Of a stretch of 64,000 nucleotides of DNA, positions 1 through 64,000 are shown piece after piece. Location: positions 8,246,001-8,310,000 of the forward strand of contig NZ_CP011125.1 in the NCBI RefSeq assembly GCF_000737325.1, written 5' to 3'. This stretch comes from Sandaracinus amylolyticus (GTDB lineage Bacteria; Myxococcota_A; Polyangia; Polyangiales; Sandaracinaceae). Under the pieces are notes generated by a model. The model made no database searches, had not been told where the DNA came from, and was given only the letters and a program-made list of their open reading frames with translations. Positions within the stretch are counted from its first letter, which is position 1; each line of letters begins with the position of its first letter. A program made the position numbers and the translations under genes.

Positions 1-451
1 CGCTCAGCGTCTCCGCGCCGCTGGTGCGCAGCGTGCGCTGCATCGCCCAGGCGAACGCCTTCACGACGCGCTGCATCACGCCGAGGTGGTAGAGCACGGT
101 CATCAGCGCGCTGAAGAAGATGATCGTCGGCAGCACGTTGAGCGCGACCGTGAAGCGCTGATCGAGGTAGTCGCCGAAGAGGAAACGGCTGCCCTCCGCG
201 GTGAAGTCGAGCAGCGCCGCGACCGCGTCGTTGAGCACCGCGAAGAGCGCGAGGCCGGTGTCGGTCTTCAGCACCAGCAACGCGAACACGAGCTGCAACG
301 CGACCCCGGCGCTCACGACGCGCCAGGGGAACGCCTTGCGGTCGGTGGAGAGCGCCCACGCGATCACGATCATGACCACGAGGCCGAGCAGCGACAGCGC
401 GCGCTGCCAGATCGGCACCGGCGCGTCGACGAGCGTTGCGAACGAGCCCAC
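1..451 (-). CDS. Concentrative nucleoside transporter (CNT/NupC family), 5' part only
   Basis: Reading the minus strand from 451 gives about 150 residues without a stop, running off the left edge. They show two hydrophobic segments, then a stretch with LPTIIFFSALMTVLYHLGV and a TSGAETLS end. These match the conserved core of NupC-type sodium- or proton-coupled nucleoside symporters of the inner membrane. The usual length is about 400 residues, so most of the transporter lies outside the window. The start is uncertain: GTG at 451 is the first good candidate, but no Shine-Dalgarno sequence precedes it and the frame stays open further upstream. The gene is divergent from the lipoprotein gene at 534. 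Family assignment is from the visible motifs; substrate is inferred. Confidence 0.8.
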   Translation of the reverse strand, partial: MGSFATLVDAPVPIWQRALSLLGLVVMIVIAWALSTDRKAFPWRVVSAGVALQLVFALLVLKTDTGLALFAVLNDAVAALLDFTAEGSRFLFGDYLDQRFTVALNVLPTIIFFSALMTVLYHLGVMQRVVKAFAWAMQRTLRTSGAETLS

Positions 452-533
452 CAGCGCGCGAGGAGACCACGGATTCGGGGAGAACTGCCAGCGCGAGCGC
501 GCGTATGCTCGTCTCGCGCGGAGGAGCACGGCA

Positions 534-2081
534 GTGAGAACACGATGGCGCGCAGCGCTCTACGGAATGATGGTCGCGGCGATGGTGGGATGCGGCGACG
601 ACGACGGCGCGTCGACGCCGGACGCGGGTGAGGGCATCGACGCCCAGGTGACGGGGGACGACGACGCGGGCGAGGCACCGCTCGACGCGCCGGCGCCCGA
701 GCCCTGCGAGTCGCCCGGCAGCACCGAGACGGTCGCGTGTGGCTTCTGCGGCAGCGTCACGCGCTTCTGCACGGTGGATCGCACGTGGGCCTACGGGGAA
801 TGCGAGCAGGACGGGAGCGCGTGCGAGCCCGGCACGACGCGCACGATGCCCTGCGGCAACTGCGGCGCGCAGACCCAGCGATGCACCGCGAGCTGCACGT
901 GGGAGGACGACGGTGCGTGCGCCGACCAGGGCGAGTGCGAGCCCGGCACGATGACCCGCGAGCGCGCCGACTGCGCGGCGAACGAGACGCGCGAGCTGAC
1001 GTGCAGCGAGGCGTGCACGTTCGAGCCGAGCTCGGAGTGCATGGCGGACGCGTGCCCGACGCCGGGCGCGATCGAGACCGTCACGTGCGGGCGGTGTGGG
1101 ACGCAGGACCGCTTCTGCAACGCGTCGCGCGTGTGGGAGTACGACCCCTGCTCGAACGAGGGCGAGTGCACGCCGGGCACGACCGGCACCGATTCGTGCG
1201 GCATGTGCGGCACGCAGACGACGCGCTGCGACACGTCGTGCAACTGGGTCGCGAGCGGCGCGTGCGGCGGCGAGGGTGAGTGCGCGCCCGGAGAGGTCAT
1301 GCGCACGTCGATCGGGTGCACGACGGCGGGGCACACGCGCCTCGTCCGGTGCAGCGCCGCGTGCGGCTACACCGAGGAGCTCGAGGCGTGCAGGGCGTCG
1401 ATCCCGGTCGACGTGCTCTTCCTCGTGGACGCGACGGGCTCGCATCACTCGGGGTTCCAGGCCGAGCGCGCCGAGTTCGTCGCGCGCTGCGTCGACCCGC
1501 TGCTCGCGCTGACCGACGCGCACGTGGGGCTCGCGTATTACGGCGATCACGGCACGTCGCCCCGCACGTTCATCGGCGCGGTCGAGCTCGGAGCGTCGAC
1601 ACGCACCGCGATCGACACGAGCATCTCGACGCAGGTCTCGTTCGGTGGCGCCGACGACGCGACGATGGAGGCGCTGCACATCGTGACCGGCGGCGCGCCG
1701 CAGACGGGCGCGACCCCGTTCACGTGCTTGAGCGGGCGCGTCGCGGGCGGATGCTGGCGGAGCGGCGCGGAGCGCGTGGTCGTCATGATCACCGACGAGA
1801 ACGCGCGCGGCGGGCCCGATCCCGCGTCCACCGGGCTCTGGAACGCGTGGCCCACCGGCCCGACCTGGACGACCGTTCGGCCGCGTCTCACGACCGACGG
1901 CACGACGCTCCTCGTGGTGCTCGACGACAGCTTCTTCCCGGCGGACGCGCGCTCCCAGTACGAGGAGATGGTGCGCGACCTCGGTCAGGCCGTGACCGAC
2001 GTCCACGTCGAGGAGACGACCGGCATCCGCACCGCGTGCGACGCGGTGGTCTCGCGCGTGCGCGAGATCGCCGGCCCCTGA
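534..2081 (+). CDS. Cys-rich lipoprotein with von Willebrand factor A-like domain
   Basis: The protein has 515 residues. GTG 534 was chosen because GGAGGAGC lies 8 bases upstream and the N-terminus is then a short lipoprotein signal (two Arg, hydrophobic run, VGCG lipobox near residue 20). An acidic Asp-rich linker follows. Residues about 65-285 contain four copies of a C-G-x-C-G-x(4)-R-x-C unit alternating with other Cys-rich units, probably disulfide-bonded outside the cytoplasm. From about residue 291 there is a vWA-like domain with a DATGS MIDAS-type motif and a ITDENARG segment. Such proteins are common surface lipoproteins of myxobacteria, likely binding a ligand or metal. The function is unknown. 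It ends at a strong hairpin shared with the convergent vWA gene. Confidence 0.8.
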   Translation: MRTRWRAALYGMMVAAMVGCGDDDGASTPDAGEGIDAQVTGDDDAGEAPLDAPAPEPCESPGSTETVACGFCGSVTRFCTVDRTWAYGECEQDGSACEPGTTRTMPCGNCGAQTQRCTASCTWEDDGACADQGECEPGTMTRERADCAANETRELTCSEACTFEPSSECMADACPTPGAIETVTCGRCGTQDRFCNASRVWEYDPCSNEGECTPGTTGTDSCGMCGTQTTRCDTSCNWVASGACGGEGECAPGEVMRTSIGCTTAGHTRLVRCSAACGYTEELEACRASIPVDVLFLVDATGSHHSGFQAERAEFVARCVDPLLALTDAHVGLAYYGDHGTSPRTFIGAVELGASTRTAIDTSISTQVSFGGADDATMEALHIVTGGAPQTGATPFTCLSGRVAGGCWRSGAERVVVMITDENARGGPDPASTGLWNAWPTGPTWTTVRPRLTTDGTTLLVVLDDSFFPADARSQYEEMVRDLGQAVTDVHVEETTGIRTACDAVVSRVREIAGP

Positions 2082-2087
2082 TCGCGA

Positions 2088-2119
2088 ACGACGCGCGAAG
2101 GGCGTCCTTCGCGCGTCGT
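2088..2119. terminator. Hairpin between convergent genes, likely bidirectional terminator
   Basis: ACGACGCGCGAAGG (2088-2101), a four-base GCGT loop, then the perfect reverse complement (2106-2119): a 14-bp stem between the two stop codons at 2081 and 2134. There is no U-tract, as is common in very GC-rich genomes, so termination is inferred from position and stem strength. Confidence 0.6.
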
Positions 2120-2133
2120 CGCTCGCTCTTCGT

Positions 2134-3483
2134 TCAGTACCCCTCGGCCGCCATCGGCGCGGCCTGCAGCTCGTAGCTGCGCGCGCGCTGCTCCGACTCC
2201 GTGCGCGCCGCGCCCGCGGCATCGGCGTCTCGCCCGACCGACGCCGAGCGACGGCGCAGATCGCCCTCGATCTGCGCGTCGTCGAAGTGATAGGTCGTCA
2301 CCGTGCGATCGAGCTGCACGCGCGCCGCGGCGAGCTCGCGCTGCGCACGCTCCGCCTCACCGCGCGCGAGCATGTCGGCAGCGCGTCGCTGCGCCTCGCT
2401 CGCCTCGTGCTGCGCGACCATCGCCGCGACACGCGGCGTCGTCGGCGCGCTCGCGACCGCGCGCGTGTCGGTCGTCGCTTCGTAGCGGAGCACGGTCTGC
2501 TGGGTGCGCAGGTCGCGGCTGTCGGGGGTGCGGTACGAGAGGCGCACGTTCGCGAGCGGCTGATCTCCGGCGCGCGGCGCGCTCATGCGCACGCGGAACA
2601 GGACCTCGCGCCGCTGCCCCGCGTCGAGCGCGCCCAGCGCGAAGCGAAGTCGTCCGCCCTCGATCACCGCGCCGGTCGTCGCGCCGCCGAGGATGATCAC
2701 GCCGGGCGCGGGGACGATCTCGATCGTGCCGTCGAGCGCGACCGAGCGCTGCATGCGCTGCAGCTCGTGCTCGAGGATCGCGGCCATCTGGTGCGGCGCG
2801 CCGAGGTGGTGCAGGCGCCCCGCGCTGCGCACGACCATCGCCTGGAGCGTCTGCGGATCGTAGTCGTAGCCCACGCCGATCGCGGTCACCTGCGTGCCCC
2901 ACTCGGTCGCGCGCGCCGCGAGATCACCGAGCGACTGCGGATCCGAAGGACCGACGTTCGCGCGCCCGTCGGAGATCACGAACACGCGGCGTACCGGGTG
3001 CGTCGCGGGCGCCTGCGCGATGCGGCCGATGCCCGCCTGCATGCCGTCCCACAGGTTCGTTCCGCCGCCCGCGACGATCATCCCCGCGCGCTGGATCAGC
3101 ATCCCTCGCGTCGCGGCGTTCACGACGGTCGGCGGCGCGATCTCGGTGACCGCGTTCGAGAAGCCGTACACCGACACGACGTCGCCGTCGGCGAGCGACT
3201 CGATCAGGCTCTGCGCCGCCATGCGCGCGTTCTGGATCTTGTCGCCCGCCATCGAGCCCGACGTGTCGATCACGAGCGACACCGCCATCGGCGCGCGCGC
3301 GCTCGGAGGCGCGACGACGTTCGGCGCATCGACCCACACTCCCACCCACGCCTCGCCCGCGCCGCCCACCACGACGCGTCCCTGCAGCGGCGCGCCGCCG
3401 ACCCAGGTGTCCTGGGCGCGCGCTCGCCCCACGAGACCGATCACGACCCCGAGCGCCAGCAGCGCCCCCAGAATGCTCCGCAT
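2134..3483 (-). CDS. Secreted von Willebrand factor A domain protein
   Basis: 449 residues. The ATG at 3483 follows GGAGG by about 6 bases and opens a signal peptide (MRSILGALLALGVVIGLVGRA, cleavage near ARAQ). Residues about 60-230 form a vWA domain with a perfect MIDAS motif DTSGSMAG and the downstream GGGTNLWDG and ISDGRANVG segments. This is the family of VWA-domain proteins annotated as Ca-activated chloride-channel-like/YfbK-like. A beta-rich middle and an Ala/Arg/Glu-rich helical C-terminus (about residues 360-440, probably coiled coil) follow. It is exported and likely envelope-associated; the ligand is unknown. It is convergent with the other vWA gene and divergent from the phytochelatin-synthase-like gene. 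Confidence 0.85.
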   Translation of the reverse strand: MRSILGALLALGVVIGLVGRARAQDTWVGGAPLQGRVVVGGAGEAWVGVWVDAPNVVAPPSARAPMAVSLVIDTSGSMAGDKIQNARMAAQSLIESLADGDVVSVYGFSNAVTEIAPPTVVNAATRGMLIQRAGMIVAGGGTNLWDGMQAGIGRIAQAPATHPVRRVFVISDGRANVGPSDPQSLGDLAARATEWGTQVTAIGVGYDYDPQTLQAMVVRSAGRLHHLGAPHQMAAILEHELQRMQRSVALDGTIEIVPAPGVIILGGATTGAVIEGGRLRFALGALDAGQRREVLFRVRMSAPRAGDQPLANVRLSYRTPDSRDLRTQQTVLRYEATTDTRAVASAPTTPRVAAMVAQHEASEAQRRAADMLARGEAERAQRELAAARVQLDRTVTTYHFDDAQIEGDLRRRSASVGRDADAAGAARTESEQRARSYELQAAPMAAEGY

Positions 3484-3546
3484 GCACGCCTCCGCCGGGC
3501 ACGAGACGCGCGACGCGGGCGAACGATCTGGGGCTACCATGGAATC

Positions 3547-4260
3547 GTGAGCACGCCCCGGCGCCGTCGCGCGATCACGGCCCTCGCCGCGATCCTCACG
3601 CTCTCGATCGGAGGCGGCGGGCTCGCGTTCCTCCGCGCGCGCGACGCGTCCGCCGCGCAGTGGGCGCACGTCGATCCGATCGCGGACGACACGACGTACC
3701 AGGACGCCGCGCTGCTCGAGCGCGCGTGGCAGCTGCCGGCCGCGCGCCACTACCGCGCGCGCTTCGTCTCGCAGCCGAACGGCAGCTTCTGCGGGCCGAC
3801 CAGCATCGTCGACGTGATGCGCTCCCTCGATCAGCCCGCCGAGCTCTCGACCGTGCTCGAGGGCACCGACATCGCGACGTTCGCGGGGTTCCTCCCGAGC
3901 GGGATCACGCTCGATCAGCTCGCGACGCTCGCGCGTGCACGACTCCCATCACGGCGCGTGACGATCCATCGCGACTTCGATCTCGCGACGTTCCGCGCGC
4001 TGCTCGCGCAGCACGCGAACAGCGAGTCCGATCGCATCGTCGTCAACTTCCATCGCGGCCCGCTCTTCGCGCGCGGAGCCGGGCACCACTCGCCGATCGG
4101 CGGCTATCTGCCCGACGACGATCTCGTCTTCGTGCTCGACGTGAACGACGACTACGACCCGTGGCTCGTCCCCACCGAGCGCCTCTTCGCGGCGATGGAC
4201 ACCGTCGACGGCGCGAGCGGCCTCGAGCGCGGCTTGATCGTCATCGAATCAGTCGAATAG
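3547..4260 (+). CDS. Phytochelatin synthase-like cysteine peptidase, membrane-anchored
   Basis: 237 residues from GTG 3547. An N-terminal hydrophobic segment (about residues 10-28) after an Arg-rich start suggests export or membrane anchoring. The rest matches the phytochelatin synthase catalytic core: Cys82 in SFCGPTS, His180 in GAGHHSPIGGY and Asp198 in VLDVNDDYDPW form the papain-like triad. Bacterial members lack the C-terminal metal-sensing half and usually hydrolyse glutathione to gamma-glutamylcysteine rather than make phytochelatins. The length fits this half-molecule class. The last 12 bases overlap the convergent lipoprotein gene. Catalytic residues are seen; substrate is from family knowledge. 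Confidence 0.85.
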   Translation: MSTPRRRRAITALAAILTLSIGGGGLAFLRARDASAAQWAHVDPIADDTTYQDAALLERAWQLPAARHYRARFVSQPNGSFCGPTSIVDVMRSLDQPAELSTVLEGTDIATFAGFLPSGITLDQLATLARARLPSRRVTIHRDFDLATFRALLAQHANSESDRIVVNFHRGPLFARGAGHHSPIGGYLPDDDLVFVLDVNDDYDPWLVPTERLFAAMDTVDGASGLERGLIVIESVE

Positions 4261-4737
4261 CTCGTCGAACCCGTCGTCGACGTCGCTGGACGGCGGAGGT
4301 CCCGGGACGAACACGAACGGGCTCGGCTCGCCGATCGTACGGGTCGGCGACCCGGCCGCGATCACCCGCGCACCGAGCGCGACCCACACGCCGGCGCGCT
4401 GCACGACCTGCACGATCACGGCGGTCACGCACTGCGTGAGCTCGAAGCGCACCTCCGCCGCGTGCTCGCTCTCGACGTGCCCGCGCGTGATCACCGGCAC
4501 GACGACCGCCGCGGTGATCGTCGCGATCGCCGCGAGGCACTCCTGCGACGCGCTCGCCGTGCCCGCGTCGGCGGGCCCGACGATCTCCTCCGCGTGCTCC
4601 TCGACGTAGCGCCGCGCGATGTCCGCGAGCGGTCGATCGTCTTCCGCGACGGGCGCCGGGGCCGCGAGCCACTCGCCACCGAAGCAGCAACATCCCTGGG
4701 CGAGCACCGCCACGAGCACGATCGCGATCGACCTCAA
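4249..4737 (-). CDS. Small lipoprotein of unknown function
   Basis: 162 residues with a classical lipoprotein signal: MRSIAIVLVAVLAQGC, with LAQGC lipobox at residues 12-16 and two further Cys directly after it. The mature part is acidic at first, then has a conserved-looking hydrophobic core (ECLAAIATITAAVVVPVITRG; FELTQCVTAVIVQVVQ) and an Asp-rich end. No known domain was recognised. Its 3' end overlaps the phytochelatin-synthase-like gene by 12 bases. It could be cotranscribed with nothing nearby; the acyl-CoA ligase gene upstream on the same region is transcribed in the same direction but separated by its own end at 4805. Confidence 0.65.
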   Translation of the reverse strand: MRSIAIVLVAVLAQGCCCFGGEWLAAPAPVAEDDRPLADIARRYVEEHAEEIVGPADAGTASASQECLAAIATITAAVVVPVITRGHVESEHAAEVRFELTQCVTAVIVQVVQRAGVWVALGARVIAAGSPTRTIGEPSPFVFVPGPPPSSDVDDGFDELFD

Positions 4738-4804
4738 CGCTCCACGCCCTCCACTGCTCGAGCGCGCACCGCGGCGACCGCACGCCGCCGCGGTGCCTCG
4801 ATCG

Positions 4805-6586
4805 TCAGTCCTTGTCGCCCGCGTACATCGACTCGATCTCGGACGCGAAGTTCCGCGCCACGACGCTGCGCTTGATCTTCAGCGTCGGCGTGAGCTCGCC
4901 GGTGTCGATCCCGAACGGGCGCGGCAGGATCGTGAACTTCTTGACCTGCTCCACGCGCGCGAGCTTCTCGTTCACCTCGTCGAGCTGCCGCTGGATCTCG
5001 GCTCGGATCGCGTCGGACTCGTGCAGCGCGCCGCGGATGCCCTTCTCCGTCGCGACCTTCTGCGCCGCGTCGGGCTCGAGCGTCACGAGCATCGTCAGGT
5101 ACTTGCGGCGATCGCCGATCACCACGGCCTCACCGACGAGCGGGTGGTTCTTCACCGCGCTCTCGATGTTCTTCGGCGTGATGTTCTTGCCGCCCGCCGT
5201 GATGATGATCTCCTTCTTGCGCCCGGTGATGTGGAGGAAGCCCTCATCGTCGAAGCGCCCGAGATCCCCGGAGTGCAGGTAGCCCTTCTCGTCGATCGTC
5301 TCGCGCGTCGCCGCCTCGTCCTTGAAGTAGCCGAGGAAGACGTTCTTGCCCTTCACGAGGATCTCGCCGTCGTCGCCGATCTTCACCTCGACGCCGGGCA
5401 GCGGGACACCGACCGAGCCGAACTTCGTCCGCCCCGCGAGGTTGAAGCTCGTCGGGCCGCAGTCCTCGCTCTGTCCGTAGATCTCCTGGATGAGGATCCC
5501 GATGCTCGCGAAGAACTCGATCACTTCCTTCGCGATCGGCGCCGCGCCGCTGACGAGCACCGTCGCCTGATCGAGCCCGATCGCCTGCTTGATCTTCGAG
5601 AACACGAGCCGCTCGGCGAGCGCGTACTGCAGCGCGAGCGCGCCCGTCGGCTCCTCGCCCTTCGCACGGAGCGCGCTCGCGCGCGTGCCCACGCTGCGAG
5701 CCCACTGCACGAGCTTCGCCTTCGCGCCCGTCGCCTCGCGCATGCGCCCGTCGAGCGTCGCGTGGAACTTCTCCCAGATGCGCGGCACGCCGAAGAAGAG
5801 CGTCGGTCGCACCTCCTTGAGGTTCTCGACGAGCACCTTCGGATCGATCGACTCCGCGAAGTACACCGACGCGCCGCCGGTGATCGGCCCGTGGATCGTC
5901 GCCATCTGCTCGGCGATGTGCGAGAGCGGCAGGTAGCTCAGCGAGCGCCCCGACGCGTCGATCTTCGTCAGGTCGCGCAGCACGTTCGCGGTCCACGCGA
6001 GGTTCTCGTGGCTGAGCATCACGGCCTTCGGCGGACCGGTGGTGCCCGACGTGTAGATCAGCGTCGCGCTCTCGTCCGGCTTCAGCGCGTCGACGCGATC
6101 GAGCACGTCCTTCTCCGAGACCGCATCGCCGCGCGACATGAAGTCGTCCCAGCTCATCGCGCCGTCGACCTTCGGTCCGCGCATGACGACGACGTGCTTC
6201 AGCGTCGGCAGCTCGGCGCGCTTGGCGAAGACCTTCTTCGCCTGATCGGCGTTCTCGACGAGGACGAGCGGCGCCTCGGAGTGGCTCAGGATGTACGCGA
6301 CCTCGTCCGCCGAGCTCGTCGTGTAGATGCCCGCCGCGGCACCGCCCGCGGTCATCGCCGCGAGATCGAGGATCACCCACTCGGGCCGGTTGAAGCCGAG
6401 CAGGCACACGCGCTGCCCGGGCTGGAACCCCAGCGCGATCAAAGCACGCGCGGCCTGGGTGACCTCGCGCGCATATCCGGCCCAGCTCGTCGACTTCCAG
6501 ACGCCGTTCTCCTTGACGAGATAGGCTGGACGGTCGGGCCGCTGCTTCGCTTGTTCGAGGAGCCGCCTCGGGATCGTGTCGACCAC
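4805..6586 (-). CDS. Long-chain fatty acid--CoA ligase (AMP-dependent synthetase)
   Basis: 593 residues, the usual length for FadD15-like acyl-CoA synthetases. It activates fatty acids through an acyl-adenylate to acyl-CoA in the cytoplasm or at the membrane. Motifs in order: ATP/AMP-binding loop TLIYTSGTTGPPKAVMLS (about residue 185), GASVYF, the YGQSED motif (about 368), LHSGDLGRFDDEGFLHITGR (about 440) and the catalytic lysine region PTLKIKR near the C-terminus. The start ATG 6586 gives the typical DTIPRRLLEQAKQRPDRPAY beginning. The gene is divergent from an MFS transporter across 171 bases. Chain-length preference cannot be read from sequence. Confidence 0.92.
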   Translation of the reverse strand: MVDTIPRRLLEQAKQRPDRPAYLVKENGVWKSTSWAGYAREVTQAARALIALGFQPGQRVCLLGFNRPEWVILDLAAMTAGGAAAGIYTTSSADEVAYILSHSEAPLVLVENADQAKKVFAKRAELPTLKHVVVMRGPKVDGAMSWDDFMSRGDAVSEKDVLDRVDALKPDESATLIYTSGTTGPPKAVMLSHENLAWTANVLRDLTKIDASGRSLSYLPLSHIAEQMATIHGPITGGASVYFAESIDPKVLVENLKEVRPTLFFGVPRIWEKFHATLDGRMREATGAKAKLVQWARSVGTRASALRAKGEEPTGALALQYALAERLVFSKIKQAIGLDQATVLVSGAAPIAKEVIEFFASIGILIQEIYGQSEDCGPTSFNLAGRTKFGSVGVPLPGVEVKIGDDGEILVKGKNVFLGYFKDEAATRETIDEKGYLHSGDLGRFDDEGFLHITGRKKEIIITAGGKNITPKNIESAVKNHPLVGEAVVIGDRRKYLTMLVTLEPDAAQKVATEKGIRGALHESDAIRAEIQRQLDEVNEKLARVEQVKKFTILPRPFGIDTGELTPTLKIKRSVVARNFASEIESMYAGDKD

Positions 6587-6757
6587 GCTGTCTTCCTCCG
6601 CGTTGGACGTCGGGCGGCACGCATCTTACTCGAAGCGCGCAGCGCCCACAGCGCCGCATCGACTCGCGCGCTCCGGCAATCCGACTCTGGCTTCTGCAGA
6701 TCCGCTGATCCATCCTCGCGAGAGATCGATCGCCGTTCGATCGATCCCTCGCGTGCC

Positions 6758-8050
6758 GTGTCGCCACTAGCTCCTCCGTCCGCCTCTCCGCTGCGCCGAT
6801 CTCTGCGCGCATCGATGCTCGAGGGCGGCGTCTCCGAGACCTGGAACGCGTTCGCGACCGGCGCGGTGCTGACCGCGTGGGCGCTCCACCTCGGCGCCGA
6901 TCCCAGCACCATCGCGATCCTCCAGGGCCTGTCGACGGGCGCGCAGGTCCTGCACGCACCAGCCGGGTTCCTGACCGAATGGATCGGTCGCAAGCGCCTC
7001 GCGATCGTCGCGATGACCGGCGCACGGCTCGCGTGGGCGCCGATGGCCGCGCTGCCGCTGCTCGAGCTCGATCGCGGCGACGCGGCGCTCTTGCTGATCG
7101 GCGTCGCGGCGCTCTCGGCGACGCTGCAGGTGCTCGGTCAGAACGCGTGGGGCGCGTGGATGGGCGACGTGGTGCCACCGACGCTGCGCGGTCGCTTCTT
7201 CGGCGCGCGCACCGTGTTCGTCACCGGCGGCGCCGCGCTCGCGTCGCTCGCGAGCGCGCTGCTGCTCGAGAGCGAGCTGCCGCGCGAGATCACGCTGCCG
7301 GGCATCGCGGCGCTGCTCTGCATGACCGGGCTCGTGTCGGCGGGCCTGCTCGCGCAGCAGGTCGATCCGCTCGGCCGCGTGCCGAGGACGCGCCCCGATC
7401 TGCGCGCGTACGGCGAGGCGCTGCGCGATCCCCGCGCGCGCGGGCTCTTCGTGTACCAGCTGCTCTGGGGCGCGGCGGTCGCGCCGGCGGCGGCGTTCTT
7501 CTCGTTGCACGTGCTGCGCACGCTGCACGCGGGCTTCTTCCTGCTCGCGGCGCACGCGATCGCGATCGCGCTCACGCGCGTCTTCACCGCGCCGCTCTGG
7601 GGGCGCGCCGTCGATCGCTGGGGCGCGCGGCCGGTGCTCGCGATCTGCTCGTTCGGCATCTCGATGATGCCGGCGATCTGGGTGTTCACCGGGCCCGAGC
7701 GCGTGTGGCCGCTCGCGATCGACGCGATGCTCTCGGGGCTCTGGTGGGGCGGTCACGGCGTCGCGTCGTTCGACCTCCCGCTCGGCATCGCGCCCGCGAA
7801 GCGTCGCTCGTACTACCTCGCGCTCTTCGCGATGGCGTCGGGCTTCGGGTTCGCGATCTCGACGCTGCTCGCGGGCACCGCCGCGGACTGGCTCGCGGCG
7901 AACGCGGGCGGTGATCTGCGGCCGCTCTTCGCGGTGTCCGCGGTCGCGCGCGCGGCGTGCGCGCTCGTCGCGGTGCGGGTGCACGAGCCCGAGGCGTCGT
8001 CGGTGAGGTCGCTCATCTTCGGGCTCCGTCGCGGCGCGAGCGCTCCCTGA
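6758..8050 (+). CDS. Major facilitator superfamily transporter
   Basis: 430 residues with about 11-12 hydrophobic segments, beginning at GAVLTAWALHLG. The loop GFLTEWIGRKRLAIV between the second and third helix is the MFS signature (D/E-x-x-G-R-R/K type), and a second weaker copy WGRAVDRWGARPVL occurs at the start of the second half. The inner-membrane substrate is unknown. GTG 6758 was preferred because it keeps the amphipathic SPLRRSLRASMLEG segment before helix 1; ATG 6815 is the alternative. It shares an upstream region with the acyl-CoA ligase gene. Confidence 0.85.
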   Translation: MSPLAPPSASPLRRSLRASMLEGGVSETWNAFATGAVLTAWALHLGADPSTIAILQGLSTGAQVLHAPAGFLTEWIGRKRLAIVAMTGARLAWAPMAALPLLELDRGDAALLLIGVAALSATLQVLGQNAWGAWMGDVVPPTLRGRFFGARTVFVTGGAALASLASALLLESELPREITLPGIAALLCMTGLVSAGLLAQQVDPLGRVPRTRPDLRAYGEALRDPRARGLFVYQLLWGAAVAPAAAFFSLHVLRTLHAGFFLLAAHAIAIALTRVFTAPLWGRAVDRWGARPVLAICSFGISMMPAIWVFTGPERVWPLAIDAMLSGLWWGGHGVASFDLPLGIAPAKRRSYYLALFAMASGFGFAISTLLAGTAADWLAANAGGDLRPLFAVSAVARAACALVAVRVHEPEASSVRSLIFGLRRGASAP

Positions 8051-8094
8051 CGATCACGGGGACGCGCTATCGTGCCGTCCGGGGGAACCTCTCG

Positions 8095-8628
8095 ATGACC
8101 CATCACGTTCGCATCTCCATCGCGTGCCGCGACGACCGCGGCCTCCTCGCCGCCGTCGCCGGTCGCCTGTTCGAGCTCGGCGGTGATCTCGGCGACGCGT
8201 CGTTCGGTCTGCTCGGCGAGCAGGCCGAGCTCGTCTGCGTCTGCGCGATGCCCGATCACCAGTCGCCCGAGGCGATCCAGAAGGCGCTCGCGGCGCTGCC
8301 TGCGCTGAAGTCCGGCGAGGTCACGGTGAAGCCGTTCGATCTCGGGCGCGCGCCGACCGCGACCGGCCGCGCGACGCACGTCGTGCGCGTGCGCGGCAAC
8401 GATCGCCCGGGCCTGATGGCGCGCCTCTGCGAGGCGTTCGGCGAGCTCGGCGCGAACATCGTGCGCATGGACGCGCAGCAGCTCGAGCGCAGCACCGGCA
8501 CCGACTACCTCATCCGCTTCGAGGCGTGGATCCCCGCGGAGAGCGAAGAAGCGTGCCTCGCGAACGTCGCGAACACCGCCGAGTCGATGGCGATGAGCTG
8601 CGACGCGGAGCGCGTCGCGCCGAAGTGA
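8095..8628 (+). CDS. Double ACT-domain protein (GcvR-like)
   Basis: 177 residues. ATG 8095 follows GGGGGAA by 7-8 bases. Two ACT-type ligand-binding modules are visible: residues 3-80 (VRISIACRDDRGLLAAVAGRLFELGGDLGDAS) and about 93-170 (THVVRVRGNDRPGLMARLCEAFGELGANIVRMD). The arrangement matches glycine cleavage regulator GcvR and related amino-acid-sensing proteins, which have no DNA-binding domain of their own. It lies 44 bases after the MFS gene and may be cotranscribed with it. Ligand and partner are unknown. Confidence 0.85.
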   Translation: MTHHVRISIACRDDRGLLAAVAGRLFELGGDLGDASFGLLGEQAELVCVCAMPDHQSPEAIQKALAALPALKSGEVTVKPFDLGRAPTATGRATHVVRVRGNDRPGLMARLCEAFGELGANIVRMDAQQLERSTGTDYLIRFEAWIPAESEEACLANVANTAESMAMSCDAERVAPK

Positions 8629-8736
8629 CCTCGCGGCGATTCGCGCCCCTCTCCCGGACTGCGACCGCCCCTCTCCGCCGCTCCAAGCATGCGGAACAAT
8701 TGAGGAATTCGCCGCAGTCCGAGGACGGGGCGTGGA

Positions 8737-9099
8737 TCAGCCGGGCTGCTCGTCGAGGAAGCCGCACACCCGCTTCATGCGGCCCTGCTCGGTCACCACG
8801 ACGTCGAACCCGATCGCGACCGGCTCGCGCGCGCCCTCGGGCGCGGCGCGCCAGGTGAACCGTGCCTGATCGTGGTGCGCGTCGATCGCGCCGTGCAGCG
8901 TGAAGCGCACGCCGGGATAGCGCGCCTGCACCGCGCTCACGAACTGCTCGATCTGCTCGCGGCCCTCCGCCGCGACGTGGGGATCGACGTAGACCGCGTC
9001 GGCCGCGTAGACGCGCTCGAAGAGCGCGCGGCGACGCGCGGGATCGGTCTCGTTCCAGGTCTCGAGGTAGTCGCGCACCAGGGTCTCGACGTTCGTCAT
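8737..9099 (-). CDS. SnoaL-like/NTF2-fold small protein
   Basis: 120 residues. ATG 9099 is preferred over the GTG two codons upstream because AAGGAGG then sits 8 bases from the start. The pattern VRDYLETWNETDPARRRALFERVYAADAVYVDP, then a beta-rich half ending in a GFLDEQPG tail, is typical of the NTF2/SnoaL fold: a cone-shaped pocket used by isomerases, cyclases and many uncharacterised single-domain proteins. No catalytic residue set can be assigned. It is divergent from cysS. Confidence 0.75.
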   Translation of the reverse strand: MTNVETLVRDYLETWNETDPARRRALFERVYAADAVYVDPHVAAEGREQIEQFVSAVQARYPGVRFTLHGAIDAHHDQARFTWRAAPEGAREPVAIGFDVVVTEQGRMKRVCGFLDEQPG

Positions 9100-9359
9100 C
9101 GTCACGTCCTCCTTGATGCGAGAGAACGTGCGCTCGTCGCGCGGCGCGCTCCATGACGTGCGAGGTCAAGTCGTGCGTGTCACCGTGCACGCATCGTGAT
9201 CGATCGTGATCGGCCCCTCGCTCGTCTCGCCCGTCGCAGCTCGTGCTGCGGTGCGTGCGCGTGTACCGAGCGCCTCGGGCCGAGCTCTCGATAGCGAGAT
9301 CCGTCGGCTCGAGGCGCGTCTTCGGTCCCTTCTCCCTTCCACCGAAGAAGAGGTGCGCC

Positions 9360-10838
9360 TTGGCACGTCCGTTCCGCGTCTACGACACGCTCCGTCGATC
9401 GATCGTCCCGTTCGCTCCGCGCCGCCCCGGGCACGTCGGGCTCTACGTCTGCGGCATGACCACCTACGACCACGCGCACGTCGGGCACGCGCGCGCGATG
9501 GTCGTGTTCGACGCGTTCGTGCGCTACCTGCGCGACGCCGGCTGGGACGTCACGTACGTCCGCAACCACACCGACGTCGACGACAAGATCATCCGGCGCG
9601 CGCTCGCGAACGACGAAGATCCGCTCGCGCGCGCCTCGCGCTTCGTCGACGCGTTCGACGCGGACATGCACGCGCTCGGGCTCGTCGCGCCCGACGCCGC
9701 GCCGCGCGTGACCGAGAGCATCGACGCGATCGTCGCGATGATCGATGCGCTGATCGCGCGCGGTCACGCGTACGTCGCGCCGAGCGGCGACGTCTGGTTC
9801 TCGCTCGCGTCGGCGCCCTCGTACGGCGCGCTCTCGAACCGACGCGGCGACGCCATCGAGGCGAGCGCGGACGTCGACACGGGCAAGCGCGATCGCCGCG
9901 ACTTCGCGCTGTGGAAGGCCGCGCGCCCGGGCGAGCCGAGCTGGAGCGCGCCCTTCGGTCGCGGACGTCCGGGGTGGCACATCGAGTGCTCGGCCATGGC
10001 GCACGAAGCGCTCGGTGACGCGCTCGACATCCACGGCGGTGGGCTCGATCTCGTCTTCCCTCATCACGAGAACGAGATCGTGCAGTCGGAGTGCGTGCAC
10101 GGCGCGCCATACGCGGGGCACTGGATGCACAACGGCCTGCTCACCACCTCGAGCGGCGCGAAGATCGCGCGCAGCGAGGGCAACGGCGCGACGATCCGCG
10201 ACGTGCTCGCGCGCGTGCCCGCGGAGGCGCTGCGCTTCGCGTACCTGCGCGCGCACTATCGCTCGCCGCTCGCGTGGGACGAGCGCACGATCGACGACGC
10301 GCTCTCGCACCTCGCGCGGCTCTACGCGGCCATCGAGAGCGCGCACGCGCTCGGCGGCGAGGGCGATCCCGATCGCGCCGCGACCGAGCTCGGCGCCGAC
10401 GCACGGGAGACGCTCGAGCTCGCACGCAGGTTCGAGACGCGCGTGATCGAAGCGCTCGACGACGACTTCCACACGCCGCGCGCCCTCGCCTGCACGATCG
10501 AGCTCGCGCGCGCGCTGCAGCGCCTCACCGCGCTGCCTCGCGCGTCGAAACGAGGCGGGCCCATCGCGCGGGTCGCGCTCGATGCGCTCGACGTCGTGAG
10601 GCGCGCGCTCGGCCTGCTGACGTCGACGCCCGAGGCGCTCCACGAGGAGGTGCGTCGCAAGGTGCTGCCGGCGCGTGGGCTCGATGCGCGCACCATCGAC
10701 GCGCGGATCGCGGCGCGCGACGCGGCCCGTGCGGGGGGCGCGTGGGACGACGCCGACGCCATCCGCGCCGAGCTCGACGGCTGCGGGATCGACGTGCGGG
10801 ACACGCCCCGCGGCACCGAGTGGCGCGTGCGGCTGTGA
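9360..10838 (+). CDS. cysS: Cysteine--tRNA ligase
   Basis: 492 residues; charges tRNA-Cys in the cytoplasm. The start is TTG 9360, preceded by AGAGG at a spacing of 6, and gives the canonical beginning ARPFRVYDTLRR. Visible hallmarks are zinc ligand Cys31 in LYVCGMTTYDHAH, the HIGH equivalent HVGH (40-43), the second zinc site (IECSAM; PHHENEI) and the tRNA-acceptor GHWMHNG segment. The KMSKS loop is degenerate: KIARS at about 268-272 followed by EGN. The C-terminal part contains the usual anticodon-binding helical region ending in GTEWRVRL. It is convergent with the lipoate-ligase-like gene, whose stop directly abuts. Confidence 0.95.
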   Translation: MARPFRVYDTLRRSIVPFAPRRPGHVGLYVCGMTTYDHAHVGHARAMVVFDAFVRYLRDAGWDVTYVRNHTDVDDKIIRRALANDEDPLARASRFVDAFDADMHALGLVAPDAAPRVTESIDAIVAMIDALIARGHAYVAPSGDVWFSLASAPSYGALSNRRGDAIEASADVDTGKRDRRDFALWKAARPGEPSWSAPFGRGRPGWHIECSAMAHEALGDALDIHGGGLDLVFPHHENEIVQSECVHGAPYAGHWMHNGLLTTSSGAKIARSEGNGATIRDVLARVPAEALRFAYLRAHYRSPLAWDERTIDDALSHLARLYAAIESAHALGGEGDPDRAATELGADARETLELARRFETRVIEALDDDFHTPRALACTIELARALQRLTALPRASKRGGPIARVALDALDVVRRALGLLTSTPEALHEEVRRKVLPARGLDARTIDARIAARDAARAGGAWDDADAIRAELDGCGIDVRDTPRGTEWRVRL

Positions 10839-11744
10839 TCAGCGCCGGGATGCGTCGAGCAGCGCATCGCGCAGCGTGCGCAGCGACGTCACGCCCTCGA
10901 TGACGCCGCGCCCGGGACCGAGCACGTGATCGATCGTCCGACCGATCGCGTGCTCGTCCGGCGCGACGCCGACGAGGTCCGTCTCGAGCGCCTCGATCGC
11001 GCGCTCGTCGGCGAAGAAGTCACCGGCGAAGCGAACACGCGCGAAGCGCCCTTCGTCGTCGAGCGTGGCACCGGCCTCGCCGATGCCGATCGGCACCGGC
11101 GCGGGCGCGCTCCAAGCGCTCACGTCGTCGCGCGCAGAGGGCGGTGGAAGCGCAGTCGGCAACGCGCTCGCGCGGGTGACCGTCGTGCCCGGGAAGCGCG
11201 TCGCGTGGCCCGACGCGATCGCCTCGACCATCGCGTCGAGCTCGCGCGGCGCGATCGATCCCGGTGTGTGCCCGCGGTAGTCCCGCGGCGGCGCGAACGG
11301 CGCGCCGATCGACACGAACGCCTCGATCAGCACATGCCCGTCGTGGTCGCGGTGCCACGCGATCAGCGCGATCGGCGTCTTGCCGCGGCTCAGCCACTCG
11401 CGCCCGAAGTAGAGCACCGGCTCGCCCGCGAGCGTCGTGAGCCCACCGAGGAAGCCGCGGACGTTGCGGTTGAGGATGCGATCGGGCGGGCACTCCATCA
11501 GCGCCGCGGGATGCGGCAAGCCGAGCGCGAGATAGAGCACGCCGAGCCCCATGCGCGCGCTCGGACCACCCGTCGCGCGACGCGGGCCCGAGCCTCGCTG
11601 CCATCGCCCGAGCACGAGCGCGTCGTCGCTCGCGATCGCGCCGTAGAGCGAGACGCCGCCCGCCTGCGTCGTGCCCGCGCCTCGCGCGAGCGCCGTGCGC
11701 GCGTCGACGTCGTGGTCCGCGATCCACGCGAGCGTGGCGCTCAC
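10839..11744 (-). CDS. Lipoate--protein ligase A-like protein
   Basis: 301 residues. Residues about 30-180 resemble the LplA/BPL catalytic fold: LVLGRWQRG near the start, RRATGGPSARMGLGVLYLAL in the place of the RRxSGGGxVxHD motif, and GKTPIALIAWHRDHDGHVLIEAFVSI as the later strands. The lysine expected in the consensus (GxKIxG) is not obvious, so it may attach a different acid or be inactive. The C-terminal part (ATLDDEGRFARVRFAGDFFADERAIEALETDLVG) matches the LplA accessory-domain theme of binding the adenylate. The start ATG overlaps the upstream gene by 4 bases, indicating translational coupling. Assignment is moderate. Confidence 0.5.
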   Translation of the reverse strand: MSATLAWIADHDVDARTALARGAGTTQAGGVSLYGAIASDDALVLGRWQRGSGPRRATGGPSARMGLGVLYLALGLPHPAALMECPPDRILNRNVRGFLGGLTTLAGEPVLYFGREWLSRGKTPIALIAWHRDHDGHVLIEAFVSIGAPFAPPRDYRGHTPGSIAPRELDAMVEAIASGHATRFPGTTVTRASALPTALPPPSARDDVSAWSAPAPVPIGIGEAGATLDDEGRFARVRFAGDFFADERAIEALETDLVGVAPDEHAIGRTIDHVLGPGRGVIEGVTSLRTLRDALLDASRR

Positions 11745-12364
11745 GGATCGGTGCGGAGCGCGACGAACGCCTGCGTGAGCCCGCGCGTCAGCGCTTCGAC
11801 CGCGGCCTCGATCCGCATGAACAGCGCGCGCAGCGAGAGCTCGAGCTCGCTGCCACGTCGCGCGAGGTGCGGCGGCGTCGACGGGCGCTCGTCGCGCGCC
11901 GCGCCCGCTTCGGTCGCGAAGAGCAGCGTGTCCTCGGCCGAGCGTGCACGGCGCGTCACGCCGCGTGATCCCGCGGGCGCCGCGCGCTGCGTCTCGTACC
12001 CTAGCGTCGCGTCGCGCATCCGGCGCGCCTCGCGGTCCTCGAGGTCGATCTCGATCACGCCGCTCCCGCCCTCGCGATCTTCGTCGTCCTCCGCTTCGTA
12101 CGCGAGCTCGAGCACGAGGCGCGGCACCTGATCGCGCGACAGGTCCACCGCGACGCGCACGATGCGCGCGAGGCGCCCGTCTTCGTCGCGCACCTCGCTG
12201 CCGACGCGCAGGAACGGCAGCTCCTGCACCACGACGAGCGCGTCGTCGCGGCGTCGCGCCACCGTCGTCACGATCGGACGATCCACGCCGGCGATCCGCA
12301 GTCGCGCGCGCTCTCCGGCGCCGGGGTGCGGGAACGAGGGACGCGAGTGGCGGGCGCTCTGCAT
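11741..12364 (-). CDS. Hypothetical protein coupled to the lipoate-ligase-like gene
   Basis: 207 residues with no family I recognise. Residues 20-95 read as a small beta-barrel-like domain (ARLRIAGVDRPIVTTVARR; LPFLRVGSEVRDEDGRLARIVRVAVDL; LVLELAYE), superficially like PilZ-type barrels but without their RxxxR motif. A charged middle and an amphipathic C-terminal helix (LELSLRALFMRIEAAVEALTRGLTQ) follow. The stop codon overlaps the next start by 4 bases, so the two genes form a unit. Confidence 0.6.
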   Translation of the reverse strand: MQSARHSRPSFPHPGAGERARLRIAGVDRPIVTTVARRRDDALVVVQELPFLRVGSEVRDEDGRLARIVRVAVDLSRDQVPRLVLELAYEAEDDEDREGGSGVIEIDLEDREARRMRDATLGYETQRAAPAGSRGVTRRARSAEDTLLFATEAGAARDERPSTPPHLARRGSELELSLRALFMRIEAAVEALTRGLTQAFVALRTDP

Positions 12365-12445
12365 GACGAGTCCTCCTGCGTCCGGTTGTCGAGGAGGACG
12401 CGGATCGCGTCCAGAAAACGGCGTGATGACCTATCCTCCGCCGCG

Positions 12446-12820
12446 ATGCGTGGCGTGATGCGCGTGCTCCTCGCGGTGCTGTTCGTGAGCGCCGGCGTGA
12501 TGCACTTCGTGATCGAGCCGACGTTCACCGCGATGGTGCCGCCGTTCCTCCCCGCACCGCGCGTGCTCGTGTGGATCTCGGGCGTCGCGGAGATCGCGCT
12601 CGGTCTCGCGACGCTCGCCCCCCGGCTGCGCCCGTACGCGGGATGGGGGCTCGTCGCGCTGCTGATCGCGGTGTTCCCCGCGAACGTCTACATGGTCTTC
12701 GACGACACGCCCGCGATCGACGCGCCTCGCTGGGCGCTCTGGGCGCGCTTGCCGATCCAGGCGCTGCTCGTCGGCTGGGCGATCTGGGCGACCGAGGCGA
12801 CGAAGCTCGTGCGTCGCTGA
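12446..12820 (+). CDS. DoxX-family small membrane protein
   Basis: 124 residues with four hydrophobic segments. The N-terminal VLLAVLFVSAGVMHFVI and the central ISGVAEIALGLATLAPRLRPYAGWGLVALLIAVFPANVYM are typical of the DoxX/DUF4870-like four-helix membrane family. The role is unknown; DoxX relatives are linked to thiol or oxidative stress. ATG 12446 was chosen; the ATG four codons later is possible. It is divergent from the hypothetical gene ending at 12364. Confidence 0.75.
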   Translation: MRGVMRVLLAVLFVSAGVMHFVIEPTFTAMVPPFLPAPRVLVWISGVAEIALGLATLAPRLRPYAGWGLVALLIAVFPANVYMVFDDTPAIDAPRWALWARLPIQALLVGWAIWATEATKLVRR

Positions 12821-12864
12821 TCGCGCTTGCGCGTCGCGCCCCGGCTGGGCACGGTCGACGTGTC

Positions 12865-14079
12865 GTGAGCGCGCAGCACGAGCTCGAGACCACCGCGCGG
12901 AGCCTGCTCGAGCTCGCGGAGCGCGCGCAGGCGCAGCGGCCCTCGGAGGCGCTGGTGCTCGCGGATGGCGCCGAGACGGTCGCGCGGGCGTCGGGCGCGC
13001 GCACGATCGAGCTGCGCGCCGCGCGTCTGGGCGCGCTGGTGGCGTACGCGCGCGGCGATCTCGATCACGCCGAGCAGCGCTTCCAGCGCGCGTCGGACGC
13101 GGCGCGCGCAGCGGGAGATCCGCTCGCCGCGGCGCGCAACGAGGCGAGCGTCGCGTTCCTCGCCTACGATCGCGGCGAGCCCGCGCGCGCGCACGATCGA
13201 CTGTCGCGCGCGAGCCGATCGCTGGACGCGCTGCCCGCGGACGATCGCGGCGTGCAGCGCATGCGCGCGGTGCTCGACGGGTACTCCGGGAACCTCGCGC
13301 GCCAAGGCGGCGCGCTCGACGTCGCGCGGGCGCGCTATCGCGCGGCGCTCACCAACGCCGAGGCCGGCGATGCCGCGATGCTGGCGATGGATCTCGGCGC
13401 GACCGAGCTCGCCGCGGGCCACCACGACGACGCAGCGCTCTGGCTCGCGCGTGCATCACGGGGCCTCGACGCGCTCGAGAGCGGGCCCGCCCACACGCTG
13501 CTCGCGCCGCTCGTCGCGCACTATCACGCGCTGCTCGCGCTGATCACGGCGCGCGGGGGCGACGTCGAGATCGAGGGGGCCGCGTCCCTCGCGCCGATCC
13601 GCACCTGGCTCTTCGACGCGACGCGTGGCGGCACCGAGCGCGCGCGGATCGACGCATCGCTGCGACGGCGTCTGGTCACGCTGCGCCGCGATGCGCGCGG
13701 GATCGAGCACGCGCGCTTCGGCGTGAGCCTGCTCGAGCGGCTCGTCGCGCGGAGCGACGATGCGCGCGAGGACGTGACCGTGATCGCGCGCGACGGCAGC
13801 CTCGTCGTGCACGACTCGGTGAGCGCCGACCTGAGCACGCGCGAGCCGCTGCGCCGCATCGTCGAGGCGCTGGTGCACGCGATGTCGCGCGGCGACGCGC
13901 TCTCGCTGGCGGAGATCGTCGCGATCGGCTGGCCCGGCGAGCGCATGCGGGCGAGCGCCGCGAAGAACCGCGCGCACGTCGCGCTGTCGACGCTGCGCTC
14001 GCTCGGGCTGGCGCGCGCGCTGGTCCGAAGCGCGCGCGGCTACGCGCTCGATCCGCGGCGCGTGCGCATCGATCGCTAA
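12865..14079 (+). CDS. TPR-like protein with C-terminal winged-helix domain
   Basis: 404 residues from GTG 12865. Residues 1-230 consist of helical repeats of TPR type (ARLGALVAYARGDLDHAEQRF, ARNEASVAFLAYDRGEPARAHDRL, MDLGATELAAGHHDDAALWLARA). The C-terminal 90 residues (LSLAEIVAIGWPGERMRASAAKNRAHVALSTLRSLGLARAL, then GYALDP) look like the OmpR/SARP-type winged helix used for DNA binding. The layout is that of a cytoplasmic transcription regulator with a protein-interaction module, a type abundant in myxobacteria. Target genes are unknown. Confidence 0.65.
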   Translation: MSAQHELETTARSLLELAERAQAQRPSEALVLADGAETVARASGARTIELRAARLGALVAYARGDLDHAEQRFQRASDAARAAGDPLAAARNEASVAFLAYDRGEPARAHDRLSRASRSLDALPADDRGVQRMRAVLDGYSGNLARQGGALDVARARYRAALTNAEAGDAAMLAMDLGATELAAGHHDDAALWLARASRGLDALESGPAHTLLAPLVAHYHALLALITARGGDVEIEGAASLAPIRTWLFDATRGGTERARIDASLRRRLVTLRRDARGIEHARFGVSLLERLVARSDDAREDVTVIARDGSLVVHDSVSADLSTREPLRRIVEALVHAMSRGDALSLAEIVAIGWPGERMRASAAKNRAHVALSTLRSLGLARALVRSARGYALDPRRVRIDR

Positions 14080-15384
14080 CTAGATCCCGTCGCGCGGCGC
14101 GAGCTCGAGCGCGTAGAGATCGGTGTAGAGCCGCGCTTCGTTCCCGAAGCCCCAGAGGATGCGGCGCCCTTCGGGATCGAGCACCCCCGCGCCGCTCGCG
14201 CGCGGCGGGATCGACGCGGGGAGCTCGACGTGGATCCAGCGCTCCCGACCGCGATCGAGCTCGAGCACCTCGAGCCCGGGCACCGCGGTGCGTCCGTCGC
14301 TCGTTCCGCCCCACACGAAGAGCCTGCGGCCCTCGGGGTCGAGCGCGTACGCGCCGTTGCGGCGCGGCGCGATGCCGTCGCTGCTCGCGAAGAGCTGCTC
14401 CCAGCGCGGCGGATCCGACGCGAGCTCGAGCGCCCACGTGTCGCCGCCGATGTCGAGGTCGCCCGGGCCGACCTGACCAGCGAACACGATCACGCGATCG
14501 TTCGCCGCGTCGAGCGCGTAGTGGAACCCGTAGCGACCTCGCGGCGCCGTGCCTTCGATCGCGAGCTCGGTGAACCCGCCCGACGGCGTGTACGCGTGCA
14601 CGCGGCAGTGGATCCCGAGCGCGCGCGTGTCGGCGCCGCACACCGAGAGCCAGCGATCGCGCGCCGCGTCGTGCACGAGCGCGCCGGTGTAGCTCCCGGG
14701 CGCACCCTCGCTCGACGCCGCGGGCGACACCTCGAGCGTCCCTTCGCCGCCGACGAAGCGCGCGAGGATCGGCGGCGTGTCCAGGCCGGTGTCGGTGATC
14801 GAGGCGCCGCCGAAGTAGAGGATCGCGCCATCGGGCCCGGCCGCGACGCGCCCGCCGGGCGGAGGCGGCGTCCCGCTCACCGCGACGCGCGACCACACGA
14901 GCGTGCCGAGGTCGAGCCGGAACGCATCGGTCGAGGGCGTGAACTGCCGCGGCTGGTACACGAAGCCGCCGTAGAGATGCAGCGCGCGATCGCTGCCGAT
15001 CCACCACGCGAAGTACTCGCGCGCGGGCGGGGCGTCGGGCGTCTCGCTCGGGCTCCACTGCAGCAGCGGCGTCATCGAGAGCGCCTCGACCGTGACGGGC
15101 ACGTCGAGCGCGCCGTGATCGCAGCGCAGCGAGAGCGTGGCGTCGGTCGCGACGTAGCCCGCGCGCACGACGATGCGATCGCCGTCGCGCCACACGTCTG
15201 CGCCGCCGGTGACCGCGACGTCCGCGAGCGTCGCGGCGAGCTCGGCGGACATCGCGATCTCGGCGCGACCCCCGGCCGCGAGCGTCAACGGCTCGAGCTG
15301 CGCGCCGCCGCACACGAGCGGCTCGGGCTCCTCGCAGGCACCGAGACACATCGCGATCGTCAGGAGGAGAGCACGGTACTGCAT
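14080..15384 (-). CDS. Kelch-repeat (beta-propeller) lipoprotein
   Basis: 434 residues with the lipoprotein signal MQYRALLLTIAMCLGAC (lipobox LGAC, residues 14-17). From about residue 120 it shows five to six kelch-type units, each with a double glycine and a spaced Trp (LHLYGGFVYQ, ILYFGGASITDTGLD, LFVWGGTSDGR, RRILWGFGNEAR). A beta-propeller displayed on the envelope is expected. The stop lies directly against the stop of the upstream plus-strand gene. The binding partner is unknown. Confidence 0.8.
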   Translation of the reverse strand: MQYRALLLTIAMCLGACEEPEPLVCGGAQLEPLTLAAGGRAEIAMSAELAATLADVAVTGGADVWRDGDRIVVRAGYVATDATLSLRCDHGALDVPVTVEALSMTPLLQWSPSETPDAPPAREYFAWWIGSDRALHLYGGFVYQPRQFTPSTDAFRLDLGTLVWSRVAVSGTPPPPGGRVAAGPDGAILYFGGASITDTGLDTPPILARFVGGEGTLEVSPAASSEGAPGSYTGALVHDAARDRWLSVCGADTRALGIHCRVHAYTPSGGFTELAIEGTAPRGRYGFHYALDAANDRVIVFAGQVGPGDLDIGGDTWALELASDPPRWEQLFASSDGIAPRRNGAYALDPEGRRLFVWGGTSDGRTAVPGLEVLELDRGRERWIHVELPASIPPRASGAGVLDPEGRRILWGFGNEARLYTDLYALELAPRDGI

Positions 15385-15446
15385 GCGCGCGAACGTGCGC
15401 GTCGCGCCGCTTCGGCGCCGCTTAAGCGACCGCGCGGGACGCGCGA

Positions 15447-16361
15447 TTAATAGCGCGCGACCTTCGGATCGACGCGCGTCGACCACGCCTCGATGCCGCC
15501 CTCGACGTTCCACACGTCGCGGAAGCCCATGCGCACGCAGTGCTCGGCCGCCGCGCGCGACCGCACGCCGTGGTGGCAGTAGAGGACGAGCGTGGTCGCG
15601 CGATCGAGGTCCGCGAGCTTCGCGCGCAGATCCTCGTCGAGCAGCTCGCTCCCCTCGATCTCCGCGATCGCGCGCTCTTCGGGCGTGCGCACGTCGACGA
15701 GCAGGTGCGGCTTTCCGGCGCGCCGCATCTGGTCGAGCTGCTCGACGCTCATGCTCTTCACCTTCGGCGGCGCCGCCGGGTTCGTGATGCGGAAGCCGGT
15801 CGCGCCCGGGCCGCTCACGAAGTCGATCGACACGCCGTCCGCGCGGCGCGCGCTCGCGCGATCCATCGAGAGCCGGAGCGTCACGAGATCGATCACCACG
15901 TCGTCCTCGCGCGGCGCCTCGATGTCGAGCTCGGCGTCGAACGCGCGATCGATCGCGAGCCGCACGTCCGGCTTCGACACGCCCGCGTACTGCCGGAACG
16001 CCGCGACCGCCGCGTCGCTCACGTGCACCTCGGGGATCTCGGTCTCGATCGGTCCCTCGACGCCGAGCATCGGCGCGAGCTCTCCCGCGCGCATCATCTC
16101 GGCCACGATGTCCGCGCCGCCGACGAGCTTCCCGCGCACGTAGAGCTGCGGGATCGTCGGCCACTGCCCGTACTCCTTGATGCCCTCGCGGATCGCCTCG
16201 TCGGCGAGCACGTCGACGGTCAGGTAGTCCTCGAGCAGCTCGTCGAGCACGTCGACGACGCGCGACGAGAACCCGCACCGCGGCGCGCTGCGCGTGCCCT
16301 TCATGAAGAGCACGACGGGGTGGCTCGAGACGATCTCTTCGATGCGCAGACGGATGTCCAT
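15447..16361 (-). CDS. Monothiol glutaredoxin (Grx4/GrxD type) fused to rhodanese domain
   Basis: 304 residues. Residues 1-105 are a monothiol glutaredoxin with the CGFS active site (SAPRCGFSSRVVD, about residue 30) and WPTIPQLYVRGKLVGGADIV, the glutathione- and partner-binding part; such proteins carry or deliver [2Fe-2S] clusters. Residues about 115-200 form a middle domain resembling iron-sulfur biogenesis A-type folds. Residues about 205-300 are a rhodanese domain with active-site Cys in LYCHHGVRS. ATG 16361 gives the standard MDIRLRIEEIVSSHPVVLFMKG start; ATG 16376 would add five residues. A role in iron-sulfur or sulfur transfer is inferred. Confidence 0.88.
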   Translation of the reverse strand: MDIRLRIEEIVSSHPVVLFMKGTRSAPRCGFSSRVVDVLDELLEDYLTVDVLADEAIREGIKEYGQWPTIPQLYVRGKLVGGADIVAEMMRAGELAPMLGVEGPIETEIPEVHVSDAAVAAFRQYAGVSKPDVRLAIDRAFDAELDIEAPREDDVVIDLVTLRLSMDRASARRADGVSIDFVSGPGATGFRITNPAAPPKVKSMSVEQLDQMRRAGKPHLLVDVRTPEERAIAEIEGSELLDEDLRAKLADLDRATTLVLYCHHGVRSRAAAEHCVRMGFRDVWNVEGGIEAWSTRVDPKVARY

Positions 16362-16414
16362 GGCGGCGCGAGTCATGGTGCGGCGGGGGCCCCACGGCAA
16401 CACGCGCCCACGGC

Positions 16415-16984
16415 TCAGGGCGCGCACGCCTCGGTCGCGTTGGCCTCGCACTCCGGCGACATGTCGAGCACCTCGGTGACGCACGTGCCGAGCGTCTCGA
16501 GCTCGGCCGGGCACTCCGATGCGCCGCACAGGATCAGGTCGATCCCGCTCCGACCGGGACACGCGCCCGACTCGACCGCACAGCACGCGAACACCGACCA
16601 GTCGGCCTGGCAGCCCAACGGGTTCGCGCAGCGCACCAGCGCGTCGTTCAGGCAGCGCCCGCACCCCGGGTCGGCCGCGAGGCATGCGTCGCTGCAGTCG
16701 GCCGACGTGCACTCGCCGAGGCACTCGAACGTCTCGCTCCGACATCCCGGTCCCTCGAAGGGCGGAAGCGGTCCGTCACACGTGAGCGCGCCCGCATCGC
16801 GACGCGGACCGGAGTCCCGCGCCGGCATCGAGGCGTCGAGCGTGGCGGGCGGTGCAGCGTCGAGCGCGAGGCCCCCGTCGCGCACCGGGATCGAAGGCGC
16901 GTCGCGCGCCACGTAGCAGCCGGATGCGACCGCGATCACGAAGAGGAATGGAAGACACCACGGGCCGGGACGTCGTGCGCGCAT
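16415..16984 (-). CDS. Cys-rich lipoprotein of unknown function
   Basis: 189 residues. The N-terminus is a lipoprotein signal (LPFLFVIAVASGC, lipobox near residue 23). An Asp/Pro-rich linker follows, then a compact domain with about 18 cysteines (CRSETFECLGECTSADCSD, CGRCLNDALVRC), expected to be disulfide-bonded outside the cytoplasm. It lies 53 bases upstream of the glutaredoxin-rhodanese gene in the same direction. This is a common myxobacterial secreted style; the function is unknown. Confidence 0.7.
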   Translation of the reverse strand: MRARRPGPWCLPFLFVIAVASGCYVARDAPSIPVRDGGLALDAAPPATLDASMPARDSGPRRDAGALTCDGPLPPFEGPGCRSETFECLGECTSADCSDACLAADPGCGRCLNDALVRCANPLGCQADWSVFACCAVESGACPGRSGIDLILCGASECPAELETLGTCVTEVLDMSPECEANATEACAP

Positions 16985-17033
16985 GCCGGGATCGTGCGCG
17001 CGATCGGCTCCGTCAACATCCCCCGACGTGCGG

Positions 17034-18545
17034 TCACCACGGGATGGGCTTGTAATCCTTGAGGAAGAGCCCCCACACGTGCTCGCCCGAGATCAGCCCG
17101 TCGAAGATCGGCGCGACGATGCGCGCCGCTCCGTCGACCACGTCGAGCGGCGGATGGAAGCCGTGCTCCTCGACCTTCTTCGCCGCGATCTCGAGCGGGT
17201 CCTCGTCGGTGATCCACCCGGTGTCGACGCTGTTCATGTGGATCCCGTCCTTCACGTAATCGGCGGCGGACGTGCGCGTCATCATGTTGAGCGCGGCCTT
17301 CGCCATGTTCGTGTGCGGGTGCTTGTCCGTCTTGTGGTCGCGATAGAACTGCCCCTCCATCGCGCTCACGTTGACGACGTGCTTGTCGCGCGTCGGCACG
17401 CGCATCATCAGCGGCTTGAGCCGCGCGTTCAGCACGAACGGCGCGACCGCGTTGACGAGCTGCACCTCCAGCAGCTCGACGCTCGAGACCTCGGCGAGCG
17501 TGAGGCGCCACGAGTTGCGACCGCGCAGATCGACCTGCTGCAGGTCCGCGTCGAGCCTCGCCGCGGGGAAGAGCGCGAGGTCCTGACCGCGATCCTCGGG
17601 CAGCAATTCGAGCTGCGAGAGCGCGGCGGGATCGACGAGGCCCACGTCGCGCGCGAGCTCGCTGCGCTCCTTCACGAGCGTCTCGTGGCGCGCCTTGCGG
17701 TGCTCTTCCCACGACGCGAGCAGCGCGCGCGCAGGCGCGGAGACCGCGTCGTGCCCGGCGCCCTCGAGCTCCATGAGGTGGCGATAGAAGCCGGCCGGAC
17801 GACGCACCGTCTGGCACGCGTTGTTGAGGATGAAGTCGAGGCGCGGGAGCGTCTCGAGCATGCGCGCGCAGAACGCCTCGACGCTCGGCGTGTGGCGCAG
17901 ATCGAGGCCGTGCACCTCGAGGCGATCGCGCCACTGCTCGAAGTCCTCTTCGCGCGTGTAGCGAGCCGCCGCGTCGCGCGGGAAGCGCGTGGTGACGACC
18001 ACGTGCGCGCCGGCGCGCAGCAGCTTGATCGCGGCGTGGTAGCCGATCTTCACGCGCGCTCCGGTGACCAGCGCGACGCGCCCGCGCAGGTCCGCGCTCT
18101 GGTTGCGCTTCTGCCAGTTGAGCTCCGCGCAGGGCTCGCACATCTGGTCGTAGAACGCGTGGACGCGCGTGAACTCGGCCTTGCACACGTAGCACTTGCG
18201 CGCGTCGCGGAGCTCGCGCTGTACGGGCGCGGCCTCGGGCGCACTGCCGGGCAGCAGCGCGGGCGGCGTCACGAACACGGGCGCGCGGCGGAGCGTGCGG
18301 ATGCCGGTCGCGTCGAGCACCTCGTCGTCGGCGCGCCTTCGCTCGTCGCGCTCCTTGCGGCGGAACGCCTTCGCCATCTTGCGCAGCGCCGCGCGGTCGG
18401 GGCGCGAGACGAGCCCCGCCGCCTTCACCAGGCGCTGTCGCGTCTCTTCGTCGACCTCGGCGAGCAGCCCGCGATCCTCGACGATGCGCTCGAGCGTCGC
18501 GATGCACGCCTCGATGTCGGCGCCGGGATGCTGTTCGTCGCTCAC
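17034..18545 (-). CDS. Short-chain dehydrogenase with N-terminal extension and zinc-ribbon-like motif
   Basis: 503 residues from GTG 18545. Residues 1-110 form a charged helical extension. Residues 115-145 contain CYVCKAEF and MCEPCAEL, two CxxC pairs that could bind zinc. A Rossmann-fold SDR domain starts at RVALVTGARVKIGYHAAIKLLRAGAHVVV (GxxxxIG nucleotide-binding motif) and includes the NNAC motif (LDFILNNACQTVRR). An insert of about 100 residues precedes NVSAMEGQFYRDHKTDKHPHTNMAKAALNMM, where Ser and YxxxK-like residues would sit. The same architecture is found in fungal and bacterial SDR proteins of unknown substrate. It is divergent from the TerB gene. Confidence 0.8.
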   Translation of the reverse strand: MSDEQHPGADIEACIATLERIVEDRGLLAEVDEETRQRLVKAAGLVSRPDRAALRKMAKAFRRKERDERRRADDEVLDATGIRTLRRAPVFVTPPALLPGSAPEAAPVQRELRDARKCYVCKAEFTRVHAFYDQMCEPCAELNWQKRNQSADLRGRVALVTGARVKIGYHAAIKLLRAGAHVVVTTRFPRDAAARYTREEDFEQWRDRLEVHGLDLRHTPSVEAFCARMLETLPRLDFILNNACQTVRRPAGFYRHLMELEGAGHDAVSAPARALLASWEEHRKARHETLVKERSELARDVGLVDPAALSQLELLPEDRGQDLALFPAARLDADLQQVDLRGRNSWRLTLAEVSSVELLEVQLVNAVAPFVLNARLKPLMMRVPTRDKHVVNVSAMEGQFYRDHKTDKHPHTNMAKAALNMMTRTSAADYVKDGIHMNSVDTGWITDEDPLEIAAKKVEEHGFHPPLDVVDGAARIVAPIFDGLISGEHVWGLFLKDYKPIPW

Positions 18546-18613
18546 GTGTGCTCACCCACGAACGAAAGGGGGCGGACGCACTAGCACGCACCGATGTTGT
18601 ACGCTCGCGGCCC

Positions 18614-19057
18614 ATGAGCGAGACGAGCCAGAGCATCCTCGTGATCACCGACCTCTTGCTCGGCGCGGTCCACGCCGACGGGAGCAAGAGCGGCGAGGAG
18701 ATCCACGTGGTGCGCGATCTCCTGAAGGAGCTGCTCGATCAACGCGACCTCCCGGAGTCGATCGAGAAGCGCATCGAGCTCTTCGAGCCCGGCGACTTCT
18801 CGCTCGCCGAGTGCGCGGCGACGTTCGCGAGCGCCGAGCCGGAGCGCAAGCGGCGCCTGCTCGAGCTCGTCGCGGCGGTGCGCGATGCCGACGAGGAGGT
18901 CGACGTCGCGGAGGACGAGTACCTCGTCTCGCTCGCGAAGGCGCTCGGCATGAAGGAAGCGGAGTACTCGGATCTCACGCTCGACTACGAGATCGAAGAT
19001 CTGCGCGAGCATCTGTCCACGCTGCGCTCGGTGAAGCCGCCGCCGCTGAAGGCGTGA
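18614..19057 (+). CDS. TerB-like domain protein
   Basis: 147 all-helical residues of the TerB family (SILVITDLLLGAVHADGSKSGEEI, AVRDADEEVDVAEDEYLVSLAKALGM). TerB domains bind metal through acidic residues and take part in envelope stress or phage-resistance complexes. A closely similar domain forms the N-terminus of the sugar transferase at 31,723 (both start LLGAVHAD). It may be cotranscribed with the TetR gene 35 bases downstream, although an operator-like site lies between them. Confidence 0.8.
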   Translation: MSETSQSILVITDLLLGAVHADGSKSGEEIHVVRDLLKELLDQRDLPESIEKRIELFEPGDFSLAECAATFASAEPERKRRLLELVAAVRDADEEVDVAEDEYLVSLAKALGMKEAEYSDLTLDYEIEDLREHLSTLRSVKPPPLKA

Positions 19058-19060
19058 ATC

Positions 19061-19075
19061 CTGACCGCAGGTCAG
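19061..19075. promoter_or_regulatory. Palindromic operator candidate in front of TetR gene
   Basis: CTGACCGCAGGTCAG is a perfect 6-bp inverted repeat with a 3-base spacer. It starts three bases after the TerB stop and ends 17 bases before the TetR start. TetR repressors commonly bind such sites to control their own gene; autoregulation is inferred. Confidence 0.55.
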
Positions 19076-19092
19076 CTACCTTTTCGCGCACC

Positions 19093-19752
19093 ATGCGAAC
19101 GGTGCTGCGAGCGCGGAAGGAAGAAGACAAGGACGAGCGGCGACGCGTGCTGCTCGACGCGGCGCGCTCGCTGTTCGAGGAGCAGCACTACACGCAGGTG
19201 AAGGTCGCGGACGTCGCGGCGCGCGCGGGGCTCGCGAAGGGCACCGTGTTCGTCTACTACCCGACGAAGGAGTCGCTCTTCCTCGCGCTGACCGAGACGC
19301 TGCTGGTCGAGTGGATCGAGGCGCTCGAGCGCGAGGTCGAAGCGACGCGCGGAAAGCTCGGCAGCGCGCGCGCCGCGCGCATCCTCGCGAGCGGGCTCGT
19401 GGAGCGACCGACGTTGACGCGACTGCTCGCGATCCTCGGCTCGGTGCTGGAGCACGAGGCGGACGGAGAGCGCATCCTCGCGTTCAAGCGGAAGCTGGTC
19501 GAAGGGCTCGCGAAGATCGGCGCGATCCTCGAGCGCAAGATGAGCTTCCTCGGGCCCGGCGGCGGCGCGCACTTGCTGGTGCGCACCTACGCGCTGGTCG
19601 TCGGCCTGCACGCGCTGTGCGAGGTCTCGCCGAACGCGAAGAAGGTGCTCGACGCGAACGACGACGTGGGCTCGCTGCGCTTCGACTTCGCGCAAGAGCT
19701 CGAGAGCGCGCTGCTCCTGCTCTTGCGCGGGCTGGAGAAGGACGCGAGCTGA
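19093..19752 (+). CDS. TetR-family transcriptional regulator
   Basis: 219 residues. The N-terminal helix-turn-helix is clear: DERRRVLLDAARSLFEEQHYTQVKVADVAARAGLAKGTVFVYYPTKESLFLAL (residues 12-65). The C-terminal helical ligand domain is variable, as usual. It precedes a DUF4442 protein and NAD synthetase by about 50 bases. A self-regulated site (19061-19075) lies just upstream. The ligand is unknown; neighbours hint at acyl-CoA or fatty-acid metabolism. Confidence 0.9.
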   Translation: MRTVLRARKEEDKDERRRVLLDAARSLFEEQHYTQVKVADVAARAGLAKGTVFVYYPTKESLFLALTETLLVEWIEALEREVEATRGKLGSARAARILASGLVERPTLTRLLAILGSVLEHEADGERILAFKRKLVEGLAKIGAILERKMSFLGPGGGAHLLVRTYALVVGLHALCEVSPNAKKVLDANDDVGSLRFDFAQELESALLLLLRGLEKDAS

Positions 19753-19803
19753 CGCTCGCCGAACCCTTGCAGCCCTGGCGCCCCCCGAACCAAGCTCCGC
19801 GCC

Positions 19804-20358
19804 ATGACGTCCTCCACCGGCGGCTGGGCCGCGCAGATCGGCTCCGTCCTCCGCCCCGACATCGAGCGCCGCGGGAACCTCATCCGCACCGCGTGGGATC
19901 GCCTGAGCAGCGTCCCCGGCGGCACCCGCCTCTTCTCGCGCTTCGTCGGCCGCGCCGCGCCCTACACCGGCTCGATCCACGCGCACGTCGTCGAGCTGCG
20001 CGAGGGCTACGCGAAGGTCGAGCTCCGCGACCGCAAGCCGGTGCGCAACCACCTCGATTGCGTGCACGCGATCGCGCTCGCGAACCTCGCCGAGCTCTGC
20101 GGCAACGTCGCGGTCGCGTACGCGCTGCCCGACGACGCGCGCTTCATCGTCGCGGGCATGTCGCTCGAGTACGTCAAGAAGGCGCGCGGAACGATCACCG
20201 CCGAGAGCCGCCCGCCGCGCATCGCGTCGAGCGAGAAGCGCGAGTACGCGGTCGAGGTCGAGATGCGCGACGCCAAGGGTGAGGTCGTCACGCGCGCGAC
20301 GCTGCGCACGCTCGTCGGTCCGAAGCGCGAGCCGAACGGGAACGGGCGCGCTTCGTGA
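19804..20358 (+). CDS. DUF4442 hotdog-fold (thioesterase-like) protein
   Basis: 184 residues. The sequence RNHLDCVHAIALANLAELCGNVAVAYALPDDARFIVAGMSLEYVKKARGTITAES is the conserved core of the DUF4442 branch of hotdog-fold acyl-CoA thioesterase relatives. A predicted cytoplasmic thioesterase acting on acyl-CoA is from family knowledge; the substrate is unknown. Its last four bases overlap the start of nadE (GTGA), so the two are translationally coupled, and both follow the TetR gene. Confidence 0.75.
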   Translation: MTSSTGGWAAQIGSVLRPDIERRGNLIRTAWDRLSSVPGGTRLFSRFVGRAAPYTGSIHAHVVELREGYAKVELRDRKPVRNHLDCVHAIALANLAELCGNVAVAYALPDDARFIVAGMSLEYVKKARGTITAESRPPRIASSEKREYAVEVEMRDAKGEVVTRATLRTLVGPKREPNGNGRAS

Positions 20359-22019
20359 AGCCGCTCCGCATCGCGCTCTGTCAGCTCGACTACGCGATCG
20401 CCGATCTCGACGCGAACGTCGCCGCGATCGCCGAGGCCGCGCGGCGCGCGAAGGACGGGGGCGCCCAGGTCGCGCTGTTCTCGGAGCTCGCGATCACCGC
20501 GTACGGCCCGCGCGATCTGCTCGACCGCCCGTCGTTCGTCGACGCGGTGGAGCGCGCATGCGACGCGCTCGCGCGCGCGCTCCCGCCCGATCTCGTCTGC
20601 CTCGTCGGCGCACCGACGCGCGCGACCGGAGGCATCGGTCGCGACCTGCACAACTCGGTGCTCGTGATGCGCGAAGGGCGCATCGCGCAGGTGATCCACA
20701 AGCAGCTGCTCCCGACCTACGACGTGTTCGACGAGGACCGCTGGTTCGAGGCGGGCACGAGCGATCCGATCGTCGACGTCGCGGGCGTGAAGCTCGGCAT
20801 CACGATCTGCGAGGACGCGTGGAACGACGTGACCGTGATGCGCGGCCGTCGTTACCAGGGCAATCCCGTCGACGCGGTGGTGCGCGCGGGCGCCGACGTG
20901 ATCGTCAACCTGGCGGGCTCGCCGTTCACGCTCACGAAGCGCGAGGGGCGCGCCGCGATGCTCGCGGCGATCGCCGAGAAGCACGCGCGCCCGGTGGTGA
21001 TGGTCAACCAGGTCGGCGGGCACGACGATCTGATCTTCGATGGCTCCTCGCTCGTGCTCGGCCCCGACGGAGCGACGTGGGCCCGCGCCGCGGCGTTCGC
21101 GCCCGACGTGCTCGTGTGCGACGTCGCGCCGGGCGGCCCGCAGCGCGCGTGGCCCGAGACCGACGAGGCCGCGGCGCTCGACGCGCTCGCGCTCGGCGTG
21201 CGCGACTACGCCGCGCGATGCGGCATGAAGAGCGCGATCCTGGGCCTCTCGGGCGGCATCGACAGCGCGCTCGTCGCGGCGATCGCGGTGCGCGCGCTCG
21301 GGCCCGATCGTGTGCTCGGCATCGCGATGCCGAGCCGCTACTCGAGCGAGCACTCGATCGCCGATGCGCGCGCGCTCGCGACGAGCCTCGGCATGCGCTT
21401 CGAGATCGTGCCGATCGAGCCGATCTTCGCGCCGTACGACGACCTGCTTCGCGCGCCGCTCGCCGCGCTCGGGCCCGCGCCCGCCGACGACGTGACGTTC
21501 GAGAACGTGCAGGCGCGGCTGCGCATGACGATCCTCATGGCGCTCGCGAACCGCGCCGGCGCGATGTTGCTCAACACCGGCAACAAGAGCGAGGTCGCGT
21601 GCGGCTACTGCACGCTCTACGGCGACATGGCCGGCGGGCTCGCGGTGATCAGCGATCTCTACAAGACGTTCGTGTACCGCGTGTCGCGCGAGGTGAACCG
21701 TCAGGCGGGACGCGAGATCATCCCCGAGAGCACGCTGACGAAGCCGCCGAGCGCAGAGCTGCGTCCCAACCAGACGGATCAGGACACGCTGCCGCCGTAC
21801 GACGTGCTCGACGCGATCCTCGCGCACCTCGTCGAGGGTCAGCGCTCGACGCGCGAGGTCGTCGAGGCGGGGTTCGACCCCGCGATCGTCGCGCGCGTCG
21901 CGCGCATGATGAAGATCGCGGAGTTCAAGCGGCGCCAGATGCCGCCCGGGCTCATCGTGACGAAGAAGGCGTTCGGCCCCGGACGTCGCATCCCGATCGC
22001 GCAGCGCTGGGCCTACTGA
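20355..22019 (+). CDS. nadE: Glutamine-dependent NAD(+) synthetase
   Basis: 554 residues, the length of two-domain NadE. It converts deamido-NAD to NAD using glutamine. The N-terminal nitrilase-like glutaminase has the Glu-Lys-Cys triad: Glu in FSELAITAYGPRDLL (about 44), Lys in HKQLLPTYDVFDEDRWF (about 115) and Cys in GITICEDAWND (about 151). The C-terminal synthetase has the ATP-pyrophosphatase loop LGLSGGIDSALVAAIAV (about 296) and the NTGNKSEVACGYCTLYGDMAGG segment. The GTG start overlaps the DUF4442 stop. It is cytoplasmic and probably essential. Confidence 0.96.
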   Translation: MKPLRIALCQLDYAIADLDANVAAIAEAARRAKDGGAQVALFSELAITAYGPRDLLDRPSFVDAVERACDALARALPPDLVCLVGAPTRATGGIGRDLHNSVLVMREGRIAQVIHKQLLPTYDVFDEDRWFEAGTSDPIVDVAGVKLGITICEDAWNDVTVMRGRRYQGNPVDAVVRAGADVIVNLAGSPFTLTKREGRAAMLAAIAEKHARPVVMVNQVGGHDDLIFDGSSLVLGPDGATWARAAAFAPDVLVCDVAPGGPQRAWPETDEAAALDALALGVRDYAARCGMKSAILGLSGGIDSALVAAIAVRALGPDRVLGIAMPSRYSSEHSIADARALATSLGMRFEIVPIEPIFAPYDDLLRAPLAALGPAPADDVTFENVQARLRMTILMALANRAGAMLLNTGNKSEVACGYCTLYGDMAGGLAVISDLYKTFVYRVSREVNRQAGREIIPESTLTKPPSAELRPNQTDQDTLPPYDVLDAILAHLVEGQRSTREVVEAGFDPAIVARVARMMKIAEFKRRQMPPGLIVTKKAFGPGRRIPIAQRWAY

Positions 22020-22030
22020 GGACGGTCAGA

Positions 22031-23251
22031 TCAGAGCGGTACGACGTCGATCGGCGCGCTCGACTCTCCGCGCCACTCCGGCGCCTCGGGCGCGATCCGC
22101 TCGACCGACAAGAAGTGCGCACCGCCGTCGCTCGCGCCGAGCTCGATCACGATCTCGTAGCGATGCCCCGGCTTGAGCGCGAGCCCTGCGCGGTGCTGCG
22201 CCGCGAGCGACACACACGCGAGCGTCCGCCGCCCGTCGCTCACGACGAGCCATCCCGGCGCGTCGGTCTGGATCGCGTAGAACGCCTCCGCGGGCGGGCG
22301 GAACGTGAACGTCCGATCGACCGATCCCGCGGGCGCGCCGCAACGATCCGGCTGCGAGCTCACCGCGCCGCTCGAGAAGAACACCGGCTGGCCGACCGTG
22401 ACGGGCCCGCCGGTCGCGAGCGACGTCGACGTCAGCGTGTACGTCCCCGAGCCGCCCGACAGCCCACCGACGATCACGCGGTACGTCACGCCCGCGACCA
22501 CGTCGATCACGACCTGCGATCGCGTGATGTCGCCGTGATCGTCGTTGCACGCCATCGACGTCGTGCTTCCCTCGGGCACGACGCCGAGGTACGCGTCGTA
22601 GTCCGCCTGCACCTGGAACATCTGCGCGCCGTCCTCGGTCGCCGTGAACGCCCACTCCTGCATCGGGCCGACGGGCGGGCAGTCGATCCCCACGACGGGC
22701 GCGCGGAACCGGGTGTCGCCCTGCACCGTCGTGCTCGCCGCGAGCACCTGCGGCGGCTCGGGCGTGCCTCCGTCGCTCGCGCTCGCTGCCGTGGTCGCGA
22801 CCGCCGCGCCGCCGTTGACCCACAGCTCGTAGCTCCCTGCGGCGCCCGAGTACCCGCCCTGCACGACCTCGACGCGCTGTCCCTCGCGCAGCGGCACCGT
22901 GACCTGCGACGCGCGCGTGCTCGAGTGGTCGTCGTTGCACCCGAGCTCGCCCGTGCTCGGATCCCACACCGAGAGCACTCCGTCGTAGTCGGTCGTCGCC
23001 GACTCGAACACGTACGTCGCGCTGCGCGGCGCCACGAAGACCACGCTGCGCATCGGCGAGCCCGCCGCGTTCCCGCAGGAGATCGCGCGCAGCCCCGAGG
23101 GCCCGCCGCGCGTCGAGCCGCGCACGCGCTGCGACTCCACGAGCGTCGTGCCCGGGCTCGAGGTCTCGAGCGCCTGACGGATCGTCGACACGACGAAGCT
23201 GCAACCGCTCGCGCCGAGCGCGATCACGAGCGCCGCGATCACTCGCCCCAT
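22031..23251 (-). CDS. Lipoprotein with repeated beta-sandwich (PPC-like) domains
   Basis: 406 residues. ATG 23251 lies inside the end of the upstream gene (13-base overlap) and opens a lipoprotein signal MGRVIAALVIALGASGC. Three similar modules follow: each has a Cys-containing strand, a FxxxxxxxYDxxLxVxx segment, an acidic C-N-D-D-H motif in the first two (LGCNDDHSSTRASQV; MACNDDHGDITRSQV) and a GGYSGAAGSYELWV-type end. This matches bacterial pre-peptidase C-terminal/ProP-like carbohydrate- or calcium-binding sandwiches. It is probably surface-exposed and coupled to the gene upstream. Confidence 0.72.
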   Translation of the reverse strand: MGRVIAALVIALGASGCSFVVSTIRQALETSSPGTTLVESQRVRGSTRGGPSGLRAISCGNAAGSPMRSVVFVAPRSATYVFESATTDYDGVLSVWDPSTGELGCNDDHSSTRASQVTVPLREGQRVEVVQGGYSGAAGSYELWVNGGAAVATTAASASDGGTPEPPQVLAASTTVQGDTRFRAPVVGIDCPPVGPMQEWAFTATEDGAQMFQVQADYDAYLGVVPEGSTTSMACNDDHGDITRSQVVIDVVAGVTYRVIVGGLSGGSGTYTLTSTSLATGGPVTVGQPVFFSSGAVSSQPDRCGAPAGSVDRTFTFRPPAEAFYAIQTDAPGWLVVSDGRRTLACVSLAAQHRAGLALKPGHRYEIVIELGASDGGAHFLSVERIAPEAPEWRGESSAPIDVVPL

Positions 23252-23847
23252 CGCACGCCGGCTCCGAATTCGATCCACAACGCGGGCATCCGATTCAGAT
23301 CGTCGAGCCGCACGTGCCCGACGAGGAACGCGGCGATCCCCCAGTGCGCGTCGAAGTACCAGTCGCCGCCGACGCCGCCGGTCAAGAGCGCGCCCGGCAG
23401 CAGCGCGGACGCGTAGCGCTCGCGCACGATCACCTCGGTGCCGTCGTCGAGCAGCGCGACGTGCGGCGCGCGCTCCTGCTCGGGCAGCCCGACGAGGTAC
23501 ATGCCCGCGCCGATCAGCACCGTCGCGCGCAGCCCGTAGCCCTGCGCGACGGTCAGCCGCGCGCGCACGAAGTCCGCCGCGATCAGGTACTCCTGCTGGC
23601 GTCCGAGATCGGTCGAGCTGTCGCCGCCGAACGCGATCGACACCGAGGGCCCGATCGAGATGCCCGTGCTCGCATCCGTGACGAGGATGTCGAGGTCGTA
23701 CGCGACCAGATACGCGACGCCCGGCTCCGCGCGGAACCCGATGTAGAGCGCGTCGCTCGATGGATGCACCGCCGTCTGCGCGCGCACCGACGCCGGCAGC
23801 AGCGACGTCGCCGCGACGAACGCGAGTGCCACGAGATGCGCGCGCAC
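23239..23847 (-). CDS. Exported protein, probable outer-membrane-barrel or periplasmic
   Basis: 202 residues from GTG 23847. A signal peptide (LVALAFVAATSLLPASVRAQ) is followed by alternating hydrophobic beta-strands (YIGFRAEPGVAYLVAYDLDILV, GISIGPSVSIAFGG, YGLRATVLIGAGMYLV) ending in ALWIEFGAGVRWGE. The strand pattern suggests a small beta-barrel, but no family is recognised. The end overlaps the start of the next lipoprotein gene, so the two are probably made together. Confidence 0.65.
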   Translation of the reverse strand: MRAHLVALAFVAATSLLPASVRAQTAVHPSSDALYIGFRAEPGVAYLVAYDLDILVTDASTGISIGPSVSIAFGGDSSTDLGRQQEYLIAADFVRARLTVAQGYGLRATVLIGAGMYLVGLPEQERAPHVALLDDGTEVIVRERYASALLPGALLTGGVGGDWYFDAHWGIAAFLVGHVRLDDLNRMPALWIEFGAGVRWGE

Positions 23848-23905
23848 GATGGTTCGTTCCCCCGCCCTCCCGCGATTCTGTCCGATTCGACCGGCCGCGC
23901 GGAAG

Positions 23906-24760
23906 TCACGCCGGGAGCACGGAGATGTCGAGCGCGCGGAGCCGCTCGGGATCCGCGATCACCTCGACCGACGTGATGCGATCGTGCGCGAACGTGAACG
24001 TCAGCACGCCGCGCAGCACGCCGCGCGGCGCCACGACGATGCCCACCGCGCCGTCGACCACCGCGAGCGTCCCGTGCCGGGCCCGCGCCTGCGAGGCACG
24101 CCGCGCGACCACCTCCGCGCCGCGCGCCTCGGTCTCCGCCCCCGCCGGGACCGCCGCGCGATCCGCGCGCAGCACGACGTCGGGATCGAGCACCGCGAGG
24201 AGCGCGTCGATGCTCCCTCCGCGCGCCGCCGCGACGAACGCCTCGACCACCGCGCGCTGCCGCGCGATCGCCGCGTCGTCCGGCCTCGGGGCGCCCTGCA
24301 CGCGCCGGCGCGCGCGGCTCGCGAGCTGTCGCGCCGCGACCTCCGAGCGATCGACGATGCGCGCGATCTCGTCGAACGAGACGTCGAAGAGATCGTGGAG
24401 CACGAACGCGACGCGCTCCGCCGGCGGCAGCGTCTCGAGCACGATGAGCAGCGCGACCCCGACCGAGTCGGCGAGCGCGAGCTCGGCCTCGGGATCGCCC
24501 TCACCGACGCGCTCGGCGTGTCCATCGAGCGCGTCCTCGCGGCGCGACTTCCGCGAGCGGAGCATGTCGAGGCACACCCGCGCGACCACGGTCGTCAGCC
24601 ACCCGCGCAGGTTCTCGACCTCGCTCGTGTCCGCGCGGCTCACCCGGATCCACGCCTCCTGCACCGCGTCGTCGGCCTCGCTCGCCGATCCGAGCATCCG
24701 ATACGCGACCGCGCGCAGGTGATCACGATCCGCGAGCCATCGCTCCGCCAGCTGTTCCAT
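23906..24760 (-). CDS. ECF41-type RNA polymerase sigma factor with SnoaL-like C-terminus
   Basis: 284 residues. ATG 24760 is used because GAGGAG lies 9 bases upstream and an ECF41-type promoter sits further upstream; a start at 24817 would fall inside that promoter. Sigma region 2 (HLRAVAYRMLGSASEADDAVQEAWIRVSR) and region 4 (ETLPPAERVAFVLHDLFDVSFDEIARIVDRSEVAARQLASRARRRV) are clear. Residues about 175-284 are the fused NTF2/SnoaL-like regulatory domain ending in IADPERL, the position of the NPDKL-type motif that controls ECF41 activity. No anti-sigma gene is expected in this group. Confidence 0.92.
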   Translation of the reverse strand: MEQLAERWLADRDHLRAVAYRMLGSASEADDAVQEAWIRVSRADTSEVENLRGWLTTVVARVCLDMLRSRKSRREDALDGHAERVGEGDPEAELALADSVGVALLIVLETLPPAERVAFVLHDLFDVSFDEIARIVDRSEVAARQLASRARRRVQGAPRPDDAAIARQRAVVEAFVAAARGGSIDALLAVLDPDVVLRADRAAVPAGAETEARGAEVVARRASQARARHGTLAVVDGAVGIVVAPRGVLRGVLTFTFAHDRITSVEVIADPERLRALDISVLPA

Positions 24761-24784
24761 CCCGTCGTTCTCCTCGATCTCGAT

Positions 24785-24838
24785 GACGGATGGAACGACG
24801 TGCACGTGACCGGTCACATCCGCGCTCCGCCATCCGTC
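24785..24838. promoter_or_regulatory. Divergent ECF41-type promoters
   Basis: Plus strand: GGTCACA at 24812-24818, 16 bases, CGTC at 24835-24838, leading to the carboxymuconolactone-decarboxylase-like gene. Minus strand: GGTCACG (24811-24805), again 16 bases, CGTC (24788-24785), leading to the sigma gene. Known ECF41 promoters resemble TGTCACA-N16-CGTC. The two -35 elements share the palindrome GTGACCGGTCAC (24806-24817). Autoregulation plus control of the partner gene is inferred. Confidence 0.75.
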
Positions 24839-24858
24839 AGACGATCAGGAGGTTCGAG

Positions 24859-25326
24859 ATGACGATGCGAGCACGGATGAAGCACCCCGCGATGATGGTC
24901 CCCGACGCGATGCAGGCGCTCCAGGCGCTCGGCGCCGCGATCGAGAGAGCAGGTGTGCCCCGTCGCACCCTGGAGCTCGTGAACCTGCGCGCGAGCCAGA
25001 TCAACGGCTGCAGCTTCTGCGTGGAGATGCACTCGCGCGCGCTGAAGCGCAGCGAGGAGAAGGACGAGCGCATCTTCGCGGTCGCGGCGTGGCGCGAGTC
25101 GCCGCACTTCACGCCGGCCGAGCGCGCCGCGCTCGCGCTCACCGAGGCGATCACGCGCGTCGCCGATCGCGCCGACCCGGTGCCCGACGAGCTCTGGCGC
25201 GAGGTCACGCACCACTTCGACGAGCCCGCGCTCGCCGCGCTCGTCCTCGGGATCTCGAACGTGAACACCTGGAACCGCCTCAACGTCGCGACGCGGCAGA
25301 TCGCGGGATCGATCCGCACCGACTGA
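24859..25326 (+). CDS. Carboxymuconolactone decarboxylase/AhpD-family protein
   Basis: 155 residues. ATG 24859 is preceded by AGGAGG at a spacing of 6. It contains the AhpD-like redox motif NGCSFCVEMHSRALK (CxxC plus His, about residues 53-60) and the conserved WRESPHFTPAERAALALTEAITRV segment. Members act as alkylhydroperoxidase-like thiol enzymes. Divergent pairing with an ECF41 sigma factor is a known association for this group, and a matching promoter precedes the gene. Confidence 0.9.
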   Translation: MTMRARMKHPAMMVPDAMQALQALGAAIERAGVPRRTLELVNLRASQINGCSFCVEMHSRALKRSEEKDERIFAVAAWRESPHFTPAERAALALTEAITRVADRADPVPDELWREVTHHFDEPALAALVLGISNVNTWNRLNVATRQIAGSIRTD

Positions 25327-25453
25327 ATGTCGTGACGCTCGCACGCCGCGCTGACGTTCTGTCGCGCGGCGCGCGACGGATCTCGCGTTCTCGCCGAGAA
25401 AACGCGGTGGAACGCGCGTTGCCATCGCCCTCCGCGCACTGGAGGAGCGAGCG

Positions 25454-25963
25454 ATGACGACGACGATCACGATCCCCGAGCCCGAGACGAACGACCTCGC
25501 GATCGAGCGACTCCTGACGCGCCGCGGATGGGCGCTCGATCTCGCGTGGGTCGGCGGCGCGAGCGCGCTCGCGGTCGCCACGATGCTCGGCGCGAGCGCG
25601 CTCTTCGCGCTCGCGGTCGCGGCGACCAGCGCGCTGATCGGCGCAGCGATCGGCGCGGGCGCGCCGTGGCTCCTCTCGCGCCGCGTGCGGCGTCTCCCGG
25701 TGCTCGTGCTGCTCGGCGCGGGCGCGGGGCTCGGCGCGAACTGGGGCGCGCTCAGCGCCGCGAGCGTCGCGCTCGCGAGCGACGGAGGGCTCGGCTGGGT
25801 CCGCGCCGCGGAGCTCGGTGGGACTGCCGGCCTGCTCGTGATGGGCCTCTTCTGGCTGCCCGCCGCGCTGCTCCGCGCGAGCGGCCGCTCGACACGCCTC
25901 GCGCGCATCGCCGCGCTCGCACTGTCTCCCGTGATCGCCGGGTACCTACTCGTCGCGCTCTGA
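25454..25963 (+). CDS. Hypothetical inner-membrane protein
   Basis: 169 residues. ATG 25454 follows GGAGGAG by about 6 bases. After a short cytoplasmic N-terminus there are five hydrophobic segments rich in Ala, Gly and Leu, with Arg-rich loops (SRRVRRLPVL). No family is recognised. The last 18 bases overlap the convergent TetR gene. Confidence 0.7.
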   Translation: MTTTITIPEPETNDLAIERLLTRRGWALDLAWVGGASALAVATMLGASALFALAVAATSALIGAAIGAGAPWLLSRRVRRLPVLVLLGAGAGLGANWGALSAASVALASDGGLGWVRAAELGGTAGLLVMGLFWLPAALLRASGRSTRLARIAALALSPVIAGYLLVAL

Positions 25964-26686
25964 GCCCGAGTGCGCGAGCCCGCGCGCGATCGGCAGCGCA
26001 TCCGTCACGAGCTCTCCGAGCTTCTCGCGGAACCACCGATCGCGCTCCGCGCTCGGCTTCTTCGAGAGGCTCTCCCAGAGCACCGTGCGCGAGAAGCTGT
26101 ACCCGAGCGCCGCCGAGAACACGAGCAGCATCCCGAACTCGATGTCCTCGCGCGCCGGCACACGATCCTCGCCGAGCTGCGCGCGCACCCGCGCCTCGAT
26201 CGCGTCCGCGACGAAGCGCATGCCCTGATCGCGACGCGGGAAGAAGTCCTCGCTGTCCATGCGCCCGCTGAGGATCGCCCACGCGAGCAGCCGCCCCGAG
26301 AGCGGATGCGCGAGCTGCTCGAAGCACATCTCGACCCACTCCGCCGGCCCCGCGTGCGCGACGTCCGCGATGCGCTGCAGCGTCTCGACACGCGTCTCGA
26401 GCATGTGATCGCGCAGCGCGGCCTCGACCAGCGCGTCGTAGGTGCCGAAGTAGTGCGAGACGAGCGCGTGGCTCACCCCCGCCGCCTTCGCGACCTCCTT
26501 GAGCCCGACCGCGTCGGGGCCGTGCTGCGCGAGCAGCGTCTTCGTCGCATCGAGGATCAGCCGGCGCGCCTCCTCGGGGCTCCGACGACGGCGCGTGCTG
26601 CGCGCTTCGGGCGCGGCTTTCTTCTCGGAGGAGGCGGACGGTGCCGCGGCGCGAGACGTTCGCCCGCGGGCAGGGGTACGAGCCAT
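25946..26686 (-). CDS. TetR-family transcriptional regulator
   Basis: 246 residues from ATG 26686. A Lys/Arg/Ala-rich tail of about 35 residues precedes the helix-turn-helix (EEARRLILDATKTLLAQHGPDAVGLKEVAKAAGVSHALVSHYFGTYDALVEAAL, about 37-90). The C-terminal ligand domain is helical. It is divergent from the Coq4-like gene, and a perfect 16-bp palindrome lies inside that gene's promoter, so it likely represses the Coq4-like gene. The ligand is unknown. Confidence 0.9.
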   Translation of the reverse strand: MARTPARGRTSRAAAPSASSEKKAAPEARSTRRRRSPEEARRLILDATKTLLAQHGPDAVGLKEVAKAAGVSHALVSHYFGTYDALVEAALRDHMLETRVETLQRIADVAHAGPAEWVEMCFEQLAHPLSGRLLAWAILSGRMDSEDFFPRRDQGMRFVADAIEARVRAQLGEDRVPAREDIEFGMLLVFSAALGYSFSRTVLWESLSKKPSAERDRWFREKLGELVTDALPIARGLAHSGSERDE

Positions 26687-26720
26687 CGCCGCGAAGATAG
26701 CCCGGGGCGTATTGGCACGC

Positions 26721-26760
26721 TTGACAAGAGAGCGCATCCGCCTATTGTCAGATCTGACAA
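26721..26760 (+). promoter_or_regulatory. Sigma-70-like promoter overlapped by a perfect TetR-type palindrome
   Basis: TTGACA at 26721-26726, 16 bases, TATTGT at 26743-26748. The -10 element overlaps TTGTCAGATCTGACAA (26745-26760), an uninterrupted 8+8 palindrome ending 11 bases before the Coq4-like ATG. A bound dimer would block transcription start, consistent with repression by the divergent TetR protein. Confidence 0.7.
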
Positions 26761-26771
26761 CAGGAGCGCCC

Positions 26772-27527
26772 ATGCACGCGACCCAGCACGCGACGCCGTC
26801 GACCGAACGTCCCCGCAGCGCGCCCGCCGCGAAGCCCGCGCCCCCGGAAGATCCGCGAGAGCGCGAGGCCGCGCGCATCGCCCTCGAGGGCACGCCGCTC
26901 CAGCGCACCGCGATGGCGTACCGCGCGCTGCGCGCGCTGATCGCGGATCCCGACGACACCAAGCAGGTCTTCTACGTCGGCCTGCTCGTCAACCGCGGCA
27001 CGTACCCCACGTTCCTCGCGCGCTTCACCACCGACGACGAGGGCGCGCGCCTGCTCCGCGAGCGACCCGCGATCGATCGCTCGACGGTCGATTACGACGC
27101 GCTGCGCGCCATGCCCGCGAGCACGCTCGGCGGCGCGTACGTGCGCTTCCTCGACGCGAACGGGCTCGACCCCGACCTCTTCCAGTCGCCGCCCGGCCTG
27201 CCCGAGGTGCCCTCGTACATCGCGCAGCGCATGCGCCAGGTGCACGACCTCTGGCACGTGCTCACGGGCTACGACAGCGACGTCGCCGGCGAGGTCGCGC
27301 TGCAGGCCTTCACGTGGGGCAACACCGGGATGGCGAGCGCGGCCGCGGTCACGCTCGCCGCGGGCGTGCGCTTCTCGGTCACCGATCCGCGCATCGTGCG
27401 CATGGCCGCCGCGGGCTATCGCGACGGGCGTCGCGCGAAGTTCCTCGCGCCGATCCGCATCGAGGATCACTTCGCGCGCGAGCTCGACGAGCTGCGCGCC
27501 GAGTGGGGCATCCGCGCCGTGCGCTGA
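26772..27527 (+). CDS. Coq4-family protein
   Basis: 251 residues; the ATG follows CAGGAG by about 6 bases. The segment RMRQVHDLWHVLTGYDSDVAGEVALQAFTW carries the HDxxH-x(10)-E zinc motif of Coq4, which in mitochondria removes the C1 carboxylate during ubiquinone synthesis. Bacterial homologues are sometimes linked to quinone or terpenoid pathways, but the role here is inferred only. An Ala/Pro-rich N-terminal 35 residues are probably disordered. Expression is likely controlled by the divergent TetR regulator. Confidence 0.85.
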   Translation: MHATQHATPSTERPRSAPAAKPAPPEDPREREAARIALEGTPLQRTAMAYRALRALIADPDDTKQVFYVGLLVNRGTYPTFLARFTTDDEGARLLRERPAIDRSTVDYDALRAMPASTLGGAYVRFLDANGLDPDLFQSPPGLPEVPSYIAQRMRQVHDLWHVLTGYDSDVAGEVALQAFTWGNTGMASAAAVTLAAGVRFSVTDPRIVRMAAAGYRDGRRAKFLAPIRIEDHFARELDELRAEWGIRAVR

Positions 27528-27599
27528 TGCGTGAAGAATCCCGACGTCGTGCGGGTTGCCCTTGCACCTCCCGCCCCCGGGGGTGCATGCCATTCCTCG

Positions 27600-28844
27600 A
27601 TGACCCGCCGCTCCGACGACGATCATCCGCCCTCGCCGCCGCCGCACCACGGTGAGCTCGACGACCTCTTCGCGATCGTCGATCGCCTGCCCTTCTTCGG
27701 CTCGCTGAAGAAGGACCTCACCCACCTGCGCAAGCTGCTGTACGACCGCCGCACGCCGCGCGTGCTCGCGGTCGGCGCGCGCGGCAGCGGACGCACCAGC
27801 CTCGCGAACTCGCTGCTCCGCCTGCCCGCGCTGCCGCTCGGCGAGCACGCGGCATCGCCGCCCGACGCGTGGATCCGCATCGACGCGGGTGGTCGTCACC
27901 TCGACTGGCTCGAGGTCGCGAGCGGTCCGCTCGAGGGCGGACGCCTCGCGATGGTGCGCCGCGCGCTCGACGAGAGCGTGCCCGACGTGATCGTCGTCGC
28001 GGCGCGCGCCGACGCGCCCGAGACCGAAGGCGCGGCCGCGCGCGAGACGCTCGCGCAGATCCACACGATGCTCGCCGAGTCGAAGACGATCGGCGACGCG
28101 AAGGCCGCGCGCCCCGCGACGATCGGCGTGATCACCCACGTCGATCGCGTCACCGAGCCCGAGGCCGCCGAGTCGGGCGTGCGCTTCGCGACCGAGGATC
28201 TCGCGCGCCTCGACGCCGCCACGCTCGCGCTGAAGAAGCAGCTCGAGGCGGGCACGACCACGAAGATCACGCGCCCGATCCCGGTGCTCGCGGGCGGCGA
28301 GCTCGGCGGCCCCGATCAGCCGGTTCGATGGAACGTCGAGGAGGTCGCGGCCGCGATCCACGACGCGCTCGCCGACGAGGCGAAGGTCGAGGCAGTGCGC
28401 GCGCTCGCGGTGCCGGTCGAGATGCGCCGCGAGCTCGCGCGCACGATCGTGAACCACTGCGCCGCGGCCGCGGTGACCGTCGGGCTCATGCCGGTCCCGT
28501 TCTCCGACGCGGTGATCCTGCTCCCGCTGCAGGGCGTGATGGTCAGCGGCGTCGCGTACCTCGCGGGCCAGCCCTGGGATCGACGCGCCGCGCTCGAGTG
28601 GCTCGGCTCGGTCGGTGTGATGGGCGGCGCCGCGTTCGGGCTTCGCTGGGGCGCGCAGCAGCTCGTGAAGCTGATCCCCGGCGCGGGCACGCTCGTCTCG
28701 GGCAGCGTCGCGGGCGCGGGCACGCTCGCGATCGGTCGCAGCGCGGTCGCGTACTTCGTCGACGGGCCGGGCGCGCGCACGCCGCGGCTGCAGCTCCCCG
28801 CCGACGCCTCGACCCCCATCGAAACGCCCCCGCCGACCGAGTGA
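27600..28844 (+). CDS. YcjF/DUF697-like membrane-associated GTPase-like protein
   Basis: 414 residues. The P-loop is VGARGSGRTSLANSLL (about residues 57-72), with Arg in place of the invariant Lys. A GVITHVDRV segment may serve the NKxD function. From about residue 280 there is a DUF697-like part, with helical hydrophobic stretches (AAAVTVGLMPVPFSDAVILLPLQGVMVSGVAYLAG; GLRWGAQQLVKLIPGAGTLVSGSVAGAGTLAIGRSAVAYF). DUF697 proteins pair with dynamin- or Era-like GTPases at the membrane. ATG 27600 was chosen over an upstream GTG at 27531. Nucleotide binding is uncertain given the Lys change. Confidence 0.72.
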   Translation: MTRRSDDDHPPSPPPHHGELDDLFAIVDRLPFFGSLKKDLTHLRKLLYDRRTPRVLAVGARGSGRTSLANSLLRLPALPLGEHAASPPDAWIRIDAGGRHLDWLEVASGPLEGGRLAMVRRALDESVPDVIVVAARADAPETEGAAARETLAQIHTMLAESKTIGDAKAARPATIGVITHVDRVTEPEAAESGVRFATEDLARLDAATLALKKQLEAGTTTKITRPIPVLAGGELGGPDQPVRWNVEEVAAAIHDALADEAKVEAVRALAVPVEMRRELARTIVNHCAAAAVTVGLMPVPFSDAVILLPLQGVMVSGVAYLAGQPWDRRAALEWLGSVGVMGGAAFGLRWGAQQLVKLIPGAGTLVSGSVAGAGTLAIGRSAVAYFVDGPGARTPRLQLPADASTPIETPPPTE

Positions 28845-28874
28845 CCATCTGTTAGATTGCTCGGTCGGGAAACG

Positions 28875-29330
28875 ATGCTGTCCGCCGAGCTCGTCGACGT
28901 TCTCGAGAGCGGTCCCTCGATGCTGATCGCGACGCGCGACGCGCAGCGCATGCCCGAGTGCACGCGCGCCGTCGGCGTCGTCGTCCGGGGCCCGGCGCGC
29001 GTCACGATCTTCGTCCCGCGCGCGGTCGGCGCGCGCGCCGTCGCGAACCTCGCTGTCGAGCCGCGCATCGCGCTCACGTTCTCGCGCCCCCACGATCACC
29101 GCACCTACCAGCTCAAGGGCACGACGACCGCGGTGCGCGACGCGAGCGACGACGAGCGCGCGATCGTCGAGTCCTATCGCGCGTCGTTCGCGGTCGCGCT
29201 CGACGTGGTCGGCATCCCGCGCCGCGTCACGATGCGCGTGTCCACCTGGCCCGCCGTCGCCATCGATCTCGACGTGACCGACGTCTTCGAGCAGACGCCC
29301 GGTCCCGCCGCGGGAGCGCGCCTCTCGTGA
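28875..29330 (+). CDS. Pyridoxamine 5'-phosphate oxidase-like (split-barrel) protein
   Basis: 151 residues from ATG 28875 (GGGAA just upstream; TTG 28857 is possible). A flavin-reductase-type split barrel is suggested by SMLIATRDAQRMPECTRAVGVVVRGPARVTIFVP and PRIALTFSRPHDHRTYQLKGTT, the usual F420/FMN-binding strands. Residues decisive for cofactor choice are not clear. The stop overlaps the next start by 4 bases, so it is coupled to the GAF-domain regulator, which begins with a related fold. Confidence 0.75.
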   Translation: MLSAELVDVLESGPSMLIATRDAQRMPECTRAVGVVVRGPARVTIFVPRAVGARAVANLAVEPRIALTFSRPHDHRTYQLKGTTTAVRDASDDERAIVESYRASFAVALDVVGIPRRVTMRVSTWPAVAIDLDVTDVFEQTPGPAAGARLS

Positions 29331-30742
29331 AGCTCGCGGTCCCGCTCGAGCGCCTCTCGCGCTGCTTCCAGGGGATCGTGCCCGGCGCGATCGCGACCTG
29401 CGACGCCGACGGTCTGCCCAACGTCAGCTACGTGAGCCACGTGCAGGTCGTCGACGATCGCCACGTCGCGCTCTCCTGCCAGTTCTTCAACAAGACGCGG
29501 CGCAACCTCGATCAGAGCCCGCTCGCGTGCGTGCAGATCGTCGACCCGCTCACGCTGCAGGCCTACCAGATGCGCCTGCGCTTCCTGCGCAGCGAGCGCG
29601 ACGGCGCGCTCTTCGAGTCGATGTCGGCGCGCCTCGACGCGATCGCCTCGCACACCGGGATGAAGGGCGTCTTCAAGCTGCTCTCGTCCGACGTGTTCGA
29701 GGTGCTCGAGATCGAAGTGCTCGCGGACTTCCTCACCGGCGCCGAGCCGAGCATCACCGGGCACGACGAGCCGATGGCGATCCCCGGCCCGGCGAGCGAG
29801 CTGCGCGCGCTGCAGACCGTCTCGGCGCGCATCAACCGCGCGTGTGATCTCGAGGCGCTCCTCGCGTCGACGCTCGCCGCGCTCGAGGAGCTCTTCGGGT
29901 TCGGCCACGCGATGGTCCTCGTGCCCGACGGCAGCGGGAAGCGCCTCGTCACGATCGCGAGCCACGGCTACGGCGACGGAGGCATCGGCGCCGAGGTCGC
30001 GATCGGCGACGGCCTCGTCGGCACCGTCGCCGAGGAGCGGCGCGTGCTCGCCGTCGCGGGCATCGACGCGGGCCTGCGCTACGGCCGCGCGATCCGCGAC
30101 GCGACCCGGCGCGCGCCTTCGCAGGCCAACGTGCGCCCCGAGATCCCGCTGCCCGGCCTGCCCGACGCGCGCAGCCAGCTCGGCCTGCCGCTGCTGGTCG
30201 AGGATCGCCTGCTCGGCGTGCTCGCGATCGAGAGCCGCGATCCCGCCGCGTTCGAGCCGTGGCACGAGGCGTTCCTCCAGGTCCTCGCGAACCAGATCGC
30301 GAGCCGCATGGACCACCTCGCGGAGCACGAGGACGACGAGGACGACGACGAGAGCCCGAGCGCGCGTCGTCCCGATCCCGATCGCATCCGCATCTCGCTG
30401 CCCGGCGGAGACCGCACCCGCGTCTTCTGCTTCTACAAGAACGACGACGCGGTGTTCGTCGACGGCGAGTACCTCATCCGCAACGTGCCCGGGAAGATCC
30501 TCTGGAAGCTGCTCAACGCCCACGCGCGCGAGCGGCGCACCGAGTACTCGAACCGCGAGCTGCGCCTCGATCCCTGGCTCGGCCTGCCGGCGATCAAGGA
30601 CAACCTCGAGAGCCGGCTCATCCTGCTGCGCAAGCGCCTCGAGCAGAAGTGCCCCGAGGTCCGCATCGTGCCGACGCGCCGCGGTCGCTTCGCGCTCGAG
30701 CTCGAGTGCGCCGTCGAGCTCGTGGAGCGCGAGACCGCGTAG
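29327..30742 (+). CDS. PNPOx-like plus GAF domain protein with C-terminal winged-helix-like region
   Basis: 471 residues from GTG 29327. Residues 10-125 are a PNPOx-like split barrel (GIVPGAIATCDADGLPNVSYVSHVQVVDDRHVALSCQFFNKTRRN). Residues about 165-325 are a GAF sensor (NRACDLEALLASTLAALEELFGFGHAMVLV, QLGLPLLVEDRLLGVLAIESRDP). After an Asp/Glu-rich linker, residues about 350-470 (YLIRNVPGKILWKLLNAHARERRTEYSNRELRLD, LESRLILLRKRLEQ) look like a winged-helix output. It is probably a cytoplasmic redox- or ligand-responsive regulator, coupled to the small PNPOx protein upstream. Confidence 0.72.
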   Translation: MKLAVPLERLSRCFQGIVPGAIATCDADGLPNVSYVSHVQVVDDRHVALSCQFFNKTRRNLDQSPLACVQIVDPLTLQAYQMRLRFLRSERDGALFESMSARLDAIASHTGMKGVFKLLSSDVFEVLEIEVLADFLTGAEPSITGHDEPMAIPGPASELRALQTVSARINRACDLEALLASTLAALEELFGFGHAMVLVPDGSGKRLVTIASHGYGDGGIGAEVAIGDGLVGTVAEERRVLAVAGIDAGLRYGRAIRDATRRAPSQANVRPEIPLPGLPDARSQLGLPLLVEDRLLGVLAIESRDPAAFEPWHEAFLQVLANQIASRMDHLAEHEDDEDDDESPSARRPDPDRIRISLPGGDRTRVFCFYKNDDAVFVDGEYLIRNVPGKILWKLLNAHARERRTEYSNRELRLDPWLGLPAIKDNLESRLILLRKRLEQKCPEVRIVPTRRGRFALELECAVELVERETA

Positions 30743-30746
30743 CGTC

Positions 30747-30914
30747 CGCGTCGCCTGCGCCGGGCGGCCTCGTCGCCTACGGCAGGCGGTGACCTCGCCT
30801 GCGCCAGGCGAGGTCCCGGCATCGGTGATGCGATGTGGTCGCCTTCGCGATGCGAAGCGGTCGCCTGGTGAAGGCGAGATCTCCGTATCCGAGTACGGAC
30901 GTTGCGAATGACCA
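30747..30914 (+). repeat. Tandem array of short hairpins after the GAF gene
   Basis: Several stem-loops follow each other. GACCTCGCCTG-CGC-CAGGCGAGGTC (30791-30815) is a perfect 11-bp stem. GCATC-GGT-GATGC is at 30819-30831, CTTCGC-GAT-GCGAAG at 30843-30857, and weaker GCCT/AGGC stems lie at 30750-30790. The repeated words gtcgcct and gcggtc suggest duplication of one unit. Roles as terminator or structured repeat are both possible; no coding was seen. Confidence 0.5.
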
Positions 30915-30977
30915 ATGTTTTCCGTCAGTTTCCCTGCTGCGATCGTGTGGGATCGCGCTCGAACCGACGGAGATCAC

Positions 30978-31457
30978 GTGGCGACCAAGAAGAACACCAA
31001 GAAGGTCGGCAAGAAGTCAGCGAAGAAGGTTGCGAAGAAGCGCGCGAAGCCTGCGCCGATCGCGCTCACACCCGCGGAGCGCTCGCGAAAGCTCCGACCG
31101 CGGCGCGATTACCGCGAGCTGATCGAGACGTTCCTGCGCGTGTGGGAGGAGAACCCGAGCGTTCGCCTCACCGGGCTCACGCGCGCGCAGCTGCGGCGCG
31201 CACTCGGACTCGCGATCAAGGCCGCGGACAAGGAGGACGCGCTGCGCCGCGAGGCCGACACGAAGCTCCGCGTGCTGATGGATGCGCGGCTCGTCGCCGA
31301 GGACGACCTGTGGCGCAAGCTGCTCGACGCGAACGCGCTGGTGCGCGCGCAGTCGCGCGTCGATCCGCGCCTGGCCGAGGCGTTCGCGTTCCTCTCGGAC
31401 GCGCTTCGCCCCGAGTCGCGTGAGCGCGACGACGCCGAGGAGCCGGCGGCGGGTTAA
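30978..31457 (+). CDS. Lys-rich hypothetical protein
   Basis: 159 residues from GTG 30978, with GGAG 6 bases upstream. The first 30 residues are a basic tail (ATKKNTKKVGKKSAKKVAKK) like histone-H1-type bacterial proteins. The remainder is helical and charged (DYRELIETFLRVWEENPSVRLTGLTRAQLRRALGLAIKAADKEDALRREADTK). DNA or RNA binding is plausible but inferred. A palindromic repeat array starts three bases after its stop codon. Confidence 0.65.
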   Translation: MATKKNTKKVGKKSAKKVAKKRAKPAPIALTPAERSRKLRPRRDYRELIETFLRVWEENPSVRLTGLTRAQLRRALGLAIKAADKEDALRREADTKLRVLMDARLVAEDDLWRKLLDANALVRAQSRVDPRLAEAFAFLSDALRPESRERDDAEEPAAG

Positions 31458-31460
31458 CCC

Positions 31461-31612
31461 TGCGGGAGTGCTCGTCCCGCCGATCCCGAACGGGGGCGCG
31501 CGAAGCGCGCGGACGGTAGGAGCGGCGGGCGAGCGTTTGCGGGAGTGCTCGTCCCGCCGATCCCGAACGGGAGCGCGCGAAGCGCGCGGACGGTAGGAGC
31601 GGCGGGACGAGC
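31461..31612 (+). repeat. Palindromic dispersed repeat, locus A (two copies)
   Basis: Two direct copies with a 77-base period (31461-31537 and 31538-31612). Copy two is bounded by a perfect 13-bp inverted pair, GCTCGTCCCGCCG (31547-31559) and its complement (31600-31612), with an inner GCGCGC-GAA-GCGCGC hairpin. The same family occurs at 38901-39179. In both loci the array starts at the stop codon of the preceding gene and in the same orientation relative to it. Confidence 0.8.
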
Positions 31613-31722
31613 CGATGTTCTTCGGGTTAGCGGACACGTCGCGTCGATCGCCCACTTGGCACACGCGGAACCTCGCGGACGTGGGCAGGTGTGGGCCGCG
31701 CTCGTGGTAGAACCGTGGGCCG

Positions 31723-32730
31723 ATGGCGTCCCCGGCGACCATGCCTCCTCCCGCGATCGACGCGACCTCGCTGTACCCGGTCGCCGACATCCTGCTCGGC
31801 GCAGTGCACGCCGACACGCGCTTCTGCGATCGCGAGCGCGACGCGGTGCGACGTTGCCTGCTCGACCTGCTCGGCACGCGCGTGCTGCCAGTCGAGCTCG
31901 AGCAGCGGCTGCGCGACTTCGACGCGAGCCGCTTCGACCTCGAGTCCGCGGTGCACGCGTACTCGGCGGACCCGCCGATCAAGCGCCGCGCGCTGCTCGC
32001 GATGGCGCGTCACGTGTGCGAGGCCGACGGCGCGTACGACCTCAGCGAGGACGCGTACCTGATGGCGCTCGCGATCGCGCTCTCCCTCGACGATCAGGCG
32101 ATGCGCGGCCTCCTGCTCGGCTCGCCGTTCGATCGTCCGTGGGCCGAGCGGCTCAAGCGCCTCGAGGACATCGTGCTCGGCGCGGTGTTCCTCGCGGTGA
32201 GCGCCCCCGTGATGCTCGCGTGCGCGATCGGCGTGAAGCTCACGAGCAAGGGCCCGGCGCTCTTCAAGCAGCGCCGCTACGGGCTCAACGGCAAGGAGTT
32301 CTTCGTCTACAAGTTCCGCAGCATGACGGTCGCGGAGGACGGCGCGAAGGTCACGCAGGCGACGAAGAACGACGCGCGCGTCACGAAGCTCGGCGCGTTC
32401 CTGCGCCGCAGCTCGCTCGACGAGCTGCCGCAGTTCCTCAACGTGCTCAAGGGCGACATGTCGATCGTCGGGCCGCGCCCCCACGCGATCGCCCACAACG
32501 AGCACTACAAGAAGCTGATCGACGAGTACATGCTGCGGCACAAGGTGAAGCCCGGCATCACCGGCTGGGCCCAGGTCAACGGCTGGCGCGGCGAGACGGA
32601 CACGCTCGACAAGATGCTCTCGCGCGTCGAGCACGACCTCTATTACATCCAGCACTGGAGCGTCCTCTTCGACATCGAGATCGTGCTGCGCACGGTCTTC
32701 GGCTCCGCGGTGAGGGAGAACGCGTACTGA
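31723..32730 (+). CDS. TerB-like domain fused to bacterial sugar transferase (WcaJ/undecaprenyl-phosphate type)
   Basis: 335 residues. Residues 15-125 form a TerB-like helical domain (VADILLGAVHADTRFCDRERDAVRRCLL, ARHVCEADGAYDLSEDAYLMALAIAL). Residues 140-335 are a polyprenyl-phosphate glycosyl-1-phosphate transferase: one membrane segment (LEDIVLGAVFLAVSAPVMLACAIGVKL), KQRRYGLNGKEFFVYKFRSM, RRSSLDELPQFLNVLKGDMSIVGPRPH and VKPGITGWAQVNGWRGET. These start exopolysaccharide repeat units by loading sugar-phosphate on undecaprenyl phosphate at the inner membrane. The fusion is unusual. The stop overlaps the kinase start by one base. Confidence 0.9.
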   Translation: MASPATMPPPAIDATSLYPVADILLGAVHADTRFCDRERDAVRRCLLDLLGTRVLPVELEQRLRDFDASRFDLESAVHAYSADPPIKRRALLAMARHVCEADGAYDLSEDAYLMALAIALSLDDQAMRGLLLGSPFDRPWAERLKRLEDIVLGAVFLAVSAPVMLACAIGVKLTSKGPALFKQRRYGLNGKEFFVYKFRSMTVAEDGAKVTQATKNDARVTKLGAFLRRSSLDELPQFLNVLKGDMSIVGPRPHAIAHNEHYKKLIDEYMLRHKVKPGITGWAQVNGWRGETDTLDKMLSRVEHDLYYIQHWSVLFDIEIVLRTVFGSAVRENAY

Positions 32731-34805
32731 TGTCCGCGCCGACGACCAGCACGCAGCGCGGTGCCACCGAGGCGCATGACGCCGAGGCGTCGAAGCTGGT
32801 CACGTTCGGCAAGTACCTGCTGCTCGACAAGATCGCGACCGGCGGCATGGCCGAGGTGTGGCTCGGCAAGACGGTGCAGGACGAGAGCGTCTCGGACCTG
32901 CTCGCGATCAAGCGCCTGCTGCCGCGCTTCTCCGACGACGAAGAGTTCCTGCACATGTTCGTCGACGAGGCGCGCATCGCGGGCCAGCTCGAGCACCCGG
33001 GGATCGTACAGATCCACGAGCTCGGCAAGGTCGGCAGCTCGCTCTACATCGCGATGGAGTTCGTGTGGGGCCGCGACCTGCTCGGCATCCTGCGGCGGCT
33101 GCGCGAGCTCTCGCTGCCGATGGAGCCCACGACGATCGCGTACGTCGGCGCGCGCATGTGCGAGGCGCTGCACTTCGCGCACACCGCGAAGGGCAAGGAC
33201 GGCAAGCCGCTCAACGTCGTGCACCGCGACGTCTCGCCGCAGAACGTGCTCGTCAGCTTCGACGGCAAGGTGAAGCTGATCGACTTCGGCATCGCGAAGG
33301 CCGCGTCGCGCAGCACGAAGACCCAGGCCGGCACGCTCAAGGGCAAGGTCGGCTACATGAGCCCGGAGCAGGTGCGCGGCGCGCCGATGGACGCGCGCAG
33401 CGATCAGTTCGCCGCGGGCACGTGCCTCTACGAGATGATCACGGGGCGCCCGCTCTTCTCGCGCGCCAACAACTTCGAGGCGATGGAGCTCGTGCGCGAG
33501 GCCGACGTGCCGCCGCTCGAGGAGGCCGCGCCCGGCACGCCCGCGAAGCTCGTCGAGATCGTGATGCGCGCGCTCAGCAAGCGCGCCGACGATCGATACG
33601 AGAGCGCGCACGAGATGCAGAAGGCGCTCACGCTGTTCCTCGCGGAGGCGGCGCCGGGCTACGAGCGCTTCACGCTGACGACGTGGCTGCGCGGCATCTT
33701 CCGCGACGAGATGGCGGAGGAGAAGGCGCGCCTCGACGTGCTCGATCTGATCGGGCGCCGTCCGAGCGTGCAGCCCGAAGCGAAGCGCAAGCGCACCAAC
33801 TCGAGCACGCGCCTCGAGATCGGCGCGCACGATCTCTTCGACGACGACGAGGACGCCGAGACGCAGATCTTCGAGGGCTCGCCGCTCGCGAAGCTCGAGA
33901 TCGAGGTGCGCCCGGTCGGCCCCTACGAGGTGTTCTTCCAGCGCGACGGCGCCGACGAGGGCGCGAAGCCGAGCAGTGGGTCGCACGTGCGGCCGCTCAA
34001 GGCGACGTTCCGCCCGGGCCGCACCCAGGCCGCGGAGAGCTGGCGCCCGCCGCGCACCGATCTCGCGGAGCTTGGCCCCTATCGCAAGCCCAAGGAGCGC
34101 GAGGTCGGGCGCGACACCGATCCGAATCCGTCGGCCGAGAAGGGCCCTGCGACGTCGCCTCCGCCCGGCAGCGAGAGCGAGCCGAGCGTGATGGTCGCCG
34201 ACGAGCTGCGCACGACGATGCGCGACCCCGACTCGAACGAGAAGGTGCTCTCGACGATCCCGATCGATCCCGAGCACCTCTCGCTCGATCCCGCGGAGAT
34301 CAACTCGCAGGTGATCCGCGCGCTGCTGCCGACGGGGAAGACCGATCCCGCGCAGAGGAAGGCGCAGCAGGCGGCGTCGCGCGAGCCGACCGGGCCGCAC
34401 CGCGCGTCCTCGGAGAACCGGCGCGATCCCACGACGCGCCGGCGCATCCTCGCGGAGCAGAGCGCGCCGCGGCGGCGCCGCAGCGACGTCGTCTTCTTCG
34501 CGATCGCTGCGTTCTTCATGCTCGTGGTGGGCGCGGGCGCGACGTACTGGTGGCTCGCGGGCGCGGCGACGTCGTCGATCGAGGTGCGCACCGCGCCGAT
34601 GACGAGCGGCGCGGTGCTGATCGACGGAGTGTCGCGAGGCCGCGTCCCGCTGCGCGTCGAGGGGCTCTCGCCGGGGCGACACACGGTGACGATCGTCGCC
34701 GACGGATACGAGCCCACGGTGCGCGAGGTGCAGCTCGCGCCGCGCGCGAGCGCGATCCTGGAGCTTCCGATGCAGCGCGCGAGCGGAGCTGCCGCGACCG
34801 AGTGA
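32730..34805 (+). CDS. Serine/threonine protein kinase with C-terminal PEGA domain
   Basis: 691 residues. The kinase domain (about 25-300) has the glycine loop IATGGMAEVWLGK, Lys61 in LAIKRLL, HRDVSPQN (His165) and DFGIAKAAS (Asp185). A long Pro/acidic linker (300-585) precedes one transmembrane helix (VVFFAIAAFFMLVVGAGATYW, about 587-607). An external PEGA domain follows (IEVRTAPMTSGAVLIDGVSRGRVPLRVEGLSPGRHTVTIVADGYE). This is a typical myxobacterial membrane kinase, sensing outside and phosphorylating inside. ATG 32730 overlaps the sugar-transferase stop, so the kinase may regulate polysaccharide synthesis (inference). Confidence 0.95.
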   Translation: MSAPTTSTQRGATEAHDAEASKLVTFGKYLLLDKIATGGMAEVWLGKTVQDESVSDLLAIKRLLPRFSDDEEFLHMFVDEARIAGQLEHPGIVQIHELGKVGSSLYIAMEFVWGRDLLGILRRLRELSLPMEPTTIAYVGARMCEALHFAHTAKGKDGKPLNVVHRDVSPQNVLVSFDGKVKLIDFGIAKAASRSTKTQAGTLKGKVGYMSPEQVRGAPMDARSDQFAAGTCLYEMITGRPLFSRANNFEAMELVREADVPPLEEAAPGTPAKLVEIVMRALSKRADDRYESAHEMQKALTLFLAEAAPGYERFTLTTWLRGIFRDEMAEEKARLDVLDLIGRRPSVQPEAKRKRTNSSTRLEIGAHDLFDDDEDAETQIFEGSPLAKLEIEVRPVGPYEVFFQRDGADEGAKPSSGSHVRPLKATFRPGRTQAAESWRPPRTDLAELGPYRKPKEREVGRDTDPNPSAEKGPATSPPPGSESEPSVMVADELRTTMRDPDSNEKVLSTIPIDPEHLSLDPAEINSQVIRALLPTGKTDPAQRKAQQAASREPTGPHRASSENRRDPTTRRRILAEQSAPRRRRSDVVFFAIAAFFMLVVGAGATYWWLAGAATSSIEVRTAPMTSGAVLIDGVSRGRVPLRVEGLSPGRHTVTIVADGYEPTVREVQLAPRASAILELPMQRASGAAATE

Positions 34806-34892
34806 CGCGAGCGTGGCGCTCGGCCACGCCATGCTCGCCGGCGACGCCCAGGGCCTCGCGCCTGGAACACACGATGCAGAGCGCGAGTCGTG

Positions 34893-35141
34893 ATGCTCAC
34901 GACTTCGTTGCTGGTGTATCTGGCGCTGACGTTCTCGCTCGCGAGCTCGATCGTGCTGTGGGTCGCGATGATCGGCGTCGCAGTGCGCCGCGCGCGCACC
35001 AGCGAGATGCATCCCGGCCTCTCGGTCGTGCCCCCGCTCGCGGCGGTCGCGGCGTGGCGCGGCGGTGAGCGCGAGCTCGCGCTCGGGTTCGCCGCGGTCT
35101 CGATCGTCTATCTCGTGCTCCTGATCGCGGCGCACGCATGA
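34893..35141 (+). CDS. Small two-to-three-helix membrane protein
   Basis: 82 residues from ATG 34893 (GTG directly before it is the alternative). Hydrophobic segments are at about 5-28 and 60-80, with a basic loop RRARTSEMHPG and a PPLAAVAAWRGGE segment between. No family is recognised. It overlaps the next gene by 4 bases (ATGA), which suggests joint function with the di-iron-oxidase-like protein. Confidence 0.6.
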   Translation: MLTTSLLVYLALTFSLASSIVLWVAMIGVAVRRARTSEMHPGLSVVPPLAAVAAWRGGERELALGFAAVSIVYLVLLIAAHA

Positions 35142-35806
35142 CCGCGCTGCGCGACGTCGATCCCGAGCTCGCACGCGCGGCGCGCGATCGGCTCGCGCGC
35201 GCGCAGGAGCCCTCCCCCCACGTCGCGCCGGGGCTCGTCGCGCGCGGGATCATCGGAGCGGTCGACGCGGTCTACGGTAGCGAGGGATCGTTCCCGAAAT
35301 TCCGCGCGCTCGAGGTGATCGCGCGCGTGATGTACCAGGCGTGGGAGAGCGTCGCGTACGGCGCGATCTCGAGCGACTACCGTGACGTCGACGCGCGCAG
35401 CGGCCACGCGCGCACGATCGAGCGCAGCCGTCACCAACAGGACAACGAGCAGCGGCACCTGTTCTGGATGCACGCGCTCTGCGAGCGTCGCGGAGAGCGC
35501 GAGGGATGGTGGCGACATCGCGTCGTTCCGCGCGTGCTCGCGGCGCTGCTCTATCGTCTCGCGTGGATCGCGCACTGGGTCGATCCCGCGTGGAGCCTGC
35601 ACCTCAACGCGGAGCTCGAGGATCGCGCGGAGCGCGAGTACCTGCGCTTCCTCGCCGCGCACCCCGAGCTCGAGCACGAGCCCGCGGGCGTGCACGGGTT
35701 CACGAGCGTCGCGGATCTGCTGCGCTCGATGGTGCTCGACGAGCGCGAGCACAAGACGGAGAGCCTCGCGCACGCCGCGAGGCTCGGAGAGCTCGCGCTC
35801 CGCTGA
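35138..35806 (+). CDS. Alternative-oxidase-like di-iron membrane protein
   Basis: 222 residues. Spaced acidic/His motifs resemble the alternative oxidase four-helix di-iron bundle: Glu in YQAWESVAYG (about 69), QQDNEQRHLFWMHAL (NExxxH, about 103), DRAEREYLRF (about 163) and VLDEREHKTESL (ExxH, about 203). A hydrophobic stretch VLAALLYRLAWIAHWVDPAW may be membrane-embedded. Authentic AOX oxidises quinol and reduces oxygen. Here the match is by motif spacing only and could instead be another ferritin-like family. It is coupled to the small membrane protein upstream. Confidence 0.45.
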   Translation: MTALRDVDPELARAARDRLARAQEPSPHVAPGLVARGIIGAVDAVYGSEGSFPKFRALEVIARVMYQAWESVAYGAISSDYRDVDARSGHARTIERSRHQQDNEQRHLFWMHALCERRGEREGWWRHRVVPRVLAALLYRLAWIAHWVDPAWSLHLNAELEDRAEREYLRFLAAHPELEHEPAGVHGFTSVADLLRSMVLDEREHKTESLAHAARLGELALR

Positions 35807-35807
35807 C

Positions 35808-36542
35808 TCACGCGCTCACGGCGCGCAGCGCGAGCGCGCCGACCGCGGCGACGGCGGCGGCGGCAGCGACGGTGCGAATCGTCGGTCCCGGGATCATGCG
35901 CGCGACCGCGACCGCCATCGGGGGCGGCGACTCGTGCGCGGGGGACGAGCCGGTCTGCAGCCGATGCGCGGTCGCGTCCTCCGCGTGGAGCCCGGAGTCG
36001 GCGAAGAGCGCGAGCATCGCGGGGACGAACTGCTTGAGATCCTGAGGACCGCGGCTGGTGATCCAGTTGCGGTCGCGCACGACGGGCTCGTCGCGCCACG
36101 TCGCGCCGGCGTGGACGAGATCGTCCCGCACGCCGGGCCACGACGCGAGCGTGCGGCCGCGCGCGATCCCCGCGGACGCGAACATCCACGGGCCATGGCA
36201 GAGCGTCGCGATCGGCTTCTGCGCGGCGTCGAACGCGGCGACGAAGCGGCGCGCGGGGCCGCTCTGACGCAGCAGGTCGGGCCCGATGAACCCGCCGGGG
36301 ACGAAGAGCGCGTCGTACTCGTCGACGCTCACCTCGTCGATCGTGCGATCGACGCGCACGGTCTTCGTCGGCGCGGTCATGTTCATGCCGCGGATGCGCC
36401 CGGGGTGGAGCGAGACGATCTCGACGTCGGCGCCCGCGAGGCGCAGCGCCTTCTCGGGAATGCTGAGCTCGACGTGCTCGAATCCATCCGCGGCGAGCAC
36501 CGCGATCTTCTTGCCCCGAAGCTTCGTGCTCGTGATCTGCAT
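35808..36542 (-). CDS. DJ-1/PfpI-family protein with C-terminal membrane segment
   Basis: 244 residues. ATG 36542 follows GGAGG by 7 bases. Residues 1-185 are a PfpI-type class I glutamine-amidotransferase-like fold, with GFEHVEL (Glu of the elbow) and the nucleophile Cys in ATLCHGPWMFASAG (about 115). PfpI/YhbO relatives act as stress-related proteases or deglycases. The C-terminus carries an extra hydrophobic run (TVAAAAAVAAVGALALRAV), so the enzyme may be anchored in the inner membrane, which is unusual for the family. Confidence 0.88.
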   Translation of the reverse strand: MQITSTKLRGKKIAVLAADGFEHVELSIPEKALRLAGADVEIVSLHPGRIRGMNMTAPTKTVRVDRTIDEVSVDEYDALFVPGGFIGPDLLRQSGPARRFVAAFDAAQKPIATLCHGPWMFASAGIARGRTLASWPGVRDDLVHAGATWRDEPVVRDRNWITSRGPQDLKQFVPAMLALFADSGLHAEDATAHRLQTGSSPAHESPPPMAVAVARMIPGPTIRTVAAAAAVAAVGALALRAVSA

Positions 36543-36679
36543 GGCGCGTCCTCCGGGCGACGCGACGAGGCAACCGACGCGCCGCGCGAAGAACGCGCCG
36601 TGGCGCGAGCACGGCGCGAGGCAGCCGCCCTCGCGATCGAGCGGGGATCGTGGCGGACGATCGCGCGCGAGCCGCAGGC

Positions 36680-36946
36680 TCAACGTGCGTAGCGGCGCGC
36701 GTCGCGCTCCCACGCGCGGCGGTCTTGGCGCGGCGGAGGCTCGTACGTGTAGCCCATCGGCCGCATCGTCGCGCGGCAGTGCGGACACGTTGGCACGGAG
36801 AGCGGACGCGCGAAGCAGCGCCGCTGGCCCGAGACCGACGCGGCGCGCTCGTGCGGCCACTTGAAGCACACGCGGCAGCGGAAGCACGCGTACTTCGCGC
36901 GATCACCGCGATGTCGCCGCCACTCCGAGTAGTCGCCGATGTTCAT
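36680..36946 (-). CDS. Small zinc-ribbon-like protein
   Basis: 88 residues with two pairs of cysteines: YACFRCRVCFKWPH and VPTCPHCRATM, plus an additional Cys between. This looks like a zinc ribbon. The rest is basic and Tyr/Arg-rich. It starts one base after the stop of the ExbB-like gene, so the two are one unit. No specific family is recognised. Confidence 0.6.
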   Translation of the reverse strand: MNIGDYSEWRRHRGDRAKYACFRCRVCFKWPHERAASVSGQRRCFARPLSVPTCPHCRATMRPMGYTYEPPPRQDRRAWERDARRYAR

Positions 36947-36947
36947 C

Positions 36948-37625
36948 TCACCGCGCCGTGCGATAGGTCGGACGGTCGAGCGGGGCTCGCGCGCCGTTCC
37001 ATCGCAGGTGCTCGCGATGGTCGATCAGCATGTTGCGGATCGCCAGCGTGCCCTCTTCGAGCTCCTCGCGCAGCGTGCGGGCGCGGCCGTCGAGCAGGCA
37101 GAGCGCGAGCAGCGCGACCATCGAGACGAAGAGCCCGCCCGCAGTGCAGTTGAGGGACTCGGAGATCCCGCGCGCGAGCATCGTCGCGCGCGAAGACGCG
37201 TCGGCGTTGGTGTGACCGTAGCCGCCGAACAGCCCGGTGACGGTGCCGAGCAGGCCGAAGAGCGTCGCGATCTGCACGATCAGCTGGAGATATCCGAGCC
37301 GCCGCGCGAGCGGCTGCGCCTCGAGCATCCATCGCGTGGCGAGCGCGGCCTCGATGCGTGGCACCGACTGCAACGACTCGCGTAGGCCCGCGAGCGCGAT
37401 GCGCGCGAGCGGGCCGCGATTGCGCTCGCAGATCGCGATCGCGCCGGTCACGTCACCGACTCGCAAACAAGCGCGCAGCGCGTCGAGCAGCGCGTCCGCG
37501 TTCGGCCGCGCTCGCAGCAATGCGCACGCGCGCTCGATCGTGATCAGCAGCGCGACGGCGAGGCACGCGACGAGCGGGTACATCCCCCACCCGCCCTCTT
37601 CGAAGTGGTGCGCCAGCCATCGCAC
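36948..37625 (-). CDS. MotA/TolQ/ExbB proton-channel family protein
   Basis: 225 residues from GTG 37625. Three membrane segments are visible: YPLVACLAVALLITIERACALL (15-36), LQLIVQIATLFGLLGTVTGLFGGY (about 112-135) and SLNCTAGGLFVSMVALLALCLLDG (about 155-178). The GLLGTVTGLFGGY and CTAGGLFVSMVALL motifs are the ExbB/TolQ proton-path helices. It should couple proton flow at the inner membrane to an ExbD/TolR partner, which is not encoded next to it here. Confidence 0.88.
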   Translation of the reverse strand: MRWLAHHFEEGGWGMYPLVACLAVALLITIERACALLRARPNADALLDALRACLRVGDVTGAIAICERNRGPLARIALAGLRESLQSVPRIEAALATRWMLEAQPLARRLGYLQLIVQIATLFGLLGTVTGLFGGYGHTNADASSRATMLARGISESLNCTAGGLFVSMVALLALCLLDGRARTLREELEEGTLAIRNMLIDHREHLRWNGARAPLDRPTYRTAR

Positions 37626-37704
37626 GTCGCGCGTCGGACCACGGATCGCGGGCGAAAGTTCCCGCCGTCGGCGGAGGCGCCGTGCGCGAGCCGGACATCG
37701 CGCG

Positions 37705-38838
37705 TCAGTGCGAGCGACGGCGCAGCGTGGCGAGGAAGTCGCGGAGGTCCTTCGCGAAGAGGTCGGGGACCTCCCACGACGAGTGGTGCCCGCCGCGCTC
37801 CATCTCGGTGAACTGCACGACGTTCACGCGTCGCTCGGCCCAGGCGCGCGGAAGCGGCGCGTCGAGCGGCATCCGCGCGACTGCCGCGGGCACTTCGCTC
37901 CGACCGCGCGGAGCCGCGGCGGGGCTCGCGTACATCGCGCGTGCGCTCTCGAGATAGCTGCGCATCGCCGAGCCGATCGTGCCGCTGACCCAGTAGATCA
38001 TCGCGTTCGTGATCAGCGCGTCGAGCGTGAAGCGCTCTTCGACGCGATCTTCCGCGCCGCTCGCGAAGAGGATCATGAGCCACGCGGCGAGGCCCACCGG
38101 CGAGTCGTTCAGCGCGAACGCGAGGCTGCTCGGCTTGGTGGACTGGATCATGTTGAACGCGCCCTCGCGCATCCACCACGCGTGGATCCACTGCGCGAAC
38201 TCGCGCTCCTCGGGGCTGAGGCTCGCGAAGTCGGTGTTGCCGTCGGGATAGCCGACGTCGACGCAGTAGATGCCGGCGACCGACTCGGCGTGGCGGTGCG
38301 ACATCGCCATGGGGATCGGCCCGTCGCCGCCGCCCGCGAGGTAGCGGTCGTAGCCGAGGCCCTTCATGAGCGCGGCGAGGGTGTCCGCGGTCGCGTCGAC
38401 CGACATCGCCGTGTGCCCCGAGAATCCGAACCCGGGCAGCGACGGGATGATCACGTCGAACGAGAGCGCGGGATCGGCGCCGTGCGCGGCGGGATCGGTG
38501 AGCGGACCGATCGCGTCGACGAAGCGGTGGAACGAGTCGGGGAACGCGTGGATCAGGAGCAGCGGCGTGGGGCTCGGGCCGCGTCCACGCACGTGCACGA
38601 AGTGAATGGGCGTGCCGTTCACGTCGGCGACGAATTGCGGGTGCGCGTTGAGCGCGGACTCGTGACGACGCCAGTCGTACTCGTCGAGCCAGTGCTTCGT
38701 GAGGCGCTTCATGAGCGCGGAGTCGGTGCCCGCGCTCCAGCCCTCGGGCGCTTCGGGGAAGCGGGTGCGCGCGACGCGATCGCGGAGGTCGTCGAGAACG
38801 TTCTGGCTGACGTCGATTCGGAAGGGCGTGATCTTCAT
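37705..38838 (-). CDS. Epoxide hydrolase-family alpha/beta hydrolase
   Basis: 377 residues. Residues 1-105 form the epoxide-hydrolase N-terminal domain (FRIDVSQNVLDDLRDRVARTRFPEAPEGWSAGT, WRRHESALNAHPQF). The oxyanion loop is LLLIHAFPDSFHRF (normally HGWPGS), the nucleophile Asp is in AGGGDGPIPM (about 172) and the catalytic His in GGHHSSWEVPDLFAKDLRDFL (about 353). It probably opens epoxides of small hydrophobic compounds by hydrolysis. The gene is followed at a distance by a repeat array; no partner gene is obvious. Confidence 0.9.
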   Translation of the reverse strand: MKITPFRIDVSQNVLDDLRDRVARTRFPEAPEGWSAGTDSALMKRLTKHWLDEYDWRRHESALNAHPQFVADVNGTPIHFVHVRGRGPSPTPLLLIHAFPDSFHRFVDAIGPLTDPAAHGADPALSFDVIIPSLPGFGFSGHTAMSVDATADTLAALMKGLGYDRYLAGGGDGPIPMAMSHRHAESVAGIYCVDVGYPDGNTDFASLSPEEREFAQWIHAWWMREGAFNMIQSTKPSSLAFALNDSPVGLAAWLMILFASGAEDRVEERFTLDALITNAMIYWVSGTIGSAMRSYLESARAMYASPAAAPRGRSEVPAAVARMPLDAPLPRAWAERRVNVVQFTEMERGGHHSSWEVPDLFAKDLRDFLATLRRRSH

Positions 38839-38900
38839 GAGGGTCAGTCAAGCACCGGCCCTCCGAGCGCTCTTGAAGGAATGCGACAATCGCAATCGGC

Positions 38901-39179
38901 TCCGGCAGGGGCTCAAATCGGCTCGCCCGCCGGGCCCTACCGTCCGCGCGCTTCGCGCGCTCCCGTCCGGGAACGGCGCGACGAGCACTCCGGCAGGCGC
39001 TCAAATCGGCTCGCCCGCCGGGCCCTACCGTCCGCGCGCTTCGCGCGCTCCCGTCCGGGAACGGCGCGACGAGCACTCCGGCAGGCGCTCAAATCGGCTC
39101 GCCCGCCGGGCCCTACCGTCCGCGCGCTTCGCGCGCTCCCGTCCGGGAACGGCGCGACGAGCACTCCGGCAGGCGCTCA
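38901..39179 (-). repeat. Palindromic dispersed repeat, locus B (three copies plus partial)
   Basis: Three direct copies with an 88-base period start at 38901, 38989 and 39077, and a fourth is cut after 15 bases at 39165. Read on the minus strand, each unit runs TGCCGGAGTGCTCGTC then a GCGCGC-GAA-GCGCGC hairpin, homologous to locus A. The AraC stop codon (39177-39179) lies inside the first bases of the array, so the array begins exactly at that gene's end. Confidence 0.85.
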
Positions 39180-39842
39180 TCCGCCGCGGATCTGGCCCGG
39201 GGTGCGACCCACCAGGGCCTTCAGCGCGCGCGTCATGTGTGGCTGATCGGAGTAGCCCACCTCGATCGCGACCGCGGCGGGCGCGACGCCGCGCTCGAGC
39301 AGCTCGACAGCGCGACACGCGCGCTGGATCTGCGCGAGCTGCTTCGGCGTGATGCCGAGCGCGTGCACGAAGTGGCGCTGTAGCGTGCGCGTCCCGATCG
39401 CGCGCACGTCGCCGCGCGCCGCATCGGCGACGAGCTCGTCGCGCGCGAGGAGATCTCGGCGCGCGAGGCGAGCGACGAAGTCGTCGGCGTTGTCGAACGT
39501 GGGGATCTCGAGCGTCTCGCCGTGCATCGAGAACGCGCGAGGCGAGAGGATCGGCTGCACGATGCCGCGGTCGACCGTGCTCACGCCGGGCTGCTTCGCG
39601 AGGAACACGCCCGGCTTGAACGAGATCGCGAGATACGCGTCGCCCGCGTCGTTCTCGAGCTCGACGGGCCGCGTGATGAGCCCGGTCTGCAGGACGAGCC
39701 TGCGTCCCTCGCGCTCGATGACGACGAGATCCCAGGTGCCGTCGGGCGTCGACAGCTCGCGGACCGCCGCGTCGTACGTCACGCGCGTGACGCGCTCGAC
39801 GAACGGTGAGTCCGAGGAGCGAACCTGTCGGCGCGCGCTCAC
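39177..39842 (-). CDS. AraC-family transcriptional regulator
   Basis: 221 residues from GTG 39842 (GAGGGA about 8 bases upstream). The N-terminal 130 residues form a beta-rich sensor (TWDLVVIEREGRRLVLQTGLITRPVELENDAGDAYLAISFKPG). The C-terminal HTH covers TLQRHFVHALGITPKQLAQIQRACRAVELL and AIEVGYSDQPHMTRALKALVGRTPGQIR. It resembles DUF6597-containing AraC regulators. The last codons run into the repeat array, which supplies the stop. The target is unknown. Confidence 0.85.
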   Translation of the reverse strand: MSARRQVRSSDSPFVERVTRVTYDAAVRELSTPDGTWDLVVIEREGRRLVLQTGLITRPVELENDAGDAYLAISFKPGVFLAKQPGVSTVDRGIVQPILSPRAFSMHGETLEIPTFDNADDFVARLARRDLLARDELVADAARGDVRAIGTRTLQRHFVHALGITPKQLAQIQRACRAVELLERGVAPAAVAIEVGYSDQPHMTRALKALVGRTPGQIRGG

Positions 39843-39895
39843 TCGAAGGTCCCTCGTGACGACACGACGAGGCGTAGCACGCGCGACGGAATCAG

Positions 39896-40109
39896 GATGC
39901 TGGTGACGGGAGTCGTTAGGAGCTGCACGGAGTCCAGCGCCAGCTGGACGGAGTGCAGCGACGCGACGAGCGTCGGCAGCAGACACGAAGTGGATGCTGG
40001 TGACGGGAGTCGTTAGGAGCTGCACGGAGTCCAGCGCCAGCTGGACGGAGTGCAGCGACGCGACGAGCGTCGGCAGCAGACACGAAGTGGATGCTGGTGA
40101 CGGGAGTCG
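39896..40109 (+). repeat. 97-bp tandem repeat upstream of the AraC gene
   Basis: Two identical 97-base copies (39896-39992, 39993-40089) and a 20-base third start (40090-40109). Each copy holds an inverted pair GTCCAGC-GCCA-GCTGGAC flanked by CTGCAC and GTGCAG, a likely hairpin. It separates core genes from the accessory island. No coding potential is trusted here. Confidence 0.85.
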
Positions 40110-40152
40110 AAGCGCTCCGGCAGATGGGAATCCTGCGGCCCGCAGCGCATCG

Positions 40153-40335
40153 ATGACGACGAAGGCCCTTCCACACGACACCCAAATCGCAGGCGAAAGT
40201 ACCGAGGCGGTGCACGGAGCTACGCATGTAGCCACGGCCACGACCGTCCTGCGTGCGCTTCGGACCGCGACGACCGACGACGCCACGCGCGCAGCCCTCG
40301 ACGTCGCAATCGCCGCGCTCGAAGCGCACCGATAG
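40153..40335 (+). CDS. Small hypothetical protein
   Basis: 60 residues from ATG 40153. The C-terminal half (ATTVLRALRTATTDDATRAALDVAIAALEAHR) is helical and looks coding by its periodic hydrophobics. There is no clear ribosome site and no recognised family. It could be a remnant, since it follows a tandem repeat and precedes degraded sequence. Confidence 0.3.
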   Translation: MTTKALPHDTQIAGESTEAVHGATHVATATTVLRALRTATTDDATRAALDVAIAALEAHR

Positions 40336-40622
40336 GACAGGAATCCTTTCGAGCTCGCATCTCTTTGCGATCGTGGGGAACGGTCCGACGGCGGCGGCGA
40401 GCGGAGATCCGCCGTCGAGTGCCGCGCGATCACATCGTGCATCGTCAGGACGCTGAGGGATCCTCGATTCAACGGGGATTTTCAATCGGCTCGGCCTGCG
40501 CAGGCGCGCGAGAGACGTCGGATTCGCAAGGGATTCGAGATACGGATGCGACGGGCCACGACGGCTCGTCCCACCTCAGCCCCGCCTCGCCCCACTTGGA
40601 CGGCACCTCGCCGCGTACCCGG

Positions 40623-40936
40623 ATGATTGCCTCTCTGAGCTCGTCGATGGTGGAAGCGGTGGCCGTCGGCGACCTCGAGGCGGCCAGGGTCGCGCACGCT
40701 GCGATCGGGCATCTGCTGACTCCGTCGGCACCTGCGATTGCCGGAGCGGCGATCGTCGAGCTCGCCACGCCGCCCCGGCACTCCGACGCGGACGGACCGG
40801 TGACACGCTTGGCGACGACACTTCTCGCCCAGCGCGCGGCTGTCCGCGCTCGCGACGGTGGGCCGTCGAGGCGCCCCCGAACGCAAGCGTCTTGAGGACG
40901 CGATGCGCGAAGCCGGCGTCGCGGTTGCGATTTGAG
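40623..40936 (+). pseudogene. Possible frameshifted hypothetical gene
   Basis: One frame reads IASLSSSMVEAVAVGDLEAA and continues with a hydrophobic repeat pattern to about 40830. A different frame then reads ALATVGRRGAPERKRLEDAM and ends EAGVAVAI at 40936. Joining the two by one frameshift gives about 100 plausible residues. No homologue is recognised, and the start is uncertain. The flanks 40336-40622 and 40937-41146 show nothing I can support. Confidence 0.25.
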
Positions 40937-41328
40937 CGTTGGCCATTCGGGCCCCGCATGATGACGATCGGAGCGCCACGGATGCCCCACGAGCGGAGGG
41001 TCTGGGTCCTCTCCGCGAGCTTCGTCCAGAATTCGACGAGCCATCGGGCTCCACGCTCTTGTTGACGCCCAGCGGCCCCGCACGGGCTCCAGCGTTCGTG
41101 TAGCTACGCCTCGCCTGCGGCGTGCACCGATGCGACCCTCGGTCCGATGGACGAGGAAGATCCCACCAAGAATGCGGTGAGTGCTGCCGGTCTTCACCCT
41201 GAAGCGACCGCCCTGTTTTCAGGGTCATGGGACCAGGGGGAAGTCGAGCGACCGGATGCAGGATGCGCGATCCGTCTCGCTCGTGTCGAGACAGCGGAGG
41301 CGCGCGTAGCGCGCCGACGTACGCCGCG

Positions 41329-42144
41329 TCAGCGGCGCTTTCCGATCAGCGTCTTCTTCTCGACCGGCGAGGACGGCGGAGGGTCGTCGTCGCTGACCTT
41401 CGGCTTGAGCCTCGCGCGATAGGATTCGCCCTCGACGACCAGGTCGAAGGCGTTGTGGATGAAGCGATCGACCGCGCTCTGCGCGAGCAGCACCTCGTCG
41501 AATGCTGCGAGCCACTCCGAGGTGTCTCGGTTGCTCGTGACGATCGTCGATGCGCGGCCCGAGCGCTCGACGAAGAGCTGATAAACGTCTCGGCTCTCGT
41601 CGCGCGTCATGGGCTCGAGCGCGAAGTCGTCGACGACGAGCAGATCGATCGTCGACAGCTCCGTCATCACCGCGTCGCGCGAGTTGTCGAGACGGCTCTG
41701 CTTGAGCCGCCTGAGCATCGCGTCGGCGCGCGTGAAGATCACGTTGTAGCCGTGCCGGCACGCGATGTGGCCGAGCGCGCTCGCGAGAAACGTCTTGCCG
41801 ACCCCGACCGGCCCGAGGATCACCGCGTTCTTGCTCGCCTCGATGAAGCGAAGGCTCGTCAGCTCCGCGAGCACGCGCTTGTCGTATCGGACCTTTGCGC
41901 TCGAGTCCCAGCGCTCGAGAGTCATGTCCGGATCGAGGCCCGCCTTCGCAGCGCGTCGCGCGCACGCGCTGCTCTCACGACGAGCGATCTCGTCCGAGAG
42001 CACGAGCAGCAGAGTCTCTTCGAGCGAGAGCTTCTGCATCTCCGCGAGCGCCATGCGATCGGGCAGCGTCGCGATGATCGGACCGAGCTTCAGCTTCTTG
42101 AGCACCTTCTTCAGCTCGGGCGAGATCGACGGCAGCGTCTTCAT
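41329..42144 (-). CDS. istB: IS21-family helper ATPase IstB
   Basis: 271 residues, the usual IstB length. It is an AAA+ ATPase that assists target choice and strand transfer. Visible are Walker A GPVGVGKT (about 113), Walker B LLVVDDF (about 175) and the sensor-like TIVTSNRD. ATG 42144 overlaps the istA stop by 4 bases, the normal IS21 coupling. The C-terminal Lys/Arg-rich end is longer than in many IstB proteins. Confidence 0.95.
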   Translation of the reverse strand: MKTLPSISPELKKVLKKLKLGPIIATLPDRMALAEMQKLSLEETLLLVLSDEIARRESSACARRAAKAGLDPDMTLERWDSSAKVRYDKRVLAELTSLRFIEASKNAVILGPVGVGKTFLASALGHIACRHGYNVIFTRADAMLRRLKQSRLDNSRDAVMTELSTIDLLVVDDFALEPMTRDESRDVYQLFVERSGRASTIVTSNRDTSEWLAAFDEVLLAQSAVDRFIHNAFDLVVEGESYRARLKPKVSDDDPPPSSPVEKKTLIGKRR

Positions 42145-43724
42145 CGCTCGCCCTCCTTCTTCGTCGCGAAGAGATCGGCGCCTCGCGCGAAGCGGGGCGC
42201 GCCACCGCTCGAGAGACGATGCAGCTTGCCTTCGTCGTGCGCGCGCTCCTCGCCGGCGATCGCGAGCTTCAGCATTCGCGCGATGCGAGGTACGTCGATC
42301 ACATCGAACTCGAGCGCACGCGCGCACACCGCGTCGACACGCGCCTCGCCGTAGCGATCGCAGAGCCGCACGAGCTCGTAGCCCTGCCTCATCGTCGTCC
42401 ACGGCAGCGGCCCGCCGAGCAGTCGCTCCGCGTAGCGACCGACGTTCGCGCCGCGCTGCTTCGCGCGCGCGAGCAGCGCATCGACGCTCCTCATCGCGAG
42501 CTCGCCGACGCCCTGCGGATAGTCGTTCGGGTCGGTCGACCGCTTGCCCGCCGCGACGCGCGGGTGCGTCTTGATGAGCTCGGTGCCGAGATAGATCCGC
42601 ACCATGCGACTGTCGGCGCGCACGCGGACCTTCTTGCCGATGAAGCGCGTCGGCACGGAGTAGAGCGACTTGAGCACCTGCACGTGATGGTCGGGATGCA
42701 CCTTCGCGTCGGACCAGTGCGGCACGTCGAATCGCTCGGTAGGCGCAGGGCCGAGGAGTGATCGCTCCTCACGCTCGAAGAGGTCGCGCGGCACCTCGCG
42801 CGTCGTGCCGTGCACACGCGCGCCGGCGACGTCGCGGCACCACGCTGCCGCATCTCGACGCGCGTGCTCGAGATCGTCGAACTGCTCACCGGCGAACCAG
42901 CTCTCGCGCACGTACGCGATCTGATTCTCGACGCGGCCCTTGTCCTTCGGCTGACGCACGCGCGCCGCGTCGACGAAGAGTCCGCGCGCCTGCGCATAGT
43001 CGGCGAACGCGTCGACGATCGTGGGCCCGATCGCGTCGGCCTTGGAGACCATCGACGATGCGTTGTCCGGCACGATGCGCTGCACGACGCCGCCGAAGAA
43101 CTGCCACGCCGCGTCGAGCCCTTCGCAGACCGTCGCCGTCGTCTGATCCCACGTCGGCCACACGAACTGGTAGCGGCTGAAGCAGAGCGTCACGACGAGC
43201 ACGTAGAGCGCGCGCACGCGACCCGCTGCCGGGTCGTAGACGTCGCCCATCTTGCCGAAGTCGACCTGGGCTTCTTCTGCAGGCGGCGCGTCGACCACAC
43301 GCACCGTCGGCTTCTTCATCCGCCAGCTCAGCTCGTCGATCGCGAAGCGGCGCAGCGTCGCGTAGCTCACGTCGACGCCGTGGTCGCGCGCGAGCAGCAC
43401 GTGCACCTTCGTCAGTCGCAGCGGCTTCGTCTGCGTGAGCCACGCGGCGATGCGATCGCGATGCTCCATCAGCATCTCGCGCTCGACGCTCGGCTCAGGA
43501 AGCGCGCGCGTCTGCACTCGCGACGCGACCTGGTGCACGAGCGCATCGTCGAGCTCGGTGTCGCGCGACACGCCCAGCGCATCGAGCACCGCGAAGTAGC
43601 GGCGCACCGTCTTCCGATCCAGTCCCGTCTCGCGTGCGACCTCGCGCACACGCTGTGCGGCCTGCCAGCGGCGCACGATCTCTCGTACTTCGATCATCGT
43701 CAGCTCCCGGAAGCTCACCGGCAC
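42141..43724 (-). CDS. istA: IS21-family transposase IstA
   Basis: 527 residues. The N-terminal helix-turn-helix (MIEVREIVRRWQAAQRVREVARETGLDRKTVRRYF) recognises the ends. The DDE integrase core shows Asp in EAQVDFGKMG (about 153), Asp in QRIVPDNASS (about 218) and Glu in PKDKGRVENQI (about 254). The C-terminal beta-barrel part (HVQVLKSLYSVPTRFIGKKVRVRADSRMVRIY) is present. GTG 43724 gives the conserved PVSFRELTMIEV start. No frameshift is seen. Confidence 0.95.
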   Translation of the reverse strand: MPVSFRELTMIEVREIVRRWQAAQRVREVARETGLDRKTVRRYFAVLDALGVSRDTELDDALVHQVASRVQTRALPEPSVEREMLMEHRDRIAAWLTQTKPLRLTKVHVLLARDHGVDVSYATLRRFAIDELSWRMKKPTVRVVDAPPAEEAQVDFGKMGDVYDPAAGRVRALYVLVVTLCFSRYQFVWPTWDQTTATVCEGLDAAWQFFGGVVQRIVPDNASSMVSKADAIGPTIVDAFADYAQARGLFVDAARVRQPKDKGRVENQIAYVRESWFAGEQFDDLEHARRDAAAWCRDVAGARVHGTTREVPRDLFEREERSLLGPAPTERFDVPHWSDAKVHPDHHVQVLKSLYSVPTRFIGKKVRVRADSRMVRIYLGTELIKTHPRVAAGKRSTDPNDYPQGVGELAMRSVDALLARAKQRGANVGRYAERLLGGPLPWTTMRQGYELVRLCDRYGEARVDAVCARALEFDVIDVPRIARMLKLAIAGEERAHDEGKLHRLSSGGAPRFARGADLFATKKEGER

Positions 43725-44316
43725 CCCCTGCGCGCTGCCCCACGTCGGCGCGCAGGAGGGTCGGTCGTTTCACGCTCCGGTCGCTCGGCTCGAACCGCTC
43801 GGTCTCGAGGTCATGAAGGCGGTCCCATGACCCTGAAAATCGGGTGGTCCCATGACCCTGAAAATCAGGGGCACGCCCCTCGCGGGTCGGTCCCATGACC
43901 CTGAAAACCAGGTGGTCCCTTCAGGCTGGAAATCGCGCCCGAAGGTGGTCCCTTCAGGCTGAACACCGGCAGTGAGTGCTTTCCGAGAGGGCCGCGCCTG
44001 GGCTGAGCCGGGCGTCTTGGTCGAGCCGGCCCGCCCGACGGCCTTAGTCCAAGAGCACCCCGCTACCGACCGAAGCTTTGTGAGGGGGGCTCGATCGGAA
44101 GACCGCGCCACCCTCCTCCGCGACGACGGATCCGGAGATTGGCGCGTCCTTCTCAAGGGCAAGGAGTGTCGGATTCAGATCCGGCACTGGATGCCCCAAG
44201 GTGCTCGCGTCGCGGTCGGTGGCGAACCAGGGTGGATCGTCTAAGGCAGGTCTGGCGCTCGTCGCCGCGGCCGCGCGCGGCACCTGCTGGTGATGAACGA
44301 ACAGAAGTGTCGGGTA

Positions 44317-44383
44317 GCCCGGGCTGATCGCTCAGCCCGGGCCCCCACCAGAACCGGACAAGGAGATTTCCACCATCCGGCTC
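44317..44383 (-). ncRNA. Group II intron domains V and VI
   Basis: On the minus strand, GAGCCGGATGGTGGAAAT then CTCCTTGTCCGGTTC (44383-44351) folds as the domain V hairpin with the GAGCCG/CGGTTC base. It is followed by GCCCGGGCTGA-GCGA-TCAGCCCGGGC (44342-44317), a perfect 11-bp stem with a GNRA tetraloop in the domain VI position. Domain V contains the catalytic metal site of the ribozyme. The bulged adenosine of domain VI is not evident, as reported for some class C introns. Confidence 0.7.
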
Positions 44384-45163
44384 TTCCGCCGAGGTCGTCT
44401 CACTAAGCCGTGAGCCAGATTTGAACACGAATGTCGCTCGCGGCAACGGGAGGCGATTCAACAGCTGGTCGAAGCGCGCCCATGTCATTCGCGATCGTTG
44501 ACTTCGACGGTCGAGCCACTTGTGCCAGACGCGTCGCGTCCATTGAAGTAGCCGCGCCAAGCTGGCCAGGTTGCCATTCACGCCGAAGTAGTTGATGTGC
44601 CCATTCAGTCTGCGACAAAGCGCCTTGTGCTGCGCCTCGACAGGGAGATGTCGGTGGCTCCGACACCACTCCGCCACGGACACGAATGCCCGTGATAGGC
44701 GCGCACGGCGCGTCTTCATCCCGAGCGCCCACGCTCCCGTGTGGGATCGACGCCAGAACAGCGTGAACCCGAGGAAGTCAAAGGTGCTCGCTCCCTTTCG
44801 ATCGTCCGTATTGCGCGGCGGCTTCTCGAAGGGAAATAGGCGCGTCTTGTCGGGATGGAGCCGGAGTCCAAACTTCTGCATCCGCTGCTCGATCACCTTC
44901 ATCACGCGCTCGGCGTCGTCCTTCCGCTCGAAGCAGATGACGAAGTCATCTGCATAGCGATTGAGCGTCGCGCGACCGCGCAGTCGAGGCTTCACTTCCG
45001 CCTCGAACCACGCGTCGAGCACGTGATGCAGATAGATGTTGCCGAGCAGCGGCGACAGGATCGAGCCCTGCGCCGTTCCCTCGTCCGGCTCGGAGTATTC
45101 CGCGCCGTCGAGCACGCCCACGTGAAGACACTTTCCGACGAGCCGCGTCAGCGACTCGTCGCC

Positions 45164-45389
45164 GATCGTTCAGGGCGCGCTACGCGAGTTGCTGGAGGCG
45201 ATCCACGAGCAGGACTTCTTGCCCTGTTCGTATGGCTTCCGGCCGGGGCGCAGCGCGCACCATGCGCTGCGTGAGCTGAATCGGATCCTGTGGACCGGCG
45301 AGGCGGCTTGGGTGCTGGAAGCAGACATCGAGTCCTTCTTCGACAGCATCGATCGCGAGATGCTGAAGGAGATGCTCCGGCGCCGGATC
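45164..45389. other. Inverted 226-bp segment within the RT gene, bounded by GATC
   Basis: GATC occurs exactly at both breakpoints (45164-45167 and 45386-45389). Flipping the bases between them joins EDKI to VQGALRELLEAIHEQDF and RRRI to GDESLTRLVGKC without frame change, restoring a normal group II RT order. This is either a biological inversion or an artefact of ligating GATC ends. Confidence 0.85.
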
Positions 45390-46360
45390 TTGTCCTCGAT
45401 ACACGAGATACCGATCGCGCGCGTCTTGCCCGGCGCTTTCGGATTGTGGACGCGACGGATCGGTTGGTGACGGTACAGCTTCGTCTTCAACCTCCCGTGC
45501 AGGTCCTGGATCCGCGTATCCAGTTCCTTCGCGTACGCATCCTTGGTAACGCCATCGACGCCGATCGCCACGTCCTTGCGGATTCGCTCGAACGCGCGAT
45601 GCAGCGCAGCTTCATCGATCAATGGGCCAGCGTGCGGAACTGCAATTGAGGATCTCGCTCTGCCAGCTCCGCTACCTTCCGAAGTCCGGGTGACATGTGA
45701 TTCGCCGCCGTCGGTGCGTCGGCCATGGTTCCCTCCGAAAGCTCGTCCTCGACACGGACCGCCTTCGCTCCATCCGGTCCAGCTTGCCTCGCTGTTCCCC
45801 GACGTCGTCGCTACTACGCAGTCCTCCGACTCCCGCGTATCCTTCGGCCTCGGCTGTGGTCTCCCTCGCCTTCGGCCTACCGCTGCGCGTGTCCGCTGGT
45901 TTGTTAATCGCGATGGATCTCGCCGACACCGACGATCGTCGCGGAGAGCTCGGGGCTCTCGCCGGGATTGGTCACCGGGTCCCTTCGCACCGGCATGGTT
46001 GCGCGCGGGGAGCGCGGGTCTCCCAGGTCACTGGGCCGGCCTCTTTCGTCACGCCGTGGTCTCTCACACTCCGCCGGGTGTGTCGTCTCCTCGCCCAATC
46101 GCGGATCGGACACCGTCGCCTTCAGGTCGGGTGAAACCCTGGGCACCCGGAATCGCCCCATTTCGGCGCTGACTCCACGGCTCGAACGCTCGCGTACCTA
46201 CGCATCGCCCGACGCGTTACCGCGTCGATCGCAAGGCTCGCTTCCCGGTCGTCGGGCTCGACGTTCCGAGGCGGGATTCGCACCCGCTGGACGACGCTTC
46301 CGACTTTCAGTTGCTCATCGCGAAGCTCCTTCCTGTCGGACCAGTGCTGAATGGTCGCAC

Positions 46361-46374
46361 CACCCGCACGGGTG
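46361..46374. terminator. Hairpin abutting the intron 5' end
   Basis: CACCCG-CA-CGGGTG, a 6-bp stem with a 2-base loop, ends exactly where the intron begins. It is the presumed class C intron target and may be a decayed terminator. A similar hairpin occurs at 56759-56772, and a longer one at 53341-53364. Confidence 0.5.
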
Positions 46375-46443
46375 ATTCGCCTGCGGTCTGCTCCACGCGA
46401 TCGTACCGAGCAGCACGACGCCTACCAACGCGTGGAGGGACAG

Positions 46444-47184
46444 ATGGAGAACAGACTGGAGCAGTACTTCTGCGAAGCGGTCCGCACGGACACCGCGTAT
46501 TTCGGCGAACCCGATCCGGCAGACACGTGGGAACTCGGCGATTACGGCCTCTGGGACGGGAAAGTCCTGCGATACGCAGGAAATCTCCGTGACCTCCCCG
46601 ACATGCCGGCTGTCGAGGAGGATGGCTCGGGTCCGAGTGTCGATAACTTCCTCATGTCCCACGAGGCCCGGTCGGAGAGTTTCGAGGCGGGAATGAAATT
46701 CGTAATGCCAACCGGAGAGGTGAGTCTCGCGGTCAATGCCGGAGTGAAGATCGCGTTCCGCAGAAGCAACCAGTTCTGGATGTATCTCTCGGGCCGCCAA
46801 ACATTCCGAATGGAAAACACCGCTGAGATCATGGATGAGCTCGTTCGGCGCGCGAAGCTGTCGAACGAGGACGCGAAGTGGTGGAACCACGGGCGGTACC
46901 GGGTAGTCACGACGGTAGTCCGTACGAAGCAGCTCGCTATGATCATGTCTCGCGCCGACCACTCGTCGTTTTCCATCGAGGTGGACGGAAAGGGCAAGGC
47001 GGCCGACATCGATTGGAACGCCGCGACGAAGTTCAGCTGGACGCGAGAGAGTGGTGGCCTGATCAAATGGCCGAAGATGGATGAGCAGGCGGGCAAGTTC
47101 TATACGCCCCTCTACAAGCTCTCCCACGTTTCGCTCGAACCCACGTGGAAGGGCTGGCAGGCGACCGGAGGCGTCGGTCAGTAG
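46444..47184 (+). CDS. Hypothetical protein in the accessory island
   Basis: 246 residues. ATG 46444 follows GAGGGAC. It lacks a signal peptide and membrane segments. The N-terminus (MENRLEQYFCEAVRTDTAYFG) is followed by LGDYGLWDGKVLRYAGNLRDL, a strand-rich centre (EVSLAVNAGVKIAFRRSNQFWMYLSGRQTFRMENTAEIMDELV) and VVTTVVRTKQLAMIMSRADHSSFSIEVDGKGK. The look is of a soluble alpha/beta or beta-sandwich domain, but I do not recognise the family. GC is lower than in core genes. It is convergent with the metallo-beta-lactamase operon and sits 84 bases from the intron. A defence role is possible only by neighbourhood. Confidence 0.7.
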   Translation: MENRLEQYFCEAVRTDTAYFGEPDPADTWELGDYGLWDGKVLRYAGNLRDLPDMPAVEEDGSGPSVDNFLMSHEARSESFEAGMKFVMPTGEVSLAVNAGVKIAFRRSNQFWMYLSGRQTFRMENTAEIMDELVRRAKLSNEDAKWWNHGRYRVVTTVVRTKQLAMIMSRADHSSFSIEVDGKGKAADIDWNAATKFSWTRESGGLIKWPKMDEQAGKFYTPLYKLSHVSLEPTWKGWQATGGVGQ

Positions 47185-47631
47185 CGCTGGGGCTCGGGGT
47201 ACGACCGAAGACACACGCGGCGGGATCGTCTTCGGTCGTCGGTCCGAGCCGTCGCCCGAACTACCGCCGTGTACTGAGTTCGCGTATGCGCGCGTTCGAG
47301 TTCCTCAAGCGCCCGCGGCGATTGCCTCACGCATCGCGAGCGCGCCGTCCGCATCCTCTCGCTCGGCGGTTCGGAGCGCGCCGCCGACCTCGCCGATCGC
47401 GGGGGCCCGCCGCAGCTCACGCCGTCGGCTTGTGTGGAGTCGCAAGAGTTTCGCGACGCGCGCGTCCTCGTCAACGTTCAGGTGCCGTTCAAGTGCCACT
47501 CCACACAGGATCAAGCTCGCGCACAGAGCACGATCCTGGCGCAGTGCCGGCCTCATCGCCACGAAGGCGACTGCGACTGACGAACGGCGGCATGGCGCAA
47601 GTAGGCAACGGCGAAGCCTCGCGATGAGCGC
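47185..47631. other. Intergenic stretch without a supported gene
   Basis: Short frames exist on both strands, but none has a start signal and recognisable protein. The minus-strand reading around 47305-47562 (RLHTSRRRELRRAPAIGEVG) looks faintly coding and could be a decayed remnant. Confidence 0.4.
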
Positions 47632-48501
47632 TCACGCCGGCGTCCATTTCCGCGTCTTCATGCCGAGGATTCCACCGGTCGTGGCAAGCGAGCCGTGGAC
47701 GGCAGTGCAGAAGGTACTACAACCCTGTTGCTTCAGGAGTGCAACCGTGTTCGCTCCAGGGTGGCCGTATTGATTGTTGCGGCCGCAGCTGATGTGGACG
47801 TGGCTCGGTCGAATGCGATGCAGCGCATCCTGGGTAAGTCCGTGGTTCGATCCGTGGTGCGGCGCGATAAGAAGGTCGGCACGAAGGCGGCCGCGGAAGA
47901 GGCGGGCCATTGCGTCCCATCGTGTAGCCTCGGTGTCACCGGGAACCAGCACCTTGAACGAGCTCAGCGACAGGCCGGACCGTTCGACCTTCACGACGAG
48001 CGAGCTGTTGTTCGACGTATCCATGTCCTCATGGTGAGGACTGAATGCCTCGAACGCGAAATCATCCGAGAGCTCCGAGAGCACCGGGTCCTGGTCGATG
48101 CGCACCGACACGGCGACCAGCGGAGAACGTGAGGACTTTCGGTCGCGCTGCTCGCCGCGAATGACGCGAAACACAGCTGAGGCTTCCGCGGTCTCCTTGA
48201 AGTACGTCGGGTACATCACCCATGTCGGTTGGTACCTGCGCAGAACCCAGGCGACACCGCGTACATCCGCGTGATCGGCGTCGAAACCCGTCAAGACGAG
48301 CCCTCGGACGCTCAGTCCTTCGACCGCCTTTGCAAGAGCGCGCTTGACGAACTCCTCCCGTCCGCCGCGCGGCGGCACGTGCGTGTCGAAGACAATGGCT
48401 TCGCTCGGTCCTCGGAGGACCCCGAAGTTGCCCTGGCCAACGTCGAAACTAATGAACTCCACTGCGATCAGCTCTAAAGTGGTATTCACCTCAGATATCA
48501 T
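47632..48501 (-). CDS. Metallo-beta-lactamase-fold protein, ComEC-like, first metal His missing
   Basis: 289 residues; last gene of the four-gene operon. The ATG at 48501 overlaps the end of the patatin gene. The fold is indicated by EFISFDVGQGNFGVL (residues 15-29), VFDTHVPPRGG, LVLTGFDADHADVRGV, LVPGDTEATRW and LIAPHHGSNHGLTQDAL, as in ComEC/Rec2-type hydrolases. In the usual HxDxDH metal motif the first His is Gly72 (GFDADH), so metal binding or catalysis may be changed. No signal peptide is seen. The function is probably tied to the conjugation proteins upstream. Confidence 0.82.
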   Translation of the reverse strand: MISEVNTTLELIAVEFISFDVGQGNFGVLRGPSEAIVFDTHVPPRGGREEFVKRALAKAVEGLSVRGLVLTGFDADHADVRGVAWVLRRYQPTWVMYPTYFKETAEASAVFRVIRGEQRDRKSSRSPLVAVSVRIDQDPVLSELSDDFAFEAFSPHHEDMDTSNNSSLVVKVERSGLSLSSFKVLVPGDTEATRWDAMARLFRGRLRADLLIAPHHGSNHGLTQDALHRIRPSHVHISCGRNNQYGHPGANTVALLKQQGCSTFCTAVHGSLATTGGILGMKTRKWTPA

Positions 48502-49714
48502 GCATGTAGTGCATGAGAAGGACTCGGGTAAGCTGCTCGCCCCGGCGCGTGAGGAGCCGAACGTTCTCCTCCGACATGGGCGAGAAGTCAGTCGGATAAT
48601 CAATGACGCACCGGCGCGCGACGAGATCGGGCGGCGCCCACGGCAACCGAGCGTCGTCCTGTCCGAGATACGGCATGACCATCCCCTTTATGCGCCCGTC
48701 CGACGCGTGGCGGTGCAGCCGGTTGCGCGTGTCGTTCTGCACGCGCCGGAACACCGTCTCGAACGCGGCCGTCATTCGCGTGAGCCACCAGTACGGGATC
48801 GATTTGCCCTCCACGACACCCGCTCCGGCGTCGCACGCGATGATATAGTCGGGTCGGGCGATGTGCGCGCTCACGCTCGGGTCTCGATCAGGTTCCATCG
48901 GGGCCGTGCCGAGGTTGTCGTAGACGCCGCCGTCCGTGAGCAGCACGCGCTGGCGTTTCGTCTCGCCGCCTTTCGTCGTTAACTCCATCTCGCAATCGAG
49001 CGCGGGAAGGAACACCGGGTACGCCGCCGACGCAGCGACCCCAAGGCTCACCGGAACGCTCGCGGCCGTGATCGTGCCGTGACGACGCGAACCGACGACG
49101 TCACTTGCGAACCGGAAGGCGGTTCCGGTGCGGAGCTCGGTTGCGTTTATGAAAACGTCGAGGGCGCCGTGTCGGGTTCTTCGCTTCACGTCGCTCATCC
49201 GCGCCTTGCCGAAGATGAGCGCGTCGAGACTCCGCTCGAACGACGTCGTCCTGCTGTGCCAGCGTCGAAGCGGCGGCTGCATCCGGCGCACCCGCCTCGA
49301 GAATCGGCCGGCCACCACTCGCAAGATGTCCGCACCAAGCGCGAGAACGGATGCCGAGAGCGACGTGAAGAAGGACGCGACGAGATCGGTGGGAGACAGG
49401 ACTCGAGACAGGATTGAGCCCGCGAGCCCGCGTCGCAGCACGTTCACCACGCGCGCGTCGAAAGCCTCAAAGTCGTCGTCACTGTACGCGTACATCGCGC
49501 CGATGACGGAGCCCCCGGAGACCGTCGAAAGCACGCGAACCTGTTCCAGGATCCCTCGATCGTGCAGCGCGCGAAGGCACCCCAGGTGGAAAGCCATCGC
49601 GCGGGCGCCGCCGCCCGACAGAGCGAGCCCGATCTGCCTTGGAGGGGCTGGGGACACGACGACGGTGCCGCTCTCCGCTGTCGGGTCCTGCGCGGGTCGA
49701 AGTTCGGTTGTCAT
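48491..49714 (-). CDS. Patatin-like phospholipase
   Basis: 407 residues. Patatin hallmarks: glycine loop LALSGGGARAMAFHLGCLRAL (about 30-50), nucleophile Ser69 in STVSGGSVIGA and the Asp of the dyad in LLTDGGVYDNLG (about 280). A hydrophobic insert (SFFTSLSASVLALGADILRVV) may contact membranes. Patatin-like enzymes serve as membrane-degrading effectors in CBASS (CapV) and other defence systems. Here the start overlaps the stop of the E2-E1-JAB gene by 4 bases, making it a candidate effector of that system. No nucleotide-sensing domain is evident. Confidence 0.9.
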   Translation of the reverse strand: MTTELRPAQDPTAESGTVVVSPAPPRQIGLALSGGGARAMAFHLGCLRALHDRGILEQVRVLSTVSGGSVIGAMYAYSDDDFEAFDARVVNVLRRGLAGSILSRVLSPTDLVASFFTSLSASVLALGADILRVVAGRFSRRVRRMQPPLRRWHSRTTSFERSLDALIFGKARMSDVKRRTRHGALDVFINATELRTGTAFRFASDVVGSRRHGTITAASVPVSLGVAASAAYPVFLPALDCEMELTTKGGETKRQRVLLTDGGVYDNLGTAPMEPDRDPSVSAHIARPDYIIACDAGAGVVEGKSIPYWWLTRMTAAFETVFRRVQNDTRNRLHRHASDGRIKGMVMPYLGQDDARLPWAPPDLVARRCVIDYPTDFSPMSEENVRLLTRRGEQLTRVLLMHYMHDI

Positions 49715-51966
49715 GGCACGAAGTCGGCCCGCGAAAAAAGGTATGCCCCGTGACTTGCGGGACGGCCCGCGGACGTGCCCAGGATTACGAGGAGCGCTTT
49801 CTGCGTTCTCGTGCCCGCGAGGCTCGTGAGACGCGCCATTCCCTCTCGATCCGTGGCGCTCGGAATTGGCTTCGCGTCGGGATGCGTGTGCCACATGCCG
49901 ATGTACTCAACCGATCGGCGCGTGCGGGCGCGTTTCTCGGCGCAAGCGGCAAGGACGCCTTCGACGCCACACTCGAACACATCGGCGCGCGCGCGGCTGT
50001 CAGGCGGCGGTCCGAGAATCTCATCAACCCAGATGACGCGGCACGCGTCATTTCTCTCGCCGAAGAGGATGCCTCCGGTCTCGATACTCGGTCCGTGGAC
50101 GCGTGCCGATCGCACGGTCCACCCTGCGAGTTCACGCCAAGCTCCGGCCGCGATACGGATCTGGTACCCGGATACCGCATCATCGCAGATGACATCGGCC
50201 GGCCAGACAACGCAGGCGTGGCGAACGCAGCCCGGTGGGGACCGCACGTGGGGCTGCGCGATGAAGTGGGCGCAGGCGGTCGCGTCAGGCGCAGGGTCGG
50301 ACAAGCTCACTGCGGCGAGGTTCAGACCGGTTGCGGCGAGCCCGACGAGGTCTGCCGCCGAGCCCCGGAACGTGCTCGCGGAGCATCCGGGCTCGGGCTG
50401 GAAAACCGGCGCGCGCACGACCGGCCAGAACGCATCGGCGAAATCACGGAGCTCACGACGAGCGCACGCGGCGAGCTTCGCTCGGCGCGCGACGTCTCCT
50501 GCGGCTCCAGTGTGCTCGGCTCGCGCGATCGTCAGGAGCGCGCGCTCCGCCCCGCCATCCACCACGAGGTTCACCAGGGGTACGCGGCGTACCGATGCTG
50601 CGCGGCGCAGCTCCACCTTCTCGAGCACCGCGAGGCTGGCGCTGGCGTCAACGACTACGTCGGTTCCGTCGGTCCAGTCATCACAATCGAGCGGGTCGAC
50701 CAAGAGTTCCGCGCGGTGCGGTTCCACCACGATCGACGGGTCAATCCGCGCCACGCGCGCCGCGACGAGCTCCGCTTTGTGGCGCCCGATATCGAGATCC
50801 TCAAAGGGCTGGCGAACGAGAACTCCCGGCGCGACCGTTGACCGGTCACGGAGCACGAGTCGGCGAACGCCAGCTCGTGCGAGCAACTCCGCGATGTGAC
50901 CTCCGAGCGCGCCGCAGCCCCAGACCGCGACCGCCTTGCCGGCAAAGTAGTTCATCGGCGCGTGCTCATCGCGCCGGCGGGTCACTGCGGGCCGCGCCTC
51001 TCGGACAGTCGCCCACTCGATCTTCGCCTCAGCGGCCCAGGACGCGACGCTCTGAAGCAGTGCGTCCTCGATCTCGCGAAAAGCGGGATCGTCAAGCGCT
51101 GCCACCTCGAGAAGCGCCCGGAGCTTGTCAGCGAATGCCGCGTCGACACGCCACGCAGCAACGTGCTGCTCGAGTTGACGCGCGCCGCTGACGCCCCGCA
51201 TGGGCGTGCCGACGATGACGTAGAGTGGAGTCCCGTAAGCGTTGCGCGTAGCCGCGGTGAACAGCGGGCGAAATCGCGCGGTAACGCCACGCGCTTCAAG
51301 CAGTCCGAAGAGATCCGAGACCTTCGCGGGGTACTCATACGGCATCGACGTATCGAGCAGGATGGCGGCGCCGGCTTGCAGCCCGCTCGCAGGGGTTTCC
51401 TCAAGCGAGCACCAGCCGACCAGGTCGACCCGCGCCTCGTGAACGACGTTCACCTGCGCGAGGCCGATCCACGGCGCGCCGTTCGGCGCGGGTGTATCGA
51501 TCCGCGGAATCACGGTGATGCCCGACCGCTGGTACGCGACCGGCGGGTGGAGCGGAGCGCCTTCGGGCTCGAACTCGCCGCGCGCCCCATGCGAAAGCCA
51601 ATCCACAAGCCGCGTAAGGAACCCGAACATGCCATCGCGCGGAGACCACTCGCTCTCGGTCGATTGGTAGAGGCAGAGCGAGCGCTTCCACTGAACGTGC
51701 CCGAATCCGGCGAAGCGATCGTGGGCTGCACACACGCTGGGTGGCACGAACGGGAAATCGTCCGGGATCGAGATCGTGAACCGTTCTCGATTCCGGATCG
51801 GCAGCCCCCCGGCCCGGCGCTCGAACCCGCCGCACCAAACGGCGAGATCCACGCACAGCGTGCGCGGATCCGGAACCCAGCTCCGGCGGACGCGGAACCG
51901 GCCGTTCGAGGCGTCCTCGATATCGCGGAGCTGCTGGAGCGCCTCGTCGTGCGGCTGAAGCCCCAT
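49711..51966 (-). CDS. E2-like/E1-like/JAB triple-domain ubiquitin-like conjugation protein
   Basis: 751 residues. Residues 1-145 are E2-like: PDDFPFVPPSV, then catalytic Cys98 in RSLCLYQSTESEWSP and the EGAPLHPPVAY tail. Residues 150-330 are of unknown fold. Residues about 338-570 are an E1/ThiF-like adenylation domain with VAVWGCGALGGHIAELLARAG (GCGALGG 350-356), RDRS, DVVVDASAS and a candidate catalytic Cys528 in EPGCSASTF. Residues about 600-750 are a JAB/MPN peptidase with a complete JAMM motif: Glu629, His693, His695, Ser703 and Asp706. CBASS Cap2 and Cap3 split these functions into two proteins. It lies 6 bases after the first metallo-beta-lactamase gene and overlaps the patatin gene. 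Confidence 0.9.
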   Translation of the reverse strand: MGLQPHDEALQQLRDIEDASNGRFRVRRSWVPDPRTLCVDLAVWCGGFERRAGGLPIRNRERFTISIPDDFPFVPPSVCAAHDRFAGFGHVQWKRSLCLYQSTESEWSPRDGMFGFLTRLVDWLSHGARGEFEPEGAPLHPPVAYQRSGITVIPRIDTPAPNGAPWIGLAQVNVVHEARVDLVGWCSLEETPASGLQAGAAILLDTSMPYEYPAKVSDLFGLLEARGVTARFRPLFTAATRNAYGTPLYVIVGTPMRGVSGARQLEQHVAAWRVDAAFADKLRALLEVAALDDPAFREIEDALLQSVASWAAEAKIEWATVREARPAVTRRRDEHAPMNYFAGKAVAVWGCGALGGHIAELLARAGVRRLVLRDRSTVAPGVLVRQPFEDLDIGRHKAELVAARVARIDPSIVVEPHRAELLVDPLDCDDWTDGTDVVVDASASLAVLEKVELRRAASVRRVPLVNLVVDGGAERALLTIARAEHTGAAGDVARRAKLAACARRELRDFADAFWPVVRAPVFQPEPGCSASTFRGSAADLVGLAATGLNLAAVSLSDPAPDATACAHFIAQPHVRSPPGCVRHACVVWPADVICDDAVSGYQIRIAAGAWRELAGWTVRSARVHGPSIETGGILFGERNDACRVIWVDEILGPPPDSRARADVFECGVEGVLAACAEKRARTRRSVEYIGMWHTHPDAKPIPSATDREGMARLTSLAGTRTQKALLVILGTSAGRPASHGAYLFSRADFVP

Positions 51967-51972
51967 ACGGTT

Positions 51973-53139
51973 TCAGCGCGCCGCTCCGAACCCCACGCGA
52001 TCGCGGGACGGCTCCGGCGCACCGCGCGCAGCGTCGATGTCGGACTTCAGCTGCGAGGCGCCGTCGTGCGCTTTCGTGGACGTTGCCGCTCCCGCCAAGG
52101 ATAGACCGCTTGCAGTCATCGTGAACACCATCACGGTCGGATCCTCGGAGTTCGGATACTCCATCGTGCACAGGACTCCATTAGGGGCGATGATTTCGTA
52201 CTGCTCCTTCGCGATCGCGTGTGGCGGGTTGTCGCCGGGCTCGTTTTTCTCCGGGATGCAGTGCGAACTCACCACGACGTAGCCATCGGGCTGAGCGGCC
52301 TGCTCGAGCACGTCGAGGAGATCCTGCTGCAGTACTTCCTCGTCGTCTTCGCTCTCCCCCCAGAACATGACGGACTTCGAACAGTGGTGCGGCGCAAGGA
52401 GGATGTTCCACTTGAGATCTTCTTCACTGCTTCGGTCGAAGATCGCTTTCACGGTCGGGTAGCAGAGATCGCCGAAGAGCAGCGCGCGCCCGACCGCCTC
52501 GCCGTCGAATAGACTAATCTGCAGCCCGACGCAGGAGTCGTTGCGCTCGCTCGCGATATCGTCTTTGAACGGCGCGTGCACGAACGCCCGGAATGTCGCC
52601 GAGAGGTCGGCGCCGTCGATCTCAGTGACCGCATTCCCAGGGATCGTGAGCCGGGCCTCAGGGAAGCCCTTGTAGTCGCTCTCCTGCAGTACCTCGTGGT
52701 ACCCGATGATGCGCACGCGGTCGCCCGCCGGGACCGTGCCCTTGGCGTCGATGGTAGCTTTGACGCGTCGTTTCGCCTCGGTCTGGAACGCCCTGGCATC
52801 GTCGCCGAGGTCACCCTTGTACTCGGTAAACACGCGAGGCGTGAACCACAGCTCGCCGATGCCGACCTTCTTCTGCAACTCGGCGAAGCCTCGGCAGTGA
52901 TCAGTATCAGGGTGCGTGAGCACAAAGAGCGACAGGTACGGCCGGCCGTTCTTCTTAGGCAGCATCTGCACGAGCTCGTCGACGATCGGAAGCGACGGGT
53001 CGTCATCGCCTTCGGCTTTCTCAAGGTGATTGACGTCGACCTGCACCACCGTGCTCTTGTCGATCGCGATCGTCGCGCTGTCGCCGGTGCCCACTGGCCA
53101 AAAAACGAATCCCTTGTCGGGAAGCGTGCGGGTGGTCAT
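51973..53139 (-). CDS. Metallo-beta-lactamase-fold hydrolase, first gene of the conjugation operon
   Basis: 388 residues. ATG 53139 follows AGGAGGT by 5 bases, the best ribosome site of the operon. An intact metal motif HPDTDH (His76, Asp78, Asp80, His81) lies in LFVLTHPDTDHCRGF. The GTGDSATIAIDKSTVVQVDVN start is like ComEC-type DVGQGD, and LLFGDLCYPTV and LLAPHHCSKSVMFWGE supply the later ligands. No signal peptide is seen. The last 40 residues (SLAGAATSTKAHDGASQLKSD onward) look flexible and end GFGAAR. The reaction is unknown; relatives process nucleic acids or cyclic nucleotides. Confidence 0.85.
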   Translation of the reverse strand: MTTRTLPDKGFVFWPVGTGDSATIAIDKSTVVQVDVNHLEKAEGDDDPSLPIVDELVQMLPKKNGRPYLSLFVLTHPDTDHCRGFAELQKKVGIGELWFTPRVFTEYKGDLGDDARAFQTEAKRRVKATIDAKGTVPAGDRVRIIGYHEVLQESDYKGFPEARLTIPGNAVTEIDGADLSATFRAFVHAPFKDDIASERNDSCVGLQISLFDGEAVGRALLFGDLCYPTVKAIFDRSSEEDLKWNILLAPHHCSKSVMFWGESEDDEEVLQQDLLDVLEQAAQPDGYVVVSSHCIPEKNEPGDNPPHAIAKEQYEIIAPNGVLCTMEYPNSEDPTVMVFTMTASGLSLAGAATSTKAHDGASQLKSDIDAARGAPEPSRDRVGFGAAR

Positions 53140-53340
53140 GCGATACCTCCTGAGCGATCGTTGTGCGATCCATCCGGGCCATCGACGCAACGCGCGTCGC
53201 AACACGGGTTGCGCCGCCTAAGCGCGCCGCGCCGCTCGTGCTCTTCGTAGGTTTAGCTACCGAGGAACAGGAGGGGAGCCTGGCGCGCCCGAAATCATCG
53301 GTCACGCCCGCGGAAGTGGACCGCACCCACCGTCTCGCGT

Positions 53341-53364
53341 CAATCACCCTCACGGGTGATTGAG
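53341..53364. terminator. Perfect 10-bp stem-loop between divergent units
   Basis: TCAATCACCC-TCAC-GGGTGATTGA is symmetrical. It lies 202 bases upstream of the metallo-beta-lactamase operon start and 72 bases upstream of the membrane-protein gene. It may be an operator or a relic terminator. The rest of 53140-53435 shows no gene. Confidence 0.5.
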
Positions 53365-53435
53365 CACACTCGAGAGGCACGCCGAGACTGTCATGCGAGC
53401 GTCATCATCGTGACGCCAGTGATACGGTCCACCGA

Positions 53436-54092
53436 GTGTCGAACTCGCTAAAACGCGTCTCGATCGCGCTGGTCGCAGCTTATGCATTCGCATACGCCGC
53501 AACGGGAGCTTGGGTTGTGCACGGCACGCCCGCGATCGCGGAGTCTGCACTCAACTCGGCCGGAGGGATCGACTGGACCAAAGCCGCAATCGCCGCGGTT
53601 GTCGCAGTCGCCGCGATGGCTCTGAACGGTGTCGTTGACCACGGAACGAAGACGTCCATCGTTTACCTGACACGCCGCTATCCTGAGCCCGGCACGCGCG
53701 TGTTCAGCGCACTCATCTCGGGCGACCCCCGTATCGATCCGGTCCGTGTGCGTGCGCTGGTCGGCGGTGAACTCCCTAACGATCCGGCCGAGCAGAATAG
53801 AGTATGGTATCGGCTCTACCGCGCCAACGAGAGCGACCCGTCGGTGCGACAGACGCACTTCGAGTGGCTGCTCTTTCGCGACTTGACTTGGGTCTCCATC
53901 GTACTGGGCTGCTTAGGATGCATCCTCGTGTACTCAGCGATGCCGACCGCACGGATGGCGACGCTGTATGCATCCGCATCTGTCGGAATCACGATCGTAT
54001 TCTGCATCGTTGCGCGCGCGCGCGGCAACGCGTTCGTGCGCACGGTCGTAGCTGTGGCGTCCGCCGGAGTTGAGCCGGCCGCGAAGGGCTGA
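53436..54092 (+). CDS. Multi-pass membrane protein, possible effector
   Basis: 218 residues from GTG 53436. Four hydrophobic segments are visible: about 8-30 (ALVAAYAFAYAATGAWVV), 47-66 (AAIAAVVAVAAMALNGVV), 150-170 (LTWVSIVLGCLGCILVYSA) and 176-195 (LYASASVGITIVFCIVAR). Between the second and third lies a cytoplasmic domain with RRYPEPGTRVFSALISGDPRID and LPNDPAEQNRVWYRLYRANESDP. No family is firmly recognised; small multi-helix membrane proteins next to sensors are common effectors in defence loci. The metallo-beta-lactamase gene follows after 156 bases. Confidence 0.7.
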   Translation: MSNSLKRVSIALVAAYAFAYAATGAWVVHGTPAIAESALNSAGGIDWTKAAIAAVVAVAAMALNGVVDHGTKTSIVYLTRRYPEPGTRVFSALISGDPRIDPVRVRALVGGELPNDPAEQNRVWYRLYRANESDPSVRQTHFEWLLFRDLTWVSIVLGCLGCILVYSAMPTARMATLYASASVGITIVFCIVARARGNAFVRTVVAVASAGVEPAAKG

Positions 54093-54248
54093 TTCGAGAG
54101 CGCGTCTCCGCTGCAACAGCTCGCAGCGTGCCTCGCCTCGGAGAACTGGCGCCTGTGACGGATCGGGGGACCGCGTTGCCCCACACCGCGCAACAGTGTC
54201 GCCGGCCCGCCATTTCCGGTTGACCGCGTGAGGTCGCCCTGAAACTTC

Positions 54249-55733
54249 ATGGCTACTATCCCCGAAATTGCATCTCGCTACTCCATCCCCCTGTGCTGCG
54301 TTCCCAGCTTAATCGAACTCTGGCGCCTGGGAGAGCTGCTGGAGCTCTCTGCCACTGACGCTGTTTTGTTCGAAGCGCTGGAGAAGGCCTACGCGGAGGC
54401 GAAGACCAAGTTATGCGACCGCGTCGGACGCAAGCAGGCGATCGCGTTCCTAGTGGAATACGACGCCATCTCGCGTGCAATCGTCGGCACTCCCAGCCAG
54501 ACCGGGACGCGGCATGAAGTAGGCACTGCCCAAGGAGCGCCCATGTCACGTGCGACCGCCGTGTTCACCCAACGCCCTGTTGGACAGGGCGGATTTCTAA
54601 CTGGAACGCTTGAGGCTCTCGACGAGGAAGTCAACATCGTTTACGACTGCGGATCGCGCAACCAAAAAGAGCTGCGACGCGAGATCGCCACGTTTCAGCA
54701 TGGCCCGGGCCGAAGAATCGACATACTCGTTCTCTCGCATCTCGACTCTGACCACGTGAATGGCGTCGAGGCCCTTCTCGCGAAAAACGGCGCAGGAGCC
54801 GTGATCTTGCCGTATCTCACGCCAGTCGAGCGCGTCCAGCTCGCTGTCGGAGAGATCAGGAGTGACGGATACGGGCCGGATGCCGCCGAGCGCATCGTAA
54901 GCCCAATCAGTTGGTTGAGGAACCGCGGAGCACGGCGCGTTTACCTCGTGGCGCGCGGCGATCACGACGGTAGCCCGCGCCTTCTCGAACCGAAGCCACC
55001 TGAACGGATCCACGCGGCGCAATGGTGGGAGCTCAGCGGCGTCCATTCCACTGATGTTGCAGCCGACGGCGCAATCGGTTCTGGCGGCGTGCTGAAATTG
55101 CGAGTACTGGGCGCAGACCTCTGGGACGTTGCCCTATACGCTCCGCGCATCGACGCGAAAGCGCAGCTCGACCTCGAACGTCGCGTGTGCAGCGCCCTAG
55201 AACGCTCGGTCAACTTCGATGCAGTGTTGAGGGAGGCCGTCTGGAGCGAAACGCTCAGGAAGCGACTGGTGAGCGCGTATGACCGTGCGATCGGACGTGC
55301 ACCGAATGACATGTCTCTGTGCATGTGCACCGGACCGAGCCATCCGGATTGCTGGAGGGCAGTGGGCCGGCAGCCTTCACGGAGGCTGAACTGGTTGTCC
55401 ACGGGCGACCTTCCGCTCCGGTCAGCAGTGCAGATCGCGGAATTCGCGGCCGGGTTGGATCCCGTTCGCCTTCGGGGCGTGGACGTTTTCGTGATCCCCC
55501 ATCATGGGTCCAAGCACAACTGTGACGTTGACGAGCTGAGCAAGCTGCTGACGCCGCGCGACTGGCTCGCTTGCGCTGGCCGCTCGGCTCATCATCCCTC
55601 GCCGGCCATACGCCGCCAGATCACGAGATGGCACCAGGGATCGTTCAAGAAAGTCGGGTTGCTGCCCCGAACTGCCTTCCGCCGCGCGTTTCGGACGAAT
55701 GGACTGGCTAACCCCGGAGATCAGAACCGTTGA
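54249..55733 (+). CDS. Metallo-beta-lactamase-fold protein with N-terminal extension
   Basis: 494 residues from ATG 54249. An alternative ATG 54543 has a much better ribosome site (AAGGAG, 5 bases) and would give 396 residues starting SRATAVFTQRPVGQGGFLTG, exactly where the fold begins. The first 98 residues are helical (VPSLIELWRLGELLELSATDAVLFEAL) and may be a separate module. The metal motif HLDSDH is intact in ILVLSHLDSDHVNGVEAL, with VFVIPHHGSKHNCDVDEL later. It is the third such fold in 8 kb. The C-terminal end runs into the IS630 remnant. Confidence 0.8.
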   Translation: MATIPEIASRYSIPLCCVPSLIELWRLGELLELSATDAVLFEALEKAYAEAKTKLCDRVGRKQAIAFLVEYDAISRAIVGTPSQTGTRHEVGTAQGAPMSRATAVFTQRPVGQGGFLTGTLEALDEEVNIVYDCGSRNQKELRREIATFQHGPGRRIDILVLSHLDSDHVNGVEALLAKNGAGAVILPYLTPVERVQLAVGEIRSDGYGPDAAERIVSPISWLRNRGARRVYLVARGDHDGSPRLLEPKPPERIHAAQWWELSGVHSTDVAADGAIGSGGVLKLRVLGADLWDVALYAPRIDAKAQLDLERRVCSALERSVNFDAVLREAVWSETLRKRLVSAYDRAIGRAPNDMSLCMCTGPSHPDCWRAVGRQPSRRLNWLSTGDLPLRSAVQIAEFAAGLDPVRLRGVDVFVIPHHGSKHNCDVDELSKLLTPRDWLACAGRSAHHPSPAIRRQITRWHQGSFKKVGLLPRTAFRRAFRTNGLANPGDQNR

Positions 55734-56625
55734 TTCGCATATCCAGCGTAGCGAAACCAGCGCTCGCAATGGTGCCGAATCACTCGACGACGCGCTCGCT
55801 GGGCGAGGCGACATACAAGAAGCGGGCGCGCAGAGGCTGGGCGCGAATGAACTGCTTCAGCAAACCCCCGCGCGGACTCGATGGGATTCAGGTCGGGAGA
55901 GTACGTCGGCTGGTACATCACCTTGGTGCCGTGGTCGGCTCGCGATGCGGGCAACCCGCGGGTCGTGAGCGCGGCGAGGTTGTCCAGACGAGGACGTGCC
56001 GCTATTGAGGCTGGAAGAAGCTTGCCCCGAGCCACGCCACGAACCGCTCGGCGTTCATCGTCGCGAACATCGTGGATGTCTGAACCCAGCCGGAGAGGCG
56101 AATCGCGCCAAGCACAGTGAGTTCGTGCCCACTTTGATCGGGCGCCGCTCCACGCGTTCGTCGCCGCTGGGACCCATGCGTGCGCGCGATGCATGACGGT
56201 CGTGAGCCCGATTCGTCCAGAAACCACAAGGCGCTCGAAGGGAACGCGCCGGATGCGACACACGAACGCCGCACGTTGACGATCACGTCCTCTCGAAGCT
56301 GCTCAGCCGGGGCGGACACGCCTTTTTTCCCCACGCACCCGTGCCGATGAAGAGCCTTTCACACTCGGCACCTGCGCGCCGACTTCCTCGGCGACCTCGG
56401 TTGAGCTCGACATCGCGTTCGGATGCGCTCGGAGAGTGGCCGCCAGCGCCTCGCCGGCAACACGCGGAGGGGGGGCCGCATAGTGCGGCTTCGGGCTCAA
56501 GACGCCCACTCCCGCGCCAGTCACCCCATCGCTTGGCGGACGCAGTGACGGCGCCGAATCGGGTCCCGCCTGCTCGCCCCGTCTCGAAAGCCTCGACCAC
56601 TTCTTGCGAATGACGGGATACCTCG
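55721..56625 (-). pseudogene. IS630-family transposase, decayed
   Basis: Pieces lie in different minus-strand frames in the right order. VEAFETGRAGGTRFGAVTAS is at about 56595. LSPKPHYAAPPP and a DUF-like linker are near 56470. LWFLDESGSRPSCIARTHGS and LGAIRLSGWVQTSTMF, ending FVAWLGASFF, are at 56002-56334. DNLAALT then QPTYSPDLNPIESARG and WFRYAGYANQRF end at 55721. The DDE residues are recognisable (DES, DN, PDLNPIE), but several frameshifts break the gene. Its end overlaps the metallo-beta-lactamase stop by 13 bases. Confidence 0.85.
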
Positions 56626-56639
56626 CCCACCTCGCCCAT

Positions 56640-57100
56640 CCCCTGGGTGGATCACAGCTCCCGAGCGGAAGTGCGGGATAAACCTCGCGAATTCTGGACA
56701 GAGGCGAGCGGAGGGCACGCCGCGCAGTATCGAGGCGATGATCACCCCGCGATCGATCCACCCCCAGGGGTGACTTAAGACTTGGCAATGGAGATCCCTC
56801 GGCTGCAACGATCACTAGACAGCGCCAGTCGGCTTTCGCTACGAATGCTCCGGGTCCCAGTGCACCGAGATGTCGGCGGGCAAGGGGAGAGCGGGGTGTG
56901 ATCGGACGGAGTCACACGTTCGATTGGGTCCAGGCCGCGGCAGGTGCAGTGCATCGTGAGAGCTATCGACGGCGCGGCCCGCTCCCATCCGAACGAGCTT
57001 GGCGCGTTTCCTACTGGTCAACGCGCGGATTGGCGTGCCTTTCGGGATGCCAGCATCGTGCGGCTTCTGCGCGGCGGGTTGAGGGCAAGCAAGCACAGGT
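56640..57100. other. Intergenic stretch without a supported gene
   Basis: No coding frame with a start signal or recognised family was found. It contains the hairpin CACCCC-CA-GGGGTG at 56759-56772, similar to the one beside the group II intron. It probably holds the promoter of the hydrolase-NTPase gene. Confidence 0.5.
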
Positions 57101-59641
57101 ATGCCGATCTCTCTTCATAATACTCTCGCTTGGATCGCGGGGACTGTTCGATTTGCCACGCGCCTGAATTCGCCTTCACGCGCACGGATAGCTGTTTATG
57201 AGGTGCCGCGCACGGACGCCGGTCCGACGGCCGCGGACGTCGTCCTGCTACATGGACTGGGCGGCGATGCATGGGGAACATGGGCTGCGTCAGAACATCC
57301 GGAGGCTTACTGGCCCGGCTGGATGTCTCGAGGACTTGGCGTCCGTGTGCTGTGCGTCCAGTACCCCACGCAGGTAGCCAGCTTTCAGCCCACACCGAAC
57401 ATGCCCGCGCCCTGGCGAGCGGGGCTGGTGGGTAGCGCGTTGGAAACCGCCGGAGTCGGGACGCGCCCTTGGGTCATGATTGCCCACAGCCTGGGCGGAG
57501 TCGTCGCGAAGCACCTGGTCGTACAGCTCGAGCGCAAGGCGGACACGCGCCCCATCGTTGACCAGCTGCAAGGGATGCTCTTCATCGCAACTCCACACGA
57601 TGGGTCTCACGTGGCGAACATCGCGAGTCACACGTCGTGGCTTGTGGGGCAAGATGTGCTCTATCTCCAGCGGCGGCGCGCCTGGGGGGAGCTCGAAGAA
57701 CTCCATCAGCAGTTTCTCGCATCTGTGGGTACTGCGCGTGATCGCCGCCCCGCAACCGGCGCTGGCGCGCGCCCGCCCCGGCTGCGCGGCATGTACGAAA
57801 CTCTCGAGACCAAGGGAGTGCTCGTCGTGCCCCGGAGCAGCGCTCTGCGCGGCATGGATAACGAGAACAATGACCCCTTCGCCGCCGTTGATGGCGACCA
57901 CTTCGCGTGCTGCAAGCCGGAAGCGCCGTCCGATCCGGCATACGTGCGCATGGAAGAGTATGTGCGCGCGCTTCTGACCGAGGCGCCACCACCGTCTACA
58001 TCGACGGATCCACCGTCTACATCGACGAAGGGACCGTCTACATCGACGAAGCCGCTTCCACCTGTACCCCGCCCGAGAAGACGCTCGCGCGCTGTGGGCG
58101 TTGGGGCGGTAGTCGCGACGCTAGCGATAGTAGTCGGCGCGATGGGCGTCTGGCGCCACGAGATGAGAGCCTGGATACAGAGCCGCCCGATCCGCCTCGC
58201 CGCGGTAGCTCATCAGGACGAGCACGCATTGACGCGGGACTGGGAAATCTCGCGCTTTGCGCACGATGGCGATCCACTTCACCCCGCTCGAACACTTGGC
58301 GACGTGCTCGTCGAGGCAAACAGCCAGGTGCGTCAGCTGCGCGAGTGCCTGCAGGAGTCGACGGGATCGAGGGCCGACTGCGTTGGCGTGACGATCATCG
58401 TCGCGCCCGGGGGCACCGGGAAGGGACCCGTCGGTCGCCATCTTGCGGTGACCTTGGCCGGCGCCACACGCATCGACCTCGCATGGCCCCGCGACGCTGG
58501 TGCGGCATTCGATTCGCTCGGAGGCACATACGAACCGTACTCCACCGTCCCGGGTGTGCTCGCAGCGTCGCTACCCGCACCCCAGTTTGATCGCGTGCGG
58601 TGGCCGCATGCGCGCGACGGTGCTGCTGATCGTGCCACGGACGCAAGCGAATTGAATGTACCCGGGAGCGCTCCAACGGACGCTGCCCGTGACACGGGCA
58701 GCGGCGCGCTCGCCGCGCGCTTTTCCGCTGTCATCGACTTTTACGGACAGAACGCTCCGGCTCATGAGCGTGGGTTCATTCGTGCGAACCCGAGGACCGT
58801 GATTGTCGACTCACTAGATGAGATCTCGGCGTCAAGCGGCCGGGCAATACTAGAACTCGCAACAGCATGGACCGCCGAGGACGACGAACGGGCCGTGGTG
58901 TTCCTGAGTCGTGCCGAGGCTGCCATTCCGCTGGTCCGCACGCACGGAGATACACGCGCGATTGGCATTGCACGTCTGGATCCACTCTTCGTGGGCTCTG
59001 GCGAAACGTTTCTCTGGTACCTGACGGACGTTGCATGCACCGCGCATCTCCGCGGGGTGCCGCTCCCGTCGAGTGCGCAGGGAAGAATGACGTGCGCGGA
59101 GCACGAGTCGTGGGCTGATCGACGAGCTTGGGCTGTCGACGCCGCGGCCGGCCTCGGACTGGATGGCGCACGTGACCTGCTGTACGCAGGCGAAACCGGA
59201 AACATCGTCATCCAGGCCGCGTTCGACGGAAGCGACCGAATCCCCACGGCAGTCCTCACTAGACTCCTGCAGCGGGCACGCGAGCACCACGGTCGACCTC
59301 AGCCCGGTGATCGCTTGTTCGCGCCCTACTTCAGCGCGCTCTCGACGCTAGCTCACGAAGGCATTCCACGCGGTGCGGGCATGACGCGCGCCGATGTCCT
59401 CGTCGGCATGGGGGCAGTGCGTTTCTCTGTTGGATCGCAATCGTACGAGATTCGAGAGGCCGACCTGCTGCGGTTCTCGGGCTTCGTCGCATACCACGGC
59501 GATGGCTTTGAATTTCATCCGCCAGCGCTGCAAGCCGTACTCGCATCGGCGGAGCTCCGCGATGGGCAAGTCGTCGTCGACGAGGCCCGCTACGGCGCGG
59601 CCATGGCCTGCGTTCTTCCGGGCTGCCCCCTTGGGCTCTAA
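57101..59641 (+). CDS. Alpha/beta hydrolase fused to membrane segment and predicted NTPase
   Basis: 846 residues. Residues 40-290 are a SERAC1/DUF676-like serine hydrolase: VVLLHGLGGDAWGTW, nucleophile Ser130 in MIAHSLGGVVAKHLV, and LFIATPHDGS. A low-complexity hinge (PSTSTDPPSTSTKGPSTSTK, from three 21-base repeats at 57992-58048) and a transmembrane helix (VGVGAVVATLAIVVGAMGVW, about 332-351) follow. Residues about 430-846 hold a P-loop-like IIVAPGGTGKGPVGRHLA with Gly where Ser/Thr is usual, and a Walker B-like TVIVDSLDEISA (about 567), then helical repeats. The layout resembles STAND/NACHT-type defence proteins with an esterase effector, but activity is unproven. Confidence 0.75.
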   Translation: MPISLHNTLAWIAGTVRFATRLNSPSRARIAVYEVPRTDAGPTAADVVLLHGLGGDAWGTWAASEHPEAYWPGWMSRGLGVRVLCVQYPTQVASFQPTPNMPAPWRAGLVGSALETAGVGTRPWVMIAHSLGGVVAKHLVVQLERKADTRPIVDQLQGMLFIATPHDGSHVANIASHTSWLVGQDVLYLQRRRAWGELEELHQQFLASVGTARDRRPATGAGARPPRLRGMYETLETKGVLVVPRSSALRGMDNENNDPFAAVDGDHFACCKPEAPSDPAYVRMEEYVRALLTEAPPPSTSTDPPSTSTKGPSTSTKPLPPVPRPRRRSRAVGVGAVVATLAIVVGAMGVWRHEMRAWIQSRPIRLAAVAHQDEHALTRDWEISRFAHDGDPLHPARTLGDVLVEANSQVRQLRECLQESTGSRADCVGVTIIVAPGGTGKGPVGRHLAVTLAGATRIDLAWPRDAGAAFDSLGGTYEPYSTVPGVLAASLPAPQFDRVRWPHARDGAADRATDASELNVPGSAPTDAARDTGSGALAARFSAVIDFYGQNAPAHERGFIRANPRTVIVDSLDEISASSGRAILELATAWTAEDDERAVVFLSRAEAAIPLVRTHGDTRAIGIARLDPLFVGSGETFLWYLTDVACTAHLRGVPLPSSAQGRMTCAEHESWADRRAWAVDAAAGLGLDGARDLLYAGETGNIVIQAAFDGSDRIPTAVLTRLLQRAREHHGRPQPGDRLFAPYFSALSTLAHEGIPRGAGMTRADVLVGMGAVRFSVGSQSYEIREADLLRFSGFVAYHGDGFEFHPPALQAVLASAELRDGQVVVDEARYGAAMACVLPGCPLGL
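57992..58048 (+). repeat. Three 15-bp direct repeats encoding the STST hinge
   Basis: CCGTCTACATCGACG occurs at 57992, 58013 and 58034, period 21 bases, coding for a seven-residue P-S-T-S-T-x-x unit. The period is in frame, so copy number can change without breaking the protein. Confidence 0.85.
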
Positions 59642-59943
59642 CTAGGCTCCCCTCCCCGCACGGCAGGTTGATGAATAGCGGTACTCGCAGGTAGCCCTCC
59701 CGCAGCGCGCCGCGATCGCGCTCTTCAAGAGCGTTGGTGGCTCGCAAACACGACTCTGGCGAGGAGCCCGAACCTCGGGCTCTGCCGTCGATATCTGACG
59801 TCTTCCGGCCGGGTGGGCGATGCATCCACCGGAACCCGTCGGGTCGCCCGGACGCACCCACGCGTGTGCCGCGGCTCGGCCGTGAATCACACTCCTCAAC
59901 GCGAAAGCGCTCGTCCAGCTTCTGATACCGAGCGGCTCGCGCG
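59642..59943. other. Intergenic stretch between convergent genes, no gene seen
   Basis: No supported coding or RNA gene was found. It separates the hydrolase-NTPase gene from hsdR, which converge on it; a terminator is expected but no strong stem was identified. Confidence 0.45.
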
Positions 59944-63059
<3,116 letters not shown>

Positions 63060-63063
<4 letters not shown>

Positions 63064-64000
63064 GTCGCCTCTCCGACGAGCTTCTCGGCGTCCCGCATGC
63101 GGACCTCGCCCGAGAGGAGCTTGGGCAGGAGGTAGTCGCGCAGCTCCGCGAGCGTGCGGGACTCGACACGGCTCGAAACAGCTCGAGCCAGCATCGGCTC
63201 GAAGGTCCCGCCTGCCGCAGTGATCACCGCCTGCGGCGGAATGGCGACCTTCGCCTCCGTGAGGTGCCGGCGCTGGATGTGCCCCATCGTGGTCGCCTTG
63301 TCCGCCGCGATCGCTTGGAACGAGGGCAGGTGATGATCGAGCCAGCCCTTGAAGAACCATTTCGGGCATCGGTCGGACGTGACCTTGAATAGATGCTGGT
63401 TGAGCGCGCCGCGCCCGCCGCACCAGACGTCCACCAACAACGAGCCCGACCACGAGAACAGGAGGTCGCCGTCTTCGATGACGTACTGCGCCGGAACCGC
63501 GGCGTCCGCGAGTTCGCGCTCGTTCGGTGCACCCGCACGGAGCTGGGCGATCTTGATCACGGGCAGCACAGGACGACCTTCGATCGGCGGGAACTTCTGG
63601 AGCGCCAACCCGTTCAGGAAGCTCGCGATGCCGTCGAGCGCGTCGACGGCCCAGCCCTTCGGCACCTCGCCGGTCTCCGAGTCATCGAACGACGCCGGGA
63701 ACAGGGCAGCGGTCGCAGCGTCCATCCCGAACGGCTGCCGGCCTTCGGCCTTCGCGCGCACCGGATCGAAGTCGACGAACCACGACTTGAAGAGCGCCCT
63801 CGCCGTCTCCTCGAGCGTCTCGCTCATCCGGCGGTTCAGGTCGATCTTGTCGTCGAGCGCGCCGAGCACCGCGGCGATGGCGCGCTGCTGGGGAAGGGAA
63901 GGTGCGGGGACCGCGGCGTTGCGCAGGTCCGTCTTGTTGAACTTCGGCTGCGCGCTCCCCGAGACGATCGAGCGCAGCAGATCTTGTCCAGGCGGCGAGG
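63060..64000 (-). CDS. hsdS: Type I restriction enzyme, specificity (S) subunit, partial
   Basis: The right edge cuts the gene; 312 C-terminal residues are visible. The first conserved spacer helix is [48 protein letters not shown] second target-recognition domain follows ([23 protein letters not shown] to TEAKVAIPP), then the second spacer ([28 protein letters not shown]). HsdS dictates the bipartite recognition site. hsdM should lie beyond 64,000. The second recognition domain defines half of the site, which cannot be read from sequence. Confidence 0.93.

Follow-up and report, generated by a model that had tools for sequence, protein, structure and literature searches.

How is transcription initiated in the 98-bp gap (positions 24761–24858) between two divergent genes of Sandaracinus amylolyticus, and could a single sigma factor serve both directions? 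The gap lies in the 64-kb window, our term for the whole stretch of DNA that was analyzed, between a gene for an ECF41-like sigma factor on the minus strand (23906–24760) and a gene for a carboxymuconolactone decarboxylase (CMD)/AhpD-like partner with a CSFC (CxxC) motif on the plus strand (24859–25326). A preliminary description of this DNA had claimed that GGTCAC(A/G)-N16-CGTC occurs on both strands around GTGACCGGTCAC. Both sites are exact, and they are the only two matches to GGTCACN-N16-CGTC in the window. They point outward from GTGACCGGTCAC and are mirror images around 24811/24812. The predicted sigma-gene promoter (24785–24811, minus strand; GGTCACGTGCACGTCGTTCCATCCGTC) has a −35 element, GGTCACG, at 24811–24805 and a −10 element, CGTC, at 24788–24785; the predicted CMD-gene promoter (24812–24838, plus strand; GGTCACATCCGCGCTCCGCCATCCGTC) has GGTCACA at 24812–24818 and CGTC at 24835–24838, and the spacer is 16 bp in each. 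The inverted repeat that holds both promoters measures 54 bp, and the two −35 elements at its middle make the 12-bp palindrome GTGACCGGTCAC (24806–24817), whose center reads CCGG because two CGGTCAC boxes abut. The two promoters had also been said to overlap at their −35 ends, which needs qualification: the GGTCAC hexamers abut at 24811/24812, and a 2-bp overlap arises only when the −35 element is taken to include the C that precedes GGTCAC. This C is common in the branch of sigma factors that resemble the window protein (39 of 52 promoters).

The distances to the two genes agree with those expected in the preliminary description. Measured from the final C of CGTC, the start codon is 24 nt away on the sigma side and 20 nt away on the CMD side, and each gene has a Shine–Dalgarno sequence (GAGGAGAA, 24768–24775, minus strand, for the sigma gene; AGGAGG, 24847–24852, plus strand, for the CMD gene). 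Starts mapped in B. licheniformis and R. sphaeroides give leaders of 22–23 nt (PMC3426412), and the leaders at the sigma/CMD locus would be similar to these and somewhat shorter. The longest sigma open reading frame begins at a GTG at 24817 and crosses the promoter; we regard the ATG at 24760 as the better predicted start because GAGGAGAA precedes it and homologues begin there.

Such a pair is not readily attributed to chance. With a first-order model of the window, 3.35e-6 matches to GGTCACN-N16-CGTC are expected per position and strand, shuffled windows contain an average of 0.45 matches, and the chance of finding both sites in the 98-bp gap, reading into both genes, is ~5.8e-8 under the first-order model. 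The genome-wide search suggested in the preliminary description returned 127 matches compared with ~69 expected, and a regulon defined by GGTCACN-N16-CGTC was rejected as too unspecific. The longer pattern GGTCAC-N14-ATCCGTC, with an expectation of 0.7 per genome, has two occurrences in the S. amylolyticus genome and two in that of a second species of the genus, in both ~10-Mb genomes only at the sigma/CMD locus. Given that this pattern was derived from the two window sites, its count in the window is no independent test, and its count in the congener is one.

The whole sigma/promoter/CMD arrangement is kept in this second species (locus L195), whose sigma factor is ~80% identical. Both −35 elements, both −10 elements (GATGACGGAT and CCATCCGTCAGACGA), and the CMD Shine–Dalgarno sequence are intact in the alignment, and the differences lie mostly in the spacers and the sigma leader. 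This conservation bears on the proposal that only the CMD promoter functions and that the copy facing the sigma gene is vestigial or too weakly read to matter. The published ECF41 targets are COE genes or operons, and the minus-strand copy in the window has G in place of the consensus A at the seventh −35 position, both of which would suit the proposal; however, the second species retains the sigma-side −35 and −10 elements and has A as the seventh base, and among the 55 divergent <ECF< >COE> loci of Wecke et al. (2012; PMC3426412) the motif was found on the sigma side in 36 and on the COE side in 41. We consider a CMD-only promoter improbable and retain the reading with two functional promoters.

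The COE gene adjoining the sigma gene is the divergent CMD gene itself, whose product matches the Pfam CMD family (79 bits) and the AhpD core domain (TIGR00778), with 7xw1, PA0269, and Atu0492 as PDB matches. Downstream of it, positions 25454–25963 encode a small membrane-type protein without a Pfam or NCBIfam match, and a similar small open reading frame lies beside the congener CMD gene (L195 ~384–886, minus strand).

The sigma factor has a σ2–σ4 core followed by a C-terminal SnoaL/NTF2-like extension of ~100 residues, as seen from Pfam, the alignment with SigJ, and AF2/Foldseek. Its Pfam matches are Sigma70_r2 and r4_2, and the Pfam search gave no match in the tail, SnoaL included. The best PDB match by sequence is SigJ (5xe7; E 5e-37, residues 9–265). 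An AF2 model (pLDDT 88, pTM 0.54) has a helix-and-sheet tail and retrieves SigJ (the best PDB fold match), SigG1, and ketosteroid-isomerase-fold proteins in Foldseek, with low overall TM-scores that probably result from differing domain placement. The best NCBIfam model is that of the SigJ subfamily, with a score below the cut-off. By eye, no anti-sigma gene is obvious among the open reading frames adjoining the sigma gene.

The preliminary description had called the pair mirror-image ECF41 promoters. Their position, the Shine–Dalgarno sequences, the conservation in a second species, and the published consensus and divergent layout agree with this assignment; strict ECF41 membership does not stand, given that three motifs are missing from the sigma factor: WLPEP, which belongs in the linker, and two that canonical members commonly have. 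WLPEP and NPDKL are cited as ECF41 signatures in the literature, and a W[LMI]P motif is absent from both the window and congener sigma factors. NPDKL, a named conserved motif of the ECF41 extension (PMC7730460), and DGGG, a motif seen in the canonical ECF41 members that were compared, are absent from the window protein, which has DPERL at the NPDKL position. Related sigma factors (48–64% identical and mainly actinobacterial) are mostly without WLPEP, and the promoters of window-like sigma factors follow CGGTCAC(A/C)T-N-(A/G)TNCGTC (52 promoters), compared with TGTCACA...CGTC for WLPEP sigma factors (82 promoters). Relative to TGTCACA-N16-CGTC, the window promoters have the same spacing and the same −10 element, and their first −35 base is G, which is typical of the branch lacking WLPEP. 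Judged by its sequence, the sigma factor is ECF41-like but not canonical ECF41 and falls in a side branch that has a distinct promoter form, a promoter code that separates this branch from other ECF41-like sigma factors.

We think it probable that the ECF41-like sigma factor encoded beside the back-to-back promoters reads both of them, controls its own expression in this way, and serves two mutually exclusive directions. Its C-terminal extension would keep the sigma factor inactive, as is the case for other ECF41 proteins (PMC8999054); once released, the sigma factor would send polymerase leftward into its own gene, which would be positive autoregulation, or rightward into the CMD/AhpD-like gene. 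Because the −35 boxes abut, the two holoenzymes would occupy the same DNA with their upstream ends, and only one could be bound at a time; polymerases spanning −40 to +20 would share approximately positions 24803–24821, and their binding would be exclusive. At full activation, both genes would share a common initiation flux. Competition between the two promoters, suspected in the preliminary description, is plausible from this geometry. Among five bidirectional promoters studied in E. coli, competition required strong activation of one direction (PMC12825309), so competition at this locus would matter at full induction, where sigma synthesis would be limited relative to that of the enzyme, and could be negligible when promoter occupancy is low. 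In B. licheniformis and R. sphaeroides, a COE gene or operon is the sole ECF41 target that was detected (PMC3426412), so the studies consulted offer no experimental precedent for autoregulation from a separate divergent promoter.

The paired arrangement recurs in other genomes, including those of distant bacteria. GTDB genomes were scanned for GACG-N17-GTGAC-N(0-30)-GTCAC-N17-CGTC, which yielded at least 120 stretches, and searches by order and phylum added more; weaker pairs were missed because the −10 element and the spacer were fixed exactly. Together these gave at least 213 unique mirror matches, at least 90 of which lie beside an ECF41-like sigma gene with a promoter reading into it (the window site and the congener are included, and nearly all others are from other genomes). 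The matches away from sigma genes, at least 123, appear to be mostly chance occurrences in coding DNA, and the 123 listed served as the control set. Prevalence, for which only the searches by order and phylum were used, was 40 of 200 genomes in Streptosporangiales (0 for a reversed control pattern), 25 of 249 in the order of Kutzneria (1 for the reversed control), and 1 of 250 in Burkholderiales, a result that is not informative. No mirror pair was found at the paralogues with WLPEP in the S. amylolyticus genome. At a close homologue ~59% identical (L153:1425–1484) and at a paralogue in the same genome whose sigma factor is 56% identical (L010:2347–2457), both motifs occur but face each other, so that their transcripts would overlap; the back-to-back arrangement is therefore not fixed in the family.

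The partner genes at these loci are diverse. In six Burkholderiales loci (L040, L087, L094, L114, L123, and L140), the partner resembles a subunit of the ClpP protease (e.g., L094:1535–2274; the L094 partner matches Pfam CLP_protease), and the promoters are often separated by an A/T tract, for instance AAAAATATTTT, which may be a shared UP element. The divergent partner of window-like sigma factors at L048, L060, L242, L248, L254, and L280 probably has a serine hydrolase domain (Pfam Beta-lactamase); this domain was matched in 6 of 45 partners and is outside the carboxymuconolactone/oxidoreductase/epimerase set. One Nonomuraea genome carries two different mirror ECF41-like loci ~4 kb apart (L051:2649–2712 and L051:6918–6983).

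The distance between the GTGAC and GTCAC half-sites is 1–3, 11–15, or 22–26 bp in 74 of the 90 listed sigma-linked pairs, in bins that were set after seeing the data and span 13 of the 31 possible spacing values. The shortest class includes the window (2 bp), its congener, Kutzneria (2 bp), and Antrihabitans (3 bp). A further family with spacings of 35–37 bp is located beside sigma genes in Streptosporangiales. In loci L293–L319 of this order (e.g., L294:1501–1588), where the 35–37-bp pair is conserved, extra GTGAC/GTCAC half-sites lie between the promoters, as if filling the space.

These spacings allow another interpretation of GTGACCGGTCAC to be weighed, namely that it serves chiefly as an operator for a dimeric regulator, either CRP/FNR-like (TGTGA-N4-TCACA) or TetR-type, and that its likeness to promoters is secondary. 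Operators typically take the form of a perfect inverted repeat between divergent genes, as the 12-bp repeat here does, and an open reading frame that looks TetR-like, judged by look alone, lies ~600 bp beyond the CMD gene (25946–26962, minus strand). In related loci, however, the half-sites shift to 12–14 and 22–26 bp, each keeping its 16-bp distance to CGTC, and a dimer operator would not tolerate such shifts; furthermore, none of the 90 listed sigma-linked pairs has the 4-bp gap that a classical CRP site (TGTGA-N6-TCACA) would have. We reject a CRP/FNR-type operator as a poor fit to the half-site spacing in related loci, and we judge the operator interpretation as a whole very unlikely compared with a pair of abutting −35 elements.

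The clusters suggest that the orientation of the promoters around the helix matters, given the mainly whole-turn spacings in related loci. For the 90 listed sigma-linked pairs, R at 10.5 bp is 0.47, compared with 0.07 for the 123 other listed matches. When the sites were dereplicated by sigma identity among the listed pairs, collapsing at 75% (n = 57) gave p ~2e-4 for a fixed 10.5-bp period and 0.004 with the period free, and collapsing at 65% (n = 48) gave 0.0035 and 0.03, respectively; at 55% (n = 21 clusters), p was 0.08 at the fixed 10.5-bp period and not significant. This weakening as relatives are collapsed, together with a fitted period that drifts between 10.5 and 12, is what would be expected if the clusters reflect common ancestry, with a few successful lineages near 2, 13, and 24 bp, in place of helical phasing. 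Ancestry would not readily account for the presence of all three clusters in both WLPEP and WLPEP-less sigma factors, for the absence of phase in mirror matches away from sigma genes, or for relatives that differ by one turn and rarely by half a turn: in 29 listed comparisons of relatives, the difference in spacing is 1–4 bp in 16, 9–13 bp in 10, and 5–8 bp in 1, and two sigma factors that are 89% identical have spacings of 14 and 3 bp. We view ancestry alone as a rather unlikely explanation, though one to be taken seriously, and consider helical phasing likely but not proven. Whether the phase is under selection, such that −35 elements whole turns apart (~2, 13, 24, and possibly 35 bp) place the polymerases or their alpha C-terminal domains on a fixed face, is close to an even question on which we lean slightly toward doubt.

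If phasing is real, sigma and effector expression would be coupled by polymerase contact or exclusion, without a regulator protein, and the 2-bp pair of the window would be the tightest and strictly exclusive form. A two-gene stress switch would then balance its regulator and effector by polymerase geometry alone, and the loci would provide a natural spacing series (~1, 2, and 3 turns) in many genomes for testing competition and cooperation between polymerases.

Among the systems available for comparison, bidirectional promoters of E. coli reportedly share a pseudo-symmetric −10 element for sigma70, whereas the window pair would be two complete ECF promoters placed back to back at the −35 elements. 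In the E. coli promoters, symmetry permits two mutually excluding orientations of polymerase (PMC12825309), and the window pair is known from its geometry only. M. tuberculosis SigJ (5xe7) and S. tsukubaensis SigG1 (7qh5), the best sequence and fold matches, share the SnoaL-type tail with the window sigma factor, which is 31% and 22% identical to them, respectively, over the fold alignments; SigG1 is an ECF56 protein with an anti-sigma partner, and none was identified beside the window sigma gene. ECF56, ECF205, ECF294, and ECF295, compared by this feature only, likewise have a SnoaL-like C-terminal extension outside canonical ECF41 (PMC8999054). The closest system is ECF41/COE (PMC3426412), in which the SnoaL-like sigma extension, the CxxC CMD partner, the N16-CGTC promoter, and the divergent motif pairs are as in the window; the window differs in a sigma factor without WLPEP, DGGG, and NPDKL, in its GGTCAC −35 element, and in −35 elements that abut in a palindrome. 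Already known (Wecke et al. 2012) are the ECF41 promoter TGTCACA-N16-CGTC, whose starts have been mapped, and a twin promoter that is sigma-dependent on each side of a divergent ECF41/partner pair; the main text of that study does not discuss the geometry or spacing between paired ECF41 promoters. New here are the side-branch sigma factor with its CGGTCAC promoter form and the spacing clusters of mirror pairs.
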